Source of the DNA: a virus
IMG/VR virus record: IMGVR_UViG_3300036845_000328
Span: 1 to 40,767 of that record
Length of the DNA: 40,767 bases
Direction: 5' to 3' (one strand)
The translations under genes were made by a program, and so were the position numbers. Below are positions 1 to 40,767 of the stretch, piece by piece. How positions within the stretch are numbered: position 1 is the first letter of the stretch; every line of letters begins with the position of its first letter. The notes beneath the pieces are model-generated. The model was not told the DNA's origin, made no database searches, and worked only from the letters and a program-made list of their open reading frames with translations.

Positions 1-144
1 GTAGTCACCCTCGACCATGCATCACGGCGGCATCATGCCGGTGTCGATCGGGCAAACGGCGGCGTGTCGGCGTGGAACATCTGGCCGTTGCACAGCGCCT
101 GCACAGTTTCCTCAAGACGCAACAGCTGCTCCTCGGTCGAGAGG
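1..144. repeat. Terminal redundancy of the contig, left copy
   Basis: These 144 bases recur as 40624-40767 in the same orientation with a single difference (T at 127, C at 40750). The first 126 positions are identical. The genes at both contig ends read smoothly across the join, so this is the overlap of a circular or circularly permuted genome. Headful packaging, known for P22-like phages, would produce such permuted ends. The repeat could instead be purely an assembler overlap. Confidence 0.93.
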
Positions 145-425
145 CCCCCCGTGCCACCTGGCTGCTGCGCGGGCGCGGGCGGGGGCGTCAGCGCCTCATA
201 CGCGATCACCGCAGCGGCGACGCCCGTGTCCAGCCGCTGGTTGGGGTCCGGTTCCGGTGGCGGCGGATCCGACGGCGGCGGTGCTGGATCGGTGATGCCG
301 CCAGCTTCGGTGTAGACGAGCCACTGCTGCCAATCCCGGTTGGCCGGATCGGGCGGCACGGTCGCGTTGTCGGCATACCGCAGCACGCCGTCGTAGTCGC
401 GGATGTGTTGGTATTCGCTTGCCAT
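33..425 (-). CDS. Small proline-rich tail protein, possible tail-fibre assembly/XkdW-like protein
   Basis: The product has 130 residues. The N-terminal third carries a DWQQW motif (about residues 31-35) preceded by YADNATVPPD, a pattern common in small proteins encoded next to fibre genes (XkdW-like or fibre-assembly proteins). A proline/aspartate-rich linker (about 45-62) and a Leu/Glu helix (STEEQLLRLEETVQ) follow. It lies after the fibre gene in the leftward late run, separated from it by the oppositely oriented HNH gene. Its stop is 15 bp before the start of the next gene once the circle is closed. The single difference between the two terminal copies falls here and changes a Gln codon (CAG) to Arg (CGG). 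The function is inferred from position and motif only. Confidence 0.7.
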   Translation of the reverse strand: MASEYQHIRDYDGVLRYADNATVPPDPANRDWQQWLVYTEAGGITDPAPPPSDPPPPEPDPNQRLDTGVAAAVIAYEALTPPPAPAQQPGGTGGLSTEEQLLRLEETVQALCNGQMFHADTPPFARSTPA

Positions 426-461
426 GTTTTATTCCGCGTTTGCATAGGATATAGTCGCACC

Positions 462-980
462 ATGACGCCAGAAGACTTTTGGAAGCGTATCTCGGTCGGC
501 GAGCCTGACGCCTGTTGGCCATTCATCGGAGCGCGAGGCAACGACTATGGCCATGGGTGCATCCAGTGGGATGGAAAGCTCAGGCGACCCCACCGTGTCG
601 CCTACCAGTTGGCAACCGGCGAGGTTCTTCCAGAAGTGACTAAACTGAAACCGGATACCCTTTGTGTGCTCCATGTTTGTGACAACCCGCTGTGCTGTAA
701 TCCGGCTCATCTTAGGCTTGGCACCCAGCGCGATAACATCCGAGATGCTTCTCTCAAGAGGCGTTTGCTGTCTGGCGACGAGAACCCCTCTCGCCGACTT
801 CCGCACAGGCTTGCTCGCGGAGAGAGGATCGGCACATCCAAACTGACCGCAGCAGATGTGCGCATCATCAGACGACGATCTGAGCGCGGCGATACTCAGG
901 CTGAGATAGCCGCCACCTATCGGCTCGCTATAAGCACCGTCCAACGCATCATCTACCGACAGACCTGGAAACATATCTAA
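462..980 (+). CDS. HNH homing-type endonuclease with C-terminal helix-turn-helix
   Basis: The protein has 172 residues. The core reads [17 protein letters not shown] (about residues 68-84), the His...Asn...His arrangement of HNH_3 nucleases, with HR at 44-45 upstream. The C-terminus (about 125-172) contains [10 protein letters not shown] and a helix-turn-helix of the kind that gives homing nucleases their DNA specificity. The gene lies on the plus strand between two minus-strand tail genes, and its TAA overlaps the fibre gene stop by three bases. No group I intron is evident around it, so it looks like a free-standing selfish endonuclease. Only a weak ribosome site precedes the ATG. Confidence 0.9.
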
Positions 981-2692
981 AGGTCCGCACTAGCGGTGAA
1001 TGTGCCGAAGTAGTAGGCCCCACCGGTTGCGGTCACCGCGCCCGTGACCCGCACCGTGGTAGTGCCGGTGCTGGACACGCTTAGTCCCGTCATGTTGGAA
1101 CTTCCGCTTGTCGTTGGCGTAACTGTCGGAAAGGCTCGCATCGGGACTGGCAGGGTCTGGTCGTAACCGATTGACGCGGTTCCCGCGCCGTAACCAGACA
1201 CATTGAAGGTCATGCCCGATAAATAAAACCGCTGGCAGTTCGCCAGATCGTTCTGTGGGTCCAGCTTCTCCAGCGGGGTCGCGGCGCTGCCGATTTCGAG
1301 CTGCACGCCCCATAGGTTGATGCTGCCGGATTGCACCGGCACGCTGCCCGAGCGCGTCGCCATGCTAGTGCCGGCAGAATACCAGAAATTGAATTGCGTG
1401 CCGTCATCGCCGTTGGTGCCGAGCACCTTGCCGGACAGGCTGGGCAGCGTGAACGTCAGTGAGTAGCGCGACCAAGTGCTGGCTCCAAGCACCACAGATA
1501 CGCCGGTGCCATTCACATTCGCCGATGGCGAACCGCCGGACCCCATGTTCTGATCTAGCGAAACGCCCAGCCTCAAGGCGGCCGATCCAGAGGCCCAGAA
1601 CGATACAGTGACGGTTTTGCCTGCCAGCCGGCGCAGACTTTCGATTACCTGAAATTGCAAGGTAAGGTCGCCGGCTCCCGCAGTGCCGGCGAAACTGCAA
1701 TCCAGGTGATGAACCATGCCTTCGTCGCCAACAGCGGTGCGCTCGCCGTCACTCGCCGTGCCTTGGCTGACGGACATCGCGCCGTTGAAGAGCATCCTCC
1801 ACCGGTCTAGTGTATATGCACCGCTGGCATTGAGCGGCCCCGCCCCGCGCTGCGCGATGTTGAACAGCGGGTTGTGCAGCAGGTTGCGGCCGACGTTGTT
1901 GAACGCCGGAGCCACGGCGGCCTGCACGAAGGCGGTAGTGCTGATGCTGGTGTCATTGTCGCCGGACGCGGCGGTGACCGCTCGGGCGTCGCCGGTAAAC
2001 GCTGGCGAGGCGAGCGGCGCAGCCCCAAGGCTGGTCAGTGCGGCGGCCGCCGTAGTAGCCCCGGTGCCGCCATTGGCGATGCTCACAGGCGGTGCCAGGC
2101 CCACCGTCACCGTGCCGGTCGTGCCGCCGCCGGTCAGACCGGTGCCGGCGGTAACGCCGGTGATCGTGCCGCCGCCGCCACCGCCGGTGCCGTTGGCTGC
2201 AGCGGTGATGCGACCATCGGCCGCCACGGTCAGGTTTGTGCTGGTGTAGGAGCCCGCTGTGACGGCTGTGGCGGCCAGGGTGGGGTTTGGGTAGGTGCCG
2301 GCCAGCGACCCGCCTGCGGGGCCGCTAGGAGCCCCACCGCCGCCACTGCCCACCTTGCTGTCGACATAGCCCTTGCTGGCCGCCTCGAGGGTGGCCGTGG
2401 GCGACGAGGTAGCCAGGTTGAGCGTGCCGGTGAGCGTGCCGCCGGTGAGGCTCAGTTTCGCGGTATCGGAGGGGTGGACGTGATCGGCGCGGGCATAGGT
2501 CGTGCTGGTGCCGACCGCGGCGGTGCCGTCCATCGCGGGCGTGGTGGTGGACGGTGCCACCTGGGTGAACGTCGCCACCTCTGCCATGGTGGCGTGGTAG
2601 GCGGTGCTCGAGCCGGAGCGCGCCACCGGCACCATGTCGGTCGCCACCAGGGTGGCGATGTCCACCGCCGCGGAGATCTTGGTGTCGGCTAT
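977..2692 (-). CDS. Tail fibre / receptor-binding protein with apparent ATA start
   Basis: The protein has about 571 residues. The first part contains [10 protein letters not shown] and glycine/threonine-rich repeats, followed by [20 protein letters not shown], a hallmark segment of phage fibres. From about residue 270 a globular domain ([15 protein letters not shown]...) resembles carbohydrate-binding fibre tips. The first conventional start is GTG at 2665. The frame is open back to the upstream stop, however, and reads ADTKIS..., the usual fibre N-terminus after an initiator Met. An AGGAGG ribosome site (2703-2698) lies five bases before an ATA at 2692-2690. I therefore place the start at ATA, with GTG 2665 as the alternative. 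This is probably the main host-recognition protein. Confidence 0.85.
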
Positions 2693-2701
2693 GCCAGCCT
2701 C

Positions 2702-3307
2702 CTACCCGTAGAGCCAGTGGTCGGTGCTGACCGCCTCGAGGCTCCAGCCACCAGTGGCGTCCTCGAGGCCCAGCACTGTGGACGCCACACCGCCCACCGT
2801 CAGCACGGTGTTGTTCAGCCACGGCAGCCCATGACCAGGATCGGCAGTCGGCAGGAACGCCAGGTTGCACTGCGCCCATAGGCTGCACAGCTGGGCGATC
2901 GGCACCAGTAGCAGATCGGCCGCCTTCCGCGCCGCAATCTCGGCGTTGAGCGCAGCTTGGCTGTCGCCACTCAGACCGCCTAGCTGGTTCTGTAGGTCCA
3001 TGTCGGCGTAGGCGCGCGCCTCGATCTCATTGCCGAGGGCGCCGGCCAGCGCGCCCTCGGCTGTTTCCGCACGCGACCGCTCGGCGGCGATGGCGTTGCC
3101 GAGCGAGGTATCGGCAGTCTGACGCTGTTGGGTCTCGGCGGCGAGCGCCGCGGTCAGCGTTGGGTTGCTGCTGTCGACGCCTGGGCCGCGCCCGGTGCGG
3201 TTCCACAATGTGACGAGGAACTGCCGCCACACCAGTGCAATGTCGCCCGTCGTCGAATCAACGAAGGGCGCCTGCGGCATCCCGGTGGAAAGCGGCAACT
3301 GAGCCAT
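2702..3307 (-). CDS. Tail fibre-associated protein with central coiled coil
   Basis: The protein has 201 residues and starts at ATG 3307 as MAQLPLSTGMPQ; the upstream stop overlaps it (TAATG). The N-terminus includes DIALVWRQFLVTLWNRTG, a segment common in short tail proteins. Residues of about 60-130 are Ala/Glu-rich with heptad-like repeats (AAETQQRQTADTS, AAERSRAETAEG), so a trimeric coiled coil is likely. The C-terminal 60 residues form a small Trp-containing domain. The repeats resemble the stalks of the next two upstream proteins, so all three may form related appendages. No precise family is recognised. Confidence 0.8.
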   Translation of the reverse strand: MAQLPLSTGMPQAPFVDSTTGDIALVWRQFLVTLWNRTGRGPGVDSSNPTLTAALAAETQQRQTADTSLGNAIAAERSRAETAEGALAGALGNEIEARAYADMDLQNQLGGLSGDSQAALNAEIAARKAADLLLVPIAQLCSLWAQCNLAFLPTADPGHGLPWLNNTVLTVGGVASTVLGLEDATGGWSLEAVSTDHWLYG

Positions 3308-4164
3308 TAGATCCCCGTCACCTCCCAGCTGATCGTGGTGCTGGCGACGACGTGCGTGGTGCCGTCGGTGTCGACGGTCTGGCACTGCGCGCCGTAGACG
3401 CCGGTGGTGTTGGCGGATATCGGATTGCCGGCGTTGTCGAGAAAATAGAGGGTATAGAGATTGTCCGTGCGCGGATCGGGCCACACCGGCAGCGCGGTGC
3501 CGTAGCGCCACGCCTGCATGCCGGTGGGCCGCGTCAGGAACGCCGTCGACCAGGTGGCGTTGAAGCGCCCGTTGGCGTCGGTGGTCGCGGTGCCGTCGCG
3601 CACGTTGCCGGTGGGGCCGCCGATGCCGCTGATCTGGGATTGCAGGTTAGCCTCGGCCGCTTCGGCCCTGGCGATCTCGGCGTTGAGCGCATTCTGCAGC
3701 GCCGTCTCGGCAGCCTCGGCGCGGGTTATCTCGGCATTGAGATCGGACTGGTTGGCTTTGCCGTTGATCTGCGCCTGCAGCGCATTGTCGGCAGCGATGC
3801 GAGCATTGGCCTCGGCGTCGATCAGATCCTGGATCCCGAGCAGGCGCAAAGCTTCGGCAATGCTCGGCGCGTCGACCACCGGAGCCATCGCCGCCGAGAT
3901 CGACGCGGTGGCGGTCTGGTCCCAGATCAGATTACCCTCGGCGTCCGACAACACGGTGCGATAGTCGCCGTCACCCCAGACAATGCACCTTCCGGCGCTA
4001 TCGAGGATGACCGGGTTAGCGTTGAGCACCGTGCCCGCCTGGTCCTGCCAGCTGTCCTTCGGCGTGGTAGTACCGGGCACCCACAATTCGAGCGTGCCGC
4101 CGGCATAGGGGTGGCCGTTGGCGTCGCAGAATTGCAGTTCTGCCGATGGGATGAGGACAGCCAT
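3307..4164 (-). CDS. Tail fibre/spike protein with podovirus head-binding-type N-terminal domain
   Basis: The protein has 285 residues. Residues 8-95 contain YAGGTLELWVPGTTTPKDSW, then NANPVILDSAGR and an IWDQ-type end, the pattern of the N-terminal virion-attachment domain of podovirus spikes and fibres. A coiled-coil stalk of Ala/Glu heptads (NAEITRAEAAETALQ and similar, about 110-185) leads to a C-terminal beta-rich domain. The upstream neighbour is a clear paralogue in the N-terminal domain and stalk, and 23 bases are identical at DNA level (GGGTTAGCG...CCGTGCC). The C-terminal domains differ, as expected for diversified receptor-binding tips. Confidence 0.85.
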   Translation of the reverse strand: MAVLIPSAELQFCDANGHPYAGGTLELWVPGTTTPKDSWQDQAGTVLNANPVILDSAGRCIVWGDGDYRTVLSDAEGNLIWDQTATASISAAMAPVVDAPSIAEALRLLGIQDLIDAEANARIAADNALQAQINGKANQSDLNAEITRAEAAETALQNALNAEIARAEAAEANLQSQISGIGGPTGNVRDGTATTDANGRFNATWSTAFLTRPTGMQAWRYGTALPVWPDPRTDNLYTLYFLDNAGNPISANTTGVYGAQCQTVDTDGTTHVVASTTISWEVTGI

Positions 4165-4956
4165 CTAATAACCCAACGCGATGTAGTAGAAGGTGGCCGG
4201 CCCTCTGATCCAGGTGTATTGCCGCGGGGTCGCGCTGCTGCACTGGAAGCCGCTCGCGGTGGCGCTGAACACGTTGAACCAGGCATCGAGGTTGTCGCCG
4301 ATCCCCTGGCAGGCAACCGCGCTCGTTCCGGTCGAGAACGGCGAGGAATAGGTGACCGTGACATAGCCGCTGTCCGCCGTGGTCGCGGTGCCCAGGCGGA
4401 AAGAGGGAATCGATGCCGCACCGAGCGCCGCCTCGGCCGCCATGGCCCGCGCGGTCTCGGCATTGATCGCGGTCTGCAATGCTGCCTCGGCTGCCTCGGC
4501 GCGAGCGATTTCGGCAGCAAGCGCCGATGAGGGGCTGTTGATCAGCGACAGTAAATACTGCTCCATGGCGACGGCGCGGTCGGTCTCCACCTGGATCGCC
4601 GCCGTAATCCCCATCGCGTCGCGCGCCGCAGCCAGGGTGGGCGCACTGACCACGGGCACCATCGCCGCCGACACCAGCGTGGTGCTGTTCTGGTCAAAAA
4701 TCAGGTTGCCGTCGGCATCCTCGAGGATGCACCGGTAGTCGCCATCGCCCCACACGATGCAGCGCCCGGCAGAGTCCAGCACGATCGGGTTAGCGTTGAG
4801 CACCGTGCCGCCCCAGTCCATCCACGAATCCTTGGGCGTGGTGGTGCCCGGCACATAGAGCGCGAAGGTTCCACCGGCGTACGGCACGCCGTTCGGATCG
4901 ACGAACTGGAGTTCGGGCGACGGGAGTAGGGTCGGCTCGGCGGCTGCGCCACTCAT
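4165..4956 (-). CDS. Tail fibre/spike protein, paralogue of the following gene
   Basis: The protein has 263 residues. Residues 17-105 carry the attachment domain seen in its neighbour (YAGGTFALYVPGTTTPKDSW, NANPIVLDSAGR, IFDQ). A shorter Ala/Glu coiled coil (about 145-180) follows, then a C-terminal domain with YVTVTYSSPF and YTWIRGPATFYYIALGY that is unrelated to the paralogue's tip. It abuts the next gene directly and its ATG overlaps the previous stop (ATGA). Two attachment domains in adjacent genes suggest two kinds of appendage or alternative tips. A role in receptor binding is inferred. Confidence 0.84.
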   Translation of the reverse strand: MSGAAAEPTLLPSPELQFVDPNGVPYAGGTFALYVPGTTTPKDSWMDWGGTVLNANPIVLDSAGRCIVWGDGDYRCILEDADGNLIFDQNSTTLVSAAMVPVVSAPTLAAARDAMGITAAIQVETDRAVAMEQYLLSLINSPSSALAAEIARAEAAEAALQTAINAETARAMAAEAALGAASIPSFRLGTATTADSGYVTVTYSSPFSTGTSAVACQGIGDNLDAWFNVFSATASGFQCSSATPRQYTWIRGPATFYYIALGY

Positions 4957-5438
4957 GGGAAGGTCGTTCCTGGGGGGCCGATAAAGTGCAGCTTAGGTGG
5001 CCGGAGCAGCCACAGACGCGGCGTGCCTGGCGGGGCCGGGGCGGCGGTGCGGGTGATCGCCTCGAGCAGGATCTGGGTCGCCCTGGCCGGCGGCAGCGCC
5101 TGGCGCACCAGCGGCTCCAGCATCGCCATGGTGACCCGAACCTGCACCGGCGCGGTGCTCTGCACGATGCCCTCAAGGACCGCCTGCGAGGCGAACACGT
5201 AGGCCGCGCTGGTGATCGATAGCGACTCGAGCACCTGCTGCGTGGCGAAGGTGTTCACGTTCGAGACCACCGCCGATACCGAGGCCCACTGCTCGAGCGC
5301 CGCCTGGGTCACCAGCATCGATGAGGGGCCGGCGGCGACCGCGGCCCATTGCTCGACCGCAACCTGGGTGAGCTGCAGCCGCGGCGTGCCGGTGCCCCAC
5401 TGCTCGAGGGCGGCCTGCGTAATGCGATAGTCGGTCAA
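4953..5438 (-). CDS. Repeat-containing tail protein (TQxxLE repeats)
   Basis: The protein has 161 residues from a TTG start at 5438, whose TTGA overlaps the stop of the upstream gene. It has at least six tandem units of roughly 20-25 residues built on xTQxxLExxx (ITQAALEQW, LTQVAVEQW, VTQAALEQW, ATQQVLESL, ASQAVLEGI, ATQILLEAI), then a basic C-terminus. Similar repeats of the type TQ(A/V)xVE are common in small tail proteins of podoviruses and siphoviruses, but their role is not established. A structural, possibly fibrous, function is inferred from position among tail genes. Confidence 0.8.
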   Translation of the reverse strand: MTDYRITQAALEQWGTGTPRLQLTQVAVEQWAAVAAGPSSMLVTQAALEQWASVSAVVSNVNTFATQQVLESLSITSAAYVFASQAVLEGIVQSTAPVQVRVTMAMLEPLVRQALPPARATQILLEAITRTAAPAPPGTPRLWLLRPPKLHFIGPPGTTFP

Positions 5439-6478
5439 GCTGTCACCACCGGCCCGATCTGCACCCCGTTGACCCCGAGCGGGGTCCATGCCGCGCCGGT
5501 GTTGGGGTCGGTCTGGTCGGTGCGCCAAAGCCAGCCGAACGAGGTCGCGAGCGCCGTGCTCGGGCTGGCGATCGTGATGCCGCCGGATTTCAGCTGCACC
5601 GCCCCACTTCTCGCACCAGCATCGGATTTCTCAGCAAAGCCTCGCGTGGTGACCGCAACCACGCTGGCCGGCGTCGCGGCAAGGGCGGCGATATTGTAGA
5701 AGTCGGCATGTCCGACAGTCGCATCGAACACATAGCTGGTAGCGCCATCCTGGTGCGCTTCGGAGACCTGCGAGAAGTTCGTCGTGCCCGATAGCGGCGT
5801 AAACTGCACGCTTGCATCGGACGACGGCATCCTGGTGTAGCAGCGCACGTCGCCGACCCACGGCACGCTGGCGGCGTCGCTGCGCCAGAGGATGTCATCA
5901 AGCAGTTGGTTGCTGATCGAGACGTTTTGGCCGATTGCCAGCCGGTTGGCCCAGTTATTCGCTGTGGTGCCGCGCGTATTCAGCGAACCCACCGCGTGAT
6001 CGTTGCTCGTATTGCCATTCCGGCGCACTGCCCACGAGCCAGTCGTGTTGTTGATGACGACCTCGAACTCGTAGGCGATCCAGGTGTTTTGCGCATTGAC
6101 GCCACCGGTCCAGGTGTCAAGCACGGTGCCGGCGGGGCCAACCGATGTCAGCGTAATATTGCCGCTGGAGAGGAAGTTTATGCTGCATTGCCCGTTGCCG
6201 ACACCGTCGAGCAACTGGAGATAAAGCGCGATGGTGGTGCCAGACAGCGCGGCGGTCTGCTGGAACGCCACGACGATATGATGGACGGCATCGTTGGAAC
6301 CACTGTTCTTAGCCAGCCATACCCCGGCAGTTGCCGTGCTCTGCACGGCACGACTTCCGGAGAAGCGCCCTGCGACGAGCGTAAAGAGCGTCGTGGTGCC
6401 GCTATCCCAGTAGCCAGCGACCGCGTCGGCCGGTGCCGCGTACAGGTCGAACGAATCACCGAAGCACCAGTTAACCAT
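5435..6478 (-). CDS. Tail protein with probable LamG/concanavalin-like domain
   Basis: The protein has 347 residues. The N-terminus (CFGDSFDLYA) and the spacing of Trp/Gly-rich beta strands (YEFEVVINNTTGSWAVRRNG, then LLDDILWRSD) look like the jelly-roll LamG-type proteins of phage tails. The C-terminus has DPNTGAAWT, equivalent to DPHTGAGWT in the upstream neighbour, which appears to be a diverged paralogue with the same architecture. It lies between the DNA-stabilization protein and the fibre genes. Glycan binding or a tail-tip structural role is inferred. Confidence 0.75.
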   Translation of the reverse strand: MVNWCFGDSFDLYAAPADAVAGYWDSGTTTLFTLVAGRFSGSRAVQSTATAGVWLAKNSGSNDAVHHIVVAFQQTAALSGTTIALYLQLLDGVGNGQCSINFLSSGNITLTSVGPAGTVLDTWTGGVNAQNTWIAYEFEVVINNTTGSWAVRRNGNTSNDHAVGSLNTRGTTANNWANRLAIGQNVSISNQLLDDILWRSDAASVPWVGDVRCYTRMPSSDASVQFTPLSGTTNFSQVSEAHQDGATSYVFDATVGHADFYNIAALAATPASVVAVTTRGFAEKSDAGARSGAVQLKSGGITIASPSTALATSFGWLWRTDQTDPNTGAAWTPLGVNGVQIGPVVTA

Positions 6479-6505
6479 TGGCGCCGCTCCACATGGTGTT
6501 GGCCA

Positions 6506-7588
6506 TTACGCCACCAGGCCGTAACCGGCCGCCACCGCGTTGACCGCCGCCACCGTCCACCCCGCGCCGGTGTGCGGATCGACGGTCCAGAAATCGCAGC
6601 AGTAGACATAGGTGTTCGGCAGCACATAATTCGCGCCCGCCACATCGGTGCCGCCCGAGGTCAGATGCTGATTAACCGTGCGCGGCCCGGCGGCATCGCG
6701 CCGATAGGAGCCGGTCACCTGCACCGCGAGCACTTGCACCGAGGTGGGCAGCTGCTGGAAATGGAAATTGTCGCGGGCACCGACGGTCAGGGTCGAATTG
6801 TAAGACGCATCCCCGTCATTGTTGGTCTCGGCCACCTCTTGCCAATTCGTCCCTGCGAGCGGCGTCCACTGCTGGGTTGTGGCGTCGCCGGTGGCATAGA
6901 GCGTCCACACCCGCGCGTCGCCGATGAACGCGTTGAACGGCACCAGGCCGCTCCCCGCCGTGGTGTCGGCTATATAGAAATCGTCTATCTGCCAATAGGT
7001 GCCGGTCACCACCGGCGCGCCTTGGAACCAGACGCCGTCGAAGGTCGCATTGGCGCTGTTCTGGGTGTTCTGCGCGGTCAGCACCAGCACGTTCGCGCCG
7101 TTGAGGCGAACCGTCACCGCGCCGGCCGTGGGATGGATGGTCGCGGAAATCTCGACGTAATTCCAGATGCCATTGGTGAACACATTGTTCAGGGTCTGCC
7201 CCAGCAGGGCGCCGCCGGTGCCGCCGCGATACACCTGGATGGAGTTGGTGGTGACGTTGAACTGCACGCTGATCTGCACCACGTTGCCGGCGCGCAGATC
7301 GACCAGTTCAAAATAGGGCGAATTGTCGTCGATGGTCAGCCGCGTGAGAGCGGCGAAGCCGACAAATCCGGCGCTGATCGGCGTGGTGAGCGTGCCCCGC
7401 AGGTAGGTGTTCTGGCCAAGCTCGATCGCGCCGCCGAAGCTGTTGCGGCCGGGGATGATATACCCCACGCCGGTTTGCGCGTTCCACTGGATGCCGCCGC
7501 CGCGACGGCTCAGAATATCCGCCGGTGCTGGCGACATGCCACCACTGTTGGCGTAGTGGTCGAACCCGTCGCAAGCGATAAGCGCCAT
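6506..7588 (-). CDS. Tail protein with probable LamG/concanavalin-like domain (paralogue of next gene)
   Basis: The protein has 360 residues from ATG 7588, preceded by AGGGA at a suitable distance. It opens ALIACDGFDHYA, contains WNYVEISATIHPTAG and WQIDDFYIAD, and ends with a DPHTGAGWT segment. These features match its downstream neighbour in order and spacing, so an old tandem duplication is likely. FDHYA and IDDFYI are typical of LamG-like phage surface proteins. It follows the gp10-like gene with an eight-base gap, which places it at the tail/fibre boundary. Confidence 0.76.
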   Translation of the reverse strand: MALIACDGFDHYANSGGMSPAPADILSRRGGGIQWNAQTGVGYIIPGRNSFGGAIELGQNTYLRGTLTTPISAGFVGFAALTRLTIDDNSPYFELVDLRAGNVVQISVQFNVTTNSIQVYRGGTGGALLGQTLNNVFTNGIWNYVEISATIHPTAGAVTVRLNGANVLVLTAQNTQNSANATFDGVWFQGAPVVTGTYWQIDDFYIADTTAGSGLVPFNAFIGDARVWTLYATGDATTQQWTPLAGTNWQEVAETNNDGDASYNSTLTVGARDNFHFQQLPTSVQVLAVQVTGSYRRDAAGPRTVNQHLTSGGTDVAGANYVLPNTYVYCCDFWTVDPHTGAGWTVAAVNAVAAGYGLVA

Positions 7589-7596
7589 GTCGTTCC

Positions 7597-9072
7597 CTAA
7601 CTCTGCGCCACTGCGACATCGACCCAGGCGCCTTGCAGCGCGGTCTTGTAGGGCGTGCTCCACTGCACCTGGAACACCCGATCGCGCCCCATGCCGAGCC
7701 GCTGGAATTGCACCGAGGTGAGATACTCGCCGGAGGCCCCGATGGTCTGCCCCACCGGGCTGCCGAACAGGTGCCCGCGGTCATCGGACCACGCCAGGAA
7801 CACCTGCGGGTCTTCCGGCAACTGGTGGCCGCCGGTGCCGGTCTCGATGTCAAGCAGCACTTGACGGTAGAACACCCGCTTGCCGTCCTTCAGCATGTGA
7901 GGGAAATGGCGCAGCCGCTTGATCGGGGCGCCGTTGTCGGTGAAGTTGGCCAGATCGTAGGCGTAGATATTGCCGTTTTCCCAATCGCCGCAGCACACCA
8001 GGCCGTAGGCGGTGAACGCGCAGTTGGCGCGATGGCGGTGCTCGGTGCCGTTGGCGTCCAGCCATACCGCCTCGTGCCATAGCTCGGTGCTGATGTCGTA
8101 GACCCAAGTCTTGTCGGCGGTCGGAAACGTCAGCACGTAGAAGCGATGGCCGGCGAGCTGGTAGCAGAAGCCGATCGCGTCATCGATGCGCGGATAGGTG
8201 GCGAACTCGGCCTCGATCGCCGGCGTGCTGACGTGGGTTGCCTTGTAGCCGGAGCCGGCCAGCACCGAGCCGGTGCCGCCGCGGTCCTGGGTCAGCCAGT
8301 AGACCACGTCGTCGGTCTGCGCGACCGAGTATTTCGCGACGCAGCCGCGGTCGATGAACACACCCTCCATTTCCTGGAACGGAAACTGCACCGCCGTGGC
8401 GTCGGTGGTGCTGAAGGTGTAGCCGTAGTTGTACCAGACTTCCGTGGTCTGGCTGCCGATCAGCCAAACCTCGCGGCGCGACACGATCAGCGCCATCAGG
8501 ATGTCGGAGTAGCTTTCCTTGTTGGCGAAGTCGAGGCTGTCGAAGGTCACCGCGAGCGAGCCGGAGATGTAGAACTGCGGCGTGTTCGGTTTGTTGAACA
8601 TGAAATAGGTGTCGAGATAGTCGACGCGGTCGGCGCCGCTGAAGAAGCCGTCAGGATCGTCGGTTGCGCCGCCGAGCGCGCTGAAGGCGAGGGAGGCAAG
8701 GTCGATCTGCCAGCCGTTCGGGGTGCCGTCGACGATGACCGCGGTGTTGCCGTTGTCGGCGATGCTGACGGGGGTGCGCGGCCCGGCGGTGATATCGCCC
8801 AGGTGGGTGTAGGAGGCGTCTGGCGCGATGGCGTAGACGCCGGAGCCGGCCACCACGATGACGTTGCCGTTGCTGCAGCGGTGGCCGCCGCGAATCGGGC
8901 CTTGCGGCAGGGTGAGCAGCAGGGTGAGGCCGGCGGTCGGATAGTGCGCCATCTGTGACGGCTCGCCCTGCGCCTGCGGCATCGGCTCGGCATAGAGATT
9001 AACCGCGCGTTGCGCGCTGGCAATGACGCTGCGCGCGGTGTAGGCGCCCCCGGTCAGGGCAACGCGCGGCAC
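7597..9072 (-). CDS. Packaged-DNA stabilization protein, P22 gp10-like tail hub
   Basis: The protein has 491 residues; P22 gp10 has 472. It begins with AQRAVNLYAEPMP, the conserved opening of the family (Asn-Leu-Tyr-Glu), and continues with beta-propeller-like repeats (YFMFNKPNTPQFYISG, REVWLIGSQTTEVWYNYG, FYVLTFPTADKTWVYD). In P22 this protein forms the hexameric hub that closes the portal after packaging and receives the tail needle. The gene order here, gp4-like adaptor then a small protein then gp10-like, supports the call. The start codon overlaps the stop of the small upstream gene. Confidence 0.92.
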   Translation of the reverse strand: MPRVALTGGAYTARSVIASAQRAVNLYAEPMPQAQGEPSQMAHYPTAGLTLLLTLPQGPIRGGHRCSNGNVIVVAGSGVYAIAPDASYTHLGDITAGPRTPVSIADNGNTAVIVDGTPNGWQIDLASLAFSALGGATDDPDGFFSGADRVDYLDTYFMFNKPNTPQFYISGSLAVTFDSLDFANKESYSDILMALIVSRREVWLIGSQTTEVWYNYGYTFSTTDATAVQFPFQEMEGVFIDRGCVAKYSVAQTDDVVYWLTQDRGGTGSVLAGSGYKATHVSTPAIEAEFATYPRIDDAIGFCYQLAGHRFYVLTFPTADKTWVYDISTELWHEAVWLDANGTEHRHRANCAFTAYGLVCCGDWENGNIYAYDLANFTDNGAPIKRLRHFPHMLKDGKRVFYRQVLLDIETGTGGHQLPEDPQVFLAWSDDRGHLFGSPVGQTIGASGEYLTSVQFQRLGMGRDRVFQVQWSTPYKTALQGAWVDVAVAQS

Positions 9073-9452
9073 TACCGTCGCCTCCGAAACGCCCTACGCG
9101 GCATGCTCCAGGGCTCCAGCGCCACCGGTTTCGCGTCATCCCGCAATCGCGGGCCGGGGATCGCGCCACCGGTCTTCTGCAGCGCCAGGGCATTGGCATC
9201 CGACACAAGCGGCGGCGGTTGCACATACCGCTTCGCCCATGCGGGCCTGCGGATCTTCGCAGCAACCATCAGCGCCACCCAGAACCGCCCGGACTCGTAG
9301 GCCAACTGTTCATTCTCGGACCAGCGATCATAATCGGCGCAGTAGCCTTTCTCGGCACGCGCATCGACATAACCAGCACGCACGCACTGTGCGATGCGCT
9401 GATTGAGGCCGCCGGAGTCAACCGCCCTGTATTCGTCGTTGCTGAGCGTCAC
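9072..9452 (-). CDS. Small conserved-type protein between adaptor and hub genes
   Basis: The protein has 126 residues from GTG 9452, chosen because GTGA overlaps the stop of the adaptor gene; GTG codons at 9455 and 9458 are in-frame alternatives. The N-terminal half is acidic and aromatic (LSNDEYRAVDSGG, then GYCADYDRWSENEQ), and the C-terminus is strongly basic (PRRAFRRRR). I do not recognise a family. The position between two head-completion genes suggests a minor structural or assembly role. Confidence 0.7.
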   Translation of the reverse strand: MTLSNDEYRAVDSGGLNQRIAQCVRAGYVDARAEKGYCADYDRWSENEQLAYESGRFWVALMVAAKIRRPAWAKRYVQPPPLVSDANALALQKTGGAIPGPRLRDDAKPVALEPWSMPRRAFRRRR

Positions 9453-10198
9453 CACCACCCCGTGTTGAACGCACCGGACGCGCCGGCTGCCGTCGAGGTG
9501 CCGCCGCGGCGGTTGATCAGCGCCACCGGCATCGGCAGTTCCGGAATCTGCGCGTTGGCCAGCTTGATGGTCTGGATCGCCGCCGTCATCGCTGCGACAT
9601 GGGCCGGGCGCGGGTCGAGTCCGTATTGCAGCGCCAGCTTGACCGCCAGCGTGTAGATCAGCGCCTCCATGTATTCCGGCGGCAGGTCGATCGGGTCGGT
9701 GAGCTGCACATAGGTCGGCAGCGCCGCCTTGACCGTGAGATGCATCTCGAACGCGCCGGCGGGGGGTGCCGGCCAGAAGTAGAGCACACCCAGCGGCCAC
9801 TCGCTGTCGTAGAACACGGTGGCCGGGAAGGTGGACATGCCCTTGAGCACGACGCGGTTGTATTCCTCGCGCGAACTGATGATCGTCATCGGGATGTCGA
9901 CCTGCGGCGGCGAGGTGTGCGTCATGCGGAAGAAGCCGCTGATGATGCGATCCGGCCGCGGCGCATCGAAATCCATGCCCGGCCCGATGGTGTAGCTGGG
10001 CGCCCCTGTGGACAGCAGTGAGAGGTCGGTGAGGTTGGGCACCAGCCAGCGCTTGCGCTGCCAGCCGGCGATGGTGCTCTGCAGGATGATCAGGCCGTCG
10101 TTGCTGTCCTCGGCCATCGGGGTCTGGCCGATGCCGTTGACACCAGCCGAGCGCAGGCAGAACGCTATAAGGTCACCAACCGTGTTGAGACCTGGCAT
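9449..10198 (-). CDS. Head completion/tail accessory factor, P22 gp4-like adaptor
   Basis: The protein has 249 residues from ATG 10198; a TTG at 10210 would add four. Residues 5-60 (TVGDLIAFCLRSAGVNGIG...ILQSTIAGWQRKR) form the helical start typical of the gp4-like adaptor family, followed by SYTIGPGMDFDAPRPDRI, a signature of its larger members. The C-terminal half holds LPPEYMEALIYTLAVKLALQ and a helical tail. In P22-like virions this protein sits below the portal and connects it to the gp10 hub, consistent with the neighbouring gene. P22 gp4 itself is shorter (166 residues). Confidence 0.85.
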   Translation of the reverse strand: MPGLNTVGDLIAFCLRSAGVNGIGQTPMAEDSNDGLIILQSTIAGWQRKRWLVPNLTDLSLLSTGAPSYTIGPGMDFDAPRPDRIISGFFRMTHTSPPQVDIPMTIISSREEYNRVVLKGMSTFPATVFYDSEWPLGVLYFWPAPPAGAFEMHLTVKAALPTYVQLTDPIDLPPEYMEALIYTLAVKLALQYGLDPRPAHVAAMTAAIQTIKLANAQIPELPMPVALINRRGGTSTAAGASGAFNTGWW

Positions 10199-10209
10199 GG
10201 ACCCATCCA

Positions 10210-10440
10210 ATGCGTGAGAGTGCGCCCCCGCGTGATTTCACCGGTGTCCGTATCGGCAAGCTGACGGCGGTTTCATACGTGGGATCGCGAAAAACCAGCA
10301 ACGGCAACAGCGGTGCCCGCTGGCTGGTAAGGTGTGACTGCGGGAAGACCGCGATTCTGTTCGGCAGAGATTTCCGGCGCAAAGACCCAGACCGCGCCAT
10401 GTGCGGCCAATGCTGGAAGCGGCAGCTGGAGAAGTCATAA
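10210..10440 (+). CDS. Small CDCG zinc-ribbon protein on the opposite strand
   Basis: The protein has 76 residues. It begins DFTGVRIGKLTAVSYVGSRK and contains RWLVRCDCG with a second pair CGQC, so Cys42, Cys44, Cys65 and Cys68 could bind zinc. This matches a family of small phage proteins (TGxRFGRLTV...WxCxCxCG) often linked to HNH or AP2-type mobile endonucleases. It stands alone on the plus strand between minus-strand head genes, as the HNH gene does among tail genes, so it is probably a late arrival. DNA binding is inferred. Confidence 0.8.
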   Translation: MRESAPPRDFTGVRIGKLTAVSYVGSRKTSNGNSGARWLVRCDCGKTAILFGRDFRRKDPDRAMCGQCWKRQLEKS

Positions 10441-10449
10441 CGCTACGCC

Positions 10450-10857
10450 CTACGCCGAAACGATGGCGAACCAGGAGCCCCGTATCGCCGACATGAGGAC
10501 GGTTGACTTGCCCGCGGCGACCGATATCCCGGTGGAACCAGCAACGCCATTGATCGTGTCCGCCGTGCTTGCGTTGCCGAATATCTCTGCCGCCGCCGCG
10601 CCACCGTTGGCTATCCACATAGTCTGTCCGCCCATCGCAGGCGGTAATACCACGCTATCGCCGGCGGTGGCGCACACCGCGATCAGGTTAATCGCGTTCA
10701 ACAGTGGCGTGGCGAGCGCCTGCCCGCCACCGGCGTGGGCAGTGACGGAGGCACCCGACCACCCGTTGCCGGACGCCAGCAGCGAGATGTCGTTGAGCCC
10801 GACGCCGACGTTGAAGGAGGTGACCTGACCGCTCGGGTAGGCGACTCTGGTGACCAT
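10450..10857 (-). CDS. Head decoration/fibre-like protein, paralogue of the upstream gene
   Basis: The protein has 135 residues. A segment ATPLLNAINLIAVCATAGDS, followed by VVLPPAMGGQTMWIANGGAA and a TADTINGVAG motif, lines up with ATPLTMAFSRVTTVASDGDS, VALPPAVGGQLMAVVNTHAT and TADTIDGGAD of the next gene upstream. Small beta-rich proteins of this type encoded directly after the coat protein decorate capsids in many phages. It lies 12 bp from its paralogue. Capsid decoration is inferred from position and composition. Confidence 0.78.
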   Translation of the reverse strand: MVTRVAYPSGQVTSFNVGVGLNDISLLASGNGWSGASVTAHAGGGQALATPLLNAINLIAVCATAGDSVVLPPAMGGQTMWIANGGAAAAEIFGNASTADTINGVAGSTGISVAAGKSTVLMSAIRGSWFAIVSA

Positions 10858-10869
10858 AAGCGTGATCCT

Positions 10870-11226
10870 TTATGCCGTGGTCGCGACGACGTGCCAGAGG
10901 CCGGGACCAAATGAAGCGAACTGATGCGCGCGGGTGGCCGGGATATTGTCGTCGGCGCCGCCGTCGATCGTGTCGGCGGTGCCGATCGCCGGCCAGACGT
11001 TGACGGAATTCGTGGCATGGGTGTTGACGACCGCCATCAGCTGCCCACCGACCGCCGGCGGCAGCGCCACGCTGTCGCCGTCCGAGGCGACGGTGGTGAC
11101 GCGACTGAAGGCCATCGTGAGCGGCGTCGCCACGTCTTGCGTGCCCCCGGCGCCGGCTGCCACGTCGGTCTCGAATGTGCGTGTCGTACCGATCGGCCAC
11201 ACGGTGCCGGGGACTGACGCAGACAT
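10870..11226 (-). CDS. Head decoration/fibre-like protein
   Basis: The protein has 118 residues from ATG 11226, with an AGGAGG ribosome site six bases upstream. It is Gly/Ala/Val-rich and beta-rich, with DGDSVALPPAVGGQ and a TADTIDGG motif shared with the adjacent gene. It follows the coat protein by ten bases, the usual place for decoration proteins. Its N-terminus (SVPGTVWPIGTTRTFE) is not shared with the paralogue. No enzymatic motif is visible. Confidence 0.78.
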   Translation of the reverse strand: MSASVPGTVWPIGTTRTFETDVAAGAGGTQDVATPLTMAFSRVTTVASDGDSVALPPAVGGQLMAVVNTHATNSVNVWPAIGTADTIDGGADDNIPATRAHQFASFGPGLWHVVATTA

Positions 11227-11236
11227 GGCTGCCTCC

Positions 11237-12439
11237 TCAGTTGGCCGTGACGCGGCATGCGAGTTGCGGGCGGATCGCCGCGACGCCGTAGAGGATGTCA
11301 ATACGACATGGCAGGAAGTCGTTGTTTATATCATACTGGCGCACGATGCGACAGCTGATGCCGTCCTTCACCGCGCGCGCCGCCATATCCACGCCCTGCG
11401 GCATCACCAGGTCGGCGGTGCCGACACAGAACGCATCGGGGTGGTAGGCGAGCGACATGCCGCGTGCGGTGGACAGCGTGCCGGCGAAGGTGAGCGCGGC
11501 GTTGGTGGCTGGCGCGGCGCCAACGTTCTGGTAGCCGCTGGTCGCATCGTAGACCATCGCGGGGGCGAAGTTGATGGTGCCGGCGCCACCGGCGTAGGCT
11601 GCTGTCACCACGAAATTCTGCAGCACGGCGGTCACGACCTTGGTCTCGGGATGCACCCGGTAGACGCCGGCGATGGTGAAGGTGTCGCCGACCACCATGG
11701 CGCCGGTGCCGGTCGCCACCACTGCGCTCGTCGCGCCTGACGCGGGCACGCCATTGAGCACATAGGCGGTGGAGCGTGCGCCTGGGGTGAACTGCGACAG
11801 GTGGGTGTTTTCCGCCCACTCGAAGCCACCGCTCAGGCCCATGACGCCGTCGGTGTATTGCCGGCTGATCTGTGTGGTGGACTGGAACAGGCCCTTCAGG
11901 ACATCGACCATGTCGACGTTGTCCTGGGTATTGATACGCAACTGCCACTGTTTCGACTGTGGCGTGAGGTTGTCCAGCAGCGTCTTGCGGGCGGTCAGCA
12001 CGTTCTTGAAGGTCTGCGCGCCGGTGACGGCGACCTCGTTCCAGGTGGCATTGTAGCATTGCCGGATGCAGTCGCTCTCCAGCGAGGCGGCGAGCACGGT
12101 GGCGGCGGGCTCGATGTAGCGGTTGGAGAAGTCGTCGATACTGAGGGTGAGATCGGCGGTGTTGAACGAGAACGCGACGTGCTTCTGGGTGGAAATCGTT
12201 AAAGATATGTTATTTTCAACAGTATTTTGCATCACCAGGTTGGCGCCGGTGTTCACCAGATACTGAACCGGGAGCCGGATGCGGAGCGTGTTGCCGATCT
12301 TGGCACCCGAGTTGGCGAAGCTGTCGTCGTATTCCCGGTTCACGGAGCCGACGAAGTTGCATTTCTGATGCAGGATCACCAGAAACTTGGCGGTGATCAT
12401 GTTGATGGTGAGGACACTATTGGTGGCATTCGTCGCCAT
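11237..12439 (-). CDS. Major capsid protein, P22 coat-like
   Basis: The protein has 400 residues; P22 coat has 430. It opens NSVLTINMITAKFLVILHQK, contains an Ig-like insertion region rich in beta strands (about 220-300: TGAMVVGDTFTIAGVYRVHP), and ends with DILYGVAAIRPQLACRV, the equivalent of the WYGVNATRPEA end of P22 coat. It folds into the HK97-type shell together with the scaffold protein encoded upstream. The ribosome site is AGGAG eight bases before ATG. A 187-bp leader with potential hairpins precedes it, so it may have its own promoter or processing site. Confidence 0.93.
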   Translation of the reverse strand: MATNATNSVLTINMITAKFLVILHQKCNFVGSVNREYDDSFANSGAKIGNTLRIRLPVQYLVNTGANLVMQNTVENNISLTISTQKHVAFSFNTADLTLSIDDFSNRYIEPAATVLAASLESDCIRQCYNATWNEVAVTGAQTFKNVLTARKTLLDNLTPQSKQWQLRINTQDNVDMVDVLKGLFQSTTQISRQYTDGVMGLSGGFEWAENTHLSQFTPGARSTAYVLNGVPASGATSAVVATGTGAMVVGDTFTIAGVYRVHPETKVVTAVLQNFVVTAAYAGGAGTINFAPAMVYDATSGYQNVGAAPATNAALTFAGTLSTARGMSLAYHPDAFCVGTADLVMPQGVDMAARAVKDGISCRIVRQYDINNDFLPCRIDILYGVAAIRPQLACRVTAN

Positions 12440-12626
12440 GACGATTGCTCCTCGCGACAGATTGCGGGTGAGCCCCTCACGCTGAGCGTTCTTGGGGCGT
12501 ATCGTTCACCAGCAGTCGCGAATGGAGAGTCGCAGCGACGCAGGTAGCTTGTGTGGGCACTGCACAGCGGCATTGGCCGGCCGCGGCGGCGACGGCGGGG
12601 CTTTACGTCCCCCGCGAGGACGTCAG
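12440..12626 (-). other. Capsid-gene leader with potential hairpins
   Basis: This 187-bp non-coding stretch is the longest gap in the structural block. Two mutually exclusive stems lie at its upstream end: GCGGGG/CCCCGC at 12595-12615 and ACGTCC/GGACGT at 12605-12623, just after the stop of the Lar-like gene. A third stem, GTGAG/CTCAC at 12468-12480, lies near the coat ribosome site. None is followed by a T tract on either strand, so strong intrinsic termination is unlikely. RNA processing or leader control is possible. I see no convincing promoter. Confidence 0.45.
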
Positions 12627-12845
12627 CTAGTCCCGTTTATTCCAGTATTCGGTGGCTTGCTGCGGAGTATCGCCGACCGGACCTTCGGTGCCGCAGTACT
12701 TGCACCAGATGTGCCAGAAATGGCTTTCGGGGTCGGTCGGGTCTTCCAGACGGTCCCATGGTTCCAGGTCAAGCCCACCGCAGAACGGGCACGCCTCGAT
12801 GTCGTGGGCGTAGAAGTCCCATGCCTCGGGTGCCGGGGCGCTCAC
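12627..12845 (-). CDS. Lar-type restriction alleviation protein
   Basis: The protein has 72 residues from GTG 12845. It has the zinc-ribbon plan of Lar proteins: CPFCGG (Cys19, Cys22), then CKYCGTEGP (Cys48, Cys51), then ATEYWNKRD at the C-terminus. Lar of the Rac prophage protects DNA from type I restriction by favouring host modification. Relatives are usually early genes, so a place between PG hydrolase and coat genes is unusual. The start is uncertain because no strong ribosome site is seen, but a longer form would overlap the upstream 55-residue gene in another frame. Confidence 0.82.
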   Translation of the reverse strand: MSAPAPEAWDFYAHDIEACPFCGGLDLEPWDRLEDPTDPESHFWHIWCKYCGTEGPVGDTPQQATEYWNKRD

Positions 12846-12864
12846 TTCTTGCGCGCGGGCAGCT

Positions 12865-13032
12865 TCACTTCGCCTTGGTGATGCGGTTGGCCTCTTTGAG
12901 GTTGATCGTGGGCTTGTGCTCATTGGAACGGCCGTAATCGCGCGGGGCGTTCTCGCCGGCGCCACGGTCCTTGCGCTCGTCGGCGGTCTGGTTCGGCATC
13001 TTCACGCTCTTGGGGTGCTCCAGTTCAGCCAT
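12865..13032 (-). CDS. Small basic protein of 55 residues
   Basis: The reading frame starts at ATG 13032 behind a strong AAGGAGG site, ten bases after the stop of the PG hydrolase gene. The product is highly charged (ELEHPKSVKMPNQTADERKD, then RSNEHKPTINLKEANR) and ends ITKAK. There is no membrane segment or cysteine. Codon use and the ribosome site indicate a real gene. No family is recognised. It may be a minor head or assembly protein. Confidence 0.7.
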   Translation of the reverse strand: MAELEHPKSVKMPNQTADERKDRGAGENAPRDYGRSNEHKPTINLKEANRITKAK

Positions 13033-13042
13033 GGTGTCCTCC

Positions 13043-13501
13043 TTACAGGCGGGAATAGCTGGCCAGCGCGTTCGGCTGGCTTGCGCTGGATGTGTCCAGC
13101 AGGTTGTCAGGGCTTAGCGCAGCACGCTGCGCCATCACGTCACGCACGGTGCTCGCGGTATCGGCCAGCGTCGGGCCATAATTCTTGTTGGTGTTATAGC
13201 CGAGCGAGGCGATGGTCTGGGCCTGCAGCGACGGGTCGGGATACGCTGCCGCCATCTGGTAACGCCCGTTGATCAGGTCGGTGTAGGCATTCGCCGCAGT
13301 CTGGGTGTCGGGATAAGACGCCTTCTTGCCGTCCGGTCCGTTCACACCGAACAGGTTGTTGCCGTTCAGGTTGCGGCCCCAACTGCTCTCTAACGCCATG
13401 TGGCCAAGGACGACGGAGGGATCGAGGCCGGTATCGGTAGCGATCTGCGAGGCGAGCGGGGCGTAGCGGTCGACGAAGTCGTTCTGATACTTCGCCGCCA
13501 T
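13043..13501 (-). CDS. Glucosaminidase/muramidase-like peptidoglycan hydrolase
   Basis: The protein has 152 residues starting at ATG 13501 (TGATG overlap with the scaffold stop). Residues 8-125 form a FlgJ/glucosaminidase-type domain: LASQIATDTGLDPSVVLGHM, ALESSWG (likely catalytic Glu38), GNNLFGV (47-53), then YPDTQTAANAYTDLI. The same domain begins the 866-residue internal virion protein at the other end of the late region. There is no signal peptide. The location between scaffold and coat suggests it is packaged or acts during ejection rather than as the main endolysin, but lysis cannot be excluded. Confidence 0.85.
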   Translation of the reverse strand: MAAKYQNDFVDRYAPLASQIATDTGLDPSVVLGHMALESSWGRNLNGNNLFGVNGPDGKKASYPDTQTAANAYTDLINGRYQMAAAYPDPSLQAQTIASLGYNTNKNYGPTLADTASTVRDVMAQRAALSPDNLLDTSSASQPNALASYSRL

Positions 13502-14256
13502 CAGCGCCTGCTCCGGCTCTCCATATCGAGTTTCGAGAAATAGGCGACGGCCTCCTGCGGGCTCATCGCGTACGGGTTCGCCTCGGCGTTGACCGAACCG
13601 CTCACCGGCCGGATTGGCGCCGGCGCGCGCGACACCTGGGCGCGACGGGGCGGTGCCGGCTTGCTCTCCAGCCGCGCGGCAAACTTGCCGAGCTCCACCG
13701 CCCTGGCGCGATCGCTCTGCAGCCGGGCGATGCGCTCCAGTTCCTCCGGCTCGTCGGCGAGCGCCGCGGCGACCTTGTGGCCTTCCGGCGTCTCCACCAG
13801 GAGTTCCGCGAAGCGCGCGTCCGCGCCCATGTCGATGAGGCTCTGGCACTTGTCGGCCCAGTCGGCATGCTCGGCCCGGCCGGCGGCGTGGAAGGCGTCA
13901 CGGGCCTGCTGAGCGGCACGCTGGGCCGTCCTGGCCTCGACCTCGCGCTCGATGACCGGCTGCCACTCAGCCGGTATCTGCTGCGGCTGCTGCGGCTGCT
14001 CTCCGCGCTGCAGGCGCTCGACCAGCTGGGCCAGGCGGGCGCGTTCCGCCTCACCGGCGGACAGCCGGGCCGAGAGGGCGGCGATGCGGCGATCCGCCCG
14101 GCTCGGCTTCGGCTGCTCGGTCGTCGGTTCGGTGGTTTCAGTCGCAGCGCCATTCTCGGCGGGCGCGGGCGCCTCGGTGGAGCCGGTGATGACCGGCGCA
14201 GCAGGTTCGGGCAGTTCGCCCCCGCCCTGCGGGGCGGTGGTCTCGGTCTCGCTCAT
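13501..14256 (-). CDS. Capsid scaffolding protein
   Basis: The protein has 251 residues. It has a disordered acidic N-terminus rich in Pro, Glu and Thr, a long charged coiled coil (about 52-125, with RADRRIAALSARLSAGEAER), a helical middle and a basic C-terminus (PAPPRRAQVSRAP, then ESRSRR). This composition, the lack of globular domains and its position before the coat gene are characteristic of scaffold proteins of P22-like phages, which bind coat through a basic C-terminal end. Upstream overlap with small structural genes supports co-expression. Confidence 0.86.
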   Translation of the reverse strand: MSETETTAPQGGGELPEPAAPVITGSTEAPAPAENGAATETTEPTTEQPKPSRADRRIAALSARLSAGEAERARLAQLVERLQRGEQPQQPQQIPAEWQPVIEREVEARTAQRAAQQARDAFHAAGRAEHADWADKCQSLIDMGADARFAELLVETPEGHKVAAALADEPEELERIARLQSDRARAVELGKFAARLESKPAPPRRAQVSRAPAPIRPVSGSVNAEANPYAMSPQEAVAYFSKLDMESRSRR

Positions 14257-14268
14257 GGTGTGGCCTGG

Positions 14269-14625
14269 TTAGCGATGCGGTTGGTTCTGCGAATGTTGCT
14301 GTGCCGATCGCCGGTCTTCCTCGGCCTTCGCCGCGTCGCTGCCTTCCTCGGCCGGCGTGCGGAACGCTGCATCGGCGCTTCCCATGCGGGCCGGCATCGC
14401 CATGCCGCTGGCCTGGAGCGCATCGGGGGTGTTGACGAATACCGCGTCATACCACTGCTTCGGATCGGCCTTCATGCTTTTGCCGAACTCGGTGAGCGGC
14501 GCCATGTCGTCCACCTCGGCGCGGTGGCAGACATGGGCGAGATAGCGCACCAGGGCGGCAACGCTGCCTGCCACCGTGGGTTGGGCGGCGATGATGCCGC
14601 GGATTTCCGCTTCTGACTCGGGCAT
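14269..14625 (-). CDS. Uncharacterised head-region protein
   Basis: The protein has 118 residues from ATG 14625, with AAGGAGC upstream. The N-terminal 70 residues are predicted helical (EAEIRGIIAAQPTVAGSVAA, then VRYLAHVCHRAEVDD). The C-terminus is a charged, Gln-rich tail (KAEEDRRSAQQHSQNQ). It lies between the portal and scaffold genes. No family is recognised. A role in head assembly is inferred from position. Confidence 0.72.
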   Translation of the reverse strand: MPESEAEIRGIIAAQPTVAGSVAALVRYLAHVCHRAEVDDMAPLTEFGKSMKADPKQWYDAVFVNTPDALQASGMAMPARMGSADAAFRTPAEEGSDAAKAEEDRRSAQQHSQNQPHR

Positions 14626-14644
14626 GGTCGTGCTCCTTGGTTGA

Positions 14645-14824
14645 TCAGGTCGGCGCGTTGCCGGGGACGTTGTGGGTCACCACGAACGGCTCGTCGGGCT
14701 CCGACGGCTTCTCCAGCGTGCCGAACGCGGTGGCGGCGATGGCCTCGTAATGCAGCAGGCGCGCGCGCAGCCGCTTGATCTCGGCCAGCGCCTCCGGCAG
14801 CGTCATCTCCGGGGCGTCGGTCAT
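14645..14824 (-). CDS. Small helical protein of 59 residues
   Basis: ATG 14824 overlaps the stop of the upstream gene (ATGA), indicating translational coupling. The N-terminal half, EMTLPEALAEIKRLRARLLH, is a short amphipathic helix likely to form a coiled coil; the C-terminus is Pro/Glu-rich (EKPSEPDEPF). It belongs to the run of small proteins between portal and scaffold. The function is unknown. Confidence 0.68.
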   Translation of the reverse strand: MTDAPEMTLPEALAEIKRLRARLLHYEAIAATAFGTLEKPSEPDEPFVVTHNVPGNAPT

Positions 14825-15507
14825 GGCGACAGCGCGTTGTCCGTGGTGGTGGTCTTCTTGGTCGGCGACAGGGCATTGGCTGACGGCACATAGCCTGCGG
14901 CGTGGTAATCGGTGCTCACGCCGGGATAGCCGCCGAGCGCCTGCGCCTGCGCCATGTAAGTGCTGGCCTGGCCGCCGTATTGCTGTGCCGCGAGCATCGC
15001 CAGCGCCTGCGGGTTGGTCGAATGGTCCCTGACCCACTGCTCATCCTGCGCATCGACCGCCGCCTGCCCATAGCGCTCGATCAGCGCACCGCGCGGGATG
15101 CCATAGCTTGCCCCAACCGTCGTCGGGACACTGCCGCTGATGCCGTGGTTCTTGAGGTTCCATTCCTCGTAGGTTTGATCGGTCGGCACATCGACGCCAA
15201 GCCGCGGGCCGACGTTCTCGTCGGGGTGCCGGTTGAGGTAGTCCTGCACCCAGTCGGGCCACTGCACCGCGGTCTGCGGCAGCGGCGCCATCGTGGCCAG
15301 AACCTGCTGATCGCTCAGTTGCTGCGGCTGGTAGCCGTATTGCTTCAGCCGCTGGTTGATCGTCTGTCGTTGCTGATTGACCTGGTCCTGGGTCGGCAGC
15401 GGGAGATGCGACAGGTCGGTGTGCTGCGGCGTGGTCGCCTGCCCTGCCTGCCAGGTGGACGGCGTATAGGTGTCGGAGGTCAGATAGGCGGGATCGCCAG
15501 TGGCCAT
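14821..15507 (-). CDS. Uncharacterised structural-region protein, Gln/Tyr-rich
   Basis: The protein has 228 residues from ATG 15507; the GTG at 15510 is an alternative. It is rich in Gln, Tyr, Pro and Thr, with DQVNQQRQTINQRLKQYGYQ near residue 42 and WVQDYLNRHPDENVG in the middle. Low complexity at both ends suggests a flexible virion component. It lies two genes after the portal. No conserved domain is recognised. Confidence 0.72.
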   Translation of the reverse strand: MATGDPAYLTSDTYTPSTWQAGQATTPQHTDLSHLPLPTQDQVNQQRQTINQRLKQYGYQPQQLSDQQVLATMAPLPQTAVQWPDWVQDYLNRHPDENVGPRLGVDVPTDQTYEEWNLKNHGISGSVPTTVGASYGIPRGALIERYGQAAVDAQDEQWVRDHSTNPQALAMLAAQQYGGQASTYMAQAQALGGYPGVSTDYHAAGYVPSANALSPTKKTTTTDNALSP

Positions 15508-15511
15508 CACG

Positions 15512-15805
15512 TCATGCGCCCATCATGTTGCCAACCTGCGGCCCTTGGCGGTTCAGGCCCGGATCGGTGCTCTGATATTGCGGTTGAACGACCCCACGTG
15601 GATCAATATTCGGCTGCACCAGCCGCTTGAGGTTCTGCACCCATGGCGAGTCGGTCGACTGGCTCTGCAGAAAGGAGTGCAACACGCCAGGAGCCACCCC
15701 GGTATGCTGCGACGCCAGTTGCAGCCACTGCAGGTATTGCGGGTCGAGCACATTGCCAGACGGCGTATACGTCGCGCCTTGGGCCAATGCGTTGCTGCCG
15801 CTCAC
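15512..15805 (-). CDS. Uncharacterised small protein following the portal gene
   Basis: The protein has 97 residues from GTG 15805, which overlaps the portal stop as GTGA. It contains DPQYLQWLQLASQHTGVAPG and a Gln/Pro-rich C-terminus (RGVVQPQYQSTDPGLNRQG). The composition resembles the next gene in the run, so both may be parts of a head-associated complex. No family is recognised. Confidence 0.7.
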   Translation of the reverse strand: MSGSNALAQGATYTPSGNVLDPQYLQWLQLASQHTGVAPGVLHSFLQSQSTDSPWVQNLKRLVQPNIDPRGVVQPQYQSTDPGLNRQGPQVGNMMGA

Positions 15806-18012
15806 GGCCCCGCGCCTGCTCCGTTGGAAGGCTGCGGCGCACCACCCGCGCCATTCGTGCCATCCGGCGGCGGCGGCGCCAGCGTCTGCTGGATCTGGCT
15901 CTCGTCCTGCGCGTGCTGCATCAGCTGCGGCCGGATATCGGTCTGCAGCATGTCCGTGACCATTTGCCGCACGATCATCTGCAGCGCCACCGGATCAATC
16001 GAGCCCACCGCCTTCAGCCGATCGGTCTCGGCCTTGTATTCATCGATCGCGGTGCCGGCGAACTTCTGCTGCATCTCCTCGTGCAGATGCACGTTCATCG
16101 CCTTCAGCATGCTGATTTCGGCGTCCGCCTTCTGCAGCATCTGCTGGGCGTTCTGCGTGGTCTGCTGGAGTTGCTGCTGCAACTGCTGCTCCTGCGGCGA
16201 CGGGCCGGGCTTGTATTGCGGCGGCAGGCCGCGCTTCAGCCGGTCGGCGAGCTCGTCAGCCCCCGGAAAGTCCGCGTTCTGTGCCCAGAAGTCGCCGACG
16301 ACCTGGAACGCTGCCGGGTTCTGCTGCATCACCTGAGAGAAGGCATTGAACGCCTCCTGCCGACGCGTGCCGAAGCTCGGCCCGACATCCGCCTCGATGT
16401 CGTATCTGCCCACGTTGGGATTGAAGATGACGCGCACATCCAGCGGGTTCTTTTCGTCGGCGTCCGCCTGCTTGGCCTGCCCCGGTGTGATCGGCTGCGG
16501 GCCGCCAGGCGTCATCGCCACATGCTGGTGCGCCACCGGCGCATTCGGGTCCAGATGCACGTCGCTGTCGGTGCCGTCCTCAGCCATGATCTTCATGACT
16601 CTTTCCGTGTCGTAGATCTTCGGAATGAGGTCGATCACGATGCGGCCGATCTGGCGGATGCCCTTGGCCTGGTTGTCGACGTAGTGCGCGGTGGCGTTGT
16701 CGCTCTGCCGCTGGCGGGCATCGATCGCGACGCCGCTGCGCTCATTGCTCGGCTGGCCGAACTCGGCCTGATACTGGCCGCTCACCATCAGCATGTCGTC
16801 GCGCGAGATGGTCATGCCCTTGATGTAGGCGTCGGCCATGACCGGAGGCTGCGAGCGCTCCGGCCGCTCGACTGCCCGGCCGGTCTCGTCCATGTCGTTG
16901 TAGGGCAGGTATCCCTTGTTGCTGACGTTGGCGGTGTCCCATTCCTGCTGCACGCCATCGACCGCGCGCAACGAGGCGATGAACGGCGCCTTGGTCTGCA
17001 GCGCGACGTGCTCGACCGCCGCCGAGTTCCAATAGTTATACATCCGCTGGGCATCGATCAGGGCGCGGGTGTGCCCTTTGCGGTCCATGCGGTTCTCAAT
17101 CACCGTCTCCTCGCCGATGAACGGCACGATCGGGATGTAACGGCCGGCCCAGTCCTTCTTTTCCGCCACCCGGTTGCCGCGCAGCAGGAACCATTCGATG
17201 ACCGGCTCGGAGATGTCGCGGCTTGCCACGATGAACGGCTTGAGGCGGTCCATCTCGCCGTCCTCCAGGTCGCTCTCCTTGAAGGTCGTGCCGTCGACCA
17301 GCTTGTGCAGCGTGTCATCCTCGTCGGTGCGCCGCCAGTATTCGGCTTCCCTAATGTGATCCTTGTCGTTCCAGCTGTCGGGATGGTCGAGCGTGGCGGG
17401 TGCGGGCGCCTCCTGTTTGCCGTGCTCGGCCTCGAAACGATCGCGCGGGATGTCGTTGAACACGAACGCGAAATTCATGTCCGACTTGTCGTACTCCTTG
17501 GCATCGGGATCGAGGTAGATGGTGCGCGGGTTGTTAATGCGGCGGATGAAGATCTCCTGATCGAGCGACTGCTCATCGGCGTAGTCGGTGACCACGCGCA
17601 CATAGCCGATGCCGGACTCGACCTGGTGGAATATCGCGGTGCTGTAGGCATCGACCGCTTTGCTTTGGTATTCGATGCGCCGCACGATGCCGGAAAACAC
17701 CTGGGCTGCCTCAAACGTTGCCCTGCCGCCCACCGGGGTGACCTTGATCTGCGCCTTGTGCTGCCTGGCGTCGTTGACGATCTGCAGGTTGTGCTGGCGC
17801 ACCTTGTTCATGGTCAGGCACGGGCGGTTGCCGCGGCCGGCACGCACGCTGTCGTCCCATTGCCAGAGGTTGTAGATATCGCCGGCCGCGAACTTGGCAT
17901 CGGCGAGCGCGTTCTGCCGGGCCTGCGTCTCCCAGGTAACGCAACGCTCAAACCTATCCTTGGCTTCGCGGAGGATTTCGGCGTCGCCGGCGCGGACGCG
18001 GGTGCGGGCCAT
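15802..18012 (-). CDS. Portal protein, P22 gp1-like
   Basis: The protein has 736 residues; P22 portal has 725. The N-terminus reads AKFAAGDIYNLWQWDD and RPCLTMNKVRQHNLQIVNDA, matching P22-type portals. SGIGYVRVVTDYADEQ and NPRTIYLDPDAKEYDKSDM, the conserved wing/stem segments, follow. Residues of about 595-645 form a Gln-rich coiled coil comparable to the P22 barrel region, ending in a Pro/Gly-rich tail. The dodecameric portal occupies one capsid vertex and is the channel for packaging and ejection. ATG overlaps the previous stop (TGATG). Confidence 0.94.
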   Translation of the reverse strand: MARTRVRAGDAEILREAKDRFERCVTWETQARQNALADAKFAAGDIYNLWQWDDSVRAGRGNRPCLTMNKVRQHNLQIVNDARQHKAQIKVTPVGGRATFEAAQVFSGIVRRIEYQSKAVDAYSTAIFHQVESGIGYVRVVTDYADEQSLDQEIFIRRINNPRTIYLDPDAKEYDKSDMNFAFVFNDIPRDRFEAEHGKQEAPAPATLDHPDSWNDKDHIREAEYWRRTDEDDTLHKLVDGTTFKESDLEDGEMDRLKPFIVASRDISEPVIEWFLLRGNRVAEKKDWAGRYIPIVPFIGEETVIENRMDRKGHTRALIDAQRMYNYWNSAAVEHVALQTKAPFIASLRAVDGVQQEWDTANVSNKGYLPYNDMDETGRAVERPERSQPPVMADAYIKGMTISRDDMLMVSGQYQAEFGQPSNERSGVAIDARQRQSDNATAHYVDNQAKGIRQIGRIVIDLIPKIYDTERVMKIMAEDGTDSDVHLDPNAPVAHQHVAMTPGGPQPITPGQAKQADADEKNPLDVRVIFNPNVGRYDIEADVGPSFGTRRQEAFNAFSQVMQQNPAAFQVVGDFWAQNADFPGADELADRLKRGLPPQYKPGPSPQEQQLQQQLQQTTQNAQQMLQKADAEISMLKAMNVHLHEEMQQKFAGTAIDEYKAETDRLKAVGSIDPVALQMIVRQMVTDMLQTDIRPQLMQHAQDESQIQQTLAPPPPDGTNGAGGAPQPSNGAGAGP

Positions 18013-18356
18013 CAGCGCAGCACCCGGATATCGATGCGCGTGTTCATCATGTCCTTGTTGACATCGTAATGGCTTCGCAGTCGTCCCGCGATGCCTTCAC
18101 CGCTTTGGCACACCTCATCTGACCGCAGCGAGCGTCTGAACTTGTATGCGGTCGCGAGCGGCCCTCGCCGTGTCAGCGCACCATCGATCGCCGACCGCAG
18201 ATAGGTGTCGCTAAAGGTGTCGATGCTCATCGTGAAACCGAAGGTTGGGAACCATAGATCTGCCGTGATCTCACACGGACCAGACTCGGCATTCGCGGCG
18301 AGGCGCATGGCCTTTGCCAGTATCATCTGCGCATTGAGGATGCTGTTCGACCTCAC
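18012..18356 (-). CDS. Uncharacterised protein upstream of the portal
   Basis: The protein has 114 residues from GTG 18356, with AAGG upstream. It contains LNAQMILAKAMRLAANAESG, then DLWFPTFGFTMSIDTFSDTY, and a basic C-terminus rich in Arg. Cys and aromatic residues suggest a folded domain. It lies between terminase-associated small genes and the portal in a tight operon. The function is unknown. Confidence 0.68.
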   Translation of the reverse strand: MRSNSILNAQMILAKAMRLAANAESGPCEITADLWFPTFGFTMSIDTFSDTYLRSAIDGALTRRGPLATAYKFRRSLRSDEVCQSGEGIAGRLRSHYDVNKDMMNTRIDIRVLR

Positions 18357-18362
18357 GGCCTT

Positions 18363-18575
18363 CTAGTCCAGGCTTTCGCGGGTGTTGGCGACGATGCAGC
18401 GCGACACGCGCAGCGCCTCGGCCATGCGCTGCTTCTCCGGCAGCCGGCGCAGTTCGAGCGACAGCTGGTAGCTGAGCATGGTGATGGCGTCCTCGACGAA
18501 CGCGAGGCCGCCGTCCTTGACCGCCTCATACACGCGGCGCGCGGCTTCCTGACCTTGCGGGTGTGTCGGCGTCAT
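18363..18575 (-). CDS. Small helical protein of 70 residues
   Basis: The protein is mostly alpha-helical and charged: QEAARRVYEAVKDGGLAFVE followed by LSYQLSLELRRLPEKQRMAE. Its ATG overlaps the preceding membrane-protein stop (ATGA). There is no recognised family or motif. Its place next to a two-helix membrane protein gives no firm hint of function. Confidence 0.68.
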   Translation of the reverse strand: MTPTHPQGQEAARRVYEAVKDGGLAFVEDAITMLSYQLSLELRRLPEKQRMAEALRVSRCIVANTRESLD

Positions 18576-18760
18576 CGCAGCAGCGGCGGCTCGTGGACCA
18601 GCGGCAGCAGGTAGCTGAGCAGCACCAGCAGCAGGATCAGCGCGAGCACGATCTGTGCGATCAGCGCGAACGGCGGCGGCAACGGGATCAGGGTCACGAT
18701 GTAGTACAGCAGGCCGAACACCAGCAGGACGACGAGCAGCGTGATAAGCAGCGAGATCAT
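18572..18760 (-). CDS. Thivi_2564-like two-helix membrane protein
   Basis: The 62-residue product is almost entirely hydrophobic. MISLLITLLVVLLVFGLLYY and a second helix around FALIAQIVLALILLLVLLSY are separated by a Pro-rich turn (LIPLPPP). This is the layout of the small Thivi_2564 membrane protein family found in proteobacteria and their phages. Its role is not known. A holin-like function is possible by topology, but it is far from the lysis-type cassette and so remains a guess. Confidence 0.78.
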   Translation of the reverse strand: MISLLITLLVVLLVFGLLYYIVTLIPLPPPFALIAQIVLALILLLVLLSYLLPLVHEPPLLR

Positions 18761-18764
18761 CGCG

Positions 18765-18893
18765 TCACTTTCCGCGCGTGGCCGCCGGCTTTCTTGTCGG
18801 CGGCGGCTTCTTCGCGTCCCGCTCCATCTGCTCCATCATCTTGGCGGCTCGCGGCCCCTTGATGACCGTCTCTGACTTCGGTTTGTTGGCCAT
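18765..18893 (-). CDS. Very small basic protein of 42 residues
   Basis: The frame starts at ATG 18893 behind GGGGGA. The product is Lys/Arg-rich (MANKPKSETVIKGPRAAKMM, then EQMERDAKK) and ends in PPPTRKPAATRGK, so it is likely unstructured and may bind nucleic acid. It fills the gap between the zinc-ribbon and membrane-protein genes with the same strand and coding style. Confidence 0.62.
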   Translation of the reverse strand: MANKPKSETVIKGPRAAKMMEQMERDAKKPPPTRKPAATRGK

Positions 18894-18910
18894 GCACGTC
18901 CCCCACATCA

Positions 18911-19171
18911 TCATCCACGAAGTTGCGCCAGGCGGCGAAGCTCTCGGCTAAGCGACGGCGGCTTGCCCCTAATCCATGACCGAGGACTCGAACGCTGCAG
19001 CATTACATCACGATCGGGTGGAAATCCTTGCGCATACGCGCACGTCAAGCACATGCCGTGGGCCGGAGGCTTATCCACCCTCTGCCCGCACCACTGAACC
19101 ATGGCGCCACAACCCTCGCAGTCGAACTCAACGCCGCGTCCGGCTAGCAACTCGGTTGATGGACGGCCCAT
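18911..19171 (-). CDS. Small zinc-ribbon protein following the large terminase
   Basis: The protein has 86 residues from ATG 19171, which overlaps the terminase stop (TGATG). Two Cys pairs, FDCEGCG (Cys18, Cys21) and MCLTCAY (Cys41, Cys44), form a probable zinc ribbon; a basic, Ser-rich C-terminus follows (SLSRELRRLAQLRG). Small zinc proteins next to terminases sometimes act in packaging, as HNH proteins do, but no HNH residues are present. The function is unknown. Confidence 0.72.
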   Translation of the reverse strand: MGRPSTELLAGRGVEFDCEGCGAMVQWCGQRVDKPPAHGMCLTCAYAQGFPPDRDVMLQRSSPRSWIRGKPPSLSRELRRLAQLRG

Positions 19172-20472
19172 CACATGGTCATCCACGAGGTTGCGCCGCG
19201 GCTTGGGTAATCGCGCGTCACCACCTGCGGCGCAGGACGCGGCTTCTCGTTCAGCGCGACGCACAGATACCGAAACGCATCGGCATCGTGCGAGGCGAAG
19301 TCGTGCAGCGGCACTCGCTTCAGCGTCCCCGCACGCTCGTCCATCTCATACCGATAGTGTCGCAGCGATTGCAGTCCGTCGGCGCATCGCTCCTGGTCAA
19401 ACCAGCAGTTGGCGAAAACGGTGCGCGCGGCATTGATACCGTCCTCGACACTCAGCTTCGGCACGATCCGCACCTTACGCCCGGCCGCCCGCATCAGCTC
19501 CTCAACCGAGCGCCCAGTGCCGAGTTGCTTGGCTTGCGCGTCGTGCGGCAGCCAGTCGGTGCCGTAGATGTAACCGCGAGCCTGCAGGTCGCCCAGATAG
19601 GCGTTGAGCGGCTTCTGTGAGCCGCTGATGTGGTCGATGACACGGTATTCAAACCCGACAACCTGCGCCAGCCAGATGCTGGTGTTGTCCGCCCAACCCA
19701 GATCCCAGAAGGTGTGCACCGGCTTGGTTGCGTCATATGGCACGCGGCAGATGCGCCCGTCTTCCGTCGCGGCGCGCAACTCCTTGGCATAGATCGCGCC
19801 ATCGAGGTTCTGCCGCGGGTGGCCTTCCCAAACATTCAGCCAGGCGTCCTCGTCGCGCTCCTTCAGCAGCTCCATCTCTTCGCGCAGCACGTCGGGAAAC
19901 CACGGGTTGTCCGACCAGTTCAGCTTGGTGACGACCGAGTTCGGTGGCGGGCGCGCCACGAAGCGCTGGTATGTCTCGTCGGTCTCCAGCTGCGCGTTGA
20001 ACGTGACCCAGATCTCCGAACCGCCGAGGCGAATGGTTGGTATCAGGGTCTCCCACGACCGCTTGCGGATGTTCTCCGCTTCCTCGCACCAGCAATGCGT
20101 AATGCCCTCGTATGATTTGATGGCCTGCACGTTGTTAGAGATGCCGGCGAAGCGGAACTCGGTGCCGTTCTTGGCGAAGATGGTGGCTTTCTCGATGGTG
20201 TAGAAGTCATTGAGCCCGAGGATGTCGATCTGGTCGGTGAGCAGGCGATGCACACTGTCGGCGATCGAGGCCTGGAACTCGCGGGCACACAAGACGCGGA
20301 TGGGCGATTGGGTGCCGAGTGTGAGCAGCGCACGCGCGACGCTCCATGACTTCCCGCCACCTCTGCCGCCGTGTATTATCTTGTATCTACACGGCTTGAA
20401 CAGGAATTTTAGTTTCGGCGGAAACCTGACTTTAACAGTCGGTAGCTTCGCCGTTGATTGGCTCTGGCTCAT
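19171..20472 (-). CDS. Terminase large subunit
   Basis: The protein has 433 residues. Walker A is GGRGGGKS (35-42), preceded by YKIIH. A Walker-B-type CWCEEAENI segment follows at about 135-143, then the coupling motif region TFNAQLETDETY. The C-terminal nuclease domain begins around HTFWDLGWADNTSIW, which contains the first catalytic Asp of the RNase H-like fold. The family looks like Terminase_3. It pumps DNA into the prohead through the portal and cuts the concatemer. I chose ATG 20472 because upstream in-frame sequence overlaps the small subunit in another frame and lacks terminase features. Confidence 0.95.
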   Translation of the reverse strand: MSQSQSTAKLPTVKVRFPPKLKFLFKPCRYKIIHGGRGGGKSWSVARALLTLGTQSPIRVLCAREFQASIADSVHRLLTDQIDILGLNDFYTIEKATIFAKNGTEFRFAGISNNVQAIKSYEGITHCWCEEAENIRKRSWETLIPTIRLGGSEIWVTFNAQLETDETYQRFVARPPPNSVVTKLNWSDNPWFPDVLREEMELLKERDEDAWLNVWEGHPRQNLDGAIYAKELRAATEDGRICRVPYDATKPVHTFWDLGWADNTSIWLAQVVGFEYRVIDHISGSQKPLNAYLGDLQARGYIYGTDWLPHDAQAKQLGTGRSVEELMRAAGRKVRIVPKLSVEDGINAARTVFANCWFDQERCADGLQSLRHYRYEMDERAGTLKRVPLHDFASHDADAFRYLCVALNEKPRPAPQVVTRDYPSRGATSWMTM

Positions 20473-20761
20473 CGTCGAATGTGATTCCGCGTGGGGTTTC
20501 GCCGTCGGGGCCGAACATGACGACCAAGCGGGGGAACAGCGTCCTGCCATCCTCGCCGGCGAGTTGGAGCGGCAGCACTTTGCCAACGAGGCCGAGGAAC
20601 GCGACCGGGTTCTGCTCCGCCTGGCGCATGAGGTACTCACGGCCACCCACACCCGCCAACGCACCAAGGATCATTTCCTTGAGGCTGCCGGTATGGCGAT
20701 TGGGCACGCCGGGCTTACGCCCGCTGCGGTTCAACCCGGCTAGCTGAGACGGCGACGACAC
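20432..20761 (-). CDS. Terminase small subunit-like protein (DUF5681-type)
   Basis: The protein has about 109 residues if it starts at GTG 20761; GTG 20809 is another option and no strong ribosome site decides. GRKPGVPNRHTGSLKEMILG at the N-terminus is the GRPxGxxN(K/R) signature of small proteins paired with large terminases, followed by a helical domain (REYLMRQAEQNPVAFLGLVG). It overlaps the large subunit start by 41 bases. DNA recognition for packaging is the expected role. Confidence 0.78.
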   Translation of the reverse strand: MSSPSQLAGLNRSGRKPGVPNRHTGSLKEMILGALAGVGGREYLMRQAEQNPVAFLGLVGKVLPLQLAGEDGRTLFPRLVVMFGPDGETPRGITFDDEPEPINGEATDC

Positions 20762-20787
20762 GGCGCTACACTCTGTGGTTTCATTCT

Positions 20788-21339
20788 CTACCCACGAGAC
20801 ACGAGACACGCGACATCGACGGAGACGGAGCGGAGCGCGCCCATGCACATGATGCCGACCTGGGCGATGTTGCGGTGAGTTGAGAGCACGACGGCATCCA
20901 GGCCAGCAAATGGCCCCAGGACGAGGCTACACGGCGTTCCTGGCTCCCATGGTGTTGGGATAGCCTCCAGGTCCTGCACGCCGCGTAGCGCCTCCACAGC
21001 GGCTTCTGGGACCATGCCTGGGGATCGATCGGCCATGAGCAGGCGTCGGACGCCGCTGGTGTGTTGGATCGGCGCCCAGTGGCGGTCGACCTGAACGAAC
21101 AGGTAGGACGTGAACAGCGGGGCGAGGACGTGATGGCGCAGGGTTGGCGGCGAGCGATCACGCTTCAGGACGCGGACCAGCGGCAGGAAGGTGACGTAGC
21201 CCTGGCGCTGGAGGTTGGCGGCGGCCCAGCGCTCGGCTTGCGGGTGGGTCTGGCAGACGGCCCAATAGCTACCGCACCGGCGCGTGTCGCGGTCCAGTTG
21301 TGTGGCAGGTAAATCCTGGTTGTGGGCGGCGTCAAGCAT
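20788..21339 (-). CDS. NusG/RfaH-like transcription antitermination factor
   Basis: The protein has 183 residues. The NGN domain spans about 25-115: YWAVCQTHPQAERWAAANLQ, then GYVTFLPLVR and PLFTSYLFVQV (74-84), the typical NusG strand with the Pro-Leu-Phe-x-x-Tyr-hydrophobic pattern. A KOW-like segment follows (GPFAGLDAVVLS, about 142-153). NusG paralogues such as RfaH and LoaP let RNA polymerase read through long operons. Placed just before the terminase and the ~20 kb structural run, it probably serves late leftward transcription. Confidence 0.88.
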   Translation of the reverse strand: MLDAAHNQDLPATQLDRDTRRCGSYWAVCQTHPQAERWAAANLQRQGYVTFLPLVRVLKRDRSPPTLRHHVLAPLFTSYLFVQVDRHWAPIQHTSGVRRLLMADRSPGMVPEAAVEALRGVQDLEAIPTPWEPGTPCSLVLGPFAGLDAVVLSTHRNIAQVGIMCMGALRSVSVDVACLVSRG

Positions 21340-21344
21340 CGGGG

Positions 21345-21584
21345 TCAGTGCTTGGTTGCATCGAGTTGGTCTTCAATCCCCTTGTGCACGCTGTTGAGCA
21401 GGACGATGACCCAGCCCCTGGCGGCTTCCAGGCGGTGCTCGGGCTCGATGCCGTGGAGCAGCAACGACATCGCGTAGCCCATGCAGGCGAGGGAGTTCTC
21501 GAGTTCGCAGCCGTTGAGGGTGGTGAGGATGGCGTGGGCGTGTGCGTCCATGTCGTGGACGGCATCGGCGAGGGTCTGGGTCAT
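21345..21584 (-). CDS. Uncharacterised small helical protein
   Basis: The protein has 79 residues; ATG 21584 overlaps the upstream stop (ATGA). It is acidic and helical (TLADAVHDMDAHAHAILTTL, then MSLLLHGIEPEHRLEAARG) with two Cys residues. It lies between the replication genes and the NusG-like gene. No family is recognised. Confidence 0.7.
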   Translation of the reverse strand: MTQTLADAVHDMDAHAHAILTTLNGCELENSLACMGYAMSLLLHGIEPEHRLEAARGWVIVLLNSVHKGIEDQLDATKH

Positions 21585-22108
21585 GGCGCATCCTCGCTGC
21601 GGCGAAGTGCCACGACATCAGCGGGTTCTCGGCGCTCTCTCAGCCACTCCGGCGGCAATAGGCCGAGGTGATGCGGCGCGTATTTGATCAGCGCGATGCC
21701 GAGGAAATGCCCATACACAGCCGGCTTCCAACTATCGCGAATGGCGCGAATCTTGGCTCGGACCTGCTCGGCGGTGACGCTTTCCCAGCTTTCGCGGCAT
21801 TGGCGCTCGATCTCGCGCTGCCTGATGGTTGCGGGCTGGTCTGCGGTAATTGCTGGCCGCTGTGGGCGGTGTTCTTTCCACCACGGCGAGAGTGCGGTGC
21901 AGAGTTCGGCGAAGCTGGGGAAGAACGTGAAGCTGCGGCCGACTGCGGCGAGCGAGGCGGTGCCAAACGCATCGACGGGAAATTCCTGAGCGAGCATCGG
22001 CACGTACGCCTTCAGCTTTACCTGCAGTTCCTCCTTGCTGCCCTTGTCGGCGCAGAGCACGGCGAGTGCCTTGAGCCAGTCGCGGATGGCGGCAGATTTG
22101 TCAGCCAT
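21581..22108 (-). CDS. Probable helicase-loader / replication protein P-like
   Basis: The protein has 175 residues and overlaps the initiator gene by eight bases. The N-terminal 75 residues (LKALAVLCADKGS...KLKAYVPMLAQEFPVDAFGT, FFPSFAELCTALSPWWKEH) match a helical pattern common in phage replication partners. A basic helical C-terminus (IRQREIERQCRESWESV) follows. Being directly after an O-like initiator, as P follows O in lambdoid phages, it probably recruits the host replicative helicase. No Walker motif is present, so a DnaC-type ATPase loader is unlikely. The call is inferred from order and pattern. Confidence 0.62.
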   Translation of the reverse strand: MADKSAAIRDWLKALAVLCADKGSKEELQVKLKAYVPMLAQEFPVDAFGTASLAAVGRSFTFFPSFAELCTALSPWWKEHRPQRPAITADQPATIRQREIERQCRESWESVTAEQVRAKIRAIRDSWKPAVYGHFLGIALIKYAPHHLGLLPPEWLRERREPADVVALRRSEDAP

Positions 22109-22982
22109 GACCTTTGGCCTCGGCGGCGAGCAGGCGCTGCATGGCGGCCTCGCCTTCTACGGCGACCGAGGCCATTCCCTCCTCGGCGATGACGGCCAAC
22201 CCAGGGTTGCGGTATGGCCTGACGTTGGCCATCAGCCACGCACCGACATCGAGCGGCCGCTCGTGTTGGGCCAGGCGCAGCACGGCCAGGACGCGGGTGC
22301 AGTCGTCGTTGGCGAGCTTAAGCAGTTTGCCGAGAAAGCTGCGGGCTGAGCGTTCCATCATGCCGGTCATGGCCTGCACCAGCGGAATGCCGGCGTCCCA
22401 GACTTCATTCCTAGGATTGGCAAAATCCTGAGAGGCGACGGACGCGTTGGCGGTAGCCGGCGCGTCACATCCCTCTTGGGATGTGTTCTTACTTACTTTC
22501 TTACTTTTAGGTACAGTTCTAGGGCTATGGTAGGTCGGCAACCCGGCATTTTGCGGGGTTTTTGACGCCTGATGCCTGGGTTTTGCGGGGGTTTCTATCC
22601 CCGCATTTTGCTGGGGTTGTTCTGGTATCCCCGCAGATTGCTGGGTTTGACTGTGGGAACTTATTCCCTGACCATTCGTGGCTATCCCCGCAGATTGCGG
22701 GGGTTCTCCGCTGCCGTTCGCATAGGTCCGTAGCAGGTGCCAGGTAGTTGGCTTGCGGCCAGGTCCGTCCCGCTCGCCGCGCGCGATCCCACGCGACTCA
22801 AGGATGCGCACCGCACGCGTCACCGTCTCAATCGAGAGGTGAACCTCAGCGACGATCCCATCAAGCGACCTCTCCCACTTGCGGTTGTAATTGTCGGCGT
22901 GATGCTCAAGACACATCCAGACGATGCGGACCGATGCCGGCAGTTTGGCACGCATGGCATCGAGCAGACCGGCTACGCACAT
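22101..22982 (-). CDS. Replication initiator, O-like, with winged helix and internal iterons
   Basis: The protein has 293 residues. Residues 12-85 form a winged helix-turn-helix: VRIVWMCLEHHADNY, then GIVAEVHLSIETVTRAVRIL, typical of phage replication initiators. Residues of about 92-150 are a Pro/Gln linker with repeated PQ(S/N)AG(I/L) units, encoded by the iterons at 22540-22705. The C-terminal domain (MTGMMERSARSFLGKLLKLA) probably contacts the loader. Position before the P-like gene and the iterons inside the gene follow the lambda O plan. The ribosome site is GGGGGA eight bases before ATG. Confidence 0.82.
   Translation of the reverse strand: MCVAGLLDAMRAKLPASVRIVWMCLEHHADNYNRKWERSLDGIVAEVHLSIETVTRAVRILESRGIARGERDGPGRKPTTWHLLRTYANGSGEPPQSAGIATNGQGISSHSQTQQSAGIPEQPQQNAGIETPAKPRHQASKTPQNAGLPTYHSPRTVPKSKKVSKNTSQEGCDAPATANASVASQDFANPRNEVWDAGIPLVQAMTGMMERSARSFLGKLLKLANDDCTRVLAVLRLAQHERPLDVGAWLMANVRPYRNPGLAVIAEEGMASVAVEGEAAMQRLLAAEAKGHG
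22477..22540. other. AT-rich segment beside the iterons (candidate unwinding element)
   Basis: This stretch, with TTCTTACTTACTTTCTTACT and TTTTAGGTACAGTTCTAGGG, is markedly richer in A and T than its surroundings and has pyrimidine-rich TTAC repeats. It directly adjoins the iterons within the initiator gene. In lambda and plasmid origins such a strand-asymmetric segment is where the duplex opens. The role is inferred. Confidence 0.55.
22540..22705. repeat. Five 22-bp iterons within the initiator gene: candidate replication origin
   Basis: Copies start at 22540, 22572, 22597, 22627 and 22684. The last three are nearly identical, with consensus ATCCCCGCA-NN-TTGC(T/G)GGG(G/T)TT, and each is an imperfect palindrome. 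The copy at 22540 differs at two or three positions; that at 22572 keeps mainly the right half. Start-to-start spacing is 32, 25, 30 and 57 bp, close to multiples of a helical turn for some pairs. Initiators of lambda type bind such repeats inside their own gene. The repeats also encode PQ(S/N)AG protein repeats, so selection at protein level is an alternative. Confidence 0.72.
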
Positions 22983-23152
22983 GGCATACTTCCCCCTTGC
23001 GCGCCGGCCGCCGCTGAAATAAAGGAGGGGTGCGAGCCCTTCTCCAATATCGCCGCGGCATACGGCGTGTTGAAACAGTTACAGCAGCCGTCCAGTTTCC
23101 GCTGGGCGGCTTCGCTGTTTGTGCGCCTCACGTGCGATTCATGCAACGTCAT
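22973..23152 (-). CDS. Candidate small protein upstream of the initiator
   Basis: This 59-residue frame starts at ATG 23152 with AAGGGGG four bases upstream, and its stop overlaps the initiator start by ten bases, an arrangement typical of this operon. The sequence (MTLHESHVRRTNSEAAQRKL, then AAAILEKGSHPSFISAAA) is compositionally balanced with a CCNC motif. No family is recognised. The region also contains divergent regulatory DNA, so the gene could be spurious. Confidence 0.42.
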   Translation of the reverse strand: MTLHESHVRRTNSEAAQRKLDGCCNCFNTPYAAAILEKGSHPSFISAAAGAQGGSMPCA

Positions 23153-23184
23153 GGCGCCCCCTTCTGCGGCGGCATGCCGGCCAC

Positions 23185-23195
23185 GAACATTGTTC
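23185..23195. promoter_or_regulatory. Short palindrome next to the -35 box, possible operator
   Basis: GAACATTGTTC is a perfect 11-bp dyad (arms GAACA/TGTTC around one T) ending one base before the -35 element of the plus-strand promoter. A half-site TTGTTC recurs in the spacer (23212-23217). A repressor bound here would block RNA polymerase. The adjacent XRE-type gene is a candidate ligand. This is inference from position only. Confidence 0.4.
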
Positions 23196-23224
23196 TTGAC
23201 ACCGGCGCATATTGTTCGTATATT
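23196..23224 (+). promoter_or_regulatory. Near-consensus sigma-70 promoter for the 23231-23600 unit
   Basis: TTGACA at 23196-23201 and TATATT at 23219-23224 are separated by 17 bases, a near-perfect housekeeping promoter. Transcription should begin about seven bases after the -10 box, at or next to the ATG at 23231. The transcript would therefore be leaderless, and indeed no ribosome site precedes that ATG. It is the best promoter visible in the window and drives genes opposite to the replication operon. Confidence 0.78.
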
Positions 23225-23230
23225 CCGGGC

Positions 23231-23407
23231 ATGGAAAACACCCGCACCGTCTGGATCATCCGGCTCCGTCAGGTCAGCACCGGCCACGAGGCCGACAGCA
23301 TGCTGTTCCGGGGCACTGAGGCTGCCGCCCGCGCCTATGCCGCGCAGGCACTCGCCGGCCGCACCGACCTTGAACTCGCCGGCATCCGCAACCGTGACGC
23401 CCGCTGA
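23231..23407 (+). CDS. Small protein from a probably leaderless transcript
   Basis: The protein has 58 residues. It begins TRTVWIIRLRQVSTGHEADS and continues with FRGTEAAARAYAAQALAG, an alpha/beta pattern without known motifs. The ATG lies seven bases after the -10 box of a near-consensus promoter and has no ribosome site. Its end overlaps the start of the XRE-type gene by 14 bases, so the two form one unit. The function is unknown. Confidence 0.7.
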   Translation: MENTRTVWIIRLRQVSTGHEADSMLFRGTEAAARAYAAQALAGRTDLELAGIRNRDAR

Positions 23408-23600
23408 AGTCACCGCCGCGCGCGAGGCGCTGGGACTGAGCAGGAGCGCCCTGGCCGCCGCGCTGGAATGCACCCTGCGGACGGTGCAGATGTGGGAGGC
23501 GGGCGACCGCAACGTCCCCGGCCCGGCCCGCGTCGCGCTGCGCCTCATGCTGCGCGCTCCACCACCACGCTCCCGGCGATCGACAGCAGCAAGTCCCTGA
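23394..23600 (+). CDS. XRE-type helix-turn-helix regulator
   Basis: The protein has 68 residues from GTG 23394. Residues 2-52 form a Cro/CI-type helix-turn-helix: EVTAAREALGLSRSALAAAL, then TLRTVQMWEAGDRNVPGPAR. A basic tail follows. Co-expression from a near-consensus promoter, and opposite orientation to the replication genes, suggest a repressor or lysogenic regulator distinct from the cI/cro pair at 27.5 kb. The last 56 bases overlap the end of the convergent gene. Confidence 0.78.
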   Translation: MTPAEVTAAREALGLSRSALAAALECTLRTVQMWEAGDRNVPGPARVALRLMLRAPPPRSRRSTAASP

Positions 23601-24165
23601 ACTCAGGCGGCGTTGCGTTCCTGATCTCAGTCTTGCGCTTGCCACCCACCATCGAGACCAAGCCCTTGCGGCGCGCGTATTCGTAGCCGTGCCGCTGCAC
23701 CATCCCCGGATCCAGCCGCTGCTCACCCTCGCCCCAGTGCAGCGACGGCAGATCGCACCCGACCGCATAGAGCCACGACGCCTTGCGCGCCGGGTGGCCA
23801 TAGAAGCCCTGTTCGACCCGGCAGCACCAGCCGCCAGACACGTCCATCTGCCAGCCCTCCGGCGGCGGCCAGGGCAGCCCGTGGGCCTGCCATGCGTGGC
23901 TGTAGGCCGGATGCTCCAGCACGCCACCGAACCGCCGGACGGCCGCCAGAGCGGCAGCAAAGCAGCCGTCGTCATCGCCCTTCGCGTACTGATGCGGCTT
24001 TAGCGGGGAGCCATGCCAGAACCGGCCCCAGCGCTGACATGGCGGGTGCGCAACCACCGGGTGCGGGCCATCATAGCGCCGCGCATCGCGGGCCTCGTCC
24101 CACACTTCAACGTCAGGCAGGCCCGAATACACACCATCAGCCTGCACGAACAGCGCGGCGATCAT
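23545..24165 (-). CDS. Phage protein resembling a reduced cytosine-C5 methyltransferase
   Basis: The protein has 206 residues. It starts MIAALFVQADGVYSGLPDVE with DARRYDGPHPVVAHPPCQRW: the Pro-Pro-Cys (41-43) resembles catalytic motif IV of m5C enzymes, and VLEHPA (82-87) resembles motif VI (Glu-Asn-Pro). The classical SAM loop (FxGxG) is not evident and the length is well below the usual 300 or more residues. Proteins of this type occur in many phages without assigned function. It lies at the end of the leftward early block. The methyltransferase relation is inference from motifs. Confidence 0.65.
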   Translation of the reverse strand: MIAALFVQADGVYSGLPDVEVWDEARDARRYDGPHPVVAHPPCQRWGRFWHGSPLKPHQYAKGDDDGCFAAALAAVRRFGGVLEHPAYSHAWQAHGLPWPPPEGWQMDVSGGWCCRVEQGFYGHPARKASWLYAVGCDLPSLHWGEGEQRLDPGMVQRHGYEYARRKGLVSMVGGKRKTEIRNATPPEFRDLLLSIAGSVVVERAA

Positions 24166-24362
24166 GGCGTATCCAGCCCCTCGACCTCGAGGTGCGCCGG
24201 CAGCACCACGCGCCCGACCAGCAGATACCCGCCGCCGCGCGGATCGCGCACGCCCGACAATTCGATGCGGGCACCGAGCGCATCGACCAGCCAGCCGCGC
24301 ACCGTGTCGGGCTGCTCGCCCTTGTGCAGCTTGCCGGTGTATGTCGGGGGCGCGTCGGTCAT
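24162..24362 (-). CDS. Uncharacterised small protein of 66 residues
   Basis: The product (TYTGKLHKGEQPDTVRGWLV, then GGGYLLVGRVVLPAHLEVEG) looks beta-rich. Its ATG and stop overlap the neighbouring genes by four bases each (ATGA), so it is translationally coupled on both sides. No family is recognised. Confidence 0.7.
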   Translation of the reverse strand: MTDAPPTYTGKLHKGEQPDTVRGWLVDALGARIELSGVRDPRGGGYLLVGRVVLPAHLEVEGLDTP

Positions 24363-24865
24363 CGCGACAGTAACTCTCCGATGATGGCGTCCTCGTCCTC
24401 CGTGAGCGATGCCGCTTCGTCGATTACCTGCCTGATTCGATCATGCTCAACTTGCGACTTCTCGATGAGGTCGGCACGCATCGCCAGATTGCGCCGCGCC
24501 TCGGCAATCGAGCACATGTGCAGCGGTATCCACATGATGCCGCTTTCTGTCTCATCATCCTCGTCAGGGTCATAAGTCTCGGCCGAATGCAGCGAAGGCA
24601 CCGCAATCCGATACGGCAGCGCCAAACCGGGCAGCAGCACAGGAGCGTCAGAATGCGCCGGCTCCTTGGTCAATAGTCGCCGGGCAAGCGGCTTAAGCCA
24701 GCCACAAATCGCGGAGTCAAAATCGTCTCGGCAGATGTCGCGAGCCTTCGGCAGCGCCCGAGTGGCGAGTTGCTTGATCGTGAACCGCTCGTCGCCATAC
24801 TCGGCAATGGTGTCCTCGAGCAGCTTTATCAGCCTCGCCCTGGTCAGGGCATGCAGCGATGCCAT
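24359..24865 (-). CDS. Uncharacterised early protein of 168 residues
   Basis: The N-terminal part is helical and basic (LTRARLIKLLEDTIAEYGDE, then FTIKQLATRALPKARDICRD) and may bind DNA. The C-terminal half is acidic, with DPDEDDETES and a terminal helix. A GGGGGG-type ribosome site precedes ATG. It lies after the DUF3102 gene in the regulatory block. No family is recognised. Confidence 0.7.
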   Translation of the reverse strand: MASLHALTRARLIKLLEDTIAEYGDERFTIKQLATRALPKARDICRDDFDSAICGWLKPLARRLLTKEPAHSDAPVLLPGLALPYRIAVPSLHSAETYDPDEDDETESGIMWIPLHMCSIAEARRNLAMRADLIEKSQVEHDRIRQVIDEAASLTEDEDAIIGELLSR

Positions 24866-24868
24866 CCG

Positions 24869-25771
24869 CTATTCCCCCCTTAGCAACCCGGAAAACTCGG
24901 CCAGCCACCCCGACGCCCGCTCAGCATTGCGGCGTGCACTCTCGACCTGTGCGGGTCGCAGCGAGTGGCGCACTTCGTCAGGCGCTGGTGCGCCTGGGAA
25001 GTATTCGAGCGCCCTCAGAGCCGGCCCCGAGACCCGCAAGTTCGCCTCGGCCTCTGCCGCCTCCTCCTTGGTGGCTGGAGGGTAGACGCGCTTGCCGTCG
25101 GTTACGCCGACTCCGAGAATGAACGCGAGATGCTGCAATTGCTCCGGCCTCAACTTCTTCCGTCCAGTAGCCTTACAAAGTTGCGAGACCAGCGCCTCAA
25201 CGTCGGGCTTCGTCTCGGCATCCCTGATGCGCTTGATCTCTGCCGCCAGGGCCTCGTTGTTCTCCGCAAGTCGCTCAGTAGCGTCGGCCACGGCACGCGA
25301 TGTGCGCTCATGCGCCTCAGCGCGGATTTGTGTCACCGCCTCCTCGAATTTCACCCGCTCCGTGCGCATCGCATCGGCGATCAGCCGGTCAGCGTCAGCC
25401 TTGGTGACGTGCTCGCCCAACTCTGCCAAGAGGACAGCCTCGTCGCGCGCTGTCTGCGGAACGTCAGTGGCCGCTAGTGCGTAAAGCGCGGTGGCATCGA
25501 TGGTGATGCCGTCGAAATTAGAACCTGGTTCTAATTTGAAGGCACCCGCAACGTGCATATACTTATCTGCCGTCCTTACGGTCCACCCGAACTCAGCTTC
25601 CAGCCACGCCAGCCATTCGCCATGGGGAACCTCAGCCTTCGCTGCGATCAACTCGCGCCCGATCTCGAGGATACACACACGAGCGGTGTTGACGAGATTG
25701 CGGACGCGCTCTGCCCGCTCCGGCAGCGCAGGATGGTTCGATGGCCATGCGATGGGGAGTTGTTCGTTCAT
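24869..25771 (-). CDS. DUF3102-like protein
   Basis: The protein has 300 residues. Residues 20-85 (NLVNTARVCILEIGRELIAA, then VPHGEWLAWLEAEFGWTVRT) match the DUF3102 pattern, found in phage proteins that often resemble partition or DNA-binding regulators. A long charged coiled coil (about 120-200, ERVKFEEAVTQIRAEAHERT) and a helical C-terminus follow. The ATG overlaps the nuclease gene stop (ATGA). The molecular role of the family is not established. Confidence 0.8.
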   Translation of the reverse strand: MNEQLPIAWPSNHPALPERAERVRNLVNTARVCILEIGRELIAAKAEVPHGEWLAWLEAEFGWTVRTADKYMHVAGAFKLEPGSNFDGITIDATALYALAATDVPQTARDEAVLLAELGEHVTKADADRLIADAMRTERVKFEEAVTQIRAEAHERTSRAVADATERLAENNEALAAEIKRIRDAETKPDVEALVSQLCKATGRKKLRPEQLQHLAFILGVGVTDGKRVYPPATKEEAAEAEANLRVSGPALRALEYFPGAPAPDEVRHSLRPAQVESARRNAERASGWLAEFSGLLRGE

Positions 25772-26205
25772 GCCGCCACCCGCCCACGCAAAGGCACGTC
25801 GAGTTCCCTAAGCGCGGCCATCACGTCATCGGGCGAGCAACACACCGCAATCCGCATCCCCGCACGCTCGAGGCGCGGGAACATCCGATCCTGGCCAATC
25901 AATTCCCGCAGCGCGCCGCGCGCGGTCCGTACCAGCCTGGTCTTGCTGAGCCCGGCACCACGCCGCTTCAACTCGATGCCGTCGAGCCGGTCGTGCAGGA
26001 TCAGGAAATCGGGCCAACCTCGTTGCAGGCCGAACCGCGCCAGCTTGGCGGCATACATCGGCGGCAGCGGCACGTTCCCGGCGGGAAAGCATGTCCATTC
26101 GGCTGGCGGCGCCACCACGCGCCACAGCAAGGTGGCGGTCGCCTCGTGCAACTCGTCCTCCGGCACCACCGGCATGGTCAGCGCGTATTGCCGCCGCGCG
26201 CTCAT
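25768..26205 (-). CDS. VRR-NUC-type nuclease
   Basis: The protein has 145 residues. The PD-(D/E)xK core is GWPDFLIL with GIELKR (Asp66, Glu78, Lys80), preceded by a conserved His-Glu helix (DELHEATATLLWRV), as in stand-alone phage VRR-NUC domains. These are structure-selective nucleases that cut branched DNA, so recombination or resolution is likely. The start was chosen at ATG 26205, which overlaps the upstream stop (ATGA). No exonuclease lies beside the annealing protein in the rightward operon, so this enzyme may supply that activity. Confidence 0.84.
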   Translation of the reverse strand: MSARRQYALTMPVVPEDELHEATATLLWRVVAPPAEWTCFPAGNVPLPPMYAAKLARFGLQRGWPDFLILHDRLDGIELKRRGAGLSKTRLVRTARGALRELIGQDRMFPRLERAGMRIAVCCSPDDVMAALRELDVPLRGRVAA

Positions 26206-26741
26206 GCCGCCACCAGCCGCGGACGCGCCGTATATACAACAGCCAGGTGCTCGGCACACCAGGGTCCACGCGCCGCCGGACAGCCGCACATCTTCCAGGT
26301 GCGCCGGTTGCTGCCGTTGATCCATTGGCAGGTCTGGAACGTCGCCGTGGGCAGCGCCAGGCGCTCCGGCTTGCACGCCACCCGCAGGGCACTCCCCTTG
26401 TTAGGTGCGGGGGCAGCCGCGCCCCCCGCTGCGCCTACTCCGCGATCAACGCCGTAGCGGCACATGCGAGTCCGCCGCGGCTCCTGCGTTTCGTCTGGCA
26501 TCCCGTGATGCTTGTGGTGCGGCCGCTCCGGCACCCGCTCGCCGGCCACGCGCGTCTCGCCCAAGCGCCGCCCGATCGGCGACGGCCGCGGCGGCCACGC
26601 CCGGCGGTGCGCCAGGCCGACAATGCTGTGCTTCGTGGTGTGGCAGCAGAACGCGATCTGCGCGCACGACAGCCCTTCGTCCCACAACGTGCGCGCCAGC
26701 ACCAGGGCGTCAGCGGTCATCCATGCCGCGGCCTGGGTCAC
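26202..26741 (-). CDS. GcrA-like cell-cycle transcription regulator
   Basis: The protein has 179 residues from GTG 26741 (GTGA overlap); ATG 26720 would shorten it by seven. Residues 8-48 match the GcrA DNA-binding domain (VLARTLWDEGLSCAQIAF, then HSIVGLAHRRAW). After a variable linker the C-terminus has CQW (138-140), MCGCPA and WCAEHLAVVY (161-170), equivalent to the GcrA domain that binds sigma-70. In alphaproteobacteria GcrA activates promoters bearing CcrM-methylated GANTC sites. A full two-domain phage copy could redirect host RNA polymerase to phage promoters. Confidence 0.85.
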   Translation of the reverse strand: MTQAAAWMTADALVLARTLWDEGLSCAQIAFCCHTTKHSIVGLAHRRAWPPRPSPIGRRLGETRVAGERVPERPHHKHHGMPDETQEPRRTRMCRYGVDRGVGAAGGAAAPAPNKGSALRVACKPERLALPTATFQTCQWINGSNRRTWKMCGCPAARGPWCAEHLAVVYTARPRLVAA

Positions 26742-27118
26742 GCAGCGCCCACCGCAGGAGCCGCAGCTTCAGCCCCCTCAGCCACAATCTGACGCTGGCC
26801 AGCCTTTGCCGCAGCATGCCGTTGCTCCGCGTAGTGCAGGAGGGTTCGTAGCTCGTGAAGCTCGCGCTCGAGGCGCTGCTCCTTCAGACGCAGCAGGCGG
26901 TCCCGCTCGTCCCGCAGACGGGCGGCCTCCTCGTCCCGCACCAACACCTGCTCGGTGCTGCCGTACCAGAATGAACGCGCGCGCCTGTAGGAAATGCCCA
27001 AGGCGTCAGCGGCGCGACCGATCAAACTCTTGGTGTTGTCGCAGGGCCGCAGCGGTTCGGCAGCCAGGCGGACGATGCCCTGCATCTCGGCCGCCAGCCT
27101 GTCACGCTTGGTCAGCAA
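26738..27118 (-). CDS. Early protein with helix-turn-helix-like N-terminus and coiled coil
   Basis: The protein has 126 residues from TTG 27118; ATG 27085 is the first conventional start. GRAADALGISYRRARSFWYG (about 34-53) has helix-turn-helix character and resembles KilA/excision-type DNA-binding segments. Residues of about 60-110 form a strongly charged coiled coil (EAARLRDERDRLLRLKEQRL). It is the first gene after cro in the leftward operon. A regulatory role is inferred. Confidence 0.68.
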   Translation of the reverse strand: MLTKRDRLAAEMQGIVRLAAEPLRPCDNTKSLIGRAADALGISYRRARSFWYGSTEQVLVRDEEAARLRDERDRLLRLKEQRLERELHELRTLLHYAEQRHAAAKAGQRQIVAEGAEAAAPAVGAA

Positions 27119-27167
27119 GGCCGGTCTCGGTGTGGCACCCTCCGTTCGTGTGCATACGATCCCCCCG

Positions 27168-27195
27168 GCGCGTCCCCCGACGCGCGTTTGACGCG
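27168..27195. other. Two overlapping stem-loops in the cro-downstream leader
   Basis: GCGCGTC/GACGCGC with a 4-base loop (27168-27185) overlaps CGCGT/ACGCG with a 3-base loop (27183-27195), so the two cannot form together. They lie between cro and the next leftward gene. No T tract follows. The layout could serve attenuation or antitermination in the early leftward transcript. Confidence 0.4.
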
Positions 27196-27260
27196 TTACG
27201 GCAACGGTAATGTCATCGGCGGATGCGTGGCTCTGGCATGGTGAGGCAGTACCGGCACGG

Positions 27261-27461
27261 CTACGCCGCCTCGGCGGATGCGCGGAACAGATCGGGGCGC
27301 AGCAACTCGCGCGGAATACCGGTGATGCGCTCGATCTCGACGATGCGTTCAGCAGGCACTTGCTGCCACTTCACGACCGATGCCCTGGTCAATCCCAGGC
27401 CGTGAGCGACCTTGGCTTGCAAGCCGCGTTGAGCGCGGATCAGGTCCATTCCGTTAGCCAT
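27261..27461 (-). CDS. cro: Cro-like regulator (YdaS/Cro family)
   Basis: The protein has 66 residues. MDLIRAQRGLQAKVAHGLGL followed by RASVVKWQQVPAERIVEIER is the short helix-turn-helix fold of the YdaS/Cro group, and GIPRELLRPDLF is the characteristic end. It is transcribed divergently from the cI-like gene, with a 17-bp dyad just upstream of its start. It is expected to repress cI-type promoters and favour lytic growth. Confidence 0.85.
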   Translation of the reverse strand: MANGMDLIRAQRGLQAKVAHGLGLTRASVVKWQQVPAERIVEIERITGIPRELLRPDLFRASAEAA

Positions 27462-27468
27462 CCCGACC

Positions 27469-27485
27469 GCTTACCACAAGGAAGC
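27469..27485. promoter_or_regulatory. Operator O1 (17-bp dyad) upstream of cro
   Basis: GCTTACCACAAGGAAGC has arms GCTT/AAGC and matches the reverse complement of the site at 28040 in 16 of 17 positions. It lies seven bases from the cro start codon and directly downstream, on the cro strand, of TATGCC, a possible -10 box. An additional outer symmetry CCGCTT/AAGCGG (27467-27487) extends it. A CI/Cro-type dimer is the expected ligand. Confidence 0.72.
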
Positions 27486-27566
27486 GGCATAGGCAACCCG
27501 CTTGAGAACAAGACCGGGCCGAAGTGCTTCCCCCCAGACTATCTATTCCGTGGCAGCGTGCCGCCC

Positions 27567-27959
27567 ATGGCAATCGGCGACCGGATTCGGCGCGCGAGAC
27601 TGGCGGTCGGCCTTTCGCAACGCGAACTGGCAGCGGCCGTAGGCGTCACGCACGGCATTGTCGGGCAATGGGAAAGTCACCGGAAAAGCCCCGGCCGAGA
27701 GAACGTGCGCAAGATTGCTGCGGTGACGCTGGTGGATCCGGGTTCGCTATTGCAGGATGTCGGCACTCAAAGTGAGGCCGGCGTGCTAGTGACAGACCTC
27801 AGGCAGATAGCTCTGCTGCGCCGGTTCGCCCTCATCTCCACGCGGCAACAAGAGAACCTCCTCGAACTCCTCGGCGTGGCTAAGGATGTCCGGCGCGAGC
27901 TCGAGGAGAAACGCCATCCAGCGAAGGCGCGGCACCCGAGCCCCGCTGCCACACAATGA
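27567..27959 (+). CDS. CI-like repressor, short form
   Basis: The protein has 130 residues from ATG 27567. Residues 2-60 are an XRE helix-turn-helix: IGDRIRRARLAVGLSQRELA, then AVGVTHGIVGQWESHRKSPG. The C-terminal half is helical (LLRRFALISTRQQENLLELL) and lacks the S24 LexA-type self-cleavage domain, so RecA-triggered autoproteolysis is not expected. It diverges from cro. No clear ribosome site is present, as in the leaderless lambda cI transcript. Confidence 0.83.
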   Translation: MAIGDRIRRARLAVGLSQRELAAAVGVTHGIVGQWESHRKSPGRENVRKIAAVTLVDPGSLLQDVGTQSEAGVLVTDLRQIALLRRFALISTRQQENLLELLGVAKDVRRELEEKRHPAKARHPSPAATQ

Positions 27960-27983
27960 GCACTGAGCGTAGGTAAGCGGGCC

Positions 27984-28000
27984 GCTTCCCTCGGGTAAAC
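27984..28000. promoter_or_regulatory. Operator O2 (17-bp, imperfect copy)
   Basis: GCTTCCCTCGGGTAAAC matches the site at 28040 in 14 of 17 positions and in the same orientation. It begins 25 bases after the cI stop. A further perfect dyad AAGCGG-G-CCGCTT (27975-27987) overlaps its left end. With O3 it brackets the promoter region of the rightward operon. Confidence 0.62.
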
Positions 28001-28024
28001 TTTTTTCTGCGCCAATCGCCGTTG

Positions 28025-28042
28025 TATATTGCATGCTATGCT
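28025..28042 (+). promoter_or_regulatory. Possible promoter for the rightward early operon
   Basis: TATATT (28025-28030) and an extended -10 form TGCTATGCT (28034-28042) are candidates, the latter overlapping the start of operator O3. No good -35 hexamer is found at the usual spacing, only a T-run at 28001-28006. The location between two operator copies and before the rightward genes makes a regulated promoter likely, but which -10 is used cannot be told. Confidence 0.45.
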
Positions 28043-28056
28043 TCCCTGTGGTAAGC
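28040..28056. promoter_or_regulatory. Operator O3 (17-bp dyad) before the rightward operon
   Basis: GCTTCCCTGTGGTAAGC is the reverse complement of O1 with one difference and is 56 bp from O2. It overlaps the probable -10 region and lies 32 bp before the first rightward gene, so bound repressor would block that operon. Together with O1 it would let one repressor control both early directions. Confidence 0.72.
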
Positions 28057-28088
28057 ATGCCTCCGTCATCTGATGTGAGGCTATTGCG

Positions 28089-28730
28089 GTGCGCTACGAT
28101 TTCGACCTGACGGACCACGTTGCGGCTCCCCTGTTGGAACGAACGGCACGTGACGGAGGCGGCACTGCCGGTGTCCCGTCCGAGGGGGCCAGACCAGTTG
28201 CCGAAAGCACGGGGCACGGGGATAGGCGCCGGCTTCCCGGTCATGCGACTGTAATCACCGATTGCGGTTTGCCAAGCAGCGTAATCGCGCCGGACGAGCG
28301 CACAGACTCATTGCAACTATGCAGCGGTGAGAATGTGGCGTTAATCGCGCGTGACCATCAACGGGTTGCCGCAACGTTCGCAGACGCCACCACAGGAAAC
28401 GGCCCCAATAAAAACGGTGGATATTTCACCGCCGAACGCTCGTTGCCCACCCCGGACGACCTGATCCGCATCGTGCTGCAGGACACGGACTTCATCGGCG
28501 ACTTGTCCGGTGACGGCCACATGCTTACCGCCATGGCCGAGAACGCCACCGACCTCGCGGCCGATTACTGGAGCGAGGACAACGGCGGCGTCCCGGTTCC
28601 GCTCGCCACCATCATCGCCGCCCGCGTCGAGCTGATCGCCCAGACCCACGACATGCTCGCAGACCGCGCTGAGGCCGAGGCCGATTGGCGCCGCAGCGAG
28701 GCCCGCGACAACCTCTATAGGAGCGCCTGA
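28089..28730 (+). CDS. Uncharacterised first gene of the rightward operon
   Basis: The protein has 213 residues from GTG 28089, with GAGG nine bases upstream. The N-terminus MRYDFDLTDHVAAPLLERTA looks like a genuine start. A less ordered Gly/Arg-rich stretch follows, then a well-formed helical half (PTPDDLIRIVLQDTDFIGDL, then ARVELIAQTHDMLADRAEAE). As the first gene behind the operator region it is expected to be expressed earliest. No family is recognised. Confidence 0.66.
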   Translation: MRYDFDLTDHVAAPLLERTARDGGGTAGVPSEGARPVAESTGHGDRRRLPGHATVITDCGLPSSVIAPDERTDSLQLCSGENVALIARDHQRVAATFADATTGNGPNKNGGYFTAERSLPTPDDLIRIVLQDTDFIGDLSGDGHMLTAMAENATDLAADYWSEDNGGVPVPLATIIAARVELIAQTHDMLADRAEAEADWRRSEARDNLYRSA

Positions 28731-28733
28731 GCC

Positions 28734-28886
28734 ATGACCTATCGCCTGCCCAAGCCGCGCAAGCCCACCAAGGGCGAGTTGCTGCGCGCCCGCCTCATCG
28801 CCCACGCCGCAAAGCTGGAACAGCACGCCGCACAGGTGCGCGCCGTCACCGAGCGCCTGCAACGCCTCGAAGGGATCAAGTCATGA
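28734..28886 (+). CDS. Small basic helical protein of 50 residues
   Basis: ATG 28734 lies three bases after the previous stop, and the end overlaps the next start (ATGA). The product MTYRLPKPRKPTKGELLRAR continues into a helix with QHAAQVRAVTERLQRLEG. It is strongly basic and may bind nucleic acid or a host protein. Confidence 0.68.
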   Translation: MTYRLPKPRKPTKGELLRARLIAHAAKLEQHAAQVRAVTERLQRLEGIKS

Positions 28887-29071
28887 TCCAGGCATTCCCC
28901 GACCTGACCGGCTACGCACCGAAGAACGAGGCGTGGTCCGCGTACGACACCAGCACCTATGACGCAGATTGCGACCAGGATGGTTTCTTCAGCACCTCGC
29001 TGGTCGGCACCGGCGCAACCGCAGAGGCCGCGATCGCCGATCTGCTGGAGCAGATGGAGGACGCAACATGA
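28883..29071 (+). CDS. Small acidic protein of 62 residues
   Basis: The sequence IQAFPDLTGYAPKNEAWSAY is followed by DADCDQDGFFSTSLVGTG and an acidic helix (ADLLEQMEDAT). The net charge is strongly negative, a trait of several DNA-mimic or inhibitor proteins, though nothing more specific supports that. It is coupled to both neighbours through ATGA overlaps. Confidence 0.68.
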   Translation: MIQAFPDLTGYAPKNEAWSAYDTSTYDADCDQDGFFSTSLVGTGATAEAAIADLLEQMEDAT

Positions 29072-29307
29072 CCCACGCACACTCTGAGCCGGAGATCGTC
29101 CGCGCCATCCCATCGGACAAGCTGTACGAGGTGATGGCCGAGCAATACGCCGTGGAGTTGCTGCAGGCGCTGATGGCCGCAGTCGCCGGCGCGGCGCAAT
29201 GGAGGCCCGAAGCACAGGCGCTGCTCAGGCGCATCGCCAATGCCGAAATGCCCGAACCGCCGCCGGCGTTCCCGCACCACACCGATGTGGATGAGGACAT
29301 GCTGTGA
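29068..29307 (+). CDS. Small acidic helical protein of 79 residues
   Basis: HAHSEPEIVRAIPSDKLYEV and YAVELLQALMAAVAGAAQWR form two probable helices, with a Pro-rich acidic C-terminus (MPEPPPAFPHHTDVDEDML). Start and stop overlap the neighbours. No family is recognised. Confidence 0.67.
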   Translation: MTHAHSEPEIVRAIPSDKLYEVMAEQYAVELLQALMAAVAGAAQWRPEAQALLRRIANAEMPEPPPAFPHHTDVDEDML

Positions 29308-29498
29308 CCTGGGAAATCCTGATGCGGGTCGCAGCCCGGATCCAGAGCAGCCACCGGGCCGACGCGGTGCTGCTGCGGTTGTGCGCCAGCGAAGTCCAGC
29401 ACCTCGAGCGGCTGGCCGACGAACTCGTGGCTGAGGGGATCGTGCAGGAACGCAAGGTCGCGCCGCTGCGCAAGTCACGGCTGAGGGAGCGAGCATGA
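29304..29498 (+). CDS. Small helical protein of 64 residues
   Basis: The start is GTG 29304 (GTGA). TWEILMRVAARIQSSHRADA, then SEVQHLERLADELVAEGIVQ and a basic end (APLRKSRLRERA) suggest a compact three-helix fold like small winged-helix regulators. No family is recognised. It is coupled to both neighbours. Confidence 0.66.
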   Translation: MTWEILMRVAARIQSSHRADAVLLRLCASEVQHLERLADELVAEGIVQERKVAPLRKSRLRERA

Positions 29499-29707
29499 AA
29501 GCGCTGCATATACACCTGTCGATAGATCTGCCTGCGGACGCATTCGAGGCTGCGGCGGTCTACGAACATCTGCGACCGGCATGGAAGGCGTTCCTGGAAG
29601 CGATCGAAGCGTCGGGGGCCAAATACGACCTGACCTTCTCCGAGCGCCCGCGCCGTAACCGCAAGCGCAAGCCGCGCCTGGTGACGCCGCCGGGAGAAGC
29701 CGCATGA
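29495..29707 (+). CDS. Small protein of 70 residues with basic tail
   Basis: The N-terminal half MKALHIHLSIDLPADAFEAA with EHLRPAWKAFLEAIEASG is alpha/beta. The C-terminal half is very basic (RPRRNRKRKPRL), indicating nucleic-acid contact. Both ends overlap the neighbouring genes by four bases. Confidence 0.66.
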   Translation: MKALHIHLSIDLPADAFEAAAVYEHLRPAWKAFLEAIEASGAKYDLTFSERPRRNRKRKPRLVTPPGEAA

Positions 29708-29931
29708 CCCTGGCAGAACTCCGCGCCTACCTCGCCGTGATGACCGAGGCGGCCCACAAGTACGACGTAGAAGAAAACGCCACGACGATCGCGTCTCGTA
29801 TGTGGCAGCACTTCACGCAAGAGGCGATTGCCCACATGGGCGCAGCTTTTTGTCTGCGGCGCATCGCCGACCAACTGGACCCTGAGACAACTCCAGATGA
29901 GGCGGCCGACGATGAGGACGACGAAGCGTGA
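29704..29931 (+). CDS. Small helical protein of 75 residues with acidic tail
   Basis: TLAELRAYLAVMTEAAHKYD and IASRMWQHFTQEAIAHMGAA are helical. The C-terminus is an acidic run (PDEAADDEDDEA). ATGA overlap precedes it and GTGA follows. No family is recognised. Confidence 0.66.
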   Translation: MTLAELRAYLAVMTEAAHKYDVEENATTIASRMWQHFTQEAIAHMGAAFCLRRIADQLDPETTPDEAADDEDDEA

Positions 29932-30122
29932 GCACGACCACGCACGAGACCTACTTAGGCGACGGCCTGTACGCCCGGCACGATGGTTCGCAGATCATCC
30001 TGCGTGCGCCACGCGAAGGCGGCGACCATTGGGTTGGATTGGAGCCCGAGGTCTTCGCGGCATTGCTGGCGTTTCACCAGCGCGTCCTCGAGGACCGGCT
30101 GAGAGAGGGCAAGTACCCATGA
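29928..30122 (+). CDS. Small protein of 64 residues
   Basis: From GTG 29928 the product is STTTHETYLGDGLYARHDGS, then IILRAPREGGDHWVGLEPEV and a short helix. Its first codons are identical at DNA level to those of the next gene (18 bases, 29929-29946 and 30120-30137). The beta-rich first half resembles small phage proteins of the DGLY type but has no known role. Confidence 0.68.
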   Translation: MSTTTHETYLGDGLYARHDGSQIILRAPREGGDHWVGLEPEVFAALLAFHQRVLEDRLREGKYP

Positions 30123-30598
30123 GCACGACCACGCACGCATCCGCCGCCGTGGTGGCTCTCCAGGGCGCCGCAGAAGCCGCCTACCGCCCAGTCGCTGTCG
30201 CAGGCCGTGGCTTCGCGCAAGCCCGCACAGACCTCGCCAGGGCCGACGACGTGGAGGCTGCGCTGCAGGCCATGATCGGCGTGGTGGTAGCAGCTGAGGC
30301 GATCCACAAGGCGGCCGATCAAGCCGTAAAGCAGGTGAAAGCGGCACTTGCCGAGCAGATCACCGAAACCGGCGCCGGCACGGTCCGCAACGAACGTCAC
30401 ATCGCCTACCTGCAAAAGCGCAGCGACTACCTGGACGTTCCCGACGAGGCGGCGGTGCCGGAGCAATTCACCCGCCGCGCCATCGACACGCCAGCACTCA
30501 AGACGGCCCTCGCCGGCGGCCTGCAGGTGAACTGGGCGCGCCTGATGCCGAACCCCGAACAGACGCTGGTCATCAGGACCAGGAAGGAGACTGTGTGA
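30119..30598 (+). CDS. Gp157-like protein preceding the annealing protein
   Basis: The protein has 159 residues. The middle is a helical coiled segment (DDVEAALQAMIGVVVAAEAI). The C-terminal half, with VPDEAAVPEQFTRRAIDTPA, LKTALAGGLQVN and TLVIRTRK, follows the end pattern of siphovirus Gp157 proteins (P-E-x-F/Y, then D-x-x-x-hydrophobic-K, then I-R). Gp157-type genes commonly precede RecT/ERF-type annealing proteins, as here. It overlaps the next gene by one base. The relation is moderate in strength. Confidence 0.62.
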   Translation: MSTTTHASAAVVALQGAAEAAYRPVAVAGRGFAQARTDLARADDVEAALQAMIGVVVAAEAIHKAADQAVKQVKAALAEQITETGAGTVRNERHIAYLQKRSDYLDVPDEAAVPEQFTRRAIDTPALKTALAGGLQVNWARLMPNPEQTLVIRTRKETV

Positions 30599-31401
30599 TG
30601 GCCAACGAACTCGTGTCGGCGCAGACGCTGGAAACGGTGATCGGCAACGGCGACCTCTCGAAGCTGACACCGAAGCAGCGGGTCGAATACTACGCCGAGG
30701 TCTGCCGCACCGTCGGACTCAATCCGCTCACCAGGCCGTTCCGGTTCATGAACTTCCAGGGCCAGACCGTGCTGTACTCGACGCGCGATTGCGCCGACCA
30801 GCTGCGCAGCCTGCGCAAGATCGACCTGACCCTGACCGAGAAGCGGCTGGAGGGCGATCTGTTCATGGTCACCGCACGGGCCAAGACGCCGGATGGCCGG
30901 CACGACGAGGACGTCGGCGCGATCATGCTCGGTCGGCTGCAAGGCGATGCCCGCGCCAACGCAATCATGAAGTGCATCACCAAGGCGAAGCGCCGGGTGA
31001 CGCTCAGCATCTGCGGCCTTGGCCTGCTGGATGAGACCGAGGTCGAGACGCTGCCCAACGCGCAGGTCTATGACGCCGAAGCCGAGACGCCGGCGACCGA
31101 TGCCCGCGACGCCCTCAACAAGTCCGTCCCGCTGGCAGACGCCACACCGCCAAAGCGCATGAGTATCCGCGAGTGGATGGATGAGTTCGAGGCCGAGTGC
31201 GCCGGTGCCAGGAGCGAGGACGAGGCCAACGCTATCCTGACGCGTCAGCAGGTGATGGAGGCGGAGGAAAAGCTGCCGGTCGCGGTGCGCGCGCGCTTCC
31301 TGGCGATCCGCAGCGCCATGATTGCCAGGGTCTGGCCGACGCCGCCGGACGACGAGAGCGACTGGCCGGCTGAGCCGGAGAAGGAGCCAGCGCATGCCTG
31401 A
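30598..31401 (+). CDS. Single-strand annealing protein, RecT/Bet-like
   Basis: The protein has 267 residues from ATG 30598, with GGAAGGAG upstream. LTPKQRVEYYAEVCRTVGLN and PLTRPFRFMNFQGQTVLYST form the conserved core start. KCITKAKRRVTLSICGLGLL then DETEV is the signature end of this RecT-like branch. The C-terminal third is acidic and linker-like. Such proteins anneal complementary strands in phage recombination and end repair. No exonuclease lies alongside. Confidence 0.88.
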   Translation: MANELVSAQTLETVIGNGDLSKLTPKQRVEYYAEVCRTVGLNPLTRPFRFMNFQGQTVLYSTRDCADQLRSLRKIDLTLTEKRLEGDLFMVTARAKTPDGRHDEDVGAIMLGRLQGDARANAIMKCITKAKRRVTLSICGLGLLDETEVETLPNAQVYDAEAETPATDARDALNKSVPLADATPPKRMSIREWMDEFEAECAGARSEDEANAILTRQQVMEAEEKLPVAVRARFLAIRSAMIARVWPTPPDDESDWPAEPEKEPAHA

Positions 31402-31555
31402 CCCGCACACAGAAACGGAACTGCAATTCCTCGAGGATATCAACGCCATGATCTCCCAGACGCTCGAGGAACAGCGCGATCCATGGGCGGCCCTTAAAGC
31501 GCTGGCGGACGAAGTCCGCGCCCGGCTCGCGGAGCTTGAGGAGGCCGCCGGCTGA
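31394..31555 (+). CDS. Small acidic helical protein of 53 residues
   Basis: ATG 31394 follows AAGGAG. The product PDPHTETELQFLEDINAMIS continues through EEQRDPWAALKALADEVRAR to an acidic end. It overlaps the annealing-protein gene by eight bases and the methyltransferase gene by one, which places it in the recombination/modification cluster. Confidence 0.68.
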   Translation: MPDPHTETELQFLEDINAMISQTLEEQRDPWAALKALADEVRARLAELEEAAG

Positions 31556-32154
31556 TGCCTCACCAGGGGATGGGGACGCACCAAAGTTCGGCGATGGACA
31601 GCGACGAATGGCTGACACCGCCAGAGATACTTGCGGCGCTGGGCATATTCGACCTCGATCCTTGCGCCGCGCCAGAGCCCCGTCCCTGGCCGACCGCAAC
31701 CCGCCACGTCATGCGGGCCGAGAATGGCCTGATGATGCCGTGGGAAGGCCGCGTGTGGCTCAATCCGCCCTATGGGGGCCCATCGGTCGTCGGGCCGTGG
31801 ATGCGCCGCATGGCCGCCCACGCGAACGGCGTGGCACTGATCTTCGCCCGCACGGAAACCGCGCTGTTCTTCGAGACGGTGTGGCGCCGAGCGTCGGGTG
31901 TCCTGTTCCTGCGCGGGCGGCTGTTCTTCCATCGGCCAGACGGGCGGAAGACCTCAACCAACGCGGGCGCGCCGTCGTGTCTGGTGGCCTACGGAACCGC
32001 TGACGCTGCCATACTGGAGCGTTGCGGCATTGATGGGCAGTTCGTGGGCCTTCGCCCAGCGCAGCGCCAAGACCCAGCGGAGTGGCATGGCACGCTTTGG
32101 GAGGCCGCGCCGAACGATCAGTCGGCATGCAACGGGATGAGGCGTTCGCAATGA
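31555..32154 (+). CDS. dam: DNA N6-adenine methyltransferase, phage Dam family
   Basis: The protein has 199 residues; ATG 31570 is an alternative start. EWLTPPEILAALGIFDLDPC (18-37) and VWLNPPYGG (67-75) carry the substrate-side motif and the catalytic motif IV (Asn-Pro-Pro-Tyr) of the phage Dam family. It transfers methyl groups from SAM to adenine N6. The target sequence cannot be read from the protein. In this phage it could protect DNA from restriction or alter sites read by GcrA-type regulators. Confidence 0.9.
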   Translation: MPHQGMGTHQSSAMDSDEWLTPPEILAALGIFDLDPCAAPEPRPWPTATRHVMRAENGLMMPWEGRVWLNPPYGGPSVVGPWMRRMAAHANGVALIFARTETALFFETVWRRASGVLFLRGRLFFHRPDGRKTSTNAGAPSCLVAYGTADAAILERCGIDGQFVGLRPAQRQDPAEWHGTLWEAAPNDQSACNGMRRSQ

Positions 32155-32261
32155 CGACCTCCTGAGCCCGGCCCGCGGCGTCCGCAAACGGACATTATAG
32201 GACGCAATGACCCGGCGACTTGTCTATGACGCCTCAGCCATCAAGTTGCTTACCACGCGCG
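32155..32261. terminator. Convergent intergenic region with stem-loop, possible terminator
   Basis: Two operons converge here. GTCCG-CAAA-CGGAC (32180-32193) can form a five-pair stem, followed by ATTATAGG rather than a T tract, so it is a weak intrinsic terminator candidate. The sequence GCTTACCAC at 32248-32256 equals half of the early operators, but the other half is missing. Confidence 0.4.
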
Positions 32262-32546
32262 TTAGTCGGAGCTGCCATAATCCTTGCCGCTCAAGCTGGG
32301 CAGCGGCGGCAGCGTGGTCTTGCCGGCCCGCTCGATCGGCAACGCTGTTTCCCTGTGGGCCGCCTGCTGCGGCGCCACCGGCCGCGCCATGCTGCGCGGC
32401 AGCCGGAGCGCGCGGGCCTTGCTGATGATGGCCTTGGCGGTGCGGCCGATGCGGGCGCCGATCTGCGGCGAGGTGTAGCCCTGCTCGCGCATCTCGATCA
32501 GGATCCGCACCTCGTCCCTGGGCCACTCGTCGTTCACGCTACGCAT
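32262..32546 (-). CDS. Short GcrA-like DNA-binding protein
   Basis: The protein has 94 residues. Residues 6-50 (NDEWPRDEVRILIEMREQGY, then TSPQIGARIGRTAKAIISKA) match the GcrA N-terminal helix-turn-helix. The C-terminus is Pro/Ala-rich and lacks the Cys/His sigma-binding end present in the longer phage copy. An AAGGAG site precedes ATG. It is the last gene of the lysis-type cassette. It might compete with host or phage GcrA at promoters, which is inference. Confidence 0.78.
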   Translation of the reverse strand: MRSVNDEWPRDEVRILIEMREQGYTSPQIGARIGRTAKAIISKARALRLPRSMARPVAPQQAAHRETALPIERAGKTTLPPLPSLSGKDYGSSD

Positions 32547-32547
32547 G

Positions 32548-32736
32548 TCACTCCTTCGGTGGCCCCGACCGCGAGGCCGCCAGCAGCGCCAGGATGCCGG
32601 TCAGCAGCTCGCCGAACACCTCGCGCAGCATCCCGCTCATCTGCTGGCAGGCACCGAGCGGCTCGCGCCCCTGGATCGCGACAATCCAGGTACAGCCGGT
32701 GAGTGCCACCAGCGTCTCCAGCATGATGAGCAGCAC
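32548..32736 (-). CDS. Small membrane protein, holin-like by context
   Basis: From GTG 32736 the product has 62 residues with a hydrophobic helix MLLIMLETLVALTGCTWIVA and a second hydrophobic stretch near ELLTGILALLAAS. The open frame continues upstream with more hydrophobic residues (FCAYLFGIVV) but has no ATG, GTG or TTG before the previous stop. CTG 32787, eight bases after AGGG, is a possible rare start. Position beside a cell-wall peptidase suggests a holin. Confidence 0.55.
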   Translation of the reverse strand: MLLIMLETLVALTGCTWIVAIQGREPLGACQQMSGMLREVFGELLTGILALLAASRSGPPKE

Positions 32737-32788
32737 AACGATGCCGAACAGGTAGGCGCAGAACCGGAGGACGTTGAACGGGCGCAGT

Positions 32789-33340
32789 TCATGCCCTGCG
32801 GAGCAGCGCCACCAGCCCCACCAGCCCGGTGCCCAGCAGCGCCAGCGAGGCCGGCTCGGGCACGGCAGTGCCCTGGGCGGTCGCCGAGAACGAGCCGCTG
32901 GCGATGCCCGTCGCCTGATTGACCGTCAGCTCGATAGTCCCGGCCGTCGGCGCGAACCCGGTCAAGGTCAACAGCGCATCGTCGTTCAGGCTCAGATCGC
33001 CGCCCACGATCGTCGGCGGATCCACCTGGCTGGTGAGGCTGACGGTCGCGGTGATGCTATTGTTCATGGCGACAAACAAGTTGGCCAGGTTGGTGAACGG
33101 CGAGAATTCCAGCGGCGTGTTGACCACGACGCAGCCGACACAGGTGCCGAGCGTGGTATAGGCACCGGTGCCGGTCACCAGGTTGGCCGGCGACGAGAAC
33201 AGCACGTCGACGCCGTTGAAGGTCGCATTGCCGACGACGTTCAGCGTATCACCAGCACCGATACTCGGGGCGGCGTGCGCACCGGGCGCGAAGATGATGC
33301 ACAGCGCGGTCAGCGCCGTGCCGGCGAGAAGTCGGGTCAT
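32789..33340 (-). CDS. Secreted PEP-CTERM domain protein
   Basis: The protein has 183 residues with a signal peptide (MTRLLAGTALTALCIIFAPG, cleavage near AHA-AP). The mature part is Thr/Val/Gly-rich beta structure with a TCVGCVV pair. The C-terminus is VPEPASLALLGTGLVGLVAL plus Arg-Arg-Ala: the Pro-Glu-Pro motif (161-163), a single membrane helix and a basic end define PEP-CTERM proteins. In bacteria these are sorted by exosortase to the envelope or exopolysaccharide. A phage copy inside the lysis-type cassette is unusual. The ribosome site is AGGAG. Confidence 0.9.
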   Translation of the reverse strand: MTRLLAGTALTALCIIFAPGAHAAPSIGAGDTLNVVGNATFNGVDVLFSSPANLVTGTGAYTTLGTCVGCVVVNTPLEFSPFTNLANLFVAMNNSITATVSLTSQVDPPTIVGGDLSLNDDALLTLTGFAPTAGTIELTVNQATGIASGSFSATAQGTAVPEPASLALLGTGLVGLVALLRRA

Positions 33341-33343
33341 GGT

Positions 33344-33718
33344 TCAGGTCTCCTCGAGTTCGATTGCGTGGAAGGAATCGCCGTTATTGACCGGGTCGCC
33401 GGTGTTGCCGCGGAACCGGATCGTGCGCTGATGCACCGGCTGACCAAGCCACTGGTCCCAGACCAGCAGCCCCTGCTCGGTCTCGGCGATCAGCACCGCG
33501 GCGTGTGCGGTGCCGTCGGTGCGGTTGGTGTAGCGGCCCTCGTGGTCGAAGGTGGCGATCAGCGTGCCCGGCGCGAGATCGCCCCCACGCGCCGGGACGC
33601 CGCGGCGCCAGCGGGAAGTCGGGGGCAGCCCCCCGACCTCCCTCAGCAGCGCCACACAATGCCCGTCACCCACGACCTTGCCGTGGTAGCGCGCGGGCAT
33701 GTCGGCACGATGCGGCAT
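33344..33718 (-). CDS. BPSL0067-like cell-wall peptidase, candidate endolysin
   Basis: The protein has 124 residues. GHCVALL (Cys21), SRWRRG, GTLIATF, HAAVLI (His72) and VWDQW follow the BPSL0067 family in order. The family has the Cys-His arrangement of NlpC/P60-type amidases and peptidases. No signal peptide is visible, so access to the wall would need a holin. It is the best lysis-enzyme candidate besides the two glucosaminidase-like domains. Its gene is sandwiched between the Pro/Gly-rich protein and the PEP-CTERM gene. Confidence 0.8.
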   Translation of the reverse strand: MPHRADMPARYHGKVVGDGHCVALLREVGGLPPTSRWRRGVPARGGDLAPGTLIATFDHEGRYTNRTDGTAHAAVLIAETEQGLLVWDQWLGQPVHQRTIRFRGNTGDPVNNGDSFHAIELEET

Positions 33719-33720
33719 GG

Positions 33721-34242
33721 CTATCCGCGACGCGGCTCGGGCTGTCCACCCGGATCGATCGGATTCGCAACTCCCGGCTGGTCACCGGGCAGCGAGTTAT
33801 CCGGCCGCAGCCACGAACCCGGTGGGATTACGATGGGGTGGCTGGGCTCGCCACCGGGCGCCATCGGCGGCATGACGGAACCACCGCCGGGCAGGAAAAT
33901 CGGCGGCGTAGGCATCGGCACGTTGCCGCCGCCCCAGATCCCCGGCGGTTGGCCTGGCAGCCCTTGATCCGGTCGACCGGGCGGCGGCCACACACCGGGC
34001 GGATAGACCGGGCCGCCTCCGACCCCAGGCGGCGGCCCACCCGGCGAGATCGGATGGGCAGGGTAGCCCGGTCCTGGCCAGACGCCTGGCGGATAGTAGC
34101 CGCCGCCCCCGCCACCCCACGTCGGCGGCGTCGGGCTCGGCAGCGTGGGCAAGTATGGCGGATAGAAAATCGGCGGCATCACTGCGGGTGGCGGCGGACC
34201 GACATTGATCGGCTCGACGACCACCAGATACGTTTGAGGCAT
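33721..34242 (-). CDS. Proline/glycine-rich low-complexity protein
   Basis: The protein has 173 residues from ATG 34242, with AAAGGA nine bases upstream; an earlier ATG at 34275 lacks one. After MPQTYLVVVEPINVG it is nearly all Pro, Gly, Trp and Tyr, with repeated PPG(V/I)W and GGG(N/P) units (YPPGVWPGPG, YPPGVWPPPG, QPPGIWGGG). Such proteins are probably extended and could be a virion surface or cell-envelope component. No family function is known. Confidence 0.74.
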   Translation of the reverse strand: MPQTYLVVVEPINVGPPPPAVMPPIFYPPYLPTLPSPTPPTWGGGGGGYYPPGVWPGPGYPAHPISPGGPPPGVGGGPVYPPGVWPPPGRPDQGLPGQPPGIWGGGNVPMPTPPIFLPGGGSVMPPMAPGGEPSHPIVIPPGSWLRPDNSLPGDQPGVANPIDPGGQPEPRRG

Positions 34243-34343
34243 GAGTTGTGTTCCTTTGGCTGGTGCGATTGCCATCGTTGGAGACGGGACGCCGGGGCGA
34301 TGGCGAACGCCGGCGGTGGTGCGATTCCGTAATGCTCGCGGTG

Positions 34344-34396
34344 CATGCCGGTTTGTCTTGCAATGTCAGGCGCAATGCCTCACATCGTCCGGCATG
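34344..34396. promoter_or_regulatory. Inverted repeat framing the RHH gene start, possible operator
   Basis: CATGCCGG (34344-34351) is mirrored by CCGGCATG (34389-34396), with GCAATG present twice between the arms. The right arm contains the ATG of the ribbon-helix-helix gene. RHH proteins typically bind such repeats and repress their own genes. Alternatively the arms could pair in the mRNA and hide the start codon. No clear promoter is assigned. Confidence 0.5.
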
Positions 34397-34540
34397 GAAG
34401 CGAATTACACGTTCCGACTTGAGCCAGAGGTCAGAGAAGCGCTGGAGCGCGCCGCCAAGGCTGACGGCCGGACGACGGCCAGCCTGCTGCGCAAGATCCT
34501 CGCCGACTGGCTGAAGCGCCGACAGGAGAAGCGGGCGTGA
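34394..34540 (+). CDS. Ribbon-helix-helix DNA-binding protein
   Basis: The protein has 48 residues. MEANYTFRLEPEVREALERA is the short strand plus first helix of the Arc/CopG fold, and ADGRTTASLLRKILADWLKR is the second helix. It is the typical size for an autorepressor or antitoxin. It overlaps the next gene by four bases (GTGA). Being on the plus strand within the minus-strand late region, it looks like an independently expressed accessory unit. Confidence 0.83.
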   Translation: MEANYTFRLEPEVREALERAAKADGRTTASLLRKILADWLKRRQEKRA

Positions 34541-34782
34541 GCGACCGACTGGCCCTGGCCAACGCCATCGAGGACGCTGGCATTCCGCGCGACAAGGCTG
34601 AGCGGCTGGCGTCCGTCATCTTTGACACCATCCACGACAACGTCGCCACCAAGGCGGACCTGCAGCTGGTTAGGGCAGATCTGCAGGCCATGGAAACGCG
34701 GCTGACCCTGCACGGTCTTGCCGCGCTGATTTCAGGCCTCGGCATTCTGTTCGGCGCGCTGCACCTCTGGCCGCCGCACTAA
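34537..34782 (+). CDS. Membrane-anchored coiled-coil protein (DUF1640-like)
   Basis: The protein has 81 residues from GTG 34537. A helical domain (AIEDAGIPRDKAERLASVIF), a coiled coil with ATKADLQLVRADLQAMETRL, and a C-terminal membrane helix (LAALISGLGILFGALHL) match small DUF1640-type proteins. These are tail-anchored and of unknown function. It is coupled to the RHH gene and followed by a second membrane protein. Confidence 0.76.
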   Translation: MSDRLALANAIEDAGIPRDKAERLASVIFDTIHDNVATKADLQLVRADLQAMETRLTLHGLAALISGLGILFGALHLWPPH

Positions 34783-34792
34783 GGACACCCCG

Positions 34793-35161
34793 ATGCACAT
34801 CCTGATCGGCCTCGCCGCTGGCGTGGCGCTGCTCTATGGCTGGCTGATCGGGAACTCACTGGCGCGCGTGCTGATGGGGCTGATCGGAATACCCTGGATC
34901 ATGGTCGGAATGTGCGTGGCTTCCGAACAACTGGGCATCACATCGGAGGCCTCGGTGTGGTGGGATATGGGCGGCGCGGTGATCGCCGGATGGTTTATCA
35001 TTGGGCTGCCGACTTATTGGCGACGGCGGCACCTTACGGTTTCGCTGTCTCGCGACGGGCCGCCCCCATCGTCAGCAGGTTCCGAACCAGCGGACCCGTG
35101 GCTGGCGACTGTCGCCGCGCTAGCGTCGCCAGATAAGCAGGGTCCATCGCGCCCGGCGTGA
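34793..35161 (+). CDS. Multi-pass membrane protein of the RHH unit
   Basis: The protein has 122 residues, with AAGGA before ATG 34793. Three hydrophobic helices are visible: ILIGLAAGVALLYGWLIGNS, RVLMGLIGIPWIMVGMCVAS and MGGAVIAGWFIIGLP. A polar tail follows. The last 128 bases overlap the end of the convergent 866-residue gene. The two membrane proteins beside a small repressor would suit a superinfection-exclusion or conversion function, which is inference. Confidence 0.7.
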   Translation: MHILIGLAAGVALLYGWLIGNSLARVLMGLIGIPWIMVGMCVASEQLGITSEASVWWDMGGAVIAGWFIIGLPTYWRRRHLTVSLSRDGPPPSSAGSEPADPWLATVAALASPDKQGPSRPA

Positions 35162-37634
35162 ACAGCCTGCGCCCGAGCGCCTCCATGGCGGGGCCGCCCC
35201 GCGACTGCGCCAGCGCGTTGTAGCTCTGCTGCGCCACATTGGCTGCGGCGCCGAGCGGATGCCCGTGCGCGGCCATCAGGATCGGCGACACGAAATCGGC
35301 GCCCGTCTCCTCTTGCCCAGCGAGCCGTCGCGCGGTTGGCGACCCCTTCAATATCTCCCGTCGTGTGTTGGAGAATTGAGCCTCGCGCTCCATCGTCTTC
35401 TGGAACTCGTCGAACGCTGCCGGGTCGCCGAACCCTGCCGCAATCTTGTCGCGGATGAGTTGGTTGCCGAAGATGCGGCGTGTGGCGTCGGCACCATCCT
35501 GCACTGAGTCGATCTTGTCCTTCAGCGCCCGTGCCACCCCGGTCTTGAAGAACTCCCGATCGCCTGGAGACAGGCTGGCGATTGTCTTGGCGGTGACCTC
35601 GGGATCGTTGCTGAGCGCGCGCCTACCCAGGCTCAGTGCATCCATTGCGCTCGATGGGCCACCCCACGCAGCACGCGCTGCGGCGTAGTCTGGGTTGCCC
35701 TGATCCAGCGCAGTCACCCAAGCCTTCCGGAGACTGTCTACGGCACGCAGCCGCTCGGTCCAGTTAACCTTGCCGGTCACATCGCTTCGGTTGTCGTCAA
35801 TGATCGCATCCATGCCGCGTTTGACGGCATCCAGGCTGCGCATGTTCGGCACCCCGACAACCCGCGGTGTGCCATCGGCATCGTACTGAATGGATGGGTC
35901 GGTTGTGGGCACCGTAGGCTCGCCGCGCCCGGCCGCGGCAGCATTCTCGATACGCTGGATCTCTAGTCCTCGCTTAAGCCCCTGCTGGGCGATCGGATCG
36001 TCCAGCATTGCCTGCATCGGCGCGGTCATGCCGGAAGGTTTGGCGAACGCTGTTTTGTAAAGCGGCGCCGCATCTGTTGCGCGCTGCTGTGCAAGGTCGC
36101 CAAGCGCGGCGTGAAAGTCGCCGGTCGAGCCGGTCGCCGCCGTAACTGCCGCATTGATGCGGGATGGCGCGCCGGCCTGTCGCCCTTCGAGGAACGACTC
36201 GGCTTGCTGCGCTCCGGCGCCCGGCGTGCTCGCCACCGTCTCGCCGAGGTTACGGACGTTGGCGCCCCCGACATCGGCCAGCGTCGCGTCGGGACCGAGG
36301 CGGGTTAGCGCAGCCTGGGCCTCGGCCGGTGTAATCTGGTCACGCGCGAGCGCCTGGGCAATCTTGCCGGTAGCCTGGCTCTCTGCTGCGGTGCCGCTCA
36401 GCCGCGCCATGATCGGCGCGACAGTCGATCCCAGTATGCCCCGGATCAGCCCGAAGCCGGTGGGCACCGCAACGCCAGTAGCTGCGCCGATGGCCGCCGC
36501 CTTGGCCCGGTCCTCCAAGTCGCCCTCGGCCATGCCGCCGGCTGCGGCCCCGCTGGCGATGCCGCTGCGCGTGCCGGTCATCAGCGCATTCCAGGCGCGC
36601 GGCACGATGCCGGCGCCAGCCATCGACGGAAGCACCCGTTCCAGCGCTCCGACCCCGCCAGTGAACGATGGCACGGCGCCGATCGCCTCGCCGGTCGCCT
36701 GCGCCAACGGATGCTGCTTCGCGAACTCCTGCTCACGGTTGGCGCCATAGTCCTGCAGTTGCTTGTAGCCGGTCATTCCCAGCTTGTCGGCCAGCCAGTT
36801 TGAGGCGGCATCGAATGGCTTATCGAGGCCGAAACTCAGGCCGTGCCCTACCGCACCGAGGAAGTCACCGATGGTTCCGGCCGCCGCCCCCAAGCCCTGT
36901 TCCGGAGGTGGCGCAGGAGGCTTCTGCGGTTCCTCCGTTGCTGGCGGCAGGCTTGCGAGCGCCTTGTCCTTCTCCGATTGCGGCTGCGCGGGACCGGGTT
37001 GGGACGGCGCACCATCACCCAACCCCTGAAGCGCCCTGTCCTTCTCCGACTGTGGTTGCTGCGGCGGTTGCGCTGTAGCGGCAGGCTGCGCCGGTTGTGC
37101 GGGAGCGGGAGCCATCGGCGGCGGTGTGTTGTCGTAGTTCGGCGCACCCGGAATAGCCTGGGTCGGCGTTGGTGCTGGTGCAGGCGCCGGCTGGGTTGGA
37201 GGAGCATTGTCGTAGTTGGGCGCGTTGGCCTGCGACACCGGAGCGCCGCCGCCTTGGCCGTCGTCCTGATAGCCGAGTTGCTTGCCGAAGCTAAGTGCCT
37301 TGTTGGCGACAATGCCGGCGTAGTTGGGATTGGCCGTGTTGTAGCCGCCGCGCACCAGCGCCGTCGCCTGCGAGGCTGGATCGCCCGCCTGCGCCACGCC
37401 CTGATACCGCTTCGTTTTCATCAGGTCGACGAATGCCTGTGCCGCGGTCTGTACGTCGGGATAGCCGGCGACGCGGCCGCCAGGACTGATGCCGAAGATG
37501 TTGTTGCCTGAGACGTGCTGGCCGCTGCCGGTCTCGGTGTCGATGATGCCGAGCACCACCGACGGGTCCATGCCGGTCTGCGTCGCGATATCGTTCGCGA
37601 GCGGCGTGTAGGTGGTCAGGAAGTCGTTAGCCAC
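35034..37634 (-). CDS. Internal virion/ejection protein with N-terminal glucosaminidase-like domain
   Basis: The protein has 866 residues from GTG 37634. Residues 8-125 repeat the PG hydrolase domain encoded at 13043 (MDPSVVLGII, TETGSG with Glu34, GNNIFGI, YPDVQTAAQAFVDLM). A low-complexity Pro/Gln linker (about 125-240) carries duplicated segments APNYDN(A/T)PP and PQSEKD(R/K)AL. The rest is helical with a hydrophobic Gly/Ala-rich zone (about 330-400). A murein-active N-terminus on a large helical protein is typical of internal proteins that open a path for DNA, as T7 gp16. Confidence 0.84.
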   Translation of the reverse strand: MANDFLTTYTPLANDIATQTGMDPSVVLGIIDTETGSGQHVSGNNIFGISPGGRVAGYPDVQTAAQAFVDLMKTKRYQGVAQAGDPASQATALVRGGYNTANPNYAGIVANKALSFGKQLGYQDDGQGGGAPVSQANAPNYDNAPPTQPAPAPAPTPTQAIPGAPNYDNTPPPMAPAPAQPAQPAATAQPPQQPQSEKDRALQGLGDGAPSQPGPAQPQSEKDKALASLPPATEEPQKPPAPPPEQGLGAAAGTIGDFLGAVGHGLSFGLDKPFDAASNWLADKLGMTGYKQLQDYGANREQEFAKQHPLAQATGEAIGAVPSFTGGVGALERVLPSMAGAGIVPRAWNALMTGTRSGIASGAAAGGMAEGDLEDRAKAAAIGAATGVAVPTGFGLIRGILGSTVAPIMARLSGTAAESQATGKIAQALARDQITPAEAQAALTRLGPDATLADVGGANVRNLGETVASTPGAGAQQAESFLEGRQAGAPSRINAAVTAATGSTGDFHAALGDLAQQRATDAAPLYKTAFAKPSGMTAPMQAMLDDPIAQQGLKRGLEIQRIENAAAAGRGEPTVPTTDPSIQYDADGTPRVVGVPNMRSLDAVKRGMDAIIDDNRSDVTGKVNWTERLRAVDSLRKAWVTALDQGNPDYAAARAAWGGPSSAMDALSLGRRALSNDPEVTAKTIASLSPGDREFFKTGVARALKDKIDSVQDGADATRRIFGNQLIRDKIAAGFGDPAAFDEFQKTMEREAQFSNTRREILKGSPTARRLAGQEETGADFVSPILMAAHGHPLGAAANVAQQSYNALAQSRGGPAMEALGRRLFTPGAMDPAYLATLARRQSPATGPLVRNLLTMGAARRETAKP

Positions 37635-39597
37635 CTGGCATCACCTGGGTATTATAGATGCGTGCGCGATTGGCCATGTCCTGGGTCCAGTTGAACCGCC
37701 TGGCGTCCTCCTCCGATCCTTTGCTGATCTGGTCGCGCAAATCCTTCTTCTGGGTCGGGTTATAGAGATCGGTGCCGAGCGCACGCATATCGACGTTGCG
37801 GTTGAACGCCTGCTGCCAGCGCAGGAAGGTGCCATACTGGGCCTGCTCCTGCGGTGGCATGCTCTGCCACACCCGCGTCGCGACCTCGGGGGCGCGCAGC
37901 AGCACTGTGCCGGCCTTCATCATGTCATCGCCAGCCACCTGGTTGATCGAGGTGGTGGCAGAGCCGCCGAGCACCTGAGCGAGACGGGCATCTGAGCCCG
38001 CCGCAACCGGGTTCTGCGCGATAATGCCGGAGAGCCACTTGTGCTGCGCGTCGTAGAGCGCGGTCGAACTGCTGAGATCGCCAACTGGAACACCAAAGCC
38101 TTGTAGGCGCGCCCGCACGAAGTCCTTGGCGGTGTTGATGTAATCGGTGCCGGGTCCGGTCACCACGCCGCGGCCGTAGCCTGACAGTGCCTGCTCATAC
38201 GGGAAGCGGCTGTTGTTGTAGTTCTGCTGGTTCTTGAGCGCTGCATCGTAGGCCTGTCCAGAGGCTTGCCACTCCCCGCGCTCGTTGAGTCCTGGCCCTA
38301 CCGAGAATGTGCCGGTGTTCTGCGCGGTCTGCGGACCGGCGACGGCAGGCGTTGCCTGCGCGCCCTGGACGCCGCGCATGATCGCGGCCACGTCGCCAGG
38401 GACGGCCGCGGATGGTGATGCTGCAGCGCCGACGTTGGGCGCGAGCCCGTTGGCCGAAGCGACCGGCACACCGCCGCCGAGGTCGGAACGCGGCGCTGGT
38501 GGGGTTGCGGGCGCCGCTGGGGCGCCTCCGGGGTTCAGCACTGCACCAATGCCACCGCCGGTATAGGGGCCTGTAGAGGCTCCTGCAGGCGCTCCTGGAG
38601 GTGCTGGCGGGCCGCTCGGAGCAGGAGCGGCACTGGAGCCACCGGCACCGCCCTGACCCCCGCCTTGGCCACCGCCGCCGGGCACGACGAGCAACCGCGG
38701 CGGCTTAGCTGTTACCGAGGTGCCATCCGAGTTGACGACACCGCCACCGCCGCCCCCCGCAGCCGGAGCGTTCGGATCGACGCGAGCGCCGGGCGGCAAA
38801 AGCGGGCTCAGACCAAACCGCCTCGCCCTCTCAACCCCTGACATATGAACGTCGGCGCCGATCTGCGTTGCGCGGCCGGCATCCACATCGGCCTGGGTCG
38901 CCGGGTAGACGATGCCTGGCAGGCTGAGGGCTTCGCCCGGCGTAGCTGTGGTGCCGACGTTGCCGCTCTGTGCGATGGTTCCGGTGTAGGGCGCGGAACT
39001 CATGGGCGACTGCGGCACGATGTTGGTCACATGGTCGCCGACATTGGTCTGTGTGCCGGCTGGTCTGGCATTGTTCAACTGATTCTGTGTCGCTTGCCCT
39101 CGATTCAGGCTCTGCAGGATCGTCGCGGTATTGGCCCTCGGGTCGGCGGTGAAGGTGCTCCCTTCCTGCTGCGCCTCGGCATCGGTGATAAGATTGAGGC
39201 TGCGCTGCTTGGCGATCGTCGCGTTGATGGCGTCCTGCGGCACACCGTTGGGATAATCCGCGAGCAGTTGCGCCAGCGCGCTGTTCGCCCCCGCCAGGCG
39301 CGCGTTGTGCAGGTTATACTCGCCGGTGGTAAGCGTCTGCGTCTTCTGCATGCTGTCCTGGGCACCGTAGGCGGCGCGGGCGCCCGCCGCCTGCATGCCC
39401 TGGGCGTATTTCACCGGGTCGATCTGCCCGGTGTTGGGGTCAAGCGCGTTGATGGCGGCTTGGCCTTGCGCCTGCTGCGCGTTCCTCGACTGTAACTCCA
39501 TCTGCTTGTTGCGCAGATCCAGCCAGTTGCTGGTGTCGGTCACCGGGTTGGTGGTGTCGTCCTTGGACAGGTAGTCGTAGTTGATGAGCCCGCTCAT
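37627..39597 (-). CDS. Internal virion/ejection protein
   Basis: The protein has 656 residues. The N-terminal third is helical and Gln/Ala-rich (LRNKQMELQSRNAQQAQGQA), common to podovirus internal proteins. Residues of about 275-370 are a Gly/Pro/Ala linker (GGGGQGGGQGGAGG and similar). The C-terminal third is helical with WQSMPPQEQAQYGTFLRWQQ. It lies between the p7-like and the PG-hydrolase-containing internal proteins, matching the ejection-protein trio of P22-like phages. Its end overlaps the next start by eight bases. Confidence 0.8.
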   Translation of the reverse strand: MSGLINYDYLSKDDTTNPVTDTSNWLDLRNKQMELQSRNAQQAQGQAAINALDPNTGQIDPVKYAQGMQAAGARAAYGAQDSMQKTQTLTTGEYNLHNARLAGANSALAQLLADYPNGVPQDAINATIAKQRSLNLITDAEAQQEGSTFTADPRANTATILQSLNRGQATQNQLNNARPAGTQTNVGDHVTNIVPQSPMSSAPYTGTIAQSGNVGTTATPGEALSLPGIVYPATQADVDAGRATQIGADVHMSGVERARRFGLSPLLPPGARVDPNAPAAGGGGGGVVNSDGTSVTAKPPRLLVVPGGGGQGGGQGGAGGSSAAPAPSGPPAPPGAPAGASTGPYTGGGIGAVLNPGGAPAAPATPPAPRSDLGGGVPVASANGLAPNVGAAASPSAAVPGDVAAIMRGVQGAQATPAVAGPQTAQNTGTFSVGPGLNERGEWQASGQAYDAALKNQQNYNNSRFPYEQALSGYGRGVVTGPGTDYINTAKDFVRARLQGFGVPVGDLSSSTALYDAQHKWLSGIIAQNPVAAGSDARLAQVLGGSATTSINQVAGDDMMKAGTVLLRAPEVATRVWQSMPPQEQAQYGTFLRWQQAFNRNVDMRALGTDLYNPTQKKDLRDQISKGSEEDARRFNWTQDMANRARIYNTQVMPGG

Positions 39598-39606
39598 GGC
39601 GTGATC

Positions 39607-40353
39607 CTAGGTGCTGCCGGTGCCCGACAGGGCGGTGCCAAGCATGTTCCCCACCGTCCCATACAGCGAGTTGCCGGACGAGTTGGTCGCGCTGCCGACG
39701 CTGTTGAGCGCATTGCCGACGCCGCTTGCCAGCCCTTTGGTGCCGGATGACTCGGCGGTGCCGGCATTCTCCAGCGCGGTGGCGGCGGTGTTGGTGTACT
39801 GCGCGCCAGTGGTGGCCAGGTCTTTCGCCGCGCTCTCGCCGGTCGTGGTCAGCGCGTTCAGCCGGTTGAACTGGTTGGTCAGGTTGCCCTGCTGTGCGGT
39901 GTTGAGGTTCAGCGAGTTGGTGAACCGCGTCTGGGCGTTGTTGAACTGGTTCTGGTAATTGCTGTCGGCCAGCCCGGTGGCATAGGTCGCGGCACCCTTA
40001 AGCGACGATCCAGATACCCCGAGGCCCTTGGCTGCGGCGGCGCTCTGCACCGACTTCAAGCCCTGCCCGAGTTGCCACTGATAACCGGGCGTCTGCTGCA
40101 ACTCCGCTTCGGTCATCTGGCCCGGTTGCATGCCGGCGGCCTGGCTGACGTAGTCGGTGCCGCCACCGGTCGGGCTGCCGGTCGCCAGCGCCAGCGCGCT
40201 GGTCTCGGCGGTGTCGCCGGCCGAGATGTATGGCGACAGGTTGCTGCTGGCCAGCTTGTAGCCGGTCTGCGCCAGGTTCGACGCCGCCTTGTCCGCCGAC
40301 GAGGCCTGCTGGCCGCCGATTAGCGAGCCGATACCCGAGATGATGCCGCCCAT
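39607..40353 (-). CDS. DNA transfer/ejection protein, P22 gp7-like in position
   Basis: The protein has 248 residues. It begins GGIISGIGSLIGGQQASSAD, a Gly-rich amphipathic start, and contains TPGYQWQLGQGLKSVQSAAA and ADSNYQNQFNNAQTRFTNSL, characteristic of small podovirus DNA-transfer proteins. The C-terminus is low in complexity (Ser/Gly/Asn/Thr). Such proteins leave the virion with the DNA and help form the envelope channel. It is the first of the three ejection genes. Confidence 0.83.
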   Translation of the reverse strand: MGGIISGIGSLIGGQQASSADKAASNLAQTGYKLASSNLSPYISAGDTAETSALALATGSPTGGGTDYVSQAAGMQPGQMTEAELQQTPGYQWQLGQGLKSVQSAAAAKGLGVSGSSLKGAATYATGLADSNYQNQFNNAQTRFTNSLNLNTAQQGNLTNQFNRLNALTTTGESAAKDLATTGAQYTNTAATALENAGTAESSGTKGLASGVGNALNSVGSATNSSGNSLYGTVGNMLGTALSGTGST

Positions 40354-40356
40354 CGT

Positions 40357-40641
40357 CTATCTCCAGCGCGCATAGACGGAGTGACGCACCCCGTCGACGG
40401 TCTTGGTCCGGTAGAAGCCGAAGCCGATCAGCGCCATGAACTTCCGCCACTTCGCGAATGCCGCGCCCTCGGCGCAGTCGGGTGTCGGCGTGGCCAAGAT
40501 CGGCCCGTGCTCGGCAACGATCGCATCGACATCACGGCGGATGGCGCGCGCCACCTGGGGCGTCCAGCGATGCACTGCGGCATGGCCCCACAGGTTGCCC
40601 TCATGCCGTTCCAGGGTCAGCGTGTAGTCACCCTCGACCAT
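40357..40641 (-). CDS. Uncharacterised protein preceding the ejection genes
   Basis: The protein has 94 residues from ATG 40641, inside the terminal repeat. The sequence MVEGDYTLTLERHEGNLWGH continues to AFAKWRKFMALIGFGFYRTK. An Asp/Glu-containing beta-alpha pattern resembles small GNAT-like or adaptor proteins of phages but is too short for a firm call. After closure it follows the small Pro-rich tail gene by 15 bp. Confidence 0.7.
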   Translation of the reverse strand: MVEGDYTLTLERHEGNLWGHAAVHRWTPQVARAIRRDVDAIVAEHGPILATPTPDCAEGAAFAKWRKFMALIGFGFYRTKTVDGVRHSVYARWR

Positions 40642-40767
40642 GCATCACGGCGGCATCATGCCGGTGTCGATCGGGCAAACGGCGGCGTGTCGGCGTGGAA
40701 CATCTGGCCGTTGCACAGCGCCTGCACAGTTTCCTCAAGACGCAACAGCCGCTCCTCGGTCGAGAGG
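40624..40767. repeat. Terminal redundancy of the contig, right copy
   Basis: This copy repeats positions 1-144 with C at 40750 instead of T at 127. The difference is non-synonymous in the small tail gene and may be real population variation. Removing one copy gives a closed genome of about 40,623 bp. Confidence 0.93.

Follow-up and report, generated by a model that had tools for sequence, protein, structure and literature searches.

The window, by which we mean the whole 40,767-nucleotide stretch of viral DNA analysed here, carries a gene for a secreted protein with a PEP-CTERM sorting tail. We think it fairly likely that the phage carries it as a moron-like accessory whose product is a substrate of the host exosortase and feeds the surface or exopolysaccharide route. 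The enzyme concerned is most likely exosortase A. The original prediction had proposed a phage-borne substrate of the exosortase type, and the gene indeed proved to be maintained in related phages and not to be contamination.

The PEP-CTERM protein and its genomic setting

The window comes from IMG/VR as a virus record; it is a P22-like podovirus, and its two ends carry a 144-bp direct repeat with one mismatch. Its gene products include the coat and portal, both of P22 type, as well as the large terminase, a head closure protein and proteins for DNA ejection. An ejection protein used as a search query returned no match. Next to the terminase lies a gene for a 62-aa two-helix protein (18572-18760), and similar small proteins (cluster c18) occur in several phages with PEP-CTERM proteins. 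The late genes occupy the minus strand and run across the ends of the record. They end, in order, with genes for a Pro-rich protein, a peptidase, the PEP-CTERM protein, a small membrane protein and an HTH protein (Table 1).

Table 1. Genes at the end of the late region of the window, and parts of the PEP-CTERM protein
Feature	Position	Strand	Basis
Pro-rich protein (HPIVIPPG / PDQGLPG type), upstream of peptidase	33721..34275	minus	likeness by eye, low-complexity
Tae2-like (BPSL0067 family) cysteine peptidase	33344..33718	minus	NF033857, 70.8 bits (cut-off 27)
PEP-CTERM protein gene, 183 aa, family C	32789..33340	minus	PF07589, TIGR02595, phage homologs, dN/dS
Signal peptide, residues 1-23, signal peptidase I-type site AHA/AP	33272..33340	minus	hydropathy, family C comparison
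Mature β-rich body, about residues 24-158, no K/R/H, two Cys (CVGC)	32867..33271	minus	AlphaFold2, composition
PEP-CTERM tail AVPEPASLALLGTGLVGLVALLRRA, residues 159-183: PEP motif, membrane helix, basic end	32792..32866	minus	profiles, AlphaFold2, hydropathy
Small hydrophobic (holin-like) protein, 79 aa if CTG start	32548..32787	minus	likeness to L003 4711-4989, hydropathy
GcrA/HTH-like regulator	32262..32546	minus	PF07750 below cut-off, phrog_323 E=5e-8

What identifies the product as a PEP-CTERM protein? Its tail scored above the cut-offs of both PF07589 (Pfam; 26.8 bits against 20.7) and TIGR02595 (NCBIfam; 22.2 bits against 16), and contains the expected PEP motif, membrane helix and basic end. 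By hydropathy, residues 4-22 and 162-180 are the two most hydrophobic segments. The N-terminus, MTRLLAGTALTALCIIFAPGAHA followed by APS across the putative AxA-type site, resembles a signal peptide, and no membrane helix separates it from the tail. The AlphaFold2 model, which is of moderate confidence (mean pLDDT 69; body blocks mostly 66-89), has about 10 β strands within residues 31-153 and a C-terminal helix at residues 165-182. Hence, hydropathy, the structural model and the two profile cut-offs bear out the signal peptide, β-rich body and full tail that had been read from the sequence at the outset. The neighbours had also been placed correctly, with the peptidase gene upstream and the small hydrophobic protein downstream.

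The 136-residue body contains no K, R or H at all; in 636 windows, each 134 residues long, taken from this phage's other called proteins, such residues numbered 2 at the lowest and 12 at the median. A low-basic bias is common to phage families A, B and C of PEP-CTERM proteins, which have 0-6 basic residues per body. The window protein is not a member of the named PEP-CTERM families: as a whole it scored 40.4 bits against the PepA model NF033554 (cut-off 80) and 32.7 bits against THxN (NF038125; cut-off 85), and other named families scored lower. For its C-terminal third, PepA was the best-scoring named model. A fold search with the AlphaFold2 model gave no PDB or viral match below E=0.001, and we took the best viral fold matches, to herpesvirus UL4 (E about 0.01), as chance β-sheet similarity. 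As to function, the fold offers no clue.

By profile, the neighbouring peptidase matched Tae2, a type VI amidase effector of solved structure (PDB 6win; E=5e-18), and the Cys21 and His72 of the peptidase are invariant in five phage homologs. Because it falls in NF033857 and its solved relative is Tae2, we predict that this peptidase is most likely the endolysin. Tae2-family phage peptidases probably stand in the endolysin's place in the window (33344-33718), L002 (6511-6882), L003 (4336-4695), L113 and L116. The small membrane protein probably starts at CTG 32787, not GTG 32736, because it resembles a similar small membrane protein encoded immediately after the peptidase in L003 (4711-4989) and because an AGGG site lies 6 nt upstream of the CTG; a start at the GTG would truncate its first membrane helix.

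Two of these neighbours recur elsewhere. Homologs of the GcrA/HTH-like regulator directly follow the PEP-CTERM gene in L188 and L189, and cluster c2, found about 0.9-2.1 kb behind many family A genes, was counted with this recurring regulator. A Pro-rich protein of the same kind precedes the peptidase or the PEP-CTERM gene in L116, L003, L188 and many family A phages. Pro-rich proteins with HPIVIPPG, PDQGLPG and VDPGYG repeats recur in cluster c3 (L058-L132). Promoter and terminator scans gave no match supporting any expression timing of the PEP-CTERM gene.

Conservation and recurrence in phages

Homologs 74-78% identical to the window protein are encoded by six other viral contigs (G003, L184 and L186-L189), and more distant ones were found as well. 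L184, L186-L189 and the distant relatives came from an alignment search of IMG/VR; a single-sequence search of IMG/VR with the window protein returned no match, so that single-sequence negatives are weak. In the nearest phage, G003 (portal 92%; PEP-CTERM homolog 77% identical), comparison of the PEP-CTERM gene with that of the window gave a dN/dS of 0.25. The L064-L092 pair gave 0.21. By region, omega was 0.20 for the family C body and 0.35 for the tail. We conclude that the gene is under purifying selection in phages. Between the window and G003, identity was 30% in the signal region and 81% in the body. The signal peptides of family C phage proteins diverge in their letters, yet all begin with basic residues followed by a hydrophobic segment, and most have an AxA-type site before the mature part; the tail, too, retains its character. 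In some relatives the PEP motif is changed (to VAEP, ASEP or APEP) and may escape cutting. In a tree, 6 of the 7 phage proteins clustered apart from bacterial ones (86/93 support), with L110 branching separately. The gene had been said to be open to dismissal as contamination or recent accidental capture if it were absent from related phages and identical to a host gene; the six viral homologs and the separate phage cluster contradict this.

It had also been suggested that related phages be searched for the same gene at the same position. The gene was there, but its position varied. It sits after the coat gene in L184 and L186, between the Pro-rich gene and the HTH gene in L188 (portal 62% identical), and at the end of the late operon in G003, where the peptidase is absent. 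In L110 it lies inside the structural genes on the opposite strand to them; late expression is thus not universal. These varied positions speak for a late gene that is movable and less for a factor in lysis, a pattern of an accessory gene moving within late regions. Directly after the PEP-CTERM gene of G003 is a gene for a 71-aa protein (L057 2021-2236) whose LLWGC resembles a lipobox; this protein might serve as the outer-membrane partner of a spanin.

The combination of signal and tail extends beyond this family. We searched IMG/VR for DNA of VPEP[AS]xLALLG, a strict pattern that favours canonical tails, and obtained 75 contigs with a PEP-CTERM tail. In all 75 the tail was in frame near the C-terminus, with 22-35 residues from motif to stop. 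Once signal and tail had been removed, the bodies formed the clusters A (46 contigs, fragments included), B (9 contigs) and C, besides singletons, most contigs falling in A, B or C. Comparison of the three bodies by hhalign, with profiles of 4-8 sequences, gave probabilities of 0.4, 0.2 and 0.2%, which is no detectable homology; we therefore rejected the idea that all PEP-CTERM bodies belong to a single phage family. Neither the 50,697 deposited phage records nor PHROGs gave a match to A, B or C.

A terminase, portal or coat cluster lay within 6 kb of 27 of the 46 A, 3 of the 9 B and 4 of the 7 C members, and one terminase cluster (c15) was downstream of members of A (L116), B (L087, L109, L122) and C (L092, L117). 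The Tae2-like peptidase shares an operon with A members (L113, L116) and with the C member of the window. Genes in the related contigs were called with a simple GC-position script, and the E-values of the locus searches refer to the candidate stretches only.

Several A phages have a PEP-CTERM gene and a one-TM gene that overlap at stop and start. Cluster c1, near the PEP-CTERM gene in 27 contigs, comprises one-helix proteins of 65-75 aa (e.g., L113 4402-4611 and L061 6008-6232) whose gene often overlaps the PEP-CTERM gene. Four phages (L092, L106, L112, L117) encode two PEP-CTERM proteins. PEP-CTERM genes of such pairs lie at L092 3259-3798 and L112 4404-5108, and the tail motif of the second C paralog is VAEP. 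Phage G006 encodes a 131-aa Pro-rich protein (L055 1168-1563) with a PEP-CTERM-like tail, AVAEPSSLAVLALGVAVLAMVRR, and no clear signal peptide; its gene is flanked by a GcrA-like HTH gene and a RusA-like gene.

Bacterial relatives and the exosortase

PEP-CTERM tails are known to accompany EpsH/exosortase and exopolysaccharide genes (Haft 2006, PMC1569441). We found that one bacterial genome, G407, has a family C relative directly behind its exosortase A gene (TIGR03109, 288.5 bits, cut-off 208), in a cluster that also encodes the deacetylase of the XrtA system (407 bits, cut-off 276), together with an ATPase from the associated family that scored below its cut-off (292 bits against 324.5). Hence, at least one bacterial member of the phage body's family lives with the sorting enzyme, and the tie to exopolysaccharide systems drawn in the original prediction is strengthened by this XrtA/exopolysaccharide cluster.

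Family C homologs were found in 21 of 397 genomes of an Acetobacteraceae sample, versus 2 of 385 genomes of the class sample; an earlier scan of genome contigs with family C had given nothing, although the later genome search gave these relatives. We take the bacterial family of the samples to be Acetobacteraceae from the membership of Roseococcus and Sabulicella. An exosortase was present in 75 of 200 Acetobacteraceae genomes; the homolog-bearing G146, G234 and G407 have one. Family A has its relatives on the chromosomes of Roseococcus and Sabulicella, as multi-copy genes whose products bear a VPAPA tail, and each of the two genomes has one exosortase. In L139-L148, from the same two genera, the family A relatives often adjoin other secreted proteins.

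We assume that the window phage's own host has an exosortase. With the window portal, matches within the Acetobacteraceae sample reached only 34-43%; among deposited phages, the best portals came from a Pseudomonas phage and an Acetobacter phage.

The window protein shares with substrates of exosortase A (XrtA, EpsH) the signal peptide, a body free of further membrane helices and the sequence of PEP motif, helix and basic end, as well as a body homolog in an XrtA cluster. Unlike bacterial substrates, it is phage-encoded, in operons with coat, lysis or packaging genes; the bacterial genes mostly form operons of their own, each preceded by a long intergenic region in which a sigma-54-linked site is probable. 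It has the same sorting tail as the flocculation-associated PepA (NF033554; PMC9850573), which, unlike the window protein, functions in the host floc and not in a phage. Floc formation involves PEP-CTERM proteins, and PepA overproduction moves exopolysaccharide from the soluble to the bound state (PMC9850573).

What the phage might gain

How would such a protein act? It would be made together with the late genes, exported by Sec and relieved of its signal peptide; its C-terminal helix would hold it in the inner membrane with the PEP motif at the periplasmic face, as in the model of PMC1569441. The host exosortase would then recognise it and hand it on to the surface or exopolysaccharide layer, where a β protein without basic residues would become a phage-made component of the infected cell's surface. 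Alternatively, it would compete with host PEP-CTERM proteins for the exosortase. Late production would alter the layer through which phages adsorb and leave. Given the tag here and on unrelated proteins of dozens of other uncultured phages, these phages probably change the surface of infected cells.

Tentatively, the benefit could be an altered exopolysaccharide or surface layer to which further phages adsorb less well, or which keeps released progeny from adsorbing to debris. We favour adsorption interference because of the analogy with phage surface lipoproteins: like T5 Llp (PMC9586334) and Ltp (PMC3952083), the window protein is the secreted product of a small accessory phage gene and would be expected on the host surface. 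Unlike these superinfection-exclusion lipoproteins, it is sorted by a PEP-CTERM tail and not a lipobox, and any receptor block is putative. We put adsorption interference ahead of a decoy function, and also ahead of lysis or lysogenic conversion.

The same idea might hold more widely, although we consider this rather doubtful: in phages of exosortase-bearing hosts, probably Acetobacteraceae, a constant PEP-CTERM tail would plug unrelated β proteins into the exopolysaccharide route and so exclude other phages. If so, surface-modifying phage proteins of this sort would form a class whose defining feature is the sorting tail and not the body, and the outer layer of the infected cell would be rebuilt with phage-encoded matrix proteins. 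The open-licence PMC papers searched describe no phage exosortase substrate. Exosortase systems are widespread, and substrates with a tested function are few; if our reading of the window gene holds, phages would provide compact natural test substrates for the pathway. Viruses would then also tap their hosts' exopolysaccharide sorting route, a point of relevance to the phage resistance of flocs and biofilms.

Perhaps the protein is instead a decoy, an abundant late product that saturates the host exosortase, so that host PEP-CTERM matrix proteins go unsorted, the exopolysaccharide matrix becomes looser and progeny get out more readily? One body can be exchanged for another as long as signal and tail are kept, the place of the gene immediately after the coat gene in L184 and L186 points to high output, and the phages with two PEP-CTERM proteins are in keeping with the idea. 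However, the family C body is under purifying selection, for which a pure decoy tail would have no need. Moreover, overproduced PepA bound more exopolysaccharide, not less (PMC9850573). We regard the decoy as unlikely.

Improbable in our view is a role as a lysis factor, in which the protein would cooperate with the small membrane protein and the Tae2-like peptidase, for instance in a spanin-like manner, bridging or disturbing the envelope. In the window, the PEP-CTERM start codon follows the peptidase stop by 3 nt, with a strong GAGGAG ribosome site upstream; L113 and L116 show overlaps of about 4 nt between their peptidase, one-TM and PEP-CTERM genes; and no spanin was recognised. Unimolecular spanins, such as T1 gp11, have an exported N-terminus, a β-rich periplasmic part and a C-terminal inner-membrane helix, and are encoded near the endolysin gene. 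The window protein has all of these features, including the C-terminal helix expected in the inner membrane. It differs from them in having no N-terminal lipobox: no family C phage protein has a Cys at +1 of the cleavage site, and hence there would be no outer-membrane anchor. Its relatives, too, are often encoded away from lysis genes. In L002 and L003 no PEP-CTERM gene separates the genes of the peptidase and the membrane protein, and no peptidase adjoins the PEP-CTERM gene in G003, L184 or L186. The 'lysis-type cassette' of the original prediction therefore stands as an operon with the Tae2-like peptidase in the window and in L113 and L116, where the body is another one, but not as a general setting, being absent from L184, L186, L188, G003 and L110. 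These other gene positions weaken lysis as a general role.

No less improbable is lysogenic conversion, in which the gene would be expressed from a prophage and alter the lysogen's surface. A tyrosine integrase was found in 5 of 30 PEP-CTERM-bearing viral records, the gene of L110 lies on the opposite strand as in a classical moron, and the window has a gene with an XRE-type HTH domain (27210-27959; PF01381, 41.5 bits), which possibly encodes a repressor although no integrase was found. Against this, the window gene lies inside a late operon. No tyrosine integrase (PF00589) was detected in the window or in 24 other records, some of them fragments, and no serine integrase (PF00239) in six records tested. 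The window matched neither of these two integrase profiles, and action in lysogens, as once suggested, is unsupported for this phage.

A passive passenger gene or host assembly contamination is hardly credible: the body has relatives in bacterial chromosomes, but contamination is very unlikely given the terminal repeats of the window, the homologs in six viral contigs at several positions, the omega of 0.25 and the clustering of phage copies, L110 excepted, apart from the bacterial ones.
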